This document shows, piece by piece, positions 1-64,000 of a stretch of 64,000 bases of DNA. Source of the DNA: Halocafeteria seosinensis (Eukaryota; Sar; Bigyra; Bicosoecida); contig LVLI01000696.1 of NCBI GenBank assembly GCA_001687465.1, positions 1 to 64,000 on the forward strand. Direction: 5' to 3'. The position numbers and the translations under genes were made by a program. Numbering within the stretch: position 1 is the first letter of the stretch; the number at the start of each line of letters is the position of its first letter. Below the pieces are notes generated by a model. The model had not been told where the DNA came from. It saw only the letters and a program-made list of their open reading frames with translations, and made no database searches.

Positions 1-302
1 CCTAGAACCAGCAGTGGGAGACTGCTTACGTCGCCAAGAGAAATGCAGACCAGTAGAGATATTGGTAAAGCCAAACGTACCAGTAAGACTCGAAAGCTTT
101 CACGTACTTGGATGAATCGTACACACTGCAGTTGAATTCTGGCATTCGATTAGGAACATGTCCATAGGCACTGTTACCAGTCCGAAATGACGAAGATGCA
201 CAGAACGCGGGTTCCACTGATAGCTTTGATTTTCCCGTCAACAAGTTCATGATTCAGTTCCACTTCTCCAATCAGGGCCAAGTTAACTACTGTAGTTAGC
301 GA

Positions 303-341
303 TGTACAAGTAGTTAATTCCAACTACCTACTACTTGTACA
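303..341. repeat. Short inverted repeat (possible hairpin)
   Basis: A 12-base arm reading TGTACAAGTAGT near 303-314 recurs as its exact reverse complement ACTACTTGTACA near 330-341, with a spacer of about 15 bases that itself contains partly complementary AACTAC/GTAGTT words. It could be a transcription-factor palindrome or a hairpin. No neighbouring gene explains it. Confidence 0.6.
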
Positions 342-1208
342 GGTATGTGGACAGGCCTCTCTCTTACCTCTCTCGCTACTGGCCTGATAGCCAGACGAGG
401 TCAATCTTGATGGCTTTTGTAGTTCCAGATGTCATACGGACTATAAGAGAGATCGTCATAGCGAATAGGGTATCAGATAACACAGAATCAGACCGCCATT
501 GAAGTCGTTGATTCTGTGAAGTTAAGTGTGACGGAGTCGCATTGCAGTGTCTTGTCACCCTGATGTGCAGTTCTTCCAGTGTACATATAGCAGACACAAA
601 AGCGCTGGTTTGTATACATGTATTGTGATCTCGAACCGCTTTGTGGAAATCTTTATGCATAAAATTGGAGAGTCTATATCTGTATAGTGATGTATGTTCG
701 ATAAATCTAACTGGTAGGAATGGGAACGCGAACAGGCTAGACATGTCCAAAATAAGGAGTATGAATGTAGCTCGGTGCGCACTGCCCACAAGTGGTTTCT
801 TTTTCTAACCAGAAAGTTCATGTTCCACTTGGTCTTCTACTACAGTTAGCGTCAAGTTCACTATACCGTAATACCGGCTTGCTTTGCTGGTTCGCGATGA
901 TGTAGTTTTGAGCGCTATCGCTCCTTAAGATGTACCTATCCATCCACGGCATAGCACAAAGGCTATTCCACCACCGTACATACGGGTAGTTTAGGCTGTG
1001 TCCAGCTAGGATCATTAAGGCTCACTCTGGACAATGAACAACATACCATGGCATGGCGCCTACCGATACGAAACACCACCGCAGCGTAGTAATATCCACG
1101 TGTTGTCCAGATCCTTGGCATTTAAATCAGGAATCAACTTCTTGTCTCCATTCCATTTGACTCTAATGGAGCATCCAGTGATCCTGAGAATTGGGGTTCG
1201 GGACAAAC

Positions 1209-1335
1209 TATCCCGGGATGCTCCCGCCCAGTATCCCGGGATGCTCTGCCCCGAGTATCCCGGGATGCTCTCCCGCGAGTATCCCGGGATGCTCTCCGGT
1301 TGTATCCCGGGATGCTCTCCGATGTATCCCGGGAT
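1209..1335. repeat. Tandem repeat, six copies of a 23-24 base unit
   Basis: The core TATCCCGGGAT starts at about 1209, 1232, 1256, 1280, 1302 and 1325, that is every 22-24 bases. Each core contains the palindrome CCCGGG and is usually followed by GCTC. Spacers between cores vary. Because the period is not a multiple of three, all frames through it stay open and translate to repetitive PGML/PGYS peptides, which I read as a by-product and not a gene. Confidence 0.9.
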
Positions 1336-1889
1336 ACCCTCACGAATCGCATCCCACACGCATTTTAGTACCGTACATTCGATTTTTATTGACAGTAATG
1401 TAACAGTAGAGAGTATTATACTTTTATGCATAAGAATGGTGTTTTTACAGTAGAAAGGCGGCCAAAATTGTACCATAATGCGTTTTTTCCGGCTCGAGCT
1501 TAGCCTTCGCTAGGTCGCTCAAGAATGCCTGTCATTTTAGTTATACTGAATCTTATGGAACGAAACTCCGTACACGTACTCTATATCGAATGCGGATCCT
1601 GTTCATTTGAAATGCTTCCAGAAATATGAAGAAGGATGCGATGAAAAAGGGGCATTAATGAGGGGAACTTGGTGTGAACTTCAGTGTGACGCCGTCCGCC
1701 GGGCATACCTTAAAAGAGCCTAATATCTTCGTTGGGATGACTGTCTGACCTGACGATGGTACCAAATGATTTATCGGTGATATAGCGAGGGTAATATGAC
1801 CTTGGATAGCTCCTAAGCCTTACCGGATACTCCTAGATACGATAATCTTTTTTTTCACCCTACGTGTAAGACGCCGCAGAGGACTCTAT

Positions 1890-2360
1890 GACGATACCAG
1901 TAAAGCCTCCCGCAGGAGCGTGAGGAAGTCCCTCTGAACGGAGGGGATTACGCATTTTTGATGCCGTCCGCTAGGAGGACCTTTCGCGCAAGCGCGATCC
2001 TGATGAATTGATTTCCGCTGGGAGGACCCTCGTACCAACCGCGTTCCTCTCGACGAGGGGGTTCCTGCCAGAACTTCCTGGTGCCATTCACTGCTGCAAA
2101 TTCCTACTGATAGAATTGATTTGCGCTGGGTGGAGGGAGTTCCTGCCAGAACTTCCTGGTGATATCCTACTGATAGAATCGATTTCCGCTGGGAGGACCC
2201 TGCAAAGTACGTGGAAGTACAGTGTACACGTTGCTGGAACGCGACTGGCTGCAAGGCAAGCGCGAACCTAATGCCATCCTCTGGGAGGACCCTCTTACCA
2301 AATGTGTTCCTCTCGAAGAGGACGTACTGATAGAACTGATTTGTCGCTGGTAGGATCCTA
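1890..2360. repeat. Dispersed/tandem complex repeats
   Basis: A motif resembling TGATAGAATTGATTTCCGCT followed by GGGAGGACCCT recurs at about 2000-2030, 2108-2135, 2170-2200 and 2326-2355, and related pieces (CTGGGAGGACC, CCTCTCGACGAGG) recur between them. A second word, TTCCTGCCAGAACTTCCTGG, occurs at about 2061 and 2141. The copies are imperfect and interleaved, as in an old minisatellite or a decayed mobile element. No terminal repeats or coding domain are visible. Confidence 0.7.
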
Positions 2361-2487
2361 AGTACACGTTGGTGGAACTCGACTGGACCAAGAAGTCCTT
2401 CATGCTTGCTAATGCACTGGCCACAAGTTGAGTGTGTGTGTGTGATGTGTATTGTTTGCATGTTTGCTAGATGTACCAGAGCTCGAA

Positions 2488-2790
2488 AATGAACGTTCAT
2501 CCGGCGTCTTGTAGTCAATGAATGTAGTACAGTGTAGAAGTTCCAGAACAGAGACTGTCTACGAGAGACAAACGGAAACGAACTTGATTCGTGTGTCCCT
2601 GATGCACCGCTGACACTGATGATCGAGGAATTGATGCCCTTCATTCATCCGGTGTATGTAGACAATGTGTTGAAATCCATCCGTGTTTTGTTGAAGTTCC
2701 AGAAGAGTTGGAAATGTTCCTGAGGTTCAACTTGATTCCTGTCTCCCCTCTGCGCTGGCGCTGATGATCGAGGGACTGATGCCCTTCCGG
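2488..2790. repeat. Diverged tandem duplication (about 150-base unit)
   Basis: About 2488-2642 and about 2643-2790 share the same order of words: ATCCGG(C/T)GT, GAAGTTCCAGAA, AACTTGATTC, CGCTG followed by ACTGATGATCGAGG or GCTGATGATCGAGG, then CTGATGCCCTTC. They align end to end with scattered substitutions and small indels. No coding potential is retained through both copies. Confidence 0.7.
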
Positions 2791-3024
2791 TTTTGCCCTC
2801 CTTCTGTCTCGGCTGTCCCTTTTCCCGTCTTCCACACGCCTCTAGTAGCTCCCCTGAAGCACCTTGGACAGTAATGCGACAAACTTTTTTTCGTCTCTAT
2901 ACGTGTCGTTTGCATTGCGACAATCAATTTTTGAGGTGCATCGATTCCGGCTGTAGGACCCTCTGTCCTCCGTCCAGAGGGAATTTTTGTGTTTTCTCCC
3001 TGTCCCCAGATCGTTTTAGACAAA

Positions 3025-5886
3025 ATGTCACACTACCATCCATATCCACCCCAGTCTCATAGTTTCCAGGTAAGTAAAGAGACCCAGCATGCGGTACAGT
3101 GGCTTCGAAATGGGAAGGAGCTTTCCCGGGAGCGCTACAAAAAAGGTCGGGGTTACTCCGGTCCCTGTAGAATCCCCTGTTGGAACATCGTCGGGTCGCG
3201 CCGGATCTTGCCCAGGCTCTGTTACTTATCATCGATGGTTTCCTCCCTTATACATGCAACTACTCGTCTTATCTCTGTTGAATATGGTTTCTGAATAGCA
3301 GCATTTTCATTGTATGGTACAACTACAGGGTCATCGTGCAAGTGAACGAGGGCAGAATCCTCGAGCTGGAAATATGATGCCATCGGTAAGATGCCTTTGC
3401 TACACTTAAATGACATAAATGACGACCTTGATCGAGTTGTTTTTCGCTTTCCGTCGTTGCAGAAGGTCGTTCACGTCCGTAATCTTCCACAGGGAGTGAC
3501 GGATGAGGACCTGGTGCAATCATTTTCCCAGTTTGGCCCCGTAGCTTACACGATGGTACTTCCTTCCCCTGGTCAAGGATTGGTGGAGTTTGCTGATGTT
3601 CACCAAGCTCAAGACGCAATGGCCTACGCCTCATCCCAGCCTGTATGTTGTCTATTCTCTTGTTCTCCCCTGAATATGTGCAGTTCTCACAACACTGTGT
3701 CTCGTTTGGCCTGTTGGTTGGTTACTGTGCAGATTTTCGTTCGAAGTGCCCCAGTTGCCATCAACTTCAGCAAATCGAATGAGATTAACCGTAATGTGGC
3801 TGCTCGTAACCAAAATCAACAACCATCTGGTCCACCTTCTCAGTATCCGCCCATGCATGGCAGCAACTACGGTGGCAATGTAGCCGCGGGTGCCCCCTCC
3901 ATGCATGCGATGCCGCCTCCTAGCTACAGCCAACACGGAGCTTCTAATAATGCTTCTGGTAATGCTCCAGGTCGAGTGTTGCTTATCAGTATTCACAAAG
4001 CAATATATCCTATCACTGTCAAAGTTATGGAAGCCATTATGAGTTCTTTTGGTCGTTTAGTGAGGATGGTCATTTTCCAGAAAGAGAGAGTGCAAGCTCT
4101 TGTCGAGTTTAGCGAAGAGAGTGAAGCCACAGCTGCCAAAAACACGTTACAAGGCAAAGACATTTATGATGGTTGTTGTACTTTACAAATTGAATACTCG
4201 CGCATGACGCAGCTGAAGGTACAATCTAATACTGAACGATCTTGGGATTTCACAAGGCCCAACTTAGATACGACACCCATTCCAGGCAAAACTCCTGATG
4301 ATATGGCCGATGAAGAGCATTTACGTGTTACAGGAAAACCATTACCGCCTCATCTTAGAAGTAACCAAACACAATTTCCATCTGAGGGTGCTATGATGGG
4401 CGCACCTCCACAGTTTTATGATCAGCCACCACCGCCGCATACTCAAGGCATGCATCCTGGACCACCTGTTGATATGTATGGAGCTCCACACCACAATCCT
4501 GCCGCCATGGGTATGCCTCCAGGTGCTCCACCCTATTATGGAGCACAAGGCATGCCCCCGCCAGGTCAAATGGGCGATATGAGATACCCCCCTCCTTCAC
4601 ACAGTAGGAATCCTCGACAGCAACCTCACCCTTATCCTCAAGGCCCACCATCATCCCAGTCCGTCAGTGGACAGAGAGCATCTGTTCCTGTAGTGATCGT
4701 TTACGATGCGGAATTTTGGCGTCTTGGGGTGAGAGAAATTTGTAATCTGGCTTGCTTGTATGGGAATGTGAATAAAGTTAAGAAGCTGGGTAAAGGCGGG
4801 TCGTTCTTGGTGGAAATGCAAGACAATGTACAAGCCCAAGGAGTCATTGACCACCTTTCTGGTCTCCCATGCTTTGGTCAAACACTTCGTTTTGACGTGT
4901 CAAAGCATCCACAAATCACCCCGGGGAACCCAGTCGCTCACACACCTGTTACTGAGATAGTTCCCGAAGATGAAATTCCAAGTGACTGCACTATAGAAGA
5001 GTCGCAGAAAGGTGTTCCTCCAGGATGTCGACGCATTACCCGTACTCGAGAGGTCTCCATGTTTGGAGACTATTCCCACTCTCCCGTTAATCGCTTCAAG
5101 CGACCGGACCAGTTCCAAAGCAATATTTTCAAGCCATCCAAGACTGTTCACTTTGGCAATGCACCTCCCGACTTAAATGAAGATCAGGTTTATGATGCGT
5201 TCGTAGAGAACAACTTGGTTCCTCCAAAGAAGATCGTGATATTTCCTGGAAGCCGCGGAAAGAGAGGGTCGGGAAAGAAGCTCGGGTTGATGGAGTTTCC
5301 ATCTTTGGAGAACGCGGTGGAAGCGATCGCTATTATGAACAATACCGAGTTTCGTACCGCAGGGGGAAAAGGAGATCGTGTCTACACGGTAAAGCTTTCC
5401 TTTTCGCAGCAAGAGATTAAAGCAAGTGGGGAATTCCGACCGAGATCCTCTTCTTCAAAGCGCTCGAGGTCAAGGTCTAGGTCTCCTAGTTGGGAGCGGC
5501 GATCATCTTCAAAGCAAGCTCGCCATAGCACGTCTCCGGAGGATGAACAACGTGAGGATTCGTACTACAATCGACGAAGTAGCAGTGAAGATCGAGATAG
5601 ATTCTCTCCACCGCATGATGCAGATAATAGCCACCATGAGGATAGCTCTCGAGATGAATTCGGCCGCGTTAAGGTAGATCGAATTCCCACCAAGCAACCA
5701 GATACAGATTACATCCAAGAGTCTGCTCACGAGGGGGACGATGAAGGTGCTGAAGATTACACCAAATCTGCCGAGGACGGAGAGGAGGCGGAACAAGAGC
5801 CTGAAGGCCCTCCTGGCATGGAAGAAGAGAGCGATCAAGTCCAGCAAGAGCATCAACCTGACGGCGTGGTCACGGACGCTGCGTAA
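3025..5886 (+). CDS. PTB/hnRNP-L-type RNA-binding protein with four RRMs
   Basis: Four exons, join(3025..3069, 3329..3385, 3463..3642, 3733..5886), 811 residues, all phase 0. The start ATG begins a short MSHYHPYPPQ exon. RRM1 is at about residues 36-95 (VVHVRNLPQG), RRM2 about 174-252, RRM3 about 412-490, and a divergent RRM4 about 565-640. This order is that of the PTBP/hnRNP-L family of nuclear pyrimidine- or CA-binding splicing regulators. The linker between RRM2 and RRM3 (about 280-405) is rich in Met, Pro, Gly and Gln. After about residue 664 the tail is Ser/Arg-rich (RSRSRSRS) and then acidic, which is unusual for PTB and resembles SR proteins. The family call is firm; PTB versus hnRNP-L is open, with the linker and RRM spacing nearer hnRNP-L. 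Confidence 0.9.
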
Positions 5887-6142
5887 TTCTCAGGTCAATG
5901 AATATACAACTGTATGTCTGTGAAGTAGCAGTTGTTCAACATCCGCAAAGTTCGTCGGAAGTTTTCCTGGTGGGTTGTTTGTGTCATTCCCATACAAGAA
6001 TAAACAGAGTGCCTATAAAACAATTGGTATAGTGTTGTATTAAAGCCACAGAGCAAAGAAATGAACGTGGATCGGTCCTTTGGCCATCGCTCCTCCTCGC
6101 AGCAAAGCACCGCGGAGAGGATACGAAGCGTATGTGTATACG

Positions 6143-7880
6143 ATGCTTCATCATCATAGTAATCATGATCAGCATGATGATGTCGAGTGTATAACCCTAA
6201 TGGTGCAGGCGATAGAGAATGCGCGCATCATGGATGGAGATTCGGCCAAAGAATTCAGCGATATCGTAGCTCGATATGTGGATCAGAAGATGAATAAGAC
6301 CTCTGTAGATTGGTGTGTATGCACACTCATTCACTCTCTCTCTCCCTCTCTCTACAAGTGTGTATATGTGGAGTGTGCGCGCGCAGGTCTCGAATCCATC
6401 CGCCGTCAGAGGATCTGGTCATGGACCATAACCGTCTTGAAACTTGTCCACGGCAGCAAGATCTTCGTCAGGACCTTTTACAGAAGCTAGTACGTTTGGC
6501 TTGTCCCATTTTTGGCAAGTTCCGCAGCACCCCGTCTTTGGGGCTCCTGCAGGCAATTGTGAAACTGAACGGAGGATTGGGTACCAGCATGGGCTGTAGA
6601 GGACCGAAATCGGCACTAGAAGTTCGAAGTGATTTGACTTTCTTGGATATGACAGTACGGCAGATCGAAGTAAGCAGTTTGACTTGTCCTCCTTTGGCTG
6701 GTCTAATCCGTGAGAACTCGTTTGATTTTGTCGGTTGCAGTACTTGAATACGCGATATGGCGTTGACGTGCCTCTAATTCTGATGAATAGCTTCAATACG
6801 CATGATGAGACAGTTAAAATTGTTCGGAAGTATGCTGATCACAATTTGACGATACACTGCTTCATGCAGTCTTGTTTCCCTGTTATCGAAAGAGATCATC
6901 ACGCTATCCTACCCGAAGAACCTTTCTCGCCAGAGACAAAGGAGCTCTGGTATCCACCAGGTCACGGCGATGTATATCGAGCACTTGCGCGCTCCGGAGT
7001 CCTCGATAAATTATTGGACCAAGGAAAGGAATATGTCTTTATCAGTAATGTCGATAACCTGGGAGCAACAGCTGACTTCGACATCGTGTATTATTTAATC
7101 AACAATGACATCGAATTTGCTATGGAGGTCACGCAGCGTACGCGAGCAGATGTCCAAGGAGGCACTCTAATCAGCTATCAAGATGAGTCGTCACAAGGAG
7201 AAGCAAGGGATGGTGGTGCAGCTACACGACAAGGTGGTACGAGCTCTGGCAAGTCCAAACCGAAGCTTCTTGAATTAGCCCAGATTCCTGCAGCTCATCA
7301 AGACGAATTCAAGAGCCTAAAGAGGTTTAAAATGTTCAATACAAATAATATATGGGTTAGTCTTAAAGCCGTGAAACGAGCTGTTGAAGCTGATTTGCTT
7401 AAGCCTCCGGTGATCGTCACTTCACGAGTGGTAGATGATAAAGACGTCCTACAGCTAGAGACAGCAGCTGGCGCGGCTATAGAAGCCTTTGATAAAGCCA
7501 TCGGCATCAATGTGAGCCGCTCGCGCTTTATGCCCGTGAAAAGCACTTCGGATTTACTTGTCGTTCAGAGTAACATTTATGACATAAAGCATGGCTCCTT
7601 ACAACCGAAAGAAGAGAGAGAAACAGACGTCATTCCCGTTGTAAAGTTAGGACCTGAATTTGAGAAAGTGCAAGACTACAAGATGAGATTAAAGAATATC
7701 CCTGATATGCTGGAACTGGATCACTTAACCGTTTCCGGTAATGTCTTTTTCGGTCAGAAGGTCGTCTTGAAGGGAACCGTTATAATTGTCGCATTCGAAG
7801 GAGCTCGGATCGATATCCCCGATAATTCTGTGCTTGAAAATAAAGTTGTCACCGGCAACCTTCGCATTCTGGAACACTAG
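6143..7880 (+). CDS. UTP-glucose-1-phosphate uridylyltransferase (UGPase)
   Basis: Four exons, join(6143..6312, 6387..6489, 6553..6669, 6741..7880), about 509 residues, close to the eukaryotic UGPase length of about 470-510. The enzyme makes UDP-glucose from UTP and glucose-1-phosphate for polysaccharide and glycoprotein synthesis in the cytosol. Visible signatures are VDWSRIHPPSED near the N-terminus, the nucleotide-binding loop VKLNGGLGTSMGCRGPKS, VPLILMNSFNTHDET, the PPGHGD segment, FISNVDNLGATAD, and a C-terminal left-handed beta-helix-like region ending SVLENKVVTGNLRILEH. A Gly/Ser-rich insert lies just before the KPKLLELAQIP segment. The exact start is uncertain: in-frame ATGs at 6143, 6200 and 6230 are all possible, and the shortest would already cover the conserved domain. 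Confidence 0.93.
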
Positions 7881-8343
7881 GAGTGCGCCGTCATATGCAT
7901 TTGGAGCCTGAATGGATCTAGTAACAATGCACCACCGAGGTGACACCACTCGGTTTCTGGAAGAGCATTATTGATCGACGGCGTCAGTATACGTATACAT
8001 ACCCTCGCTTTTCCCCCTACTACAGTCCGTGCTCATACTTGCAATAGAATGGGAAGCAGAAATTGTTACCATTTCTCCCGGGAATCTTCGCGTGCTTCGT
8101 CTGTCGCAAGCGAAGTTCAAGATTCCTCGGCTTCACATAGACTACATAGTACTTCCCCCCATTCAATTGAGAGCCATAGAACCCAGTGGTACAGATAACT
8201 GAGCATTCGTAGTTGATTAGACCCGAGCACGCAACTTTCAGTCCGGCGTAGGTTGCTTTACTCGCGAGTAGCTTGTCTCATTGTAGAGTCTATAGTGTCT
8301 TTTTTCTTTTTTTTTTCTTAATTCATCTGTGACACACTTCAAG
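7881..8343. other. Intergenic region
   Basis: 463 bases between the UGPase stop and the phosphatase start. I see no domain-bearing frame. A T-rich run of about 25 bases at 8297-8322 lies just upstream of the phosphatase ATG. It should contain the UGPase 3' UTR and the phosphatase promoter. Confidence 0.5.
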
Positions 8344-10471
8344 ATGCGGTGCGGGGGAAAAATACTGTTGGTACTGTCTCTAATGACAGCAATGCGCTCT
8401 TCCCAAACATGCGCAGTGTCGCTGCAGTCCTCTGGGGAAAGTGGCAGATCTTCCCTGAGAAAACAACATAAAATTGGGCAAGCACAGAACATGGTAAATG
8501 AAGTCCACACGGAAAAAATCAATTCTCAAGAGATGCGATTGAGCGGAAAACCTGTCTACTCATTGCGTTTACAGGAAGCCTCAGACTCATCAGAAAATAG
8601 CAACGAAACTTCAGCCATATTGGCGAAGAGGAAAGGACTGAACGGCCTGAAATGGAAGTACCAACTGAAGGACTGGCCTGCGCACACTCCGCAACAGATT
8701 CATCTCAGGTAAGCACTTCAAAACCCATCACAAGAAACGATTATCACTGAATGCGGTATTGGTTTCCCTGTATAGTCTTGGGTCTTCGGAGGGTGTTGAT
8801 AGCATGTACTTCACCTGGAACACTGCTGAGAAAGTAGACGAGCCAATGGCCCAGGTGACGGAGCTGTCAACGTCCAGGCAATGGATGCTAAGTGCCACAA
8901 CTACGAAGATGGACATGGATGGAGAAACGCAATATGTTTATCGCGCATTAGCTACTGGGCTAAAGCCGAATGATACCTACGAGTATGCTGTAGGAGCACA
9001 TCAAGAACCCTGGGGACCTCCAGCACTCTTCCGCACTCGAGGATTCTCCGGAGACTTGCCAGTAATTGCCGTTATTGGAGATCTGGGACTTGTCAACGAT
9101 CAGTCACTTGGTCCCCTGAAGGCTAACGTATCAAAGAGACAATTTGATCTGGTCATTCATGCGGGAGACCTTGCGGTGAGTCACTGCGCGTCTCATCGTT
9201 GAGGGTCTAACTTTCTCACGTTACACTCCGTGATTCTGCATATCAAACCAGTACGATCTGCACGACGATGACGGGCACGTTGGAGACGAGTTTATGCAGG
9301 CTATGCAGCCCATAGCTGGGCTTGTGCCGTATCAAGTTTGCCCAGGGAACCACGAGTATGTATTGCTCTTCGCGAATTATTGCCACAACATTGCCGATGA
9401 CTGTGATTCCCTCTTCAGAACGCACAACGACTTCCAACAATACAAGGCAAGATTCACAATGCCGGGAGAAGGGCGTCTAAGCGACAACATGAGGCATTCT
9501 TTCAATTACGGGAATATTCACGTTGCCATGTTTTCCGCCGAAGTACGTTTTTCTGGTATTCGCCAGGAGAATAGCACGTATAGTTGGCACGGCTATTTGT
9601 GATACCAATCAGGCCTGGTACGGGAACGGCGATATAGAAGAGCAGTACACCTGGCTCAAAAGCGACTTAGAGGAAGTAAGTATCAGTGAATGTAAATGTG
9701 TAAGCACTGGAATCCCTCAATTTAAATACGATCAGGCGAGCAAACCCGAAAATCGCGCTGTCCGGCCGTTCATCATCGTGGTGTCACATCGTCCTATGTA
9801 TTGTTCAGCAGAGGTAAGTTGCATGATAGTTCTTCCGACAACTTCTTAAGTACGTGACGACCTTTCTCAGGGACATGCGGGATGCCGCGAGGTTGATTCT
9901 CCGGTCCGAGTAGGTGAAGGGGGTAACAACGGTGTTGAGAAGCTTCTTAAAAAGTAAGAGCAGTACATCGTGAGACATTTTATCAGACATTACAACATCT
10001 TCCTTCGAGTGAACAGATACAACGTGGACATTTACTTCTCGGGGCACGTGCACGCATACTCACGTTCCTACCCGCTCTATAACTACACGTACAATGTACC
10101 AGGCGATAACCACTATGTGGATCCAACCATGCCGGTATGTTTTCTGAATGAAAAATACAGTCCTAAGGTGAGGATATTCGTGTTTGCAAAACTCTACACA
10201 GGTACACATCATCAACGGGGCAGCTGGAAACGATGAAGGAAAGAAGATGTGGACTGAAAAAGACCCGTGGTTTGCTTTCCAGGTATGTCGCTGCATTGAT
10301 TGTGTTCGGAGACTAGCTTGTAAGTCACCATCATGAGTGGTCTTGCAGTCGAACGAATACGGCTATGGGTACCTTGAGAGCCTATCCAGCCGGAGCATCA
10401 AATGGACCTACTACTCCGCTGATACGGGAAGCATCGTGGATACCCTCCAAATAACCAAAACCACGAGATAA
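8344..10471 (+). CDS. Purple acid phosphatase (secreted metallophosphoesterase)
   Basis: Ten exons, join(8344..8708, 8776..9175, 9252..9355, 9419..9542, 9613..9675, 9736..9813, 9871..9953, 10017..10134, 10202..10282, 10349..10471), 512 residues. It hydrolyses phosphate esters at a binuclear metal centre. All five metal-ligand blocks are present: GDLG, GDLA-YD (spanning the exon 2/3 junction), GNHE (exon 3/4 junction), VVSHRPMY, and GHVHAYSR. An N-terminal hydrophobic stretch (GGKILLVLSLMTA) looks like a signal peptide, so the product is probably extracellular or lysosomal/vacuolar. A purple-acid-phosphatase N-terminal fibronectin-like domain (about residues 120-235) precedes the catalytic domain. 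Intron positions were fixed by keeping these motifs in frame; some boundaries, especially exons 5 and 7, are less certain. Confidence 0.9.
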
Positions 10472-10641
10472 TTTAAAGCGGAAAGACGAAATGGCCTTGC
10501 TCTTTTGGTAGAAAAGAAAATTACTTGATATGCGTCTTGTTTCTATCTCTCTGTATGGGTAGCACAACTCGTTAGCTCTCCCTCGTGGTTGGTACAAGCC
10601 ATCGAATGAGACAGCGCAACTGCTCGTATTGCGCTTACACT

Positions 10642-11526
10642 TTAGTCTTCCTCAGCGTTGTCCTCACTGTGCAGCATGATGCCTCGTTGTTGCTCCCCCT
10701 TTCCAAGAGTATAAACTGCCATAGACGGTGCATGAAGCACTTGTCCAATGAATAGAAATTCAGGGTGCTCATCAACTGTTACCGTTCTCTGAGTTTTGGC
10801 TTTCATAGTTGACAGTACCTGTTCATAAAATTTCTCCCAGCGTTCACCTGACATATGGCGGTTGTCCATATCCCATTCTTCAGGGTTCGTTGAGACGGTG
10901 GCCGCATTCACTATGGCGTCCTCTGCAGTTTCTTCATCCACGATCGCGGTCAGACCCGAGAGCGCTGAATGACTTCCTAAGAAGTCATACTGCATTCGCA
11001 CACACGGAAAACTTTCAGTCAAAGAGATTCATCAAAACAAATTAACTAAGGGCACAAATAGCCGTACTTCGAATAATTCACCATGTTTGCCCAAAATGTA
11101 AAAGTTGCCGGGATCATCCCCGTCAGCCAGTTTGAACTCCATCTGCAACCACACATACAAAACACACGCGTTGACCGTGAGTTTGCACCATGCTTATACA
11201 AATGGATACGCGGTTCTTCAACATCATCCTACTTTATGTTGTTGGAGATCCTCGTATAGTTGATCTGTGAGTTCCAACTTCAAGAATGCGCGTGAGCCAG
11301 TTTCGCCTCGTAATTCATCGTCATACCGCCGTAGGTGGTATTCATCGATGATGAATCGCGGGTCCGTCGCATACACAGTGTGCACGGAGCGTCTCTGTAG
11401 AGTGGCAAAGTTTGTTGGGGGCGGGAAAAGGGATTTATGGACCCAGAACGACGGTATCCCTCTCCTTTGCGAGCAGGAAGTGTGGGATCCCATGCCACCC
11501 ACACGTCGAATCATGTTGTGGATCAT
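10642..11526 (-). CDS. Unknown protein, possibly mitochondrial
   Basis: Three exons on the minus strand, complement(join(10642..10989, 11068..11142, 11233..11526)), 238 residues, all phase 0. I do not recognise the family. The N-terminus (MIHNMIRRVGGMGS followed by further Arg, Ser and no acidic residues for about 55 positions) looks like a mitochondrial presequence. The mature part starts near RSVHTVYATD, includes FIIDEYHLRRYDDELRGE and NFYILGKHGELFEYDFLG, and ends in an acidic tail. Its 3' end faces the phosphatase gene with about 170 bases between stop codons. Frame continuity across three introns supports a real gene; function is unknown. Confidence 0.7.
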
Positions 11527-12400
11527 CTCTTTTTTTTTTGGTCTCGGACAGCCGTAGCAGTTCTTGGTGGGTTTATGTGTGTGACTATTTATGGAACAAT
11601 GCAAACACATGTACCGACTACCCACGTTCGCCTGTGAACTTGGTGACGTCATGCTTCAGGAAGTTTCGGCCCTACTGGAGACCTGATTATGGAATGCCTC
11701 CAATGTGCTTGAAGTCTTATTTATAAATTTATCCCTCCGAATTCGTGCACATGATGTGAGGGCAGCCTCAGAAAGGTACCTACTCGCGCACGCACCCCCA
11801 CTTGCTCTGCGTTGGGTGTTCGGATATCAGTAGCGTTCCAAACGGCAACGCCTCTACTCGATCGGTTGTGGAAAAAGTATCTTCCCGAGGCCCGTCACTG
11901 TGCATGCATGAGCGTACTTATTTCAGGTGCACCCTTGGCATTCAATTCGGGCCGGGGGCCCCGTTGACCTTCACAGATTGGCTGATTCGTTGATCCTGGT
12001 CGGGCGTATGTTTCGGTGGCTACTGCGATACTTTTGTTGTTTGATTATACGATGTATAGCCACTGCTTTCTTGGTCGGAAAGTCTGCAAATAAGTAAGTA
12101 TGTCCCTGAGATGGGTTATGAAGAATATGGTTCAACTTCACAATGCTACTCAATGGCTCCATACAATGTACAGCACTTTACTACTACTACGAAGAGAGGT
12201 AGTAAACAATGATACACAGTGTAAACGTTGAGTACTGTGATCCCTGACGGTACGCCGCCAAAGTCGGTCAACTCGAGCGCCGTCTTAAGGAATACGGAAT
12301 TACCAATGTTCGGGGGGAACTAGGTCGAGAGTACGTTTTAGAAGAGGCATTTATATGATGGTTAGTCGGTATGGATAGAGCTTCTTAGTTCGTACACAGG
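11527..12400. other. Intergenic region
   Basis: About 870 bases with no supported gene. A T-rich tract lies at 11529-11539 directly upstream of the minus-strand gene start. I see no RNA gene or clear repeat here. Confidence 0.5.
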
Positions 12401-12643
12401 ATGTCCTTCGAAGTTGTGGTGAACGGGAAGTACGTGGCGTTCGAAAACGCCCATACAGGGAAATGTCTTGGTGCTTTTACACAGTTTGAAGACATAGTTC
12501 AGGTAAGGACCACATTAATCGTTCTGAGTTAATGCTATGTTGCCGGGCGCGAACCTGATCACCCTAGTCCGCAGGAATTGATTGAGTTTCACAAGACGGG
12601 AGAAGTGCCGACACATTGGCGAACTCTGAAAGATGTCGCATGA
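12401..12643 (+). CDS. Possible small gene, 56 residues, two exons
   Basis: Join(12401..12502, 12575..12643), phase 0 across a 72-base intron with a GTAAGG donor and a CCGCAG acceptor. The peptide starts MSFEVVVNGKYVAFENAHTG and ends in THWRTLKDVA before TGA. The composition is protein-like (regular hydrophobic alternation, no low complexity) and both splice sites match the consensus of the other genes in the window. The ATG is preceded by CACAG, so this could instead be the last two exons of a longer gene, but I found no convincing upstream exon. No family recognised. Confidence 0.5.
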
Positions 12644-14017
12644 TGGCGAGTAAAGGAAAACTGTTGTTACCCGCTGAGCATGACTGAGTATTTCCGAAAC
12701 TCCTTCGGAGCGGAATACTCACGAGATATCAGCTACAACTAGAATAGCATGTTGGCGATATATGTTAAGAATTTCGTGGCCGTAGTGAATAAAAATATGC
12801 ACAGATTGCTGAGCACAAATGGATTACAACTTCCAACTGGTGCTAATGCTGTCCTGCAATAGCGCATCTGCTTCTGTACTCAGGCTCTTTTCAGTGAACA
12901 ACTGCTTTCTACCTCCGTATTTAATATCTGTGGTGGTCAAAGGAAGACTTGCAGTGAATAAGAATCGATAGACTGTACTAGGTACGTGTAATCAAAAGAA
13001 GCAGGAGACCGCTAGCTCAAAGAACCCATCAGGCTGTCCCATATACCTTATTTAGCATGCGTGAACCAAGTCAGATAACCAAGGTTGTCTGAATTTACAT
13101 GTATTACTAGAGGGGATTTGTTTGTTTGCATTGCTTATGCCCGTGGTGATTGTGTCACCGATATTCTAATCTAACGTATTCACCAGATCCACCTTGTTCA
13201 CAGTGCCGAAAAGCAGGCGTATCAGGCGTTACTTGCTTAAGACTGTGTGTGTGTGGAATTTAGTACGGACTGCATGACTTCCCACTTAAGCACAATGCGG
13301 GAGCGGAGAATCTCCGAATGGAACATCCCATAACTGAGAGAGGCGTATTCTTTTTCCCTGATGCCCGGTATGTGGCAAAGAGGAAACTTCTTCACTTCTG
13401 GAAAATTGTTTGGCATTATGTGACTTGATTACCGACAACAGTGTCGCTGTTCCACTTCCGCCGTGGTGGTGCATCTGTTGTCGCAATCCACGTACCAGTA
13501 GCCAGTACAAGGGGAACGGGAAAATCTTATTGGAAACTGTGGAGAATAAATAAAAGAGGATCTCGGTCCGAAACGTCAGATTACGGTTAAGAGAGTACCC
13601 CGCAGGATATTCGAGACAAGAAACGCAAGCACACACAGGCGCAGGAGTTTTCCAACAGGTCGCGCCACGTCCCACCACTTTCCTATTACAACTGCGGAAC
13701 AAATACAAACGTAGTTGCTTTAGGTAAGCAGCAACGACTGTTCATATTGCGAAACGACGGGGAAATGACGGTGTCCGTGAAGGACAACTCTCTACTGTCC
13801 ACTGTGCTCAGGGCTCAGTCTCTGGTTTGAATACAATGTGGGTACGCGAAATGACACTTGTGAAGGTCAAGTTGAATGTTCTACACCTTGCAGACCTCAA
13901 CTAGAGTCTACACTGTACGAATTGGCATCGCGTTTGAAGTGGCATCCACTCTGTATTTATTCGTAGAGTGTATCCGGGCGGTTGTGTGCACTTGGACTCT
14001 GGGAAAAGAGGCAAATC
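12644..14017. other. Intergenic region
   Basis: About 1.4 kb without a supported gene. A 140-codon minus-strand frame at 13286-13708 lacks any domain and has an unconvincing composition. A short (GT)n run occurs near 13243-13253. The right end should hold the promoter of the ITPK-family gene. Confidence 0.5.
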
Positions 14018-16724
14018 ATGGCGCAACCAACCAGCGGAGGTGGCGTGGTTGAAGAAGTTCCAGCACCTTCGGTGCTGTATACGGCGACTTCATTGGCCGA
14101 TCAGGCAATTTCGCATGACCATTCAAACCGCAAGAAAAAGCGACAGACGTCGCCTCTCTTCAGTCCTGGATCGCCGTGGTCGCTAGGAAAGGAGGAACCG
14201 GATGATTCTAGCAGCAACGACACCAACAGCATTCATCTGTACGATGACGAAGCAGGGGAGAGGGAGAGCGATTTACGGGGAAGTCCGAGTAAGATGGAAG
14301 TCTTCTCAGAGATTGGTGAGGGTCGAATACTTAAGTGCCTGAAACGTTGGAGAGCGAAGCGAGTTTTATACTTCCTGCCGAATTCATCTTCAGTATTCGA
14401 ACGCTGTCGAACAGATTGTGTAGGGGTTGAGGATAATAACTTGGGAGAGGTCCCAGGCCCTTCAAATCAAGCTCTCAAAGATATAAAAAAACTGTTTGCA
14501 GTATTGCGCAATAAATCGGCCCTAGTTGACGGTAGCCCCTCGTCTGTCGAGAGCTCTCCTAGTGGGGAGGAGTCTGCGAGCATGAGAGCTGGTAGTAACT
14601 CCGTCTTGACAGTTGTCGTCCCAGTAAGGAGCGAATGGAATCTTCCATCCAAGGATACGCTGCTAAAGAAATGGCGTGATGCCATAACCCAGTACTGTCA
14701 CACGCAGCCCCCCGAGCAACTGTCTCCAGGAGTAAGTGGAACCAGAATGTTATCAGCATTCAATTGCAGGCTCGAACAAATGCGTTGGAACCGCAGAGGA
14801 CATTTAATGACCCACATATAAGCGTAGCGTGTGGAACGTTACTCCAGCATCCATTCTTCTATGAAGCTTCTTCAGGGGGATATAGCAGGGATTTCAAAGA
14901 CCGGCAAAGGATTCGGAGAGTCGATAAAAATGAAGGCTTTGACTTAGTTATAGCTGATATTGCATCATGCTTTGAGGTACGTTAGATTCAGTGGATATGG
15001 AATAGTAGACGTTTGTTGATAACCCAGACGGGCGTGTCGTGCAGTTGCTGGACCCGTGTTCGGGCCTGTCGCTGCTGTTTGATTCACTACGACAGTCTGT
15101 TCGTGCTGGTGGCACGCTGTGGGTATCTGGCACAATCGCCAAAGACTTGAAAGGCCACGACATAGCTGTAGGGCAGTTGCAACGCTATTGTTTTGAATGG
15201 ATGCTTGAGGGGGGGATCTTGACAGAGAAACTGAGGTTTCAATACGTCGGCTCCACTCTGTATGCTGTACTGGTGGCTACGAACCCAATTTCGGTGATGA
15301 TTCGGGAGGCACATGCCTTAAAGCATATAAAACCGAATATTGATTTTGTGGGCTTCGGTTGCAACAGAAGTAAACATGACCGGTTCGTAGAGCCTTTCCG
15401 AAAAGTGCTTACTAGGTGCGGGATTCAATCCGCTGATCTATTTCGGGACGAGAATGGAATCAAGAAGCTTCAACAGGTTCCTTCCAGTCGAAGCACGTTG
15501 CTGGTAAAACCGGAAGAGGAGGAGTTGCTCACCTCTTTGAGGATGGACACCGATAGGCTGCAAAGTGTGCACTTCTTTGATTCCCTAGAGACTTCCCATG
15601 CTATGGCCAGTCGCACGGTGATGTTGGCATATCTAAGAGCTGCCCTTCCTTCATTTCCCGACGCTACCTTTTTCTGTCCTAGAGCCACTATCATCTCTGG
15701 CCCGTTTNCGGTGTCGGAAACAGCTGAAGATTGGCTACGAACAGCACAGGTTAGTCTTCCCGCCGTTGTGAAACCGATCGCATCCAATGTGCATGAGCCT
15801 TTTCACGTCATCAACGAACCGTCAGAGCTAACCGCTCGTTCGCTCCAGGCGACTAACCGCACATTGCCTTGTCCCGCAATCATTCAATCGCTCGTTGAAC
15901 ACAAGCAGACGGAGCAAAGTGGTCATCACAAAGTTGTATGGAAAATTGCTGTCATCCGGAATCGCTTTTGCGTGGCTCTTCGCGCTTCCATCGATCCTAA
16001 TTCAGATATCTACAACGACGACAAGTTGAGTAGAGTTTCGAAATTTCCTCCAACCCATACACCTGTGTGCCCTCTAGATGCGGAAACGTTGAACATTTTT
16101 GGTCGATTTACAGCAGCCCTTCGGAAGCGATTGGATTTGCGCTTATTCAACGTTGACGTCATCGAGACTCCGAGCATTAGTTCTCAACGATGTTTTAGCG
16201 TCGTGGATATGAACTACTGGCCTGGATTTTCAGAGACACCAAACAAACTTGCACTCCTTCTCGACGCACTGTGCCAGCGGGATCTCAATCCACACTCGGA
16301 AGCACCGCTTGTGCCAGTATGCACCCCTCCGACTCGGGCTGTGTGGACTTGTTTCCGGCAACCGGTACCCGCAGTAAAAGAAACTTCAGCCCAGGCCATT
16401 AAACTATTACATATCCGTAACGACACAGACTTAGACCACCAAAAAGGCTCTGTCGGTAACTCGTTACCTCCTCTTTTGGAAGGGAGAGAGCAAGACTCCA
16501 CAAGTCCAGATGAGAGTGGCGTGCGGAGTGCTGCCTCGGGCTCTACAGGGGAACAACACCAATCCCCTTTCTCGGAGGACGATGCTGGCGGTGAGACACA
16601 AGCAATTCGACAAGGAACTGCCGAAAGAGTGTCGCAAGACCGCAGGTGGATATCTGTGGCTACAGTGGTAACTGTCATAAGCCTTGGCTATGCGGTTTAC
16701 AGGTGGATTAAATCGAAGAAATAA
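14018..16724 (+). CDS. Inositol polyphosphate kinase (ITPK family) with tail anchor
   Basis: Three exons, join(14018..14731, 14770..14976, 15045..16724), 866 residues, all phase 0. Residues about 415-725 match the ATP-grasp inositol 1,3,4-trisphosphate 5/6-kinase family: FVGFGCNRSKHDRFVEPF, LPAVVKPIASNVHEP, PCPAIIQSLVEH, VVWKIAVIRNRFCVALR, LFNVDVIETP and the metal-binding SVVDMNYWPGFSE near the end. These enzymes phosphorylate soluble inositol phosphates. Known ITPKs are about 320-420 residues, so the 400-residue N-terminal half is extra and unrecognised; it is Ser/Glu-rich at first. The extreme C-terminus, ISVATVVTVISLGYAVYRWI followed by KSKK, is a single membrane segment with a basic end, a typical tail anchor. 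An ambiguous base (n) at 15709 hides one codon. Confidence 0.85.
15709..15709. other. Ambiguous base in the ITPK-family gene
   Basis: An n interrupts one codon between the GPF and VSETAEDW segments. The reading frame is otherwise continuous, so it is a sequencing ambiguity and not a break. Confidence 0.95.
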
Positions 16725-16826
16725 TAGACACGGTTGTATTGCCATTGGGTTTGTTTTTTGAAATGTAACTATTTTGAGCCACAATGTGTCAGCAGTTTAA
16801 GGAATGCAAAGTGAGGCACAAATCTG

Positions 16827-19800
16827 TTACCTTCGACTCCGACGACGCGAACGTCGTATAGCACTATCGGCAGAGCTATCACCTGGTCCACTGGTTCGAC
16901 CAGCAAATCTTCGTCGCTTCGACGAACTTTCAGACGTATCAGACTCTTCTTCGCCGTTACTTTCTAGGTTCTCTGTGGACTCTACTGCACTTCTAGCGCT
17001 GCCAGTTTCGGACGCTGTTGGACCCTCTGAAGGACTGTTTCTTCCCCGTTTTCGGCGACTAGCACGGCCCTTAGTGTCACTCCTTGCTTCCGTTTGTTGT
17101 TGTGTAAATGTTTGAGGTTCGCTGTCAATGCTACGAAGAAGAGATTCTTGGTCAACGTCGAGACCCAGGGCTGAGGCCGCATCAACTGCTTGATATCCTT
17201 GCTCCGTAGAGTAGACAACATACTCTGTGACACCATAAAGCCAACCGTCCCGACGGATCATCTGCCCGTTATAGAACTGCTGTCTTTTCCCCGGAGTAAC
17301 AGATACCCCGATATCTTCAAATATGCACCTCTGTGCTTCACGAGAGGGTAATTGCTGCGACCTACGTGAAGCTATAGTCGAAACCTTTGACCATGGCATA
17401 TATACCTTTCCCTTGACTTGTTCCGGGACATCCGTCCGCAGCAATACGAAATCGTCGTCACGTTCCATGAAAGTCCTGAACTCATTTTCCAAGACCGAAC
17501 TTTGAGGGGCAATGCCCATTGCCCAAGACTCTGCGTACGTATCAAGACCCTTATACTTTCGCGTGCACGGTGTGTTATCGACTGTCGCACCAATATCATT
17601 GAGTGCTTCCACAAGATCGCTATATTTGACATCGTCAAAGCCGTTCTCTGCGAGAAAAGAAGTAAGCGCACTCATGGGCATCCTAACGTTTCCGACCAGA
17701 CCTTCGATATCGTCCGTATCTTGCCGAGCATCTACGAATTCAAGCGTTTCGCAACTGTTAAGAAAGTTCACAAGACTCTCTGAGTCCTGATGCTCGCGGC
17801 TACCCTCGCCTAACTGATTCGAATGATCAGCTAAGCTTCTGGCTTGAATACCACCTTGAAGGTGACCAGCCAAAGCCTGGACCGCCTCAACGTCTTCAGG
17901 CGCTGCAGCGAGAGAGTCTGCTTCGACCTCGTCACTTCGACCAGCATTTCTTCGAGATTCATCGTCAACAGCAGATTCAGCACTCTCCCTGTCATACCCA
18001 TTGTCCGCCGTAGCATTACCACTCCAAGCTAAACCACGCATTGCGGCCGCTGCTTGCTCGTCTTCGTCTTCTTCCTGGCTTCCACCACTCGAGCCACCAT
18101 CTTCCCCATAACCCTGTCCATCCTCCCCGTACGCGTCATGTTGTGTATTAGCCTGTTGTCTTGATGTTTGCGACTCGGCCGTTTCATCGTCACTTGAAGG
18201 CTCCTCAGGGCGTTTTGTGCGCATTTCTGGGTGTTGGCTTAGCCACGCTCGCGCAACTGCTTCCTTGTAGCGCTTCCTACAAGTCTCCAGCTGATCCGTC
18301 ACATCGGCCAGCTCGGATTCCCGTCGCAAAACATCCTCTTGAAGTTTTGCCACTTTACTTCTAGTGGACTGAAGTTGAGAGAGCAGTTGGCTGGTCGTGA
18401 GCCTTGACTCAGTCAGTCGCTTCCTCTGCTCTCGACGCGATTCCTCAGCCGTTCTCAGCTGGAAGTTCAGTCGTTGTACCTCCGCCTTATACTTTCCTAA
18501 TTCACTTCTCGAGAACACATTGGACGCCGTATCCGATACGTGAGGGCTCGAAGGAGAGGCCATTTCAGTATCAGTAGTCGGCTCTGCGTCTTCGTGGTTG
18601 TTTTGAGCTCCAGGATCCGCCACGCCGTTAGTAGCGCTCCGGTCAGGAGACTTGGTCCGCCTTCCCCCTTCAGAACGCCCGGTGAGAGGGAAACCAGCTG
18701 CATTTCTGTCTACGCCAGGAATGGGGTCCTTTTCGATTTCATCAACAGGCTTGCTTATTCCGGAGACATACCCCACAGTGTTTACACTTCGATGAGGATC
18801 TATCTTCAGCTCTACGCCGCGGGGGACTCCAAGACGCCAACAAGAGCGAAAAACCGGTGCCGGGGTCTCACTAGAGAAGCTGTCATTCCCTTCAGGAGGA
18901 TCCTCAGGGTACACAGAAGCCTGTCTTACTTTTCTGGCAACTTTGCTCGCTTGAGACTGCTCTTTGTTTTCATCGTTTAATTTTTGCCGAGTGCTGGATC
19001 CAGAATGCACACCGTCCAGTACTGACATCCCTTCCAGAGCAGTGTCCTTCAGTTTCTGGCGACTGAAACAACGGGTGAATATGTCTTTCTGGAAGTATTG
19101 CTCCCCTGCCACACACAGCAAAGTGAGCTCGGTACAATGCATGTAACCGACGGCCCCCCATGTCATGTTAACGGTACACATCCCGTCTTCGTCCCGCTGA
19201 CGAACCACGTAACCGTCTCCGTATGCCGTCCTCACAAAATCACCAGCGCTAAACAGTAACCCACGGCTAAGATCAAAATTCAAGCGCCCAGATGGATCTT
19301 CATCTACGTTTTCGTCTTGCGCCGCGACTGCTTTGGTTGCCACAGATGCTTCTTTTAACATGGCATCCTGGTCATTGACGTCCCTCGGTTGGTGTCTCCT
19401 CCACATACTGCGTAGAAGATCCACGTAGTTGGCAGAGAAACGTCCCGTAGCCAACGAAAGACGGGCACGCAGCTCCCCATTCTGTTGCATCACCAGGGAC
19501 ACGAGGTCTCTATTCCGGGGTAACAGTGTGTCTCCATTGTTCCCATTCATTTGAGTTTGATTCTTTACCGAATTTACAGTATTTTTCAGTTCGTCAATTG
19601 CCTGTGCTTGCTCCTGCAGTACAGCACAAGGAAGCACTACATTTCTCAATGGAAGCCGTCGAAGAGAGGCAGTATGCACATCATCCTACCTTATTCTCCA
19701 AAATGTAATTTCGAAGTTCATGGATATATTTTCTCCTTAAATGAAGGAAGCGGCGGTCTCTTTCTTCTCGTTTAGCGCTGACAGCTGCAATGCGCTGCCG

Positions 19801-20630
19801 CAAGTTCATTTCTAGACGCAGCGGTCCCATCCCGAGAGGGGACGCGTCAACTGGCCCTGGGAGCGCAATGACAGGCGCCGTTCCACTGCCCTCAGAGATG
19901 AGTCTAGCAGCCACCCACCCAGAAAGAGCCTTAGACGGTGCTCGCAGATCCATATTCATTTGATCTGCTCGCGAGAAACAAGATATACCGAAATGTAGTT
20001 CCAAGTTGAAGTACCGACCCAGGTTGCTTCACATAACGCTTGGGAGGTGAGGTGACACTTGTCGAACACTTACCACTCTCTCCATCTCGAAACACCGCCG
20101 TTTCCAGAGAGCTAACCGTTGCTGGCTTTTCATCCTTTGTCGGAGCCGCCTGAGGAGAAGGGGGCGCTGTCAGTCCGACTTCATCGCATTTTATCTGTGG
20201 CTGCGGAAACTCGGAAGGCTGTTGGGATTGCGGACCATTTTCATCGTCATCCTGTATATACGCACATTCTACATAGAGTGGTTAACCAATGATAGGGTAT
20301 TATTACACGATCCAAGGGATACGTACGTCTTGAGACATTTGTTGTGGCTCCCTTCCAGCGATCCCACGGAAATCTCGCCGAACAGAGGTCTTGGACAAGG
20401 GCAAAATCCCGGGGAGTTCCGGTAGCGTTAACACACGTCCATACACGTTCGGATCCGTTTTTTCATTTCCACCACGTCCAGCAGCGCCTGCGGCATCCCC
20501 ACGGCGTCTGTATACAAATCGCACAAAGCGAAATTAGCCAGAAATCGTGGTGTACAAGCTCCCGAAACANAAAAAAAGAACCGCCGGCGCATCATCATCT
20601 GAACTCCTCTTACCTTTTCCGAGTGTTCAT
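16827..20630 (-). CDS. Large unknown protein, probably nuclear, coiled coil
   Basis: Five exons on the minus strand, complement(join(16827..19613, 19690..19964, 20074..20251, 20327..20507, 20614..20630)), 1145 residues; the first exon codes only five and a half residues (MNTRK). I do not recognise the whole protein. The N-terminus is basic (RKRRRGDAAG). Around residues 150-240 there is a helical, Arg-rich coiled-coil stretch (MNLRQRIAAVSAKREERDRR). About residues 310-350 form a small beta domain (VRTAYGDGYVVRQRDEDG ... WGAVGYMH) like the path-loop modules seen in protist kinesin- and chromatin-associated proteins. A second coiled coil follows near residues 550-640, then acidic, Gly-rich low complexity, and the C-terminus ends in an Arg-rich patch (RRSRRRSRR), likely a nuclear signal. 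The n at 20570 lies in intron 1. Confidence 0.7.
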
Positions 20631-22317
20631 AGCCATTCAATGGTCCCTTTATTTCACGTTCTGGGAGCAATACGCGTGGTACAATGCACACACTATACAC
20701 GATGGTCGTCTCCGACCGTCGGGAGGGAGCTACAGAAACAGGGGAAGCTTGAGAATTCCAATGCGTTTGGTTTTTGTCGTGGGCTTCCCTTGAGGAAGGG
20801 GGACGAGGGGGCACAGATACAAGTATCCTTTAGCTCTCTTCACACCCACTCCAGCTTACAGCTTGAGAGTGGGAACAACCGGTAGCAGTACTAGGTCCAC
20901 CTTGATGACAAAACTACGCTGTGGCACTCGTGGAAACGAGCGAAATATCCACCTGTATCTGATTTTCACAAAAAAGTCAGTGCTTTCCCCGTTCGGGCGC
21001 CCCTTTGGTTTCCCCTACGACTTGTACCCAACAAACAAAAGTGCGACCCAGATTCCTCATGCACTCCCTTTTTCCGACAGGCTCCTATGCGCGTCAATAG
21101 ACCCCCGAACGGGTTCCCGTTCGTGGGCAATCGCGAGAGACCACGAGTGGGTATGCCACTGGCAACAGATTGCTGGAGAAAAACGACAGCGACGGGGGTT
21201 TAATGCGCGCGTCATCATCTGCTTCACAAACCCGCTGCGACGTGGTTGAAGAAGCGACTGACCCGCTGGTTGAAGTTTTATTCAGGAAGTGTGTGTGTGT
21301 GGAAGTGTTGTTATGCTGTATGCAACTGTCTACAAACTACTGGTATCGGCAGAGTCGCTCGCAATAGCACTAGTGTCTCGTGGACTCTGCCTTCTCTCTC
21401 GGGGGAGGGAACAAAAGGAAAGGAATACAATACATATACATATATAGCTTTTCTGGAGTGGGGAAGTTGCGATCTCGCTCTACAGCACTGCCAGACTGCC
21501 AGCCTGCCACTGCTGCCATTACCTAACTCGACATTTATTAGCGACACAGCATTCTCTTGTAAGCGATTAACTTACGCTACTAATCTGTTGAGCAGATATG
21601 GATGGATGACTACCCCATATCATTGGTTCCATCACGAACTTCCATGTGGTAATGTATTGCGACTTGTGGGTCGTACATGTAGCGAATTCAGCTTCAGATG
21701 AAACTCCAACTCGAAGCGTATGGATACTAAGTAGCAGCACAAATTGGCGTATGAACACCTCAGCTGTTGATCAAGCGTGCGGCTTCGTCTTTCCGTACAG
21801 GAAAGAGTCCTTTTTGAGGGTCGCAACCCTGCACAGCACAATGTACCGGTACATGATAAGTCCACAAAAGTTAGAACTAGTATTCAACAACTTCTCGTGC
21901 CCATGCAACATACTTTGTCGGTTCGGTAGCAACTAGGGTCCAAAATGAGTTGAATCTACACTAGTAAGGGACGACGCATTGCTGCCAGGACTGCAAAGAC
22001 GACTGCTGCTAGGAAGCGGAACACCCCGCAGTTCATTTTATTTTGGAATGCCTTCTATGCCCAAGTTGAGAACTCACATAGGGATGAAATTTACTACCCT
22101 ATGGGATTTTTTTGTTTTGCGATGCTAATTCATCTCAGTTTGCCCTCCAGTGACTGGAACCAAGATCGCAAACGCAGCGTACCTGGTACCTCGACTCCCA
22201 GAGCGTAGAAGAGCCTGCCACTTGTGTTTTGTTGTGGCGTTATGCAACTATACATCCCACTCATTCTCCCTCGTTATTATTTTGAGCGTCCCAAGCAACC
22301 AGTATTAGGAGCCTGCA
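20631..22317. other. Intergenic region
   Basis: About 1.7 kb with no supported gene. Open frames are short, lie on both strands and show no domains or consistent splice signals. A short TACATATACATATATA run lies near 21430-21450. The right end should contain the promoter of the bHLH-PAS gene. Confidence 0.5.
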
Positions 22318-23356
22318 ATGGACCAATCAACGACACAAACTGCGGCGGCCGCGGCCAGCAGCAGCAACCTCAGGTACCACCCAGCGCTACTGTATATTAA
22401 CGCAGCGTTCATCCAAATACATAGCATGTGTCTAGCCGCAGACCGAACCGTGAACGCCATAACCAGTCGGAAAGGAAACGAGCCTCGCGCGTGCGCAATG
22501 AAATCGATTCCCTGGCAACGATCTTGGCTGTAAGTCTGAATCCTAGTGTACAGGCTGTAGGAGTATACTGTATGAATCATTTGCTATTCGACAACAGAGA
22601 GCTGGGAAGCTTGCCAAAAGAGATCAAGCGTCTATCCTTGCCAGTGTACGTGAATATATCGATGAACTGGAGCATCAGGCGGAAGCGATTTCGGCCCCAG
22701 CTGTTCAGCCCCGTCAAACTTGCAGACAGGAAGACATTGGGTCTATAGACTACAAGAAGGCCTTTCTCTCATCAGGTTGCCCTCAAGCTATAGTCTCTCT
22801 GGCAGGCAATTTTTTGGACTGCAATTCGCATTTCTGTTCACTGACAGGCTACAGGAAGGAGCAGGTATTGCAGTTGAGCATATTCAGCATGACCCCTCCA
22901 GAGGAAATGCAGCGAACCCGCTCGATCCTAGGTGAACTTCTCTCCCTGTGTGAGACAGAATCCAGTAAAAGTTCTGCACTCAGCAAGTCTTTCTACAAAA
23001 ATGCTATGTTTCATTCTCGTAGAGTTCGGCTATATGTTAAAGCAACTGTGGTGTGTGATGACAAAGGGAGTCCGAAGCACCTGGTATGCAGCTCGAGTAC
23101 TCATGTTCCGTCAGAACCGGATGTAGTCGACCTTATGAGAAAACGAAGGAAGACTACGGACAACTTTGCTCCTGAATTGTGCGGTGCAAATGGGAATGGT
23201 CACCGGGATGGTGATTACTATTATGATGTTGAGAGTGGTACCGGCCTACCCCAAGATTTTCCCCCCATTTTGGATGCAAGCTCCGCTTCCAGATGGACAT
23301 TTGGAGAAGATGCAGATTTGGATAGAGATGAGGCCACAGCTATTCTTTTTGAGTGA
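22318..23356 (+). CDS. bHLH-PAS transcription factor
   Basis: Three exons, join(22318..22373, 22442..22529, 22598..23356), 300 residues. Residues about 20-85 form a basic helix-loop-helix domain: the basic region NRERHNQSERKRASRVRNEI has the His/Glu/Arg pattern that contacts E-box-type DNA, helix 1 ends IDSLATILA and helix 2 is KRDQASILASVREYIDELE. Residues about 105-200 form a PAS domain (IVSLAGNFLDCNSHFCSLTG, then YRKEQVLQLSIFSMTPPEE). The C-terminal 80 residues are acidic and could activate transcription. No second PAS domain is present, unlike animal bHLH-PAS proteins; single-PAS versions are known from diatoms and related algae. The two introns interrupt the bHLH. Partners and targets cannot be told from sequence. 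Confidence 0.9.
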
Positions 23357-23374
23357 TCCTAGTAGTGACCTCCA

Positions 23375-24106
23375 GAATCCAATGCTAAATACAGACAACA
23401 CTTGTCGCACTCTTTTTTACAGCAAGCTTCCGTCTTTTAGAACGCAGTGAAGGGATTGAACTGGTACAACCATGTACGCCAGTTGCCAGTTGCTTCCCTT
23501 CCCATAGGAGTTTTGGGATTGTGAGGTCGCCATTGCGGCACTGCAGCAGCTAAAGGCGACGCGTCACCAGCCACTGCTGGAAACGATACTCTTTTAAATC
23601 TTCTACGGCAAGATGGATAAGAATATTGGAATTATACCAAACTATTATTAACCGTCCTACTCCCTATTATGACTCTTTAAGTACCGTGACCTTGAAGATT
23701 TCGTGTGCTTGAAAGTCATTCCGGGAGTGAAACCTATACGTACCGGTAGGTCCTGCATAATGCAACCGCTGCCCCTCTCAAGCTCCTGAAACAAAGACTG
23801 TGCAACAATTAAGCATTGACAAGAATGATTTTCGATAGGTCTGTCGAAGAAGAAACGTAAATCAGTATGCGAAATTCGACAGGTTTGTCCTTCAATGGCT
23901 TCCCGTTTTACCAACAACAACTACCGCTATCTGTCACAGATACACAGGTGCGTGTGTGAATAACAACTTCTTTAAAGGATTTGCCAAAATGTATTGTCAT
24001 TTAGGATAATTATATCGGTCCGCACAATTCAATAATTCAGCGAAACCCATGAATGAGCATGCGTATGAAGGGATCACTCTCGCGTTTCCCATGAGCGACG
24101 TACAGT
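23375..24106 (+). repeat. Left arm of a large inverted repeat
   Basis: This 0.73-kb segment is the diverged reverse complement (roughly 85-90 percent by eye) of 28583-29414. Matching landmarks include CCAATGCTAAATACAGACAA, ACCATGTACGCCAGTTGC, CTTGAAGATTTCGTGTGCTT, GATTTTCGATAGGTCTGTCG and CATGAGCGACGTACAGT. It begins 18 bases after the stop codon of the bHLH-PAS gene. No intact coding frame runs through it. It could be an old foldback-type element or a segmental duplication followed by inversion. Confidence 0.85.
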
Positions 24107-24133
24107 ACTACCAACAAATGTCATAATGTCTCC

Positions 24134-24170
24134 TTCACCAGTTGAGTTCAGCATGAGCATTCCTCATCCC
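24134..24170 (+). pseudogene. Fragment of the FGKY-module gene start
   Basis: Thirty-seven bases starting TTCACCAGTTGAGTTCAGCA nearly match, in direct orientation, the sequence around the start codon of the gene at 29431 (one mismatch after the ATG). The frame stops soon after. Its position just inside the left repeat arm, while the intact copy lies just outside the right arm, indicates that a duplicated gene head was separated by rearrangement. Confidence 0.6.
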
Positions 24171-24873
24171 ATCAGAACTTGTCGATGCTTTAGCGCTGTA
24201 TTCCGGTAGCAGCATTTCTTACATATTTACAGCAAGGTCCCCTTCGCATTCCTAAGTGTGCGCTATGCTTGGTTCGCTAGTGCGCTGGCTTTTTCATAGC
24301 AACTGTTGTGTCGACTTCATTACCGGTACACTGTAACACATGTACTCCGTCGCTGTTTTCAGAACGCCTGACGGACACACAACACAGACTTGCCCACCGG
24401 CAAGAAACACGACCACCGAATCCTGCTAGGGAGCGGTGCTTGTTAAGCAGCAGCGACTCAATGACCATGTGGCCGACGAACGCTGGACTCTGGGACGAGC
24501 TCAGCATGCCGAAATCCCCGCTCTCCAGAGTCGACTTCTCGGAGCATCAGACCCGACTCAGGCTATCGAGGGGGAAGGAGTTCCGAAAACGTGAGCACAT
24601 CAACAATAGACTGACGGCATGCTTACACGAGGGTCTTTCCAGCTTGTTTGGACCCGCCCGCAACGGACTAGCAGTACCGGAAGAACATGGTGTTCGACGA
24701 CGACCATGCTTGGGGCGAACACACAGACACAACATGTGTTACAGCGTAGACTGGTAGTATCAGTAGGTCGACAACCGAAGGGTGGTTTGATATGGTGTGC
24801 ACGGCTTCGTTTGGAATGGGACAGTACGCGTGCGCGTAGAGTCTGTGGTAGAGTACATTTGATCTCTTGCACA
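24171..24873. other. Intergenic region
   Basis: About 700 bases between the gene-head fragment and the LRR gene. Frames are open on both strands but none carries a recognisable domain. The last part should be the promoter of the LRR gene, or an upstream exon that I could not place. Confidence 0.4.
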
Positions 24874-26492
24874 ATGGAGATCCGGAGACAAGATGCGGTG
24901 GATGAGGCCCAGCGGTTGGAGGAATCCTCCAATCAATGGGAGTCATACGACTCCAGAGAGGATTTCGAGCTGCGCAATCTTGTCTTGCTACTGCTGAGAG
25001 GCGAAGAAGAGACCTTTGAAATCCAAGGTAGACCAGGAAGAGGCCTCTTCTTTGAGAAGTACGGGTGGGCTCTCAAACTGAACTCGTACCACTGACACAA
25101 GTTTGGTTTGTCCCTGTGTGGTGTTCTGGCGCTGAACACACGAATAACTAAGCTAGAGGTGGGAGGTGGGGACAGGAACGGATCGGGCCTCGAATATGCT
25201 AGCCAAATTGCTGCAGCGTTGCGTTGGAATTCATCCATCAAGTTCTTTACGTTGCAGATGCCGACGCTTCGAGCGAACGCTACATCCGTCGTTCTTCGAG
25301 CGCTGGGAGATTGTCGTACTCGTCTCCAACGAGTAAGAATACATACCAGTGGCAACGACGAAGATAAGTCTACGGATGAAGAAGTGAATAACTCCTTGGC
25401 AAATTTTATCGGGGGTGAAGGCAGCATTGTGGAGAGCCTCGTGCTTGACATTAGTGGAAGGTTTCGTTCTGATGGGGCCAAAGCGATTGCCCGCTCTTTG
25501 CCGTACAATCACTCGCTGCAGCACCTTAGCCTCAGTAAGCAAGGATTAGGAAATGAAGGAGCTTCTGAAATAGCTATGACCCTCCCCGAGTGTAATTTGA
25601 AGGTACTAAATCTGTCCCAAAACTCAATAGGAGAAGAAGGGGCTCGCTTTCTTGCTCAGGCTTTGGAAATAATCGCTCGCTGGTTGAACTTTCACTTCAG
25701 GCGAATTGGCTTGAGGATGGAGGTGGTAAAGCCATTGCAGAGGCTCTCCAAGTGAACCAATCCTTACGCCTACTAAACTTGGACAGTTGCAAAATCAGAG
25801 AAGGCGGAGCGCGAGCGCTTGGCAAAGCCTTGATGTGCAACCATCGAATTACCTCCGTAGTGATTAGTGGGAGCAGTCTTGCCGATGGGGCGGAAGCGCT
25901 TGGACAAGGTCTAGAAGAGAATAAAGGATTAGTAGAGTTGGGCCTCGAAGGATGCAGTATCTTTGAGGGAGGAACAATGGCGCTTGGAAGAGCTGTGGCC
26001 ATTCATCCTCGTCTCAAGCTCTTGCGTTTAAGAGGGAACGCGATCGGTAAGACAGGGGCACAGGTGCTTCGCCAGTACCTAGATGCTAGAGAGGAAGCTG
26101 GTTTACCATCTTGTTGGGTGTATTACTCTCTCGAGAATGTAAGCGAAGCTCTATTTGTTGCACTGGCACTAGTCAGGTGTTGCTGCTCGTGCTGTCTTTG
26201 TCCGCTCTTCTGGAATGAAGATCTGACTCTTTGCTCGGAAGAAACCGACACATCCCCGGAGAAAGTGCCAGAGGAACAACCTCAACCTCATGGGTGTTGC
26301 CTCGGTTTTTTTGGTCTACTTGGGACAATCAAGGATGCATTTTCGTGTCCTTGTGCACATACACATGATGAGGATGATACCAAAGAAATTGATAGTGTTA
26401 TTCCACTTACTTCAAACGTTGGTCCGTTTTCACGTGAAACGGTTTTGGCTGTGGTCCAGGAAGACGAAGAATACCTTAATACCCTTGAATAA
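24874..26492 (+). pseudogene. RNI-type leucine-rich-repeat gene, apparently disrupted
   Basis: Reading in one frame from 24874, the product starts MEIRRQDAVDEAQRLEESSN, meets an in-frame TGA at 25093-25095, continues in the same frame from about 25108, and then needs a one-base shift at about 25670 (GGAAATAATC) to continue as NNRSLVELSLQANWLEDGGG and on to the stop at 26492. The repeats are of the ribonuclease-inhibitor/NLR type (LxxLxLSxNxIGEEGARxLAxAL), about eight to ten copies. The C-terminal 110 residues are unusual: a hydrophobic stretch followed by Cys clusters (CCCSCCLCPLFW, CCLGFF, CPCAH). A 44-base intron (GTACGG to CACAAG, about 25059-25102) could remove the TGA, but the frameshift has no splicing explanation. 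Either a pseudogene or an assembly error in a real gene. Confidence 0.65.
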
Positions 26493-28582
26493 AGGTATCT
26501 ACAGTTCCTCAGTATGAGATGGAGATGGGGGCCAAGGTTAATAACCGATTGTTCATCAATTCATCAGTTGAAGCACAATCAAGGGGAGGAGCCAAACAAC
26601 ATACCAGCTGCATATGACGTCTACTGGCGTCTATAGCGTACCTGTCTGTACACTCTACGTAGTCTGCGGTTGAGTACTAAGCCATCCATTATTTATTTTA
26701 TTTTGTCTTGCCATTGAATACACCCCTAATTCAAATCCAGAGTACGTGTAACAAAAGATACACGTACAGATGGTGCATTGTCGAAGTGTAAGAACGTCAA
26801 CTGGTCAAGACTGCGTCCACATAGTATTGTCCAGCATGTCTGAAACACGAAAAATCGGTCTTAAAAAAAGAAGATGTGGCATACCCACGATTGGAACAGG
26901 AATTGTCTCCCATCACGTCAGACGGAAAAAGACCTTTTCCCACCTTCTGGTAATATCAGACAAAATTCCAAACTATGTACGTACTGCAGTAGCTACTAAT
27001 TGGTAAGTGGAACTATCATTATACTACAGTGTATACAATACAATCTATTTGAACTAAATTTGAACTAAATTTGAACTATCGGCGGCTGAATAGACACGAC
27101 CAATCAGACATTCTATAGCAGGATTTTTCCGTACTGAGGCGTGTGGGCGAAGAAGGAACAACCGATAAGCGCAACCAAAAAGAAAGAAAGAAAAAAAAGA
27201 TCTGATGTCGACAGATGTCGAGGTACAATGCAGCCAGAGAATGTATACTGGTACGCGATTGACGTCAAGGTCACTTACCCCTTAGCCCGCTCCGAAATCT
27301 GAAAATGCGGAAGCAGCCCACCTTATTAACTAAATAAAATATGTTCATGAAGAAGTAAAAGAATTATTTGGGCCTGAAGAGGAAAGCAGACTGGAAACTC
27401 ATCATGAGGATGAGAACTCCGGCAAAGGGCAGCAAGTAAATTGCTCCCCCAAGAACACGACTCGTTTAGAGCTCTTTGTTTGAAAACGTTGAAGATCGAG
27501 CTACTGGGCCCCACGAGGAATAATATTTTTAGTATTGGTAATCATTGGAAGCGAAGGACTCGCTTGAGTAGCGAACGGTTTGCAAGCACAATAGCATAAT
27601 GGTCGTCACACATAACCTAACCACATTGGCGCGTCGCTGGACTTGGTGGAGATGGACAGATCGACGAGTTGCTGTTTATGATCTGTTAGCATTGTCTGCA
27701 GTTCGAACGTATGCTATAAAGAAGCGATATCTTTTATATTTTCTGATAGCGGTTTTGCTCTTGCTTTCAAAGTTGTTGTCTCCATTCCAAAACCCCCTCA
27801 CGAGGTCGCTATACCCTCGTACATAGCGCTCGGAGCGCTTGGACATTTCACCACGCTTGGCTTTGTGAGATCTACTTCAATGTTGCTTTCAGGCTCTACA
27901 GTCGCTTCGCTTACACTGAAACCGGTCCATTTGACTCTTAAGTAAAACTTAGTTTCCTCTGAACCTGTCTAGGATTCTGTCTACTTTGAGTTTTAATTCA
28001 CGAAATCTGACTGTCGTTCAGTGCTCGGGATAAAACAAACCTTCGTTTTCCGGCTTCAGGAAAAGCCATTTTATGGTAGTTTTCAAAGCGCTCAGTATCC
28101 TTAACTTGAAGCACAGTATCCACCGGGTAAACGACTCCGACAGTCAAAAGCACGTTGCAGTTTACAGTCCAGCTGAATACACGGTGCTTATGATGTTGTA
28201 TGCTATGGAGCATACCCTGTACGCTACAGGCTGAACAACGTTTTCTTCTCCATTCTGGCTACCAGACCTTTTCTTTCTGTTGGATTTTTGAGGAGCCGGT
28301 AAACTCGGCTACAAGTACGAGATCGGGTTGATAGCTATTGGTAATATTGGAGTATATTAAGCTCCGTTGTCAGCTTATAGCTAAAGAACTAAAAGAAAAG
28401 GGTTTTATTCAAGGAGGAATCTGCAAGCTTTAAGCGTTTGAACTGAAAGCTAAGATAATCAAAGCAAAGAGAAGACAAGAACAAACTCCTCAACCTACTA
28501 TCACAACAAGCTCATCACTATTCCGTTTAACACTCCTTTAATTCAGAAACCAAAGCGAAATCTATTTTTGGACTGTTTCAGC
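26493..28582. other. Intergenic region
   Basis: About 2.1 kb without a supported gene, lying between the LRR gene and the right inverted-repeat arm. It contains three tandem copies of TTTGAACTAAA-like words at about 27047-27079 and an A-rich run at 27178-27198. The segment 28300-28550 is richer in A and T than its surroundings and carries short open stretches (for example a lysine-rich peptide at about 28373-28430) ending in stops. No family recognised. Confidence 0.5.
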
Positions 28583-28938
28583 ACTGTACGTCGCTCATGG
28601 GAAACGCGAGAGTGATCCCTTCATACGCACGCTAATTCATGGGTTTCGCTGACTTATCGAATTGTGTGGACACATATAAATATCCAAAATGACAATGCAT
28701 TTTAGCAAATCCTTTAAAGAAGTTGTTATTCACACACGCACCTGTGATAGATACCGGTAGTTGTTGTTTGTAAAACGGGAAGCCATTGAAGGACAAACCT
28801 ATCGAATTTTGCATACTGATTTACGTTTCCTCTTCGACAGACCTATCGAAAATCATTCTTTTCAATGCTCAATTGTTGCACAGTCTTTGTCTCAGGAGCT
28901 TGAGATGGGCAGCGGTTGCATTCAGGACCTTCATATAG

Positions 28939-28977
<39 letters not shown>

Positions 28978-29414
28978 GACAAATAGCCGTGACAAATAGC
29001 CCACCGTCGGGGAGTTGACCGCATCCTCTTAATGAGGAGCGGTATGCGCCCGTGTTAAGCAGCGACACTTTCACTCTGGGATGACTTTCAAGCACACGAA
29101 ATCTTCATGGTTACGGTACGTAGGGAGTCCTAATAGGGAGTAGGACGGCTAATACTAGTTTGGTATAATTCCGATATTCTTATTCATCTTGCCGTAGAAG
29201 ACTTGGAAGAGCATCGTTTCCATCAGTGGCTCGTCGCCTTTCGCTGCTGCAGTGCCGCAATGTGGCGACCTCACAAACCAAAAACCCCTATGGGCCGGGA
29301 AGCAACTGGCGTACATGGTTGTACCAGTTCAATCCCCTTCACTGCGTTGTACAAGACGGAAGCTTGCTGTAAAAAAGAGTGTGAGAAGTGTTGTCTGTAT
29401 TTAGCATTGGATTC
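28583..29414 (-). repeat. Right arm of the large inverted repeat
   Basis: Diverged reverse complement of 23375-24106. Relative to the left arm it carries about 110 extra bases at about 28945-29065: a (CA)n run, a duplicated TGACAAATAGCC word and an imperfect hairpin. The arm ends immediately upstream of the start codon of the FGKY-module gene, so it provides that gene's present 5' flank. Confidence 0.85.
28941..28974. repeat. (CA)n microsatellite
   Basis: A run of about 16 CA units interrupts the right inverted-repeat arm. The left arm has no counterpart, so it arose or expanded after duplication. Confidence 0.9.
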
Positions 29415-29430
29415 ACCAGTTGAGTTCAGC

Positions 29431-30576
29431 ATGAGCATCCCTCATCCCTGGATCGATACCACACCAGAAGCACAAGAGCAGCAAAACAGTCACATGAGCC
29501 ACAGCCAGGGCTGGGCAACCATGAGCACACATTATCCAGGATACGTAAATTCTCCCGGTGAAGTTCGCAGCGTTTCGGTCAGCGAAAGCAGCATTCAAAC
29601 GAGTGACAGAACAGGCTCGGCAGAGGAGGATGAGTGGGACCATGCAGGATGTCATTATGCAGCTGAAGTCTTGCAAAACCAACCAGCGGGAGCGGCCGGC
29701 ATCGCCATCAGCGCTAAGTCCACTGGTGTGGCTGCTGCTCAGCCCCGCACTGCAAAACGAACACTGGTCAGGAGGAAAAGAAGGCGAGAAGATAACGAGG
29801 ACTACTATGTAGAGCGGGAATTCAAATTCGGCAAGTACCGTGGACAAAGTGTCGGTAGGGTTGCAAGACAGCATCCTCAATACCTATATCGCTTCCTGTT
29901 GAACAAGGCAAACACGGACTTTGCTAGAACTCACTTTTTCAAGAACGCCTGGAGAGCACTTGCCCTTGAGAAGCAGCGAATGCCTTTCGGTAAATATTGT
30001 AATAAACGGGTTGACACGATTCATGAGTATGATCCCGAGTATACTCAGTGGTTGAAGCAACAGCACGATGGAAAGGAATGCACAGAGTGGCTTCATTTCA
30101 AATTGAAATTCCTCCTTGGAGAAGAAAGCCTCCCCTCCATCGATGATAAATCTGATGAGGTTCCTGATGGAGATTGTGATAGGACGCGAGTTTTTAACTT
30201 CGGGAAGCATCGAGGTCAAAATATTCAAACAGTGGCAGAGGAATATCCCGCATATCTGTACAAATTGCTGATGAACTCCGATGAGGAGTTTTCCAGGACG
30301 AACTTTTACCGAAATGCATGGCGCGTCCTTGCCTTTGGAGAGCAACGAATGCCATTCGGCAAGCACCGAGGCAAAGTCATCGATACTGTCTACCATTACC
30401 AACCTGACTACATCAAGTGGCTGAAGGAGCAACGTGAAGAAGAGAAGAGAGCTGACGACTGGCTTCTCTTCAAGCTGCGGTTCTTATTTGGCGAAGTAAC
30501 CCTACCTACCGTCGAACCTACACCCGAGAGTATACCGGATGAGTGTTCTTCGGACGACAATGCAGAGGATACCTAA
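29431..30576 (+). CDS. Protein with four tandem FGKY/FGKH modules
   Basis: Single exon, 381 residues, starting at MSIPHPWIDT; the frame stays open upstream into the repeat arm but that part looks non-coding. The N-terminal 115 residues are Ser/Gln-rich and end in a basic patch (RTLVRRKRRRE). Four modules follow, at about residues 131 (EFKFGKYRGQSVGRV), 184 (RMPFGKYCNKRVDTI), 253 (VFNFGKHRGQNIQTV) and 306 (RMPFGKHRGKVIDTV). Each continues with a P-x-Y-x-x-W/L helix (DPEYTQWLKQQ, QPDYIKWLKEQ). Modules 1 and 3, and 2 and 4, are closest, so a two-module unit was duplicated. The module resembles the short C-terminal domain of exonuclease-X-like proteins (DUF3820-like), suspected to bind nucleic acid; no nuclease domain is present here. 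The basic patch suggests nuclear location. Function unknown. Confidence 0.8.
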   Translation: MSIPHPWIDTTPEAQEQQNSHMSHSQGWATMSTHYPGYVNSPGEVRSVSVSESSIQTSDRTGSAEEDEWDHAGCHYAAEVLQNQPAGAAGIAISAKSTGVAAAQPRTAKRTLVRRKRRREDNEDYYVEREFKFGKYRGQSVGRVARQHPQYLYRFLLNKANTDFARTHFFKNAWRALALEKQRMPFGKYCNKRVDTIHEYDPEYTQWLKQQHDGKECTEWLHFKLKFLLGEESLPSIDDKSDEVPDGDCDRTRVFNFGKHRGQNIQTVAEEYPAYLYKLLMNSDEEFSRTNFYRNAWRVLAFGEQRMPFGKHRGKVIDTVYHYQPDYIKWLKEQREEEKRADDWLLFKLRFLFGEVTLPTVEPTPESIPDECSSDDNAEDT

Positions 30577-30999
30577 CTGTGCAAGGCAGTTAGAAAGTGA
30601 TTACCGCTATTTGCTTTGACATGTGTAGCTATGACCAACAATTATTCTTTGTACATCTAGCAATACGTGTAGGGTAACCACGGCACTTTCAATGCGCACG
30701 CACAAGACGTCGTAAATTAGCATAGTGCTGATTTAAAGTTTTCTAGTGCCACTCCGCAAAATGCAAACATACATACTGTATCCAGTTTCCAGCGAAGGAA
30801 GTATTTGGTAACGCTCGCCTAGCCTTGTGTTCCAAATCCTTTACCCATGTGTACCTTGGCAGCGTGTATTGGTATTGCTCCTACCGGAAGACGTGTCTGC
30901 TACAGGCTACGCTACGCCGTGTGAGGGGTGAACCCTATCCGAAACCGGTCCAACATCTTCACGTTGTGGCGCATCAACGTGACTGACAGTTTGGCCGTC
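30577..30999. other. Intergenic region
   Basis: About 420 bases downstream of the FGKY-module gene with no recognisable gene or repeat, up to the retrotransposon remnant. Confidence 0.5.
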
Positions 31000-31913
31000 A
31001 TTAGCTTGCAGAATTTCCGCATCTCCCTTGTTCCCCAGCGGGAGCCCGGTGCTTTCCGGCGATTCTCTTGAGGAACTTGATTGCGCCTTTCCCGAAACCG
31101 CCCGTCGCCTCCATCGCGAACGGGATAATTTCCGTGTGGTGGTCCCTCAGGTGCCCGTATTTTGTCCGCTTCATCTTCTCCGCTTCTGCAGCGATGGTGA
31201 GGGGTCTTCCCGCTGTCCTGGCTAGTCTGTCTCCCATGAGCGGCTTTGGCACTGTCACATCGACGTACAATGTGCTCGTTGGGCCCTTTGCTGGTCCATT
31301 ACTGGCCTCGCCTCTCCTTCTTTCCGTGGGTCTACGAGCACCTCTCTCTCTCTCTCTCTCTCTCTCCACTGGCATGTGACTCATGCGGATGTAGTTCTCC
31401 AGTTCCACTGCTATCCCGTCATGACGGTGGATCCTTTGCGTGGCGTTACCCCAGTGCGTCGTCGATCGGTCCTTCTCCACAGCATTCACCGGGTGGCCCC
31501 GTAAACAGGTTAGTTTGGGGGAGCCGTAGGCGTAGCCGCAGCGCTACCATGTACTCGGCGTCGGTTAGTGTAAATCCTTTCCTTGGTGCGTATAGCCATG
31601 CTGCTGCTTCGTCCGCTTGGCATGCTGTCAGTAACGCTTTCTGCTGTGGGTTCAACGAGTCCGTGTAGCTACTCTCTGCAACATCTTGCTCAGGTGTTTT
31701 TGTAGCTTCGGTTTATTCCAATAGCCTTCGTAGTTCGCATCCGGGAGTCCGATCGTTTCCTGTAACGCGTTCTGATTCTCCGCGAGCCATGGCGGCGGCT
31801 TCTCGCGATATTGCGCGAGCGGGTCCTGCTCGTCTCCAGCCACTTGTTGGATCGTTGGCAGACCGAGTTTTACTGGCCTGGAGAATCAGACTCAGTTGAC
31901 CGGGGTAAGCCAA
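31000..31913 (-). mobile_element. Retrotransposon remnant (3' end of a reverse-transcriptase ORF)
   Basis: Read on the minus strand in several frames, the segment matches the order of conserved pieces after the polymerase domain in non-LTR-type reverse-transcriptase proteins of algae and protists: a KLQKHLSKMLQRV helix (about 31710), AAAWLYAP...LTDAEYMVALRLRLRLP (about 31550-31620), a degenerate Cys/Gly block (ECCGEGPIDD), RHDGIAVELENYIRM (about 31390-31420), YVDVTVPKPLMGDR (about 31240-31265) and FAMEATGGFGKGAIKFLKRI (about 31060-31110). Frameshifts near 31450-31490 and 31660 separate these blocks, and the polymerase domain itself is absent. The element is a decayed 5'-truncated copy. A (CT)n run at about 31341-31370 lies inside it. 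Confidence 0.65.
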
Positions 31914-32640
31914 CTAATACGCACCGAGCCGACTAAACTGAGGACTCAGAGTCACTCAGGTAAGGGAAGCGAACTACATTTCCACTTAGCCGGTAGGCCA
32001 CAAATAATACACACTACTCCTAGCGACACTGGCAGACTGTCTTGGGGTGTGGCACTGACCGGTAGAGATAAATCAAGTGCTCTTGAATACGGTCGTACAA
32101 TGCGCATTGTCCAATTTTATAATAAATAAGTACACTTGACCGCGGAATGCGGGACTCCCGCTAAGTGCAGGTCAGTATGTAGGCACAGGCCCTTCCCGCG
32201 AAGTTGAACACCGCAAGCGGTGCGGTCGCATTGAGTATCTCAGGAAACGGGCCACAAGGATGCCTTGCACTCTTTAACCCATCGGGAAAATCTATGATCG
32301 CATAGCAAGCAATGGAAATATGATCGAAAAGTACAACGCAATGCTGGGAAATTGACCCTGTTTCACCTAGGTGCCTCGTTTCAAGTCTTCATCCTTGACA
32401 GATATGTGCGTCCTCCATTGCACGGGGCTTAGCAGTGCAAGAGGTGGCAGCACGAATTTAGCTCATTCACACTCTGTTCATGAAATACATTGGTAATGAT
32501 GTTGTCAAATTATGCGTATACTCGAGGATAGGGGCGCCATCGAGTGATGGATGATCGAGTGTGCAGCAGGATCCTCCCTTTTGGCCCAAGTAGCAAAGCT
32601 ATTTTTCGCCATTCACTAGTGAATACGCCGTATACAGACG
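31914..32640. other. Intergenic region
   Basis: About 730 bases between the retrotransposon remnant and the rhomboid gene; no gene or repeat seen. The right end should contain the rhomboid promoter. Confidence 0.5.
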
Positions 32641-33806
32641 ATGGTAGGGGTGATACAGGAGTCTATTTCATGCCCCGTGACAACCTTGTTAATACTACTG
32701 AATACGGGGCTCTACCTGTATCAGTGGAACAAGAAAATAGGTGCGTCAGGTTGTCTCCATAGTGGCGAAACGAAGGCTTTATGCACTATATATGGAGACA
32801 TTTGCACTTCCGCCTTGTTGTATGTGTTATACAGCACCGGAATCACTGGCGGTGAGCCTGAAACAAGTGGTGGATGATGGAGAATATTGGAGATTGGTGA
32901 CGGCAGGGTTCACGCATGGCTCAGCCATGCATTTACTGTTTAATATGGCTTCTTTATGGAACATGAAGTTCATTGAATCGAAAGCTTTGGGGAGTCTCGA
33001 GTATCTCAGGGACTCGATTGCCATCCTGGTACGTCGGTAGAGCAAAAAGCGAGGAATTGACGGGCGGGGAATTACCGATTTCTCACTGCAGTTTGTCAGT
33101 AAAGCACTTATGATGCTATTGCACTATTTAGCTAGTAGGAAATTTGGATTTTCCAGGTAAGCTATTTTTCTTTTCTCTCTCTCTCACTCTCTTCTGATAC
33201 AGTAGAGTGGTTCACATATCATGATCGTCGCCGTGACTGGACAGGTTTGACTCTATGATGAGCGTGGGCTATTCGGGTGTGATCTTCGCGTGGATGACAG
33301 TGACCGCCATGTGGAACCCAAGTGGAGAGATTAATGTGTTTGGAAGTTTCAACATCCCTACTACCTTAGCTCCCTTCGGCTCATTACTCTTCACGCAACT
33401 TATTGTTCCGAGGGCATCTTTCACTGGACATCTAGCGGGAATCTTCGCCGGATTTATTGCATCGTTCGGAGCCTTCAGTTGGTTGAACTGGTATTGGATG
33501 ACGGCCCTTGTCGCTACTGTTGGAGCCGTTGCCCTAGTAAGTGCAGTGGCAACCACGTCAGTAAACGTCCCGGGAATTTCGGTAGATCGCGAAATGTGGA
33601 ACCGAAGCTCCCTTAGCGACTTCGTTGTTCCCCGAACGGAGCCCCCAAGAACACGACAAACAGATTGGGGGACTGGACCATCGGGGCGGCCTCTTAGCAT
33701 GGACTCTTCTTCGTTATATGCCCAGTCCGGAGCGGGGGCCAATGCTCCTAGAATGGATCAAATAGAGAGGCAGTATGAACCGTACAGAGATAATCCTCAG
33801 GAGTAG
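32641..33806 (+). CDS. Rhomboid intramembrane serine protease
   Basis: Four exons, join(32641..32740, 32835..33028, 33092..33156, 33245..33806), 306 residues. Rhomboids cut membrane proteins inside the bilayer. The first membrane segment is PVTTLLILLNTGLYLYQW. The conserved block WRLVTAGFTHGSAMHLLFNM contains the family His and Asn. The catalytic Ser is in GYSGVIF (about residue 130) and the catalytic His in FTGHLAGIFAGF (about residue 182). Six membrane segments and a hydrophilic cytosolic C-terminal tail of about 100 residues resemble the RHBDD1/RHBDL4 group, which acts in the endoplasmic reticulum. An in-frame stop closely precedes the ATG. The stop codon lies 22 bases from that of the opposing GCP6-like gene. 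Confidence 0.9.
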
Positions 33807-33828
33807 AAGTTTATTGCGGGATGTTGTG

Positions 33829-36800
33829 TTATACTTGGTTACTATAGTACCTATTAAAGTCTAGTTTCATCAAGAGAACCGAAGCGGGAGACATTCCGCC
33901 AACGCGGGTAAGGTCTGCAGAGCTGACATTATGCAAGCTGCGGACCCACGCTTTTGCTATGGAACGAAGCAGTTTATGCTTGGATTGGATGAATTGTATG
34001 GAAGCCACTGGAATCGGTTCCCATGGCTTTTGAAGATACAGCTCTTGGCACACTTCCAACGAAGTCTGCATAAATTTCCGTAAGTACCCGTGAGCAATTG
34101 TATGGCCACCAACTCCACCATAGCCTACAATATTTTGTCCCAACCGCCGTTGCCGGATAAACTTATCTGTCTCCTCGTCGAAACTGTGAGGTTCCAAAAG
34201 ACACCAATAGAGCATATGTCTAACATGCTGTTCGTGCAATTCTCGAAGGGCAAGCAGGTCGGGGGATTCGTTGATAATCCTCTCGAAGAGCTCCGTCCAA
34301 CCACCTGTTAGAAGATGCTCGCTGAGGAATTGCAAGACGGAATCGATAATATGGATCGCTTCCCTTTGGACGGTATTCAAGATACTCGCCTGACTCAGCA
34401 TGGTCTCCCTTTGCCCCCTTTCCGCTGATGACGAATAGCTGCGCATCACTTTCAGCATTGTCCATACGCGCTGCAGTTCATATTGGCACCGCTTAAGTTG
34501 GAGTAGGAGGGTATGTATTCTGGCATAGCCTTCCATTATAGAAGGAGTAAGTAACTCTCTTAGGGCTGGCGGTGCATTGTATTGGGCACGCATATTCGCA
34601 GTGAAATTGATTGTCCAAACTGCTGTCGGTGCATCTTCAGCACCAGAGGGAACATTTTTATACGAAAATCGATCCGCAATACATTTATCAGTACCAGAAT
34701 TGTTTCGGCGATCTTGCAAATAGCCTTCTTGGCGTATGTTGCCAATCTCCCGACGCTTTCCCATCAATGAGCGAAGACGCTGCGCTTCGCCCCATGGATT
34801 CTGAGGCATAAACGACGAGGTATCGGTCTCCATATCCAAACGATCACCCATTTCATCCTCCTGCAAAATTTCATCATCTATTTCTTCTCCGTCTACATCA
34901 TCTGATATAGACTTCCGTACAGAATCCAGAATTTGTGAGGCCAGGAATCCATCCACGTCCGATGGCGTATCCACCTCCAACTGTAAAATACCATCAGTAC
35001 TATGTTTCCGAATATGAGGAGTTGGCGCAATTATCTCAAACAGATCAGTTAGGAAAAGACTATAAACATGTCCTTCACCTAAGAGAAACCACTGACGAAT
35101 TCCCGCGAAGTGTTCTGCTAAGGCATACCTATGGAACATCATTGCGGCGGCGGCTTCTTGAACGAACTGCGACCGATGGATCAACGGCTTTAAGATGCCT
35201 TCAGTCAGCAACGTTGTTAGAGACATCGCACAATCGGGTGAATATGTTCCTTCTTTGTCTTCGTAAATATCGTATAGTGCTTGTTGCGGGGCGGAAAATT
35301 CATCCATAGATCCAAACAAAGAGTCTCCCAATTCCCAATCATTCTGGAACTCTGCATCATTTACTCCAAACTGGAAATGGCGGATTCCGTCATTTCCCAG
35401 TGCAGGGCCGAGCTTTGCCTCGGATCGAGAAGGCTGCACCCGCAAGTGTTGCTGCGCTTCGTTCTGGTAAACAAAAGAACCGTCTTGGGAATCAAAAACG
35501 CTGAGTGAGCGCCCATGCAAATCCCCGTTGGTATTCTTTTTTTTTTTAAACGACTTGTCGGAGCTACAGCGCTCTGAGTCATTAACCATTGGCTTCTCCT
35601 CTTCAGGAGCTTGTTCGCGTTGACCTCCCGACTCTTGGCCCATAGCCGAGCTTTGTTGGTATTTAGAGAAGCTTCTCTCTCCTCCGTCCGAGCTGTTCAT
35701 CCCGCTACTGACATTTTCAATCACTGAGTCGATTTCAGGTAAAAAATGGCGTGAGACAGATATCAAGGCATCAGAATTACTACTTGAAACCTGTTCAAGA
35801 GCATTCTCCAGTTGGTTGAACTGGTTGTTTTGAAGCGTTTCTTTCAATGTTGAGGACACTTTGAGCGTTTTCAGAACTTCATGCGCCAAGTCTATGGCCG
35901 TCTCCGTAGAAGCGGTGCTTTCTGTTGCCGACGAGTTCATCAAACGATGGAGGCGCTTTCCATATAATTTCAGCAGATGGTCGCGGGCCTCTCGGTATAG
36001 TGTAGAATCTTTCGACACTAAGTTCCACGGGAAGGAGAAGTTTTTCTGCTTCGTGCGTTCTTCCTCCTCCCGTGCCTTGCTCCCATACTCTTGTTGTTCC
36101 TCTAGCTGTCGCTTCATTCTGTAGTATTCTGATTGCTTCGCTGCTACAGCCTTCATATGTTCCAAAGAGCGTTCTTCTTCGCGTTCTGCTGCAGCAGCAC
36201 GGGCCCGATTAATTTGCTTCTTCCGTTTTCTCATTTTTTGCAGATATTTTTGCGAAGTTCTCAACTGCAGTTGAGCTAAACCATGTTGTAACGGTTGTAA
36301 TTCACTACCACAGACAAGAGGAGACGCTGAATTGCTAATGCTGCTGAACGCTATTGAAGTTGCAAGCCAATTTGCTGAATTGTATGAAGCTACACTGCCC
36401 GGACCGGCGCGTATACGTTCTGACGGAGGGACTGCAAACGTAAAGGATTCTGTGCTGACTGTTTCTGCATCAGCATGCCTCTCGTCGATCGATTGATCCG
36501 GAAACTGACGTTCGCCCGAGTCTTCACGGTTAGCTCGTTCGACTGCTAATACAGTAGCCCCAGTCAATACACCACATGCCTGGACAACTGGCAGGCCCCA
36601 TAAGTAGGCGGCACCGGCTCCTATGCCAACCCCAAGAGGACCATTGTGCCAAGCAGTCTGCTTCTCAAATAGTGATTGTATCTTATGCTCTCGATCAGAA
36701 TAGACACTCCCATTTCCCGTCGTAACGCCTTTCCGTGTACCATTCGGAGTTCTTTTAGTCTCATTTCTCTTTAATCGCGACCTTTTTCGGCGTTGCAATC

Positions 36801-39354
36801 GACGCTTTTGTATAGATGAAGGTGACTTCGTGGGTACACTCTGTTCGTCATCCTCCTTTTCTTCAAGCTGTTCATCATCTTCTTCAGGCACGGTTGTCAA
36901 TCCATTAGTAGATGCCATGGCTTTGGTTCGTCGATGACGGCTCTTCTTCCTTCTTGGTCCCGAAACGCTGCTTGCCTGTTCAACACCCGCAGGTAAACGG
37001 TGTTGCGAAATTGAGCTCGAATCCAGCAGGTGTCGAAATGAGTAGTTGACAGACAAAGAGCGTTCAGATTTAGCCCTCCCAGACTTCTTCGTGGAAATCG
37101 AGTACGGCGCACTCTCGGCGCCAACAAAAGATTGAGCTAGCATTGAAGAAGTCATATCTGAACCGGTAGAGCTGACATTATCTGCTTCCATGGCTGCTTC
37201 TGCCTCATTGTTATGGTAAAAATCTAGAACGTCCTGAACACTACATCCAATATCACGGCAAACACATTCGACTACCTGCGCTCTGCATGAATGAAAAGTT
37301 GACTTCCATTTATTGAGACTTGTCTCGGCCTCTTCTAACGTTCGAGGTATCCACAACGTGAAGCGGGAAGAACGAAGGTTGCATGCGGCATAGTAATCCA
37401 TTGCAAATTTCTTCAGCAGCCGCAGAGCTTTTGCAGTGTTTCCGAGAAGCTCGCCAAACGTTGCCTGCTCTGTCGCGTCTAAAGACACTAGGAATCTTGG
37501 GAGTGGCACACGATTCTCTTTGATTCCAGACGATGCTTCGTGTATGGTTAACGCCGTCCCACTAACCACCATATGGGTAATTCGGTCAAACAGCGGATGT
37601 ATTCCTTCTGTTAAGATTTTGAAAAGAGGCCGAACAGTGACAGGGTTTTCGACAGTACGACCATCATTGTTTGACTCTTTCCGGAGCCATTGCCGACTTA
37701 GATGTTGAAATACAAGCTCTAATCTGTCCACGCCGCAAAGTGATTCGGAGCACTCCATCGGTTCGGGGAAGAGCTTCCGTAATAATGCAATCATGTCCTT
37801 CGGCAGACTCAGGGATTGTAGGATAGTCTCTGGGTAGAGTTCTCCCTTTTGGTTGATTACATCTGAGGCTATCCTGAGGACCCGATTCTGACACTTTCGC
37901 ATCAAGGAGGTACACGTGGTGCATAATGCCACGGAAACCTCCGCATTTGCTCGATCAGAGAGAGTCGCATCACTGCGCGTCAAGATTGCATGAGACTCCA
38001 TTTTAAGCGTAGATATTCTGCTTTCAATGGCGCATACCCCGTCTCCTAAAATATCGCACGAATTCACCACCCTGCAAGGTAGATTGGACAGCTGCTTCCT
38101 ACTGCGTATGTTGTGGAAATAGAGTCGATAATATTGAGGGCAAATACTGAGAATAAGCATAGTCCACAGTTCATATCGAACTCGGACTTGACCAGAGCTT
38201 TTAAATTCCGGAGTGTGAGTCTTCATGTTGGCAGCAAATGATGAAGCAATGTGCTTCAGTTTGTCCCGCCCTCGTAAGTTGCTTTTGCTAGTAAGTGTGC
38301 CGCTCTCGTCCGGGACATTCGATAGGGTCTTTGCAGTTATACCAGGAAGTTCATACGTTTCTTTGTCCACGTAAAAGGATCCGAGGGATTTAGACGACTC
38401 GCTCGACGTATTTTCATGTTTGCGTTGTCCTCTTGCTAAAGAAGAGGACGACTGCATTACCGAAGCCACTCGCGCTCCCGATAGCAAATCTTCGTTGAAA
38501 CCTGAAATAGGTAAGCTCAGTTGCACGTGCGCCATGCTTGCTTGAGATGACTCCTCCTGAAAGTGGTAAATATCTCCCAGCTGAGGCATTTCTACCGGAG
38601 GCCTATGCTGGATGGCCCCAAACAGATGTGAGACCTGGTGATCCTTGGAGAGGCTGCTGAAGCCCGTGGGAATTAAATCGTTGAACGCGAAACCCCCGTC
38701 TGTGGCGTCTAACTTCCCGTTATTGGTAGGATCATCGCCACCATTCAACCAGTGTCTCACAGTTCGCACGTCTTCAACGGTATTCGACTCTGCAAATGTT
38801 CTGGTGCTGCGATCTTGAGCACGCAACTCCAGACCGAGAGCGTCTCGACAGTTTTTGCTATCTAACTTGGGATGCCCCACAGCTTGCTCAAATTCATAGT
38901 TGCCCGTGTGCAGGCCTTCAGTTTTAGATCCTTTCAGTAAGGATAATATCACCAAAACCGGTTTGACTTGCTCGCTCCACAAGTCTGGGTCCCCGATGCG
39001 AATTCTCTTCAAAGCTTGCAGGACACTTCCGATACGCCGCGTATACGACGTGTCCGATCTTGTCTGAGCATACACGAATGCGCTATTCAATAGAGTTCCT
39101 TCCAGTTCATCATGTACTGGGGCCCTTCCAGGCTCAATTCCACGTTCTTCCGGGAAGATTAGCGCGTCCCACACTTCCTTTTCCAGGGGCGATAGGCATC
39201 TTGGCTCATCATGCTTTCGTGTTAAAGCCTTATGCTGTTTGTATGTGCGTCTTGGTAGCAAAAATGGGCTTGTATACGCCCCGGAAGAGGAAGCAGGCTC
39301 CAAACGGGCCGCCAGGCGCCTGATTTGATCTTGAATGCTTCCATCCACCGACAT
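33829..39354 (-). CDS. Gamma-tubulin complex protein, GCP6-like
   Basis: One uninterrupted exon of 5.5 kb, 1841 residues. The C-terminal part (from about residue 1590 to the end) is the gamma-tubulin-binding GRIP2 domain: LRELLTPSIMEGYARIHTLL, LKRCQYELQRVW, AIHIIDSVLQFLSEHL, LRELHEQHVRHMLYWCLL. A GRIP1-like segment lies at about residues 370-700 (YELWTMLILSICPQYYRLYF). Between them is an insert of about 700 residues that is basic, low-complexity and includes a coiled coil (KMRKRKKQINRARAAAAERE). A very large insert between GRIP1 and GRIP2 is typical of GCP6. The protein would build the gamma-tubulin ring complex that nucleates microtubules at centrosomes or basal bodies. GCP5 is the alternative. 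No intron in 5.5 kb is notable for this window. Confidence 0.85.
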   Translation of the reverse strand: MSVDGSIQDQIRRLAARLEPASSSGAYTSPFLLPRRTYKQHKALTRKHDEPRCLSPLEKEVWDALIFPEERGIEPGRAPVHDELEGTLLNSAFVYAQTRSDTSYTRRIGSVLQALKRIRIGDPDLWSEQVKPVLVILSLLKGSKTEGLHTGNYEFEQAVGHPKLDSKNCRDALGLELRAQDRSTRTFAESNTVEDVRTVRHWLNGGDDPTNNGKLDATDGGFAFNDLIPTGFSSLSKDHQVSHLFGAIQHRPPVEMPQLGDIYHFQEESSQASMAHVQLSLPISGFNEDLLSGARVASVMQSSSSLARGQRKHENTSSESSKSLGSFYVDKETYELPGITAKTLSNVPDESGTLTSKSNLRGRDKLKHIASSFAANMKTHTPEFKSSGQVRVRYELWTMLILSICPQYYRLYFHNIRSRKQLSNLPCRVVNSCDILGDGVCAIESRISTLKMESHAILTRSDATLSDRANAEVSVALCTTCTSLMRKCQNRVLRIASDVINQKGELYPETILQSLSLPKDMIALLRKLFPEPMECSESLCGVDRLELVFQHLSRQWLRKESNNDGRTVENPVTVRPLFKILTEGIHPLFDRITHMVVSGTALTIHEASSGIKENRVPLPRFLVSLDATEQATFGELLGNTAKALRLLKKFAMDYYAACNLRSSRFTLWIPRTLEEAETSLNKWKSTFHSCRAQVVECVCRDIGCSVQDVLDFYHNNEAEAAMEADNVSSTGSDMTSSMLAQSFVGAESAPYSISTKKSGRAKSERSLSVNYSFRHLLDSSSISQHRLPAGVEQASSVSGPRRKKSRHRRTKAMASTNGLTTVPEEDDEQLEEKEDDEQSVPTKSPSSIQKRRLQRRKRSRLKRNETKRTPNGTRKGVTTGNGSVYSDREHKIQSLFEKQTAWHNGPLGVGIGAGAAYLWGLPVVQACGVLTGATVLAVERANREDSGERQFPDQSIDERHADAETVSTESFTFAVPPSERIRAGPGSVASYNSANWLATSIAFSSISNSASPLVCGSELQPLQHGLAQLQLRTSQKYLQKMRKRKKQINRARAAAAEREEERSLEHMKAVAAKQSEYYRMKRQLEEQQEYGSKAREEEERTKQKNFSFPWNLVSKDSTLYREARDHLLKLYGKRLHRLMNSSATESTASTETAIDLAHEVLKTLKVSSTLKETLQNNQFNQLENALEQVSSSNSDALISVSRHFLPEIDSVIENVSSGMNSSDGGERSFSKYQQSSAMGQESGGQREQAPEEEKPMVNDSERCSSDKSFKKKKNTNGDLHGRSLSVFDSQDGSFVYQNEAQQHLRVQPSRSEAKLGPALGNDGIRHFQFGVNDAEFQNDWELGDSLFGSMDEFSAPQQALYDIYEDKEGTYSPDCAMSLTTLLTEGILKPLIHRSQFVQEAAAAMMFHRYALAEHFAGIRQWFLLGEGHVYSLFLTDLFEIIAPTPHIRKHSTDGILQLEVDTPSDVDGFLASQILDSVRKSISDDVDGEEIDDEILQEDEMGDRLDMETDTSSFMPQNPWGEAQRLRSLMGKRREIGNIRQEGYLQDRRNNSGTDKCIADRFSYKNVPSGAEDAPTAVWTINFTANMRAQYNAPPALRELLTPSIMEGYARIHTLLLQLKRCQYELQRVWTMLKVMRSYSSSAERGQRETMLSQASILNTVQREAIHIIDSVLQFLSEHLLTGGWTELFERIINESPDLLALRELHEQHVRHMLYWCLLEPHSFDEETDKFIRQRRLGQNIVGYGGVGGHTIAHGYLRKFMQTSLEVCQELYLQKPWEPIPVASIQFIQSKHKLLRSIAKAWVRSLHNVSSADLTRVGGMSPASVLLMKLDFNRYYSNQV

Positions 39355-39735
39355 TATACTACTCCCCTTGGTTTGTATGAATCACATCAGGTAGTAGACA
39401 TGCATTCACATTGCTATGTATATCATATGCGCATTAATAACAATTCCAATGGGGCTTCATTCCGCTGATGAGCGGTGATAGCACCACAGACGATGCTCTG
39501 TCGTCTCCAGAGACGACGCCGAGTACAAGCCAACGGCAATACGATCGTCTATGAGACTCTAACTACGTAATAAACGATACATAGACGCCAATAATAAAGG
39601 CTGTAAACAAAAGTGTGCGAAAAGATTGTCGCATTTTCCAATTCAAATTCATTTCAAACAGGATAGTCTGTTTGAATGATCGTGTATTGTGTGTCCCTTG
39701 TGTGTCTCTCAAGTCCATCCTACTTGTATAGCGCC
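39355..39735. promoter_or_regulatory. Divergent promoter region, GCP6-like / primase
   Basis: 381 bases separate the start codons of the minus-strand GCP6-like gene and the plus-strand primase gene, so both promoters must lie here. It contains AT-rich words (CATATGCGCATTAATAAC) but no element I can name. An in-frame ATG at 39676 upstream of the chosen primase start is not needed for homology. Confidence 0.5.
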
Positions 39736-41697
39736 ATGTCAGCTAGTGGCAACGCCACGGGTGCGCTGAAATCGCACCTGTCGTTCTATTGGTCCCAACC
39801 GCGCGGTGAGCTCACCCTTCAAAATTTTGAAGCCTATGCTTTGGATCGCCTCAAAGGTGGGTATATCCATTCCGAATACATAAGAGTGCATACCTACTAG
39901 CTAGTTTAGAGTCTCACCTTTCATTTGCAACTGTTGTTTTGCTGATCGACGCAGTATTGAAAAAGGTTGAGCAACTTAAAGCTCAAGGCACCAAACGGGA
40001 CGCGTTGGAGCGCGAGATTCGTGAAACATGCAAGGTGAATCTAGGAGGCGATATAGCCACAGACCCAAGGCCTTCCGAGGAAATGATCGCGAAGGATGAC
40101 GTCTCTCATCACATCCTGCGGCTAGTTTTCTGTCAATCGGATGAGAAGAGGCAGTGGTTCTTGACCCAGGAGCTGGCGCTATTCAAGTAAGCTCTTGGAT
40201 TTAGCTTGTTCCAGTCGTTGTGGCAGAAATGTATGTTCGTACGTGCGCGTGTGTGTGTCTGGATCTTTCTCCACAGATACCGAATCGAACAGCATCGAAG
40301 TTCCAACAAAATGCAGGACTTCCTGCAGAGAAATGGATTAAAGTTCGAACAGGTAAGAATTGCCCAGCCACGGTTGGTAGTTGGGTTCAAGTGTACTTTA
40401 TGCATTCATTTTTCATGCGTTTACTATTGTTTCGAACAGCTTTCTGAAAAAAGGAGAGATCACATGGAAGATGATCTCTTCTGTGTCTACCAATCCAGAA
40501 GTTACGATAATACTCCCCACATGGAACAAAGAAGAAATCATAGGAGTTTAAGCTACTACGTTGTCCCTTTCGAAGAAGTTAAGGATCTCGTCTCAAAGCG
40601 GCATGTCCTACTGCGAAAGGGAATGGCATATGTTCCACACGACAGCGTAGTCTCTGTGATCCTCACGAAGTTCAAATTACATGTGAGTGGCGTATCCTAT
40701 CAATATGCGTTGTGATACACATGCAGTTCCTTGTCATCAATTGCTTCTTACAGCTCAACAAGGCTCTTGCATACGCCAGCAGATGGCTCAGTTTAAACTT
40801 GAATGATGAGCGTATAGAACCCCTACTCAAGAATTTGAGTACCGCATACACTGGACCAGCGTATGATGGCTCCGCCCAACATAACGGCGAAACTATTTCT
40901 GCAGACGATGTCGACGGCGTAAGTCAACCAACGGCTCGTTCAACTGTTGCAGCACCAGCTAAGACCCACCTTCTTTGTATGTGCTACAGCTTTGCAAACA
41001 ATCATTCCCGCTGTGCATGCGTAACTTACACGAATCCTTGCGCCGAGAGAGTCACTTAAGGCATGCGGGGAGAATGCAATACGGCCTGTTTCTTAAAGGC
41101 TTGGGACTTCCTCTAGATGAGGCCTTACGATTTTGGCAAACAGCGTTTTCGAAAAAAATCGGTGCTGATGAATTTGTCAAAAAGTACAAATACAATATTC
41201 GACACAACTACGGTAAAGAAGGAAAACGGGCGAATTACACGCCCTACTCGTGCCAGAAAATAATTCTTGGGGGTGCTCCTGGAGCAGGTGAGCACCACGG
41301 ATGCCCATACAAGCACTGGGACCCAGAAAGGTTATCTTCGAAACTAATGAACATGGGTATTAGTGGGGAAAACAGGGGCGAGATCATGCGAAACGTCCGA
41401 TCCGGTGATTACCAACTGGCATGCAGAGCTGAATTCCAAGCCCGACATCCGGATGCTGTTCCGGGAGATGTGGGTAATCACCCCAATGCTTACGTTAACG
41501 AATCAAGGCAGTACTTCGCAGAAAAGAACGGTGAAGGTCCGTCCAATCAGACTACAACTCCTTCGAAGAACCCTGCCGGCTCTCCGATGATGACTCCTCC
41601 ACCGAAGAAGCAGGCTCAAGAAGCAACGCCAGGCTCGACGGAGCCGTCTGATACCCAGGATGGAACACCTCCCAAGAGAGCGAGAGTAGAGTACTAG
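39736..41697 (+). CDS. DNA primase large subunit (PriL/PRIM2)
   Basis: Six exons, join(39736..39856, 39955..40186, 40277..40352, 40440..40682, 40754..40918, 40990..41697), 514 residues, very near the usual 500-510. It is the regulatory subunit of primase in the DNA polymerase alpha complex and helps make RNA primers for replication in the nucleus. The N-terminal domain shows DDVSHHILRLVFCQSDEKRQ; then VLLRKGMAYVPHDSVVSVI. The iron-sulfur domain is complete, with Cys at about residues 288 (SFPLCMRNLH), 367 (YTPYSCQKII), 384 (HHGCPYKH) and 424 (YQLACRAEF), plus LRHAGRMQYGLFLKGLGL and YNIRHNYGKEGKR. The tail after about residue 450 is Pro/Thr-rich and ends with a basic PPKRARVEY, a likely nuclear signal. 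Confidence 0.95.
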
Positions 41698-41764
41698 GCC
41701 AAGAGCGACCAATACCAGTACAATGAGACATCGATCAAGGCGGGTGTTTCTACTTAAGCATTCA

Positions 41765-44700
41765 CTATCTGTAACCATGTGCTTCTAAGAAGTCCTCACA
41801 TTTTTTCTTCACATGCGGCATGTGAGATTTCTCGTATACCTGCTGCACCATCGAAGGGTCCTTACTCTTGATAGCAGCATCTGCTGCTTCATTGAGTTTT
41901 GCGTCCCTGGATAGCACTCAGCATGATGGTATGGTACAATCAGTGCGAAACTAGGTCACGCACAACTAGTAATTGACTTACCCCATGCGTAAGAAAAACC
42001 TTGCTTTTTCACCGTTGTCAGTCACTTTTTCAATTAAAGAGGTAGTAACATCATTGGGGGCCTCGTACTGTAGAGCCACTTCTACGAATGATCCATAGTC
42101 GACAGGAAGTTTTTTCTTTGCAGCGTATTCTTTTAACGCGTCCCATTTTTTATTTTCGGCAAGTGAAACCATCATAATGTAGCAGAAACTGAAGAAGATA
42201 TTCAAGAAAGCATAGAATGATCCCGATTATACCGTCTTTTAGCATTTAAGCGACTTACCGTAAATCTGATTCCTTGAAATGTTGTTTCAAGTCCAAGGCT
42301 TCGCGTTGGTGTCCGGATCTTATAAGCACGTTCAGTGTGTCGTGAAGGGACCTCTGGTCTTTCAATGGAGCCTCTATGTCAGTTTCCAACTTTTCTTGGC
42401 TTTCCAGTAAGGACGCGTGCTCTTTTGCCAATTTCGCATATGATGAATACGCTTTGTGCCCAAGGGGTGGTTTCTGTTGACTACCCTGAGTCCATAGCCT
42501 TTCAGCTTCTCGTAAGTGCTCCTTCAGCGTTCGTCGAGTATGGCCAATTGGGCGACTTATTTCTTCATCCTGACGCTCTCTTGAAATTGTCTGAAGGCGA
42601 TCCATAGCCCTCCCTGCTGCAGCGCCGCGACTGTGAACGAATTCCTCCTCGGAACCCGCTTTATCTTCCCGGGAGGTAGCCTGTAGAGTTTCTCTTGCAG
42701 ACTCTGTTACCCCTTCGTCGTAGATACCAAATCCACGTCTAATTTGTGCCAGGCCCAACTCCGAAAATAGATTCCACTCCTCTCTAATGCGGCGAAGAAG
42801 TCGATGGTCGCACTGCCACGCAAACTTATAAAGCAATTGCGCTGCACGCGGATGCCTCACCACAAGTCGCAAGTACTTGCTCAGTCCGGCATCTTCTCCT
42901 CGCTCTGTGATCAGTCTCGAGCGAATCTGATCTAATGACATATGAATTAAGTTCGAGTTACACGAAGTGCACGCTTTATCCAGGGCTAGGTTCAGTTCTC
43001 CCATCTGCAGTAAGAGGGGTACTTGTTGGGCTGGTTTTTTCTCATAGTTCAGTAATTCCGTAGCCAGCAAAGTGTTACCCGCTTCGTGAGCAGAAGATGC
43101 AATGTTGGCGAAAGAGACTTCCTGGGAGGAGGAATCGCTGGTCGCCCGAGCTGTTGCACCAATAAACGGAGGCAGCCTGATTTCCTGTCGCTGCGAAGAA
43201 GCTTGGTTTGTAAGAGTATCTCCGGTCAGGCGCCTAACCTGGTATACAAGTTTCTTGCAAAACTCTGCGGCAGAGTGCCCCGCTTCCGGTGATTTCACCT
43301 TTTCACAAGCCCATTGTTCAATAACTGGACCCTTCGAGCCCCCAATGTAGTCACACAACTGAAGAGCCAACTTGAAATGTCCCCGCGCAGCCAGCCTGGC
43401 AATTAAGGCCTTCTCGCTCAAAGACGACAGCTGTCGATCGGTCAGACATATGCCTATATCCGGCCGCCTAATCTCATTAAGAATACGGAGGCGCTTGGCT
43501 ACATTAGCAAATTTGCTCGGAATAAAGTCAACATCAAACGATTTGCCGTACGATGCTGCTCGTAAAAAGTTCTGCTGCCGAGACGCATCCCATTCATGAG
43601 AGGCGATTTCAAGAGAACCCGCGATAGCACTACTGAGATTGCTATTCTTTCGAAGCTCTCGAATAAAGTCATCACATCGGGAATCCCCGGTTTGGAATGC
43701 ATTCATAGCCTGGTAGAGTTCGGGTGTAGGACCCACCGTGTCACGCATCTCCAACAAACCTGGTGGGACAGGTTCGATTACATCATGAGTCCAGTTAGTA
43801 ACCACACGAATGCAGTCCAATTCTTGCACAGCGGCAAGGCTACCTGACGCAACTAGCCCGGAAGAAGAAGTTACTGCTTCCTTGTAATGAAGCACAACCC
43901 TGCTCCAAGCTACACCCAACATATGCACTTCTCCTGGATAGACGATAGCTATACCGGCATAGGCACACCAAAGCAACTGGCTCGGTAGCTCTTTCACCCC
44001 AGAATCGATGGTAGTGATACTATTGTCGTTGACATCCAACACACACAGTGTACCGGATTCGTCAAACAAAGCTAGATCATCTCCTTCCGGAGCCACAGCT
44101 ATCATTTTCACTACACCCGGTAAAGATACGGGAACGTGTTCCACAGTGACACTGGCTGCGCCGGACACATCGGCCTTGAGGTAAATCAAGCCTCGAAAGG
44201 GTGTTGCGACAATAAAACACGGAGCCCTACGCTTTACATGAAAGGCATCAAATATACCGACAGCCGACGGGTGTTCACCTGCTCCAATTTCAAGCGTCAC
44301 GTGATCGCTTCTTCCAAAAATTAGGTTTTTGTAATCCTGCGGCGAAGCTGCCTCCCCCGTGGGCTCATGGATTCCAGCGGGAATGTGACCCAATGTTTCC
44401 CTGGGTCTAGAGAGATCCGAAATCATATGAACGGTATATTCGTAACGGGACTGTAGCATGCGCTGGTGCTGGCTACTGGATGAAATTGTGATACGAGCTT
44501 CTGAAACAGCAACAAGGGCATTCATGCTCGTTGTACACTGGGTCAATGATATCTCCTGCCCTTCTCGCTGTTTCATACTTTCGAACAAGGATAGGGAACT
44601 AGGCAGCCGTCTCCCGGTAAAAGCATTAAATATGTCCACCTGCCCATTTTCATACACAGCCACAACATATTCATCGATCGTCCATCCCAGATGTAAGATG

Positions 44701-45533
44701 CGAGACCGAAGAGCCTCGCTAGAGGGCATACAAGACGCAAGCTGGACCACAAAAACATTATCACAAACCCAGCTGAATATACTTGGTCTTATTTGTATGA
44801 GGAGCGAGCAAACATACTTTGACTCCTGTCCCAGAAAATGTGTGCACCTTGTGATATTCTGAAGACTTGGTTAGCTCAGTTAACCGTCGGGGGTTCTTGA
44901 CCGTAGCAATGTTACCTGAGAGGACAAGGGTCGCATAAATTTCGCTCCTGATCTCCTGAGCGAAGAAGCAATAGACATAGACTCACCTCCGAACGGAGCC
45001 ACTGCGACGACACACTGGTTCATATCCGGAAACTCTGAGGTAAATGAGGCCTCCTTGTCAGTTCCTTCGTACGGGTTCTTGGGGTTCCCCACACGAATTG
45101 TGCGGATTTCGTAGTCATCCAGGGTATGCCAGTCCGTCGTATCCACCATAGCACCTCCATCTTCATCATCGTCTAACAGGTCCAAGGTAGCTTTAGATGG
45201 CTGTATAGAGGCCGATGTGTCCGAAAAGTCCTGTTTCCGGCCGCCTTCGTCCGGTTTTTGGGCCCTTGGTTGATCTTTGCGCTCCCATACGCCTCCCACG
45301 ACCGAGCCCAGGAGTTCATCGACCATCTTAGGGTTAAGTCTGTCGACAAAATTACGTATATTGACGCCTGAAAGATCCCCAGTGCTCCTACCGCCTGTGA
45401 AATCACTGTCATCTCCTCCACTGTCTCGATGTCGATGCTGCCGAGAGCTCGTGGACGAGAAAGACCGGGATTCAGTCCCGCGATTTCCTCCTCCACCAGA
45501 AGGGAACAGAGTATTATTTTGACCACTGCTCAT
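41765..45533 (-). CDS. VPS16, core subunit of HOPS/CORVET tethering complexes
   Basis: Five exons on the minus strand, complement(join(41765..41906, 41982..42188, 42259..44741, 44818..44847, 44916..45533)), 1159 residues; exon 2 is only 30 bases. VPS16 links SNARE binding (with VPS33) to membrane tethering in endosome-to-vacuole/lysosome fusion. The beta-propeller half (about residues 150-560) includes WHTLDDYEIRTI, ILHLGWTIDEYVVAVYENGQ, VSVSLPG-like strands and LLWCAYAGIAIVYPGEVHML. The helical C-terminal half has the VPS16 signature order: RILNEIRRPDIGICLTDRQL, LALQLCDYIGGS, AAQLLYKFAWQCDHRLLRRI, ALKEYAAKKKLPVDYGSFVE and a C-terminal YEKSHMPHVKKKCEDFLEAH. Known VPS16 is about 800-840 residues, so about 140 N-terminal residues (Ser/Gly-rich, disordered) and about 100 in the helical half are extra. 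Confidence 0.9.
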
Positions 45534-45752
45534 TATACTATCCTCTCTGGTACTGATATTTCCTCTCGTGACATCAATACGCCGTGTCTACACACATATG
45601 TTATAGATACGTGCGGTATGCGCCAAGGGGGCGAACATCAAGACATAGGATGCATATCCAAAGTGGAACTATAGATGCGTCAGCTTTTTCTTTCTTTCCC
45701 CAGATCACACAGGACCATTTCCAGTGGCTGCATACGTTCAAATTCCTGATAT
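45534..45752. promoter_or_regulatory. Divergent promoter region, VPS16 / Cys-containing protein
   Basis: About 219 bases separate the start of VPS16 (minus) from the ATG at 45753 (plus), so the two genes likely share promoter DNA. No named element is visible. Confidence 0.4.
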
Positions 45753-46656
45753 ATGCCCTCGAAAAACTGCAGGAAGAAAGGTGTAGCAGCCAGGATCTGT
45801 TCTTTGTCTTTCACTTCGTGTGGCCACGAAGTTCCCGTTGTGAACGTGGAGGTGAAAGGCGCGCGATATACAGTCAACGGCCGCAAATGCGTGCATTGTT
45901 TTGTCGTTCTGACGAGTAAGCGTTATAATGTACGGCATAGGGCCGACAAATACGGGCGTTGGTGGGCGTAAGTGTTCACTCTTCCTTGCGGCACCACACT
46001 ATACGCTGATTGTCTTTCTTATATGGTATGCAGCACGCGCTCGCCACGTTGAACGCAGTCTTGTAGGAGCTGGAAGTGGAGGGTCGGCGGAGAATCCTGT
46101 GGCTGCCAAGAACTCTCAACAGTCTACCAGTAAACGAAAAAACAGGCCAGCACTGGGTGAAATATCAGCAAACACCTCTTGGAAGGGAGCATCTAAGCCT
46201 TCTAAGGATGTTTCCAAAAACCAGAAGAAAAACGCGCCTCAACCTCTTCCAACCCCTACACCAGGACGTACAAACCACAAGAACGCAGACTGCAGCCGAG
46301 GTCTGTCTCTAGCAGAAATGCATCCCTCAGAATGGCCGGAAGATGAACTACAGTATGAAGACTTTGCGGGAGGCAGGTCGTCATCACCAACAACCAGAGA
46401 TATCGATAAGGACGAACGGGAGTATCTTGGCCTAGACAAGGTGTGCAGAGAACCCAATAGCCCCCCAGCTCCAAGACCCTGGCGAAGTTCCTTAAATGAT
46501 ACCATCGGCGAAGAACTTAGCAAAATGACCGATGATGACATCTTGAACTGGGATTTAACAGATGTTGAGAACTGTTCTAATAACAAGCACAAGGCACAAG
46601 GTCAGAACGATCAACATCGCGATGGAAATGAGAACGAGAACGACCTCGGCCTTTAA
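45753..46656 (+). CDS. Unknown protein with Cys-containing N-terminus and acidic tail
   Basis: Two exons, join(45753..45967, 46059..46656), 270 residues. I do not recognise it. The first 70 residues are basic and contain CSLSFTSCGHEVPVV and NGRKCVHCFVV, Cys pairs that could form a small metal-binding fold. The middle (about 85-130) is Ser/Lys/Pro-rich with PALGEISANTSW. Then come short acidic motifs (WPEDELQYEDFAGG, DKDEREYLGLDKV) and a SLNDTIGEELSKMTDDDILN segment, ending in an Asn/Asp/Glu-rich tail. Overall it looks disordered, with short linear motifs, perhaps nuclear. Splice sites are consensus and the frame is kept, but alternative frames overlap exon 1, so the 5' part is less sure than the 3' part. 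Confidence 0.6.
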
Positions 46657-46671
46657 CAGCCTGAGATACCA

Positions 46672-46690
46672 TATATATATATATATATAC
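46672..46690. repeat. (AT)n microsatellite
   Basis: About nine AT units in the short space between the convergent Cys-containing-protein and MORN5-like genes. Confidence 0.9.
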
Positions 46691-46769
46691 TGGTAGTGCA
46701 TAGCTACTAGTATGTATACGTTCGAGAATCGCTCGTAAATTCAAAGAAAATAAATATAAACGTTGGATG

Positions 46770-47626
46770 CTAATGCGACTGGTGCAGCTTGGATTTCTTC
46801 ATGAGCTCCATGGTATCAGCGCGTTGGACCGCCGATTTGGAAGCCATTGCACAATTGTCCTCTATCCAATGTTGTTCGCTTTGCCCAACTTTTCTTTGCA
46901 ATTCCCCTAACTCTATCCCGTACACCCTCTTCGTCGAGGGATTATAGTAGCATCCATTCCCACAATCATAACACCCTTCAGGAACTCCTGGAAGCGTCGA
47001 CTCTGTCCCAGAATGATTGGTTCCTTCCGTGACGGGGCGGTTAGAGAGTTGTGTATTACCCGCAGGTAAAATACCATTTTTCGATTGTAAAGTCACACTA
47101 CCTGTTGTTGTGCCTCTGTCGCAACCGACTTCTTGATGTGGTAGAGTGTCCAAGTTATCGCTGCCATCTTTGTGTAACTGTTTCGCATATTCCTTCTCGA
47201 AATGAAATCGTCGGTCGCCGGAAGAAAGGTAGTCCCAACCTTCCTTTTCATACTGTAATTGATCCCCATAAACATAGTAGCCTGTCCGTTCACGGCCATA
47301 GTACCACTCGCTGACGTATCTTCCTCCATTGGGGTATCTAAGCTCGCCCTTGCCGTGAAATGTGCCATGATGAAATTCCCCTGTATGTAACCTGACATCC
47401 ACGTTCACGCTTCCAAAACGAGGAACCCATGGATGTGCTTACCTGCGTATGTTACACCATCAGGGAAGGTATATTCCCCATACCCTTCCATTCGACCATT
47501 ATTCGTATCGCCATCGTACTGCGCAGAGTATCAGAGAGGAAATCGTAGGTGCTTAAAGCTACGGGAGGGCTTGCATACAATACTTACGTTAGCTCCCAAG
47601 AGTTCAGCCACCACGTTCACACTCAT
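46770..47626 (-). CDS. MORN5-like flagellar protein
   Basis: Three exons on the minus strand, complement(join(46770..47380, 47443..47518, 47588..47626)), 241 residues. Splicing restores a run of MORN repeats: YDGDTNNGRMEGYGEYTFPD, GVTYAGEFHHGTFHGKGELR, YPNGGRYVSEWYYGRERTGY, at residues about 14-75. The sequence then follows the MORN5 pattern: GDQLQYEKEGWDYLSSGDRR (EKNWHYCDGYDRRF-like) and, near the C-terminus, GCYDCGNGCYYNPSTKRVY and EQHWIEDNC, both characteristic of MORN5. MORN5 is found in organisms with motile cilia or flagella, so this gene is evidence for a flagellate stage. Compared with about 160 residues in animal MORN5, about 60 extra residues lie before the YDCG block. The first exon encodes a short MSVNVVAELLGAN leader. 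Confidence 0.85.
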
Positions 47627-48259
47627 TCTCTTCTTTATGGCTCTCCAGAGATCACACAATAGCGCTGATGTCCAAGCAAATTACTAACAGTGGTCCTTTT
47701 ATGGTAGTAAATGGACCTGACGAAACTAAACCTACAGCATTCTAGCTTGTGGCAATTGGCGCGCTGGCGCAGCCAGTGGCCCCACTTCAACCAAGAACTC
47801 CATGCTGATCCTGAACATCTTCATTAAACAGCTTCGAAAAAATGAGTAATGTCCTCCTCCGAAGTTTGCTCGAAGTCAGTGGAAGTAGTAGTTTCACTGC
47901 TGGACAGCCTCGGAAGGAGGCACTTCTGGACTGCCGACTGGTGACCGCAGTACATTGTACAGTCTACACCCGTTGGTGACCGGGGACAGGCTTTGGTTTA
48001 GCATATCGGCCCTAGCTGCTTCGTGGTAGTCATTTATAGCGAGATCAGGTTTCGCACATCTCGTTGGAAACGCAGTCGATTCCATGGATTCTCATGAGTG
48101 ACCACAGTCTTCTCTGGTGGTGAACCGAAACTTCAACGACTGCCAATACACCTTTCACATCCGTGACTTCGTGCATTGTTAAGGGTTTGAACGAACTCTT
48201 ACAAAGAAGAATTCCGTTTGTAGACCTTTGTTTTCTTGTGGTCGTCGGTGCTAGCAATC
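47627..48259. other. Intergenic region, divergent promoters
   Basis: About 630 bases between the start codons of the MORN5-like gene (minus) and the acetyltransferase gene (plus). No supported gene; promoters of both should lie here. Confidence 0.5.
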
Positions 48260-48805
48260 ATGAGAATCAGAACAGCCACCGAACAAGAGATGCCGACCCT
48301 GGCTGAGCTCGAGAAGCTTATCGAGGAGCGGGATCCACAGGAGGCAGCGTCTGAGGAGACATTGCGAGGACGTTTCCATATGCATCCTCACGGATTCTTT
48401 GTGGCCGAGGAAGAGCGAAGAGACAAGTCTGACGGGGAAGTGAAAACCTTACCCATTGGGTATTTGCAAACATGCCGGTGGAGCAGAGAACTGGGGGAAC
48501 CTGGATTTCGAACCTTCGATGAGATCCGCAACTTTCCTGAAAAACACGATCCTGAGGGACCCATACTGTACATAATATATCTCGGGGTACTACCTGAACA
48601 CAGAAAAAAAGGAGTAGGCACGGCGTTGGTTGAGACAGCCATACGGTTCGCTAAAGAGAATGGGATGAGAAAAGTGCAGCTGGCGGCAGAGCCTCCGCGG
48701 TTTCCTTTCTACCAACATTCTGGACTTCAGCAAGCCCCCAGCGGTGAGCTTCCTAACTTTGTGTCAGGAGATACGATGTACATTATGGAATATCGCTGTC
48801 ACTAA
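48260..48805 (+). CDS. GNAT-family N-acetyltransferase (AANAT-like)
   Basis: Single exon, 181 residues, starting MRIRTATEQEMPTLAELEKL, the usual first strand and helix of GNAT enzymes. The acetyl-CoA-binding motif A is at about residues 103-120: YLGVLPEHRKKGVGTALVET, with the R-x-x-G-x-G/A loop. FPFYQHSGLQ near residue 155 is the typical motif-B aromatic end. The HDPEGPILYI segment just before motif A resembles arylalkylamine N-acetyltransferase-like members, which acetylate amines with acetyl-CoA. Substrate cannot be told from sequence. Its stop codon lies only 15 bases from the stop of the opposing LRR gene. Confidence 0.85.
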   Translation: MRIRTATEQEMPTLAELEKLIEERDPQEAASEETLRGRFHMHPHGFFVAEEERRDKSDGEVKTLPIGYLQTCRWSRELGEPGFRTFDEIRNFPEKHDPEGPILYIIYLGVLPEHRKKGVGTALVETAIRFAKENGMRKVQLAAEPPRFPFYQHSGLQQAPSGELPNFVSGDTMYIMEYRCH

Positions 48806-48820
48806 AGTAAGCCTCGTGAC

Positions 48821-50489
48821 CTATCCTTTAGCCAGGAACGACGAAGCTACCATACCATTCAGAGATTCTAGGTTGTCGAAGTATGGTAAATAGTCACATG
48901 CTGTCTCGACAAAACCGCGATCAAGTAAAAGCCTCCTGATGCCCCATAAATGCTTAAATGCCTCACGGGTTATTGATTCTTGTTTACAGTAAGTCATATC
49001 CAAATAGGTTAGTCTCGTTAAGTGGCGAAAGCCGTCATCGCTGATGGCAGACTGATTACAATGACTCATGTCCAACACTGACAACTGCCACAGATGTCTA
49101 AAGGCTTCGTTGGTTAGGTTCGATTGGTTGCAGTGATGCATAAACAGCGAGCCTAATTTCGGTAAATGCAAGAACATCGCGTCGTCCACTTGGGTACAAT
49201 CGCTGATATCTAACGTCTGCAGATTGCTTAAACAGCGCATCATCTCGTTTCCCATAGATAATTGTTGACACGCACATATACGAAGGCATGTTAACGTCGA
49301 TAAACTGTAAAAGGTTAGATCAGTTATCGTTTGCTGCGTACAAAATCCCATATCCAAAAAGGATAAATGCTTAAAATGGCGAAAGGCAAAGTCGGTTATG
49401 GTGGTTTGATTGCATCCTTTCATACGTAGCCTCGTTAGTTTTGAAAGATGTTGAAGTCCATAATCACTTATTGTTGACTGATTGCATTCGCCCATGTCCA
49501 AAGAAACAAGGGGGGCACTAGACAGGTGCAAAAATGCCTCGTCGCTGATATCACGGCAACTGTCGATACGCAAATGTGAGAGGCACCGTTTGTTATAGAA
49601 CGCGTCATCTGGTACAGAAGAATCGAGCGATCCTCCCATACTGAAATGCTGTAGCATTAGGAGGTGCTGGAAACCATTCGCCGTGAGAGCCTGAGAGTTA
49701 CTATGGCGCAATGCCAACGATCGCAGGTTAGTTAAGTACATGAGAGCATCATCGGTTAAAGTTGGTTCAATGCAGCAAAATAATCGAAGCGCGCGGAGCT
49801 TTGTTAGGTATTGAAAAACACCGGAAGTGAGCTTGTTTCTCACTCGATCGAAGCGTAAATACCGCCCCCGCTCGTAAAAACTTAGATCCAACGAAGTCAA
49901 GTTGGAGAGATGTTGGAACACCTTATCGGTTATACTGGTCAAATCTCTCCTGGAAATGGACAGCGACCTTAAATTAGTTAGGTGCGCAAACACTGCTGGA
50001 GTAGGTTGGCAGCGCGAGAGCTTAGAAAGGTGCAAGCACGTCAGTGTGGAGAAGTGCCTGAATTCTTCATCCGTTACAGAACCAGAGACGGATACACATC
50101 CCTTAAAGTTACTGTATTCGGTGGTCAATTTTAACGCGACGTTGGCGTCGGAATTGACATTTAATTTGCACCCCTTCCAAGAGTAAGTAGCAGCGATAGG
50201 TTGAGTAGATGTTCCCAGACAGTTGCCGCTCTGCGATGCCACTGTTTCCCAGTACAGAACTTCCTTCTCAATTGGCACCGGATTCGCTCGCCGCCGCTCC
50301 GTAAACCAGACGAGATAGAGGTGGAGGAGCTGTCGTTGACAGAGCGCCATCGATGGAAGCCTTTGGAACCAGTTTCAGACAGAAGTTCAGAGCTTCCTGA
50401 ACTTCACATACTCCGTAACGAAGCATAACTCCCATGATAACCACTAATACAAGGGTGTACGCCGATAGATGCGGCTTCCCCCTCATCAT
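48821..50489 (-). CDS. Leucine-rich-repeat protein, possibly secreted or membrane-inserted
   Basis: Proposed two exons on the minus strand, complement(join(48821..50329, 50412..50489)), 528 residues. The main exon encodes about 14 repeats of 24-26 residues with the consensus DEAFRHLxxLxxLDMxxCNQ (cysteine-containing type), from about residue 110 to 500. The short first exon would supply a hydrophobic N-terminus (SAYTLVLVVIMGVML), joined by an 82-base intron with GTATGT donor and CGACAG acceptor, in phase. Alternatively the protein starts at an ATG at 50350 inside the intron and has 509 residues without this signal; that ATG has an in-frame stop nine codons upstream. The repeats are regular and the gene intact. 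Such LRRs bind proteins; ligand unknown. Confidence 0.75.
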
Positions 50490-51330
50490 TGAAGGGACCT
50501 AACAATGCACGGAAAACTTGACAATGTCACACAGTAAGCGCTGAGTACCCAGATACTCACGCCCGCTTCAACCACGGCGACTTCCATTCACCACCCTATT
50601 ACGGGTAGATAGTTCTTTCTGTCTCATGTTCCGAAACAAAAGCTTGATGGATCCAAAGATCCAGAACTTAACTTCATTCCAGTTTGAATCACTGGAAAGT
50701 TGATTCCACGTCGACGACCGGAGATCCCGCGTCGAGCCTCGCGACCTCGGGCAATCGGAGAACACACCTGCTGTCGCTTTCTCACTCTCACAAGCAATAT
50801 CAAGGATTGTCAGTACTCCGACGTCGCAGAGACCTGCCTCCACCGCCTTCGACTTTTTCAAAGTTTGTGTTTGGACTGTTTCTTGGTTCCGTTTTGAGGA
50901 CAGTCACCTTCTTGGCCTCGTATCCTGCACATTGTCTTGTTGGATTCCCAAGAATTGGTTCAACACTCCCCAGAGAATCAGTTCTGAAGCTTTCTCGAAA
51001 CACTACAAAGTATGTCCCTGCTATGACAAATTCTAATTGTCCATGTGAATCAGGGGATGTGGAATTCAGGGCCATTTGGGTGCTGTATAACCCAAGAACA
51101 GTCTGCGGGAAGAAACAGGGTCCTCCCGCATAGTGTGAGGAACTGGCATCATCATGAATTCACGTTCTGCGGTTGGTAGGGGCCTTTCTTGAGACCCTTC
51201 CACATTTTTTATTTTTGTTAAGACAGAGCTCTGGAGTTTGTCGATCCACCTCGATGGAATGGTATCGCAGGTAACTTTAGTGGAGCATTGTACATAACTG
51301 TAACGGATTCACTACAGTACCACCCTCATC
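50490..51330. other. Intergenic region, divergent promoters
   Basis: About 840 bases between the divergent LRR and TPR genes. Several short frames exist on both strands without domains. No RNA gene or repeat recognised. Confidence 0.5.
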
Positions 51331-54300
51331 ATGGATCCCAACACATTTAGCAAACTTTTCGCTCTAAGCCAGCTGGAATCATTGGGAGCGAACGCGTCAA
51401 GTCTTTTCGAATGCGGAAACGAATTTTTCAAGGAGGGCAACTATGCCAAAGCAGTTGAAAGCTGGGATTATGCTTTACTCCAAGGGGGACCACACCCTAG
51501 CATATACTTTAACAAATCGCTTGCCTTGTACAATCTGAAACGATACCATGACGCTCTTGAAACCATCAATAAAGCTTTGGAATTGTGTCCGAGTCAGTCC
51601 GGCGCTCACATGAATAAGGCGAATATCCTGGTTGCCTTAGAAAGGTACGACGACGCTGTTCAAGAGTACCAAGCAGAACCTCAAAGGACGAACGAGCTTT
51701 GGCAAAAACTGGCAATGTGCTATAAGCAAATGCAAGCACCACAACGTGCACTGGGTTGCTATGACATGATTTTGTCAAACAATCCGAGGTCATCCGCCAC
51801 CTACACCAACAAGGGTGACGCCCTAAATTTGTTGGGTCGCTATCAGGACGCGGAGCGATGTCTGACAACTGCCCTTCGGCTTGATCCTTTCAATGCTGTC
51901 GCTTATGATAACAAAGCTTATTCTTTACATCAGCAGGGCAGGTATGATGACGCCATGCAGTTTGCATGGAAGAGTATTCAATTCGGAGAAACTGCTTGGT
52001 CCCTCATAATCATTGCGAGCTGTTTAAGCCGCAAGCATGAATGGGATACGGCACGAAAATCTCTAGCGAAAGCAGCCACGCTTCTCCAACAGGGAAAGTG
52101 CTTTCAAGGAGCATCAAGTCCACAAGAAAGGGAGGAAGCAAAGAAGCTTTTCGAAGAAGTTGCGCAGAGAGTATACGGCTCGTCAGAGACCGCTACTGGC
52201 TCTGGAAGCAGCTCCTCTAATGCTCCCAACGAAGAAACTAGCTCCATGAAGTGTAATTACAATCATACAACCAACTCAGCCCGCAGTGTTCCAAGCGAGC
52301 AGCAGGCTAAAGCGGTAGATCTGACGAACCGTGGCATGAACGCAGAGGACAATGGAGAACTAATGGCGGCTTTAGAGCTATTTGAGAAGGCAATTCGGCT
52401 TCATCCGGAATATGCTTGGGCATACGAAGGAAGAGCAAGTGTATTGTTTAAATTAGGGAATTTCAAGTCTGCGAAAGATTCGTTTCAATGTGCTTTGAAA
52501 TACGATCCAAGGAATGATGCTCTATATGTGGGAATTGCCCGCTGCCTGAACTCCATGGAGGAACATTTCAAAGCGCAAGAATACTGCGATAAGGCGATTG
52601 CTCTTGAAAGTAGCAACACTGAGGCATATGTTCAAAAAGGTCGAGCACAGAAATTGTTAGGGAAAAACAAAGATGCAATTAAACAGTTCGATCAGGCATT
52701 AAGGAATGATCCCAAGTGCGTTGAGGCTTTTCGTGGCAAATGTCAAGCCCATCTCAACCTGCAGAATTGGAGTGAAGCCTTAGCGAACTGTGAGAGCGCC
52801 TTAAAGGTCGACAATAAGGTGCCATCTGTCATGGAAGAGAAGGCCTGTATTTTCGAAAAAATGGGTGAATTAGGAAAGGCTTTGCGATGCTATGAAGAGT
52901 CGGTTCAACTCGACTCAAGCCGACCAGAATCCTTGATCGGCCAAGGATCTGTTCTTGCCCAGCTAAATAAACATCATGATGCCATTAAGTGCTATGACCG
53001 CGCAATAGAGTTGGACAAAGATCGTAGCGTTGCATATACGAGGAAAGGTGAGAGTTTACAATCTTTGGGTAAGATGCAAGAGGCGATGAATTGCTACGAA
53101 AGTGCGTTAAACATCGATAAGAATGATGGGTATGCGAAGCGAATGAAGGCTCTATGTAAAGAGAAATTATCTAAAGAAACCGTCATATCGTACGATTCGT
53201 CTGCGAGACAGGTACCTGAGTATCTCTCTGACGAGTCAGTGCGTCAGGCGTCAGAATTACTGAACAAAGGTATCACGTTGGATGATGAAGGCAAACGAGA
53301 AAATGCCCTACAGTGCTTGGAGGAGTCAGTACGCTTAAACCCGCGATACTGGTATGGTTTTAAAATCCAAGGGGATGTCTTGTCGACATTGCAACGGTTT
53401 TCGGAAGCAATAGAGATGTACGGCAAAGCATTGAAACTGGATCCTCGTAACGCCGACGTTATGATTGGTAAAAGTAATGCTCTGCTTAGTCTTGGAAACC
53501 TCAACGAGGCTCTCCGCTCCGCCAACCAAGCTATACAAGAAGACAATCATTGCTCCATGGCACACGTCGCCCGAGCTGCTGCTTTAGTAAAACTCGGCGA
53601 GTACAGCAAAGCATTGGAATCTGCTACTAGAGCTGTCGATGTCGACCCGTCCTGCGTCGATGCTATGTACAACCAGGCTAGAGCTTTGAAAGGACTCGCA
53701 CGGTACGAAGAAGCAGTGGACAAGTTTAACAATGTTATCGAAAAAGATTCCGGTAGAATTCCCGCCCGATTAAATAAAGGCACTACGCTGATAAAGCAAT
53801 CCAAGTACACTAAAGCAGTGAAGTGCTTTGATGAGGTAATCGAAATCGAGCCAGAGAACTCCACAGCCCATTCCAATAAAGGGACAGCTCTTGCGTGGTT
53901 GGAGCGGTATCAGGAAGCGTTTGATTCCTACAGTGAAGCCCTGAGAATCAAACCATCTGATTCTACTGCCAAGAAGAACAAAGACTGGGTACTCCAGTAC
54001 TTGCCTGAATCCGCCCAAACCACTACTCAACCAGCATCGGCGCAACGCACAGGTGGGAACGATGGTGGTAGTAGTCATTCCGCGGAAGAACTCGACCGAT
54101 TTCGCTTGATGCTATCCCAACATGCCCAAACGCTAGAGCAAGCCGTATCCCGTAGCGAACTGACTGGAACGCTGTATCGTGAAGCCCAGGAGGAAGAAAT
54201 TCGGCATATTGAGGAAACTGCTATACTCCGAGACTTTTACCATGGGTTGAAGTCAACACTGTTTGACTATTTCATGACTGCGGTAGTCATACAAAGTGGG

Positions 54301-55605
54301 CACGTTACACCCTGTTCCAGTGAAAGCAAGACAGCGGTAGGCCTCTCTGTGGTAGAGTTCCTACTGGGAGCAGTTCCGATTGTCAGCCACATCTCGAAAG
54401 GAGTCAATGGACTTTTGAGGAAATCTCTAAGTATTAAAGCAGAAAGTGGTTTAAACAACCTACTTCGTTTGGAAGCCGATCACACTAGGATTAAGGGTAC
54501 AGTTGAAGAGATTAGTCGAGGGTTTACGCTAGCACTAGCAGACAAGATACCCGACAAGTTGCCAGACGAACAAGGTTTGTGGGAGAAGCTCAAATCGTGT
54601 TATAAGAAAATGTTTTACTCTCAGTTGCCTGAGAGTATTCATCATGCGGAAGGCTCCTCCCATGGGCTTGCGATTGTGAAGGAGTGCATGAAGGGTCATT
54701 TATCCAAAGAAGACTTTACGACGGAACATCTGTTGCGGGTGCTCATCGGGGAGCAAGCCGTAAATGCTCTTGAAGCAAAAAGAGGGAGCATGACGACGCC
54801 GGCGGAAAAAGCAACTTGGGGTAGAAGTCCGTCCCGTAATCCCGACTCTCCAGGAGAGACTTCGACTACAATAGCACCCCAAACAGATACCATCGCCGAA
54901 GTCCGATACTTGCGTCAACAATTAGAGGAAATGAAAGAGAGAGTTCCTGCAGAATCCGCGTCGACCAGCGATACCGAAGTCAAAAACATGATGGAAGAAA
55001 TTGCTACCTTAAAGAAACAACTGGCGCAATTGAACAAACGCGATGGCGACGAGGATGCCGAAGGAGATGTGGAGTGTCAGCAGATGCTCAGGAAGAGCGA
55101 AAACTCCAGCAAGTCTGGGAATTCCTCCAACTCTGGAAGCAGCGTCGCCACAAGGAGCGAAATTTCAGCGATATGGGCGGCGTTAAGGGAAATGCGAATC
55201 ACAGTAACACAAATGGCTGAAGCGCCGAGCCTCCGTAAAGACTTTGTTTCAATGCGTTTTGAGGGAGCAATTATTCCGTTTTCGCAGGCAACTGCGTTGC
55301 TGAAGGAGCTTGTAGATGAGCAGCATCCAGAGGGAGATCACCGTTATGTTGAAGGTTCCGCTTCATTTCGCCCTGGCAAACGATCCATCGCTGACGAACT
55401 CAAGGGCACCTCCGCGAAACCTCCAGGTACAGTAACAGGAACTGCAATTTTAAATTTCTTGTCCAACAAATTGCCAGACGTCGCTCCCGAGAAAGCTTTA
55501 GAAAAGTTTAAAAGGTACTTGCCTGACGATGGGACAGAAGATTTGTATGCTCAAGATACCTCTGACTCCGACAAGCTTGGGATGCTTTGGGATTCGTTAA
55601 AGTGA
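51331..55605 (+). CDS. Giant TPR-repeat protein with unknown C-terminal half
   Basis: Single exon of 4.3 kb, 1424 residues. Residues about 20-280, 325-610 and 635-890 are arrays of 34-residue tetratricopeptide repeats (for example YDDAVQEYQAE, HHDAIKCYDRAIELDKDRSV, YTKAVKCFDEVIEIEPENST), roughly 20 in total, split by two short linkers rich in Ser/Asn/Thr. After a linker, residues about 930-1160 form a helical domain I do not recognise (LRDFYHGLKSTLFDYFMTAV, VEFLLGAVPIVSHISKGVNG). A coiled coil (about 1190-1245: VRYLRQQLEEMKERV) and a final globular segment (about 1270-1424) follow. TPRs scaffold protein complexes. No signal peptide or membrane segment is clear. The first ATG fits the start of the first TPR helix. 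Frame and codon use look intact throughout. Confidence 0.88.
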   Translation: MDPNTFSKLFALSQLESLGANASSLFECGNEFFKEGNYAKAVESWDYALLQGGPHPSIYFNKSLALYNLKRYHDALETINKALELCPSQSGAHMNKANILVALERYDDAVQEYQAEPQRTNELWQKLAMCYKQMQAPQRALGCYDMILSNNPRSSATYTNKGDALNLLGRYQDAERCLTTALRLDPFNAVAYDNKAYSLHQQGRYDDAMQFAWKSIQFGETAWSLIIIASCLSRKHEWDTARKSLAKAATLLQQGKCFQGASSPQEREEAKKLFEEVAQRVYGSSETATGSGSSSSNAPNEETSSMKCNYNHTTNSARSVPSEQQAKAVDLTNRGMNAEDNGELMAALELFEKAIRLHPEYAWAYEGRASVLFKLGNFKSAKDSFQCALKYDPRNDALYVGIARCLNSMEEHFKAQEYCDKAIALESSNTEAYVQKGRAQKLLGKNKDAIKQFDQALRNDPKCVEAFRGKCQAHLNLQNWSEALANCESALKVDNKVPSVMEEKACIFEKMGELGKALRCYEESVQLDSSRPESLIGQGSVLAQLNKHHDAIKCYDRAIELDKDRSVAYTRKGESLQSLGKMQEAMNCYESALNIDKNDGYAKRMKALCKEKLSKETVISYDSSARQVPEYLSDESVRQASELLNKGITLDDEGKRENALQCLEESVRLNPRYWYGFKIQGDVLSTLQRFSEAIEMYGKALKLDPRNADVMIGKSNALLSLGNLNEALRSANQAIQEDNHCSMAHVARAAALVKLGEYSKALESATRAVDVDPSCVDAMYNQARALKGLARYEEAVDKFNNVIEKDSGRIPARLNKGTTLIKQSKYTKAVKCFDEVIEIEPENSTAHSNKGTALAWLERYQEAFDSYSEALRIKPSDSTAKKNKDWVLQYLPESAQTTTQPASAQRTGGNDGGSSHSAEELDRFRLMLSQHAQTLEQAVSRSELTGTLYREAQEEEIRHIEETAILRDFYHGLKSTLFDYFMTAVVIQSGHVTPCSSESKTAVGLSVVEFLLGAVPIVSHISKGVNGLLRKSLSIKAESGLNNLLRLEADHTRIKGTVEEISRGFTLALADKIPDKLPDEQGLWEKLKSCYKKMFYSQLPESIHHAEGSSHGLAIVKECMKGHLSKEDFTTEHLLRVLIGEQAVNALEAKRGSMTTPAEKATWGRSPSRNPDSPGETSTTIAPQTDTIAEVRYLRQQLEEMKERVPAESASTSDTEVKNMMEEIATLKKQLAQLNKRDGDEDAEGDVECQQMLRKSENSSKSGNSSNSGSSVATRSEISAIWAALREMRITVTQMAEAPSLRKDFVSMRFEGAIIPFSQATALLKELVDEQHPEGDHRYVEGSASFRPGKRSIADELKGTSAKPPGTVTGTAILNFLSNKLPDVAPEKALEKFKRYLPDDGTEDLYAQDTSDSDKLGMLWDSLK

Positions 55606-56228
55606 GTGACTACCGAGGTCGCATTTTCGCCAGCAACGACGCCGTGGCAGTTTCAGTGTAGTTGTTGATCGGCCACATCTGGGTGTATTTGAACGAGGAA
55701 TCGAATCGAATGATTCGTGGACTCTCACGTCTTCGAATCGGTAGTCTTCATCCTACTCTCTTTTAAAGCTGCAAACAGAGCGATGCTATCTTGGTATCCA
55801 CGAACTCTGCCAAAAACGTCTCATCATTTCTCCAAAAGTGCTGATAAGCTCGGTTTGATAAACATGCTCCCACCTTGTACTAAGTACTGATTACAGTAGA
55901 CAGTAAAATCTCTTTGATCCCAACGTTCACGTTGTACAGCGACTTTTCATCGTACATGGTGTGTTGATGAAATCGACCATTTCACGAGCGTTCCTTGCTT
56001 TGTCCTTGACAAATTGTATAGACCAGTGAACAATTCTTCGTCTTAGTGGTTGAAGTTACAGTTTGCGACAAGTAGAAGTTGGCTCCCCTATAAGCATTTG
56101 TATGCCAGTTATTGAAAGGTTGACGGGCAGTTCAGTTTCTTGTCTATTCTAGTTTAGTGCAATTGTATCTCCTTGTTTGCTTCCTGGCGCTCTATACCCG
56201 TAGCGCGCTGTGTACTCGCGAGCTCAGG
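55606..56228. other. Intergenic region
   Basis: About 620 bases with no gene or repeat seen. A near-palindromic CGAATCGAATGATTCG word lies at about 55700. The right end should carry the promoter of the EF-hand gene. Confidence 0.5.
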
Positions 56229-56908
56229 ATGCCGTTAACCCAGGACGAGATTGATGGATGTCGGGATGCGTTCCTGGCGTATGATAAAGACCGAAACGGT
56301 TGCATCGAAGTATGGGAGCTAAAGGAAGTTCTTGAAGGTAGGCGCATTTAGAATCTCTCCTTGACATTCTCTTGAACTGCAATGTGGGTGTGGTGGTGTT
56401 ATGTGCAGCCATGGGTCAAAAGCCAACAGAGGAGGAGCTCTTTCAGATGATATCAGAAGTCGATGAAAATGCCAGTGGGACAATTGGTACGTCTTTTCCT
56501 CTTTTATTTTATGTCTGTGGGACAGTCGATCCAGTTTTTGTGGGGAAAATATACTCTACCATCACATGCAATGCAGATTTTGGCGAGTTTTTAAAGGTAA
56601 TAGAAAAACAAAAGGAACGAGCTGAGACGTTCGACGACGAGAGTGATATGGGTAGGTCGTAATTCTCTGATTCTATTGGATACAATTGTTTTCGAAATGA
56701 GTTTATCGGTTTTGAGCTCGCAGTGGATGCATTTGTTGCATGCGGCGGCAACGCAGATAAAACAGGCCACGTGAAACGTGAGACATTAGTTAAGATAATC
56801 AAAGAGGACTTTGGTCTAACAATTGATATAGAAAAATTGATTGACGATATTGATGAAGATGGGAGTGGGGAGATTGAATACAATGAATTCAAGCAATTAT
56901 TGTCGTAA
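56229..56908 (+). CDS. Calmodulin/centrin-like EF-hand protein
   Basis: Four exons, join(56229..56337, 56409..56486, 56577..56651, 56724..56908), 148 residues, the exact size of calmodulin. EF-hand loops: EF1 DKDRNGCIEVWE (residues about 19-30), EF2 DENASGTIDFGE (about 55-66), EF3 replaced by GGNADKTGHVKRET and probably unable to bind calcium normally, EF4 DEDGSGEIEYNE (about 128-139). Identity to true calmodulin is low, and the FVACGGNADKTG...IIKEDFGLTIDIEKLIDDID half resembles axonemal calmodulin-like subunits of flagellated protists more than calmodulin itself, from memory of the family. It may be a calcium-sensing light chain in the flagellum or basal body; that is inference. Confidence 0.88.
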
Positions 56909-57190
56909 ACAGCAGTTGTATTTCGGGAAGAGGGGTACCATTGCATCTGTCTCGGGGATATGACAAAGAAAACTAATGCACACCGTATACCTCTCCACAG
57001 TATCATTTTGTTATACATATAGTGCCCGGTATGTAGAGTGTGGTCCGAGTTCCAACCTCAACCAGGAAGTACAGTGGCATGCTTCGGGCGAATTGATTGA
57101 TTTCATCAACAGACATGCAACTAGCCATAGCTTTTGTAGCAAGTATTTTGTAGCACCATTCGTGTAGATATCTCCTCTGAGGGCATCAAA

Positions 57191-58176
57191 ATGACGGAAG
57201 AACAGCCTCGAGATTACGTAGGTGGCTCCTTTATTCACACACCTCCCCGATGATACATGACGCTCTCTCTCTCTCTCTCGTGTGTCTCTGCAGTGTATCG
57301 TGCTGTTTGCGTCTATGTCCTCCAACATGGAGCACAAAGCCAACACGAACCAATTATTGCAGCTCTTTGACAGTACGTACACCTTCGATGCGCGTGTTTT
57401 TTCTTCCTATTCCTCCTTGATGGCCTATGATGCAATGATTCTGACTGCAGCACACAAGATAGAGTACGAACTGCTAGATGGAGCTGATACGGGGAATGCA
57501 GAACTTCGAAATCAGTATGTAGAGTGTGCATTACCAACGAGCAATTTTTTTATTTGGGAGGTGAGATTCGTGGGTGTTTGTCGATGCGACACGATGGAAT
57601 GCAGTTTGTTTGGCCTCTCTGGACTGCGGGGCCAATATCCTCAAGTGTTTCTGTGTGATAAGCCATGCAAAGATGTGACTAAAACATCTGCTTGGAAATT
57701 CGTAGGAGGATGGCAAACGATACAGGTAAGTTTCATCCGCTATTCAACGGGGGAGGTATGACGGGGTATATACATTCGATAGATGTGATATGATACAGAG
57801 AATGAATGAAAATAACTACGAATTGAAAGAATTCGACGAAGCTTTTAAAAATGTAAGGAGGTTGGATAAGGTAGCAACCCAGGCTACGGGCGTGGTTCGA
57901 CCTGACGCAGCTGGACCGGAAGCAGACTATACCCCGTCAACCAACACTCAGCCCCAGCAGTCATCCAAGACAAATAGAAGCCATCAGCGAGAAGAAACTA
58001 CAATTTCGTTTGATGAGTTCGAGAAGCGTCGTCCAGCCGCAGGACGCTCTATCGTGGATTGGGAGCAGCATAGTGACGAGGAAGGAGATCCATTTTGGTA
58101 CAATAGCCATACCGGAGAAAGCAGTTGGTATCCGCCTGTGGGATGGGAAGAATATTGCAAGCGCACTGCTACCTAG
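57191..58176 (+). CDS. SH3BGR/glutaredoxin-like protein with WW domain
   Basis: Five exons, join(57191..57217, 57294..57372, 57451..57514, 57605..57725, 57799..58176), 222 residues. Spliced, residues 10-100 read as a thioredoxin-fold SH3-binding glutaredoxin-like domain: CIVLFASMSSNMEHKANTNQ, then HKIEYELLDGADTGNAELRN, LFGLSGLRGQYPQVFL, KFVGGWQTIQRMNENNYEL. The usual redox CxxC is absent, as in the SH3BGR family. Residues about 125-185 are a Gln/Ser-rich linker. Residues about 183-218 are a WW domain (DWEQHSDEEGDPFWYNSHTG, then ESSWYPPVGWEE), which binds Pro-rich peptides. The first exon encodes only nine residues. An adaptor role is inferred from the domain pair. Confidence 0.85.
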
Positions 58177-58253
58177 TCATTCCCAATAGCACCCACCACT
58201 TAATGTTCCTAGTGTGGAATAATCTACACCTAAGACAGAGTTGCCTAGTTGCT

Positions 58254-61200
58254 TCAAATGAGACCGCCCAGTTCTTTACTGTCTAATTTCTCTAACTCAG
58301 CCTCTGCTTCTTCGCTACCCAATGCCGCTGCAAACGATAAGTCTCGAATGCCTTTCCTTACATCAACTTCTAAATTCAGCTGCCCGCACAGCAGAAAGCC
58401 ACCGAGATCGTTGGCTGCCGCAGCCTTCTCCGCATACTCTCTGATGACTGCGTTCACCCGTGACTCTTTCATATCAGACATATGGTTTACAGTCCGTGGA
58501 TACGCCGTTTCTGCCTGATCCAGGTACTCGCGAGGTGAAGCACTCTCGTCCACCACGCCTTCTCTAAGTAGCATTGCTACCTTATATTGGGCACGTGCAA
58601 GGCCAGTATCAGCTGCTTTCTTGTACCATTCATAAGCTTTGTTCATATCCTGACTGCAATCAGTTCCACTCTCGTACTTGGAACCCATTTCATACTGGGC
58701 ATGAGGATTGTCATGTTCTAGGGCGGTTTTAAACCAATAGCTGGCTTTTTCGTCATCTGGTTTGACCCCAAAATTGCTATTACCCTCGTATGCTTTCCAC
58801 AACCGGTACTCGGCTTCTGGGTCTTTTAGCTTCGCAGCTTCGAGTAAAAGATTCCAAGCTCGTTGGCACTCTTCAGGCCCTCCGATTTTTTGCAGCAGGG
58901 AAGACAAAGCAAGCATAGATGGAGTATGGTTCTTCCTGGCGGCTTCCTCGTAGTAGCTTTGAGCCTTCTTCCAATCAGAAGCCACGATAACAGTATCGCC
59001 GTCGTTGCAACAACGACCTTCCTCATAGATTTGACCAACGTGGCGGTAACAATCTAACGGGCAGTCGCTATCTCTCAGGGCCTCCCGGTATATCTTCAAT
59101 GCCCTTTCTGGATCGCGTTTTATACCTTCGCCGCCTGTGTCAAGAATTCCCGCTAGCCTACACTTTGCGTCAACGTGGCCACTCTTCGCTGCCCGCTCGT
59201 AGTATTCAGCTGCTAGCTTCTTGTTCTTTTTCCCGTTCGTAGCTTGCTCATGCGCCAAACCTTCCTCATACAGACTCTCTTTGATTTTTTCATCCGTCTT
59301 CTGGAACCTTCGTAAGTCATTCATAAGACTTACTACTTCAGGGCCCTGTCTCGCGGAAGCATTTTCCACCGTATCCATGGCATTCTCGGCCTTAAGATGC
59401 AGTAAGTGAGACTCAATTGTACGGTTGATAGTCTTCACCCAGTCATCCCTCTCATGCAAGCTCGAGGCACGCATGATGAAACTCCTACCGCCGTTAGTTA
59501 AGACCTCAAAACAAACGTCGTCGTCAAGCTTTTTAGCTTTCTTGATATACCTCAGGGGAATTTCTCGTTTTAGCTCGTATGAAACAGGATCGGAATACTT
59601 TAAGACCTGTCCGGTAAGCTCGAAGTACCTCTCTTTCCAGTCTCTATTAAACTTCCCCCGTTTTTCCAGATTCCCCGTAAAGCGAGGTCGCTTTTCTTCC
59701 TGCCTTAGCTCCTGCAATCGCTGTTTAGCGGTACTCAAATCATCATGGCCAAGGGTCTTCGTCACCCATTCATGTTGCAGCATTTCCGCAGCTGTCATAC
59801 GTCCCGCTGGGTCCACAACCAATAACTTGCTGATGAAATCTTTTGCAGCCTTACTTATTCTGTCCCAATAAGGAGAGTCAAAATAATAAATACCCTGCTG
59901 AATTTTCATATACTGGTTCTTCGGGTGCCGATCCTGAAACGGTCCATAGCCTGAAAGGAGAACGAATGTAACCACACCCAGGCTCCAACAGTCAACCTTC
60001 TCGTTGTACGCACGTCCCCGAAGCACTTCAGGTGCCACATACGAAGGAGATCCACAAGGAGTATCCAACATTTTTTTGGGAACAACGGTGGCGAACCCCA
60101 TGTCTGCAATTTTTATTGACTGAGACTTGGATATGTCATCTAGCAAGATGTTCTCCGGCTTTAGGTCCCGGTGAACAATGCCTCGTTCGTGCATGTAGCA
60201 AATCGCGTCGGCAACTGTCTTGACTACATCGCGCGCTTCAGATTCCTTGTATGTTCGCTTCTGTACTATTTGGTCGAAGAGCTCTCCGCCCTTAACCAAT
60301 TCTGTTACTAGGACGTAGAATTCGCTCTCGTCATAAAATGCCCGGAATCGAACAATATTCGGATGGTCTAACCGCTTCATCACTTTGACCTCTCGGAAAA
60401 AGCTGTACTTGACGGTTTCTTCAAGATCTGCCTTTTTAACAAACTTAACAGCTACGTCCTCTTGAGACTCAATATCTAGTGCTTTATATACACTACTATA
60501 GCCACCCGTTCCCAAATGCTCTTTCGTACTGAATCTGTCGCTAAAACTTCCCGGTGTGATGATATCATCCAAACTCCGAGAGCTGATGGAGCGCAGGAGG
60601 TTTTCTCGAACAGCTTCCGAAGCTTGTTTGTCTTCAACGCTTTGTTCTTCTTCGATCACATCTTCACTCGATAGATGAGTGGCATTGATACTAATACTGT
60701 ATGAGTCTTTCCGAGTATCAGACGACATATCGGAGGATCCTGTTTCCTCCGGGCAATTTATGCTTTCAAAAAGGCGCTGATACGCAGTGGTAACTTCTTC
60801 CGGAATAGAAGATTGGAAACGTTTGTTATGGTCAAGAATTGCTTCTACAATCTCGCTTTTTGTATATCGAGTCAAAGGCTCTTCCTTGCAGCACTCCGTC
60901 AGGTCCTCGACCGCCTTGACAAGAGAGGTGGTGTCTCGTACGTCTTTGAGACGACGAATAGAGTCGTGTAACGCCTTGGAACCTGCGATTCAAAATGGTC
61001 TATAACTGTCCGTCTCTAAGAGGGGAGGATTGGATTTCTTACGTAAGCCAGGATCTTGTCGCAAGGTTGAAATTACTCGTAGCCTGACATCATTCATCGC
61101 AAGTTCTTGATCTGTCTCCGCGAGAGCAATATCCTTGTTCAGAAGGTTGTATGACTGTTGCCAGAAGATGAGGAAATTATGTAAAATGGAACTGAGCGAC

Positions 61201-62641
61201 TGCATGCACGCTTTAGTCGACATACCTCTTCCCCAATTATGCCTTGATGAAATAGTCGAGATACTTCCCTTGATAGCTGAGCAGAACGAGAGGGTCCCTT
61301 GTAGGCACTACGCAGCGCACTGACCCATCGATTCCTTGAGGCGTTACTTGGAGCGCATATCTTATACGTTCGATCTTTTTTTGTATGTATAAAAAACAAG
61401 CCCTGTTCTGACTTCGGCTCTACTTTGTAAATGTCGACAAGTTCTATTTCGCCGCGACACTTCGACCGGTCTTCATCGTCATAGTAGAGCAGTCTGGAAG
61501 GCTTCAAGACGAAAAGCCGTTTCTTCCAACTCTTGACGTAATAACCCTGTCGGTCAAACAAGAAGTAGCACGACGCATAATTTGGTAGGCCCAACAGCAA
61601 CAGTCTTTACTGCTACGCACTTCCTTCTGTAACACCTCTGTTAGCTGGGTAGGCTCCTCTTCGACCTGCACGTCTAAGAACTGTGGTTTATCATCCCCAC
61701 TGAGCGAGTCATCATTCTTTTCTGTCTTAGATTTGGCGCCACTGCTCGCATGTAAAGCATCAAAATTTGGGCGCTTAGCCGCGTTCGATTGCGCAGGTTC
61801 TTGCGGACTGGTGCGCTCTTTGAGAAAACGTGCTGTCTCAACATGGCTGTTCTTAGAGGCGTAGTTGAGAGGAGTAAAGTTTTTCTGAGCAAAAAAAATA
61901 AATTTCAAGGATTTGGAAGCCCCGGTAGAGGAAAATAACTAACCACGTTTACGTACCTCATCCAACGTATCAGCAGGAACACCACATTCATCAACCAGGT
62001 ACTTGACGATTTCCAAATAACCGCCTTCTGCAGCAACATGAATGGCTTCCATTCCGGATTCCTGTGCATTATTATACGTAAGCACAAGCGAAAACATATA
62101 CACCGATTCGTCCAATATGACGTAGGTCCGTAAAACGTACCGTCTTACGTTCGTCCGGTTTCATGCCATACGATTCCACAAGGTATCGAACAATATCCAG
62201 GTGTGCATTTCGGCACCCTTGATGCAGGGCCGTATTACCATCGTCATCAGGTACTGATGGATCCAATCCGTAGTTCTCTATCCCTTGCTTAAGCACTTCC
62301 AAATGGCCTTCTCGGGCGGCTATGTGGAGAAACACTGGGTTCTGAGAGCTCACGTTAAGTTCCTCCACGAGATATTTGACGATATGGGAGAACCCTCCAG
62401 ACACTGCCGCTTCTAATGCTTCACTCTTCTTCTTGTCGTTGGCATCAGAAAGCAGTTGTTTAAGCTGTTCTAATGAAATATCCCCCTGTTCAATGGCCGC
62501 ATGGAGGTCCTCCGTGAGTCCCTCCTCCTTCTCTGTCGATTCCCCATCCCCTTTGTCAGCATGAGGACTCTCCTCGTGCTCCTCCTGCTGACTATGGCGG
62601 TGCTGATCAGCATCAGTCTCTGCTTCCTTCCCCTCTGACAT
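58254..62641 (-). CDS. Ankyrin-PH-protein kinase-PH-Sel1 fusion protein
   Basis: Six exons on the minus strand, complement(join(58254..60982, 61043..61154, 61226..61546, 61621..61884, 61957..62061, 62141..62641)), 1343 residues; every junction keeps frame and domain continuity. Order: acidic N-terminus; about five ankyrin repeats (about 45-235); PH domain 1 (about 288-385, GYYVKSWKKRLFVLKPSRLL); helical linker; Ser/Thr kinase (about 583-841); PH domain 2 (about 870-970, GNLEKRGKFNRDWKERYFEL); about seven Sel1 repeats (about 1000-1310). The kinase has the glycine loop GTGGYSSVY, VAVKF Lys (about 614), HRDLKPEN (about 705) and APE, and looks CAMK-like, but DFG is DMG (about 728). There are no EF-hands. 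PH domains suggest recruitment to phosphoinositide membranes; ankyrin and Sel1 repeats suggest scaffolding. I know of no standard kinase with this layout. Confidence 0.87.
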
Positions 62642-62798
62642 TATGCAACAATGGCCCCCATCGAGTCACAACTTGAAGTTCCCGCAACAATCCATTCGCC
62701 ACGCTACACACTACACACGACCTCACCATAGATAGCCTAGTATACATGATTTATTAGGTTTGTTCTTGGTTTCAGCGTCATTGGAGAAGGGAAAGAGA
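62642..62798. promoter_or_regulatory. Short divergent promoter region
   Basis: Only 157 bases separate the start codons of the kinase fusion gene (minus) and the coiled-coil protein gene (plus), so they very likely share a bidirectional promoter. No named element is visible. Confidence 0.5.
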
Positions 62799-63696
62799 AT
62801 GAATAACCTCAAAAAGAATTTGACATGGGCGGAAGCCCAACAGGACGATTCCATACAGACATTTGAACACCCTCTGACTGAGATGACAATGGAAAAGTCC
62901 CATTTCGCAGAGACATTCGGACCCGTGCTGGAGCAGCTCGATGGTACGGATATGGCCTCCTATGTGGACTTTTTCTTCGAGAGGAACCCCATGGACCCTT
63001 CGTACGTAGTGTATATGTAACTATGGAGCAAGAAGTTATGCATGGCGTGAATTGTCGTGTATATGCATGCATGATGAGGGGTGGGTGTGAACTTTTTCCT
63101 CACCTTTGTGCTTCACTGGCTGGCGCAGACACTTAAAGTATCGCGATGAAGATGCGAAACAAGATTTCATGGAATGGGCGATTGACGAAGAATGCATGCC
63201 GACAGTCAAGGAAGTGTCACAGGTATGCAGCTGTTCTTTTTGATTGGATCATGTCCATACTGGACAAACCTACTTTCTTCTGTTTTATTTTTCGTTTCAG
63301 GGAGAAGATGAAGATGCTCGCCAAGAACGGTTAGAGAAAGAAAAGAAGGATGCCGAGAAGCGGAAACGCGAAGAGGAAAGCCGGAAGAAGCAAGAAGAGA
63401 TTAATGCCCAAAAGCAAGCAGAGTTAAAGTCCTTCACGGATACAAATGAAGCAAAGAAACTGATGAAAATGTGGGATGGGCTAAAACAAACAAGACAAAA
63501 ACAAAATGCAAAACCAGATAAGATTGAACGAGCACAGCAGACACTATATGACTCATACGCCAAGTATAAGCAGAATTTCCCGGATATTTCTTCTTTGGCA
63601 TTGTTACCGACGGACTTATTGAAGGAAGTCGACCAAGATGTGGCCGCTGCCGTCGCAGAAACTACTACACACGATGAAGCTGGTGCCCCCGCTTGA
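62799..63696 (+). CDS. Unknown acidic/coiled-coil protein
   Basis: Three exons, join(62799..63001, 63129..63222, 63301..63696), 230 residues. I do not recognise the family. Residues 1-100 look globular (MNNLKKNLTWAEAQQDDSIQ; GTDMASYVDFFFERNPMDPS; FMEWAIDEECMPTVKEVSQ). Residues about 100-150 are a highly charged helix (EKRKREEESRKKQEEINAQK), followed by a conserved-looking segment (TNEAKKLMKMWDGLKQTRQK; QQTLYDSYAKYKQNFPDI) and a short acidic tail. The first ATG in frame after the last stop was chosen. Head-to-head with the kinase fusion gene at 157 bases, suggesting co-expression. Confidence 0.75.
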
Positions 63697-63740
63697 TAGC
63701 TATAGTCTTTCCTCGCAGTAGCGGCTCAGTGGCGACTCAT

Positions 63741-64000
63741 TTAGACCGAGTCCTGCATCCGCTTCATAAATTCGGCGACGCGGGGATCGGAAAATATGAA
63801 ATGACACACAAAGTAACAATTAAACGAGTCGTTCATGGTAGGCACAAGCTTGTGTGCGGCGTTGTTGCTGAACAATGTCCTTCAGCAACTGGTTTGGCGC
63901 CAGCGCGAGTACGACTACATCAGTCTTTTCCGTATGAATACAAGGACTGACTCCCACTCTTGTTAGCTCTCATCCCCTGGTGCTTCCCAATGCAATTGCT
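63741..64000 (-). CDS. 3' end of a further minus-strand gene (partial)
   Basis: On the minus strand a frame reads SDPRVAEFMKRMQDSV and then stops at 63741-63743, a natural-looking protein C-terminus that faces the preceding gene's stop 44 bases away. Upstream on the same strand is an intron-like stretch and possibly another exon (DVVVLALAPNQLLKDIVQQQ), but I cannot fix the splice sites. The gene continues beyond the window. Family unknown. Confidence 0.4.

Follow-up and report, generated by a model that had tools for sequence, protein, structure and literature searches.

A single gene of Halocafeteria seosinensis joins ankyrin repeats, two PH domains, a CAMK-type kinase and Sel1 repeats

Results

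One gene of six exons spans 58254..62641

The window (the whole 64,000-nucleotide stretch of DNA that was analysed, from the bicosoecid stramenopile Halocafeteria seosinensis) contains at 58254..62641 (-) one gene of six exons and five introns, with a product of 1343 residues. Re-splicing of the window sequence gave the five in-phase GT-AG junctions of the original prediction: every intron begins with GT and ends with AG (5/5), and the spliced reading frame runs uninterrupted to a TGA whose end is position 58254. The model was compared with P0001, a EukProt protein of 1343 aa that comes from contig gb/GECG01009464.1 (.p1) and is labelled 'ORF type:complete'. The parts of the gene, in the order of transcription, are:

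62141..62641 (-), exon 1: residues 1-167, with the start codon, an acidic N-terminus and ankyrin repeats; P0001 is identical except at residue 98
62062..62140 (-), intron 1: 79 bp, GTACGT...GCACAG, phase 0; missing from P0001
61957..62061 (-), exon 2: residues 168-202, ankyrin repeat
61885..61956 (-), intron 2: 72 bp, phase 0
61621..61884 (-), exon 3: residues 203-290, in which the ankyrin region ends, plus linker; the Ank_2 stretch 167-225 reaches into this exon
61547..61620 (-), intron 3: 74 bp, phase 0
61226..61546 (-), exon 4: residues 291-397, almost the whole first PH domain (PH1; Pfam PH 287-371)
61155..61225 (-), intron 4: 71 bp, phase 0
61043..61154 (-), exon 5: residues 398-434 and one further base, linker
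60983..61042 (-), intron 5: 60 bp, phase 1
58254..60982 (-), exon 6: residues 435-1343 and the stop codon, with a helical linker, the kinase, the second PH domain (PH2) and Sel1 repeats

P0001 and the spliced model are identical at 1338/1343 residues in a gap-free alignment. A single base change suffices for each of the five differences (positions 98, 196, 509, 1017 and 1334), and P0001 is therefore a separately obtained sequence or allele. Accessions such as GECG01009464.1, which start with G, we take to be transcriptome assemblies. Since P0001 has the same length as the model and aligns without a gap, all five joins are present in one transcript-derived sequence, including those at 60.98-61.15 and 61.55-61.62 kb, across which a cDNA check had been proposed. 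On this transcript-derived evidence 58254-62641 is a single gene in which an ankyrin/PH half is joined to a kinase/PH/Sel1 half, as predicted, and the length of 1343 residues was reached both by splicing and by P0001.

Several other reading frames of the window were noted. A plus-strand frame that encodes a WW domain stops at 58176, 77 bases off the stop of the kinase gene, and another plus-strand frame, opening at 62736, has no Pfam match and is only a candidate gene. Elsewhere in the window, 51304-55602 (+) holds an open frame of 1433 aa that is dense in TPR repeats and in which the best stretches of 25 of the 29 matching Pfam families all end before residue 890, and 29137-30576 (+) holds an ORF of 479 aa in which, by eye, a segment starting like 'FGKYRGQSV' recurs.

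Domain order and repeats

Pfam searches of the single frames and of P0001 gave the same order, namely ankyrin repeats, PH, protein kinase, PH and Sel1, which upholds the prediction of a kinase flanked by PH domains, with repeats at each end of the protein. The domain search proposed for the model was run on P0001, where all five elements were recovered (Pkinase, E 1.2e-76; PH, E 1.9e-29 in 2 stretches; Ank_2, E 3.4e-29 in 3 stretches; Sel1, E 3.3e-19). The ankyrin repeats occupy roughly residues 75-226 and are followed by PH1, whose open-frame match to PF00169 has an E-value of 1.2e-15. The domains encoded by exon 6 are:

59763..60530 (-), CAMK-type protein kinase domain: residues 586-841; PF00069, E 5.9e-77
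59415..59678 (-), PH2: residues 870-957; PF00169, E 4.4e-13
58278..59282 (-), Sel1-type helical repeats: residues 1002-1336, both limits approximate; PF08238, E 8.8e-21; helices in the AlphaFold model

PH1 ends 214 residues ahead of the kinase, and PH2 begins 28 residues behind it. At an E cutoff of 0.01, P0001 matched 20 Pfam families, none of them an EF-hand. An AlphaFold model of the last exon covers residues 436-1343 and is of use only for the kinase and for some of the repeats. Here, the Sel1 region forms a run of helices, with a block pLDDT of 52-93 to about residue 1260 and of 43-73 thereafter. Helices are also predicted before the kinase at residues 436-510 (60756-60980, -; block pLDDT 64-86), in a stretch that is kept in the homologue P0002 (described below) and to which no Pfam family was assigned in the single frames or in P0001.

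The kinase domain

The expectation of a CAMK-like kinase was confirmed by both sequence and fold. The PDB sequences closest to the kinase are those of CaMK4, CaMK1 and CDPK, which come first among the best 60 of 517, and the folds closest to the AlphaFold kinase are those of CaMKII and CDPK, with TMt up to 0.95 (best 50 rows). The catalytic residues K614, E632, D707 (HRD) and D728 (DMG) are all present, and their columns are invariant across 24 aligned sequences. The domain is thus of the CAMK-group serine/threonine type with intact catalytic residues, and kinase activity is predicted from its sequence.

In a tree of 46 rows, none of them named CaMK1/4, CDPK or PITG, the kinase is paired with that of P0002 (support 100/100) and is set apart from a large MARK/NUAK/par-1 block. 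It adjoins rows named RSK/MSK (96/51) and falls into the same group as a paralogue on contig C172 of its own genome, in a part of the tree with several weak forks and long branches. The group that includes C172 and C65 has a support of 93/87, and within it C172 is joined to C65 (94/78) and is not paired with the window kinase.

The two PH domains

PH1 and PH2 share 29% identity over 82 residues, and are therefore not recent duplicates. The solved structures nearest to PH1 (PDB, 32 sequences) are those of myosin X, SBF1, KIAA0640 and pleckstrin 2, followed by others including TAPP1 and the cytohesins/GRP1; those nearest to PH2 (14 sequences) are TAPP1, which is the best, ARAP3 and centaurin-delta 1, followed by others including pleckstrin and GRP1. 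Several of the myosin X, SBF1, TAPP1, GRP1 and cytohesin PH domains bind phosphoinositides. A K-x(n)-K/R-x-R pattern in the first two strands is the motif of phosphoinositide-binding PH domains, and such a basic strand motif is found in both PH1 and PH2 (residues 289-300 and 875-886, respectively). Judged from these sequence features, recruitment to the membrane by phosphoinositides through the PH domains is likely. In the AlphaFold model PH2 has a pLDDT of about 31-64 and the model has a pTM of 0.42, so that the model is uninformative on contact between PH2 and the kinase.

The exon that encodes PH1 is flanked on both sides by phase 0 introns. It is thus of the kind that can be moved without breaking the reading frame, and possibly a unit of exon shuffling, although shuffling at this locus would be a reading of the exon structure.

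A metagenomic homologue of the kinase half

A protein search in which 7998 candidates were scored gave 615 that passed; among the best 120 of these 615 matches, in a table read by eye, a kinase and PF00169 occurred together only in P0001 and P0002. The latter is an ENA metagenome protein of 935 aa from a contig of 82,463 bases, with 54% identity over 67% of the window protein. It carries the helical linker, kinase, PH domain and Sel1 repeats in the same order, and differs in that it is known only for the part matching exon 6 and in that more of its Sel1 repeats are clear (6 individually passing Pfam stretches vs 1 in P0001). Across the PH2 stretch and its flanks the identity of P0002 with P0001 is 69%, indicating that PH2 is conserved beside the kinase. 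The start of the P0002 ORF matches position 439, four residues into exon 6, as would be expected of an intron-blind gene caller that read only the last exon.

When residues 400-585 of P0002, which span its kinase-PH2 junction, served as the query, 2 of 2866 candidates passed, and these were again P0001 and P0002. A query of 150 residues from PH1 and the linker gave 10 candidates, none of which passed, so in the searches made no homologue of the upstream half was found and the ankyrin/PH1 half was seen in one organism only; viral contigs searched with P0002 gave no match. These protein searches require shared five-residue words and similar length, and distant or short relatives may escape them. 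As far as such word-based searches tell, the arrangement looks lineage-restricted, in keeping with the lineage-specific protein that had been proposed.

Paralogues in the same genome

Searching the genome with P0001 gave 44 matches. Apart from those to the gene itself (C421), they are to kinase domains, except for four to ankyrin repeats, all in a single frame of C161. No second full copy was found in the genome among the 35 of 253 candidates scored, although any such copy should have headed the ranking. C172 carries the closest kinase paralogue, which scored 202 bits vs 148 for the next and lies in a frame of 1370 aa (L021:787-4896) where a weak EF-hand match is followed by a PH domain and the kinase (ten kinase frames were domain-scanned). 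Its PH domain matches PH1 at 32% identity over 93 columns (4e-7) and PH2 at 23% over 30 (4e-4). When the coordinates of 141 kinase and 63 PH matches were compared by eye, frames combining the two were found on C421, C172 and C84; the kinase and PH searches were made exon by exon and the counts are lower bounds. The C84 frame (C84:43431-47690; L031:1932-6191) is 1420 aa long.

Two genes for ectoine synthase (EctC, PF06339) were also observed in the genome, at C33:55312-55779 (+) and C93:18298-18788 (-), each matched in three neighbouring pieces. Both look as if they were split by introns, and they represent an osmolyte gene of bacterial type within a eukaryotic genome. Ectoine genes have been reported in H. 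seosinensis (PMC5924519), and intron-containing ectoine genes in halophilic protists (PMC5796728). Possession of ectoine genes is shared by further protists and is not peculiar to this species.

Discussion

A proposed lipid-recruited CAMK kinase

Our main reading, to which we give a probability of roughly one half, is that the gene encodes a lipid-recruited CAMK kinase that is restrained by PH2 and was built by domain shuffling. According to this model, PH1 and PH2 would bind phosphoinositides jointly and thereby bring the kinase to the membrane, PH2, lying close behind the kinase, would help to keep it off until lipid is bound, and the ankyrin and Sel1 ends would hold partners or substrates. 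In CaM kinases an autoinhibitory segment sits just behind the kinase domain, which is the place of PH2 here. The protein would have arisen by shuffling of domains onto a CAMK kinase, perhaps from a stramenopile stock of PH-bearing CAMK kinases. The signalling 'hub' of the original prediction would be a function read from the PH sequences.

A more specific version holds that PH2 replaces the calcium/calmodulin switch, so that PH2 restrains the kinase and the reading of phosphoinositides by PH1 and PH2 together releases it. Such lipid gating we consider quite improbable; were it true, this would be a CAMK kinase that responds to lipid instead of calcium. In H. seosinensis at high salt, five genes for calcium-dependent kinases and one for a calmodulin-dependent kinase were reported to be raised, and phosphatidylinositol synthase to be repressed 3.1-fold in the salt response (PMC5447177).

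Alternative readings

The coordinates might instead hold two or three adjacent genes, one with the ankyrin/PH part and one with kinase/PH/Sel1, that were wrongly merged through splice calls or an assembly error. The start of P0002 at a position matching residue 439, just within exon 6, would suit such a reading, and there may be a shorter gene of the kinase/PH/Sel1 type elsewhere; yet that start is also what would result from calling ORFs on unspliced DNA, beginning in the last exon, and P0001, labelled as complete and as long as the model, crosses the five joins without a gap. P0001 contradicts two genes at this locus, and we regard a false merger of any kind as extremely improbable. That the PH domains serve chiefly in protein binding or in docking to the kinase, making the product a cytosolic scaffold kinase instead of a membrane-recruited one, is a more serious proposal, which we nevertheless think unlikely. 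Ankyrin and Sel1 repeats are folds that bind proteins, many PH domains are without specific lipid binding, and an alignment of PH1 with GRP1 would put a tyrosine at one of the basic ligand positions. Against this stand the strand of the K-x(n)-K-x-R type, which is kept in both PH domains, and the phosphoinositide binders among their nearest solved relatives.

It is tentatively possible, with the odds still against it, that the protein is a plain member of the stramenopile PH-CAMK family, of the PITG_08008/PITG_06259 type, with decorated ends. The best kinase match in its own genome, on C172, has just such an EF-hand/PH/kinase order, and the PH domain of that paralogue is nearer to PH1 than to PH2. 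This simpler descent has to contend with the absence of an EF-hand from the window protein, with the 214 residues that part PH1 from the kinase, where on C172 the PH domain adjoins it, with the second PH domain after the kinase, and with a tree that does not pair the window and C172 kinases. We prefer the lipid-recruited kinase restrained by PH2, and consider its wider meaning to be modest for now, with lipid binding a prediction. What the transcript-backed arrangement of repeats, PH, CAMK kinase, PH and repeats does extend is the parts list of stramenopile signalling, and it suggests a route by which CAMK kinases of poorly sampled protists could pass from calcium to lipid control.

Comparison with known kinases

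In Phytophthora infestans, PITG_08008 and PITG_06259 are PH-bearing kinases of the CAMK group; in PITG_08008 the PH domain lies between EF-hands and kinase, the structure was confirmed by RT-PCR and the nearest kinase is also PH-bearing (PMC3019232). The table for this species places PH domains on nine kinases (AGC, CAMK and CMGC) and ankyrin repeats on three (AGC and TKL), and the term 'sel1' is absent from the main text of the paper (PMC3019232). PH-bearing CAMK kinases being known in stramenopiles, what is new in the window gene is how its domains are arranged and not the type of kinase. The original prediction had called the whole arrangement unfamiliar: this does not hold for a PH domain on a CAMK kinase, which the same source already describes (PMC3019232), but it stands for the second PH domain after the kinase and for the ankyrin and Sel1 ends, and in these the novelty lies. 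Within open-licence PMC, no paper was found that joins kinome, Sel1, ankyrin and PH domain, nor one that joins Sel1, kinase domain, PH domain, ankyrin repeat and protist.

The window protein resembles PITG_08008 and PITG_06259 as a stramenopile CAMK-group kinase with a PH domain, PH1 lies N-terminal to the kinase as in the PITG_08008 type, and the EF-hand/PH/kinase order of PITG_08008 recurs in the C172 paralogue. In contrast to PITG_08008, compared here by its description and not by its sequence, the window protein is without EF-hands and has PH1 far from the kinase, and to the plan of both PITG kinases it adds a second PH domain soon after the kinase, an ankyrin N-terminus and a Sel1 C-terminus. 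With CaMK1/CaMK4 and the CDPKs it shares the sequence and fold of the kinase domain, whereas what follows its kinase is a PH domain and Sel1 repeats. The EF-hands of CDPKs are classically C-terminal, and the window protein differs from these kinases also in having no EF-hand. Finally, a PH domain recruits the kinase to the membrane in PDK1, GRK2 and Akt, and lies after the kinase in PDK1 and GRK2; these are AGC kinases with one PH domain, whereas the window protein is of the CAMK type with two PH domains and repeats.
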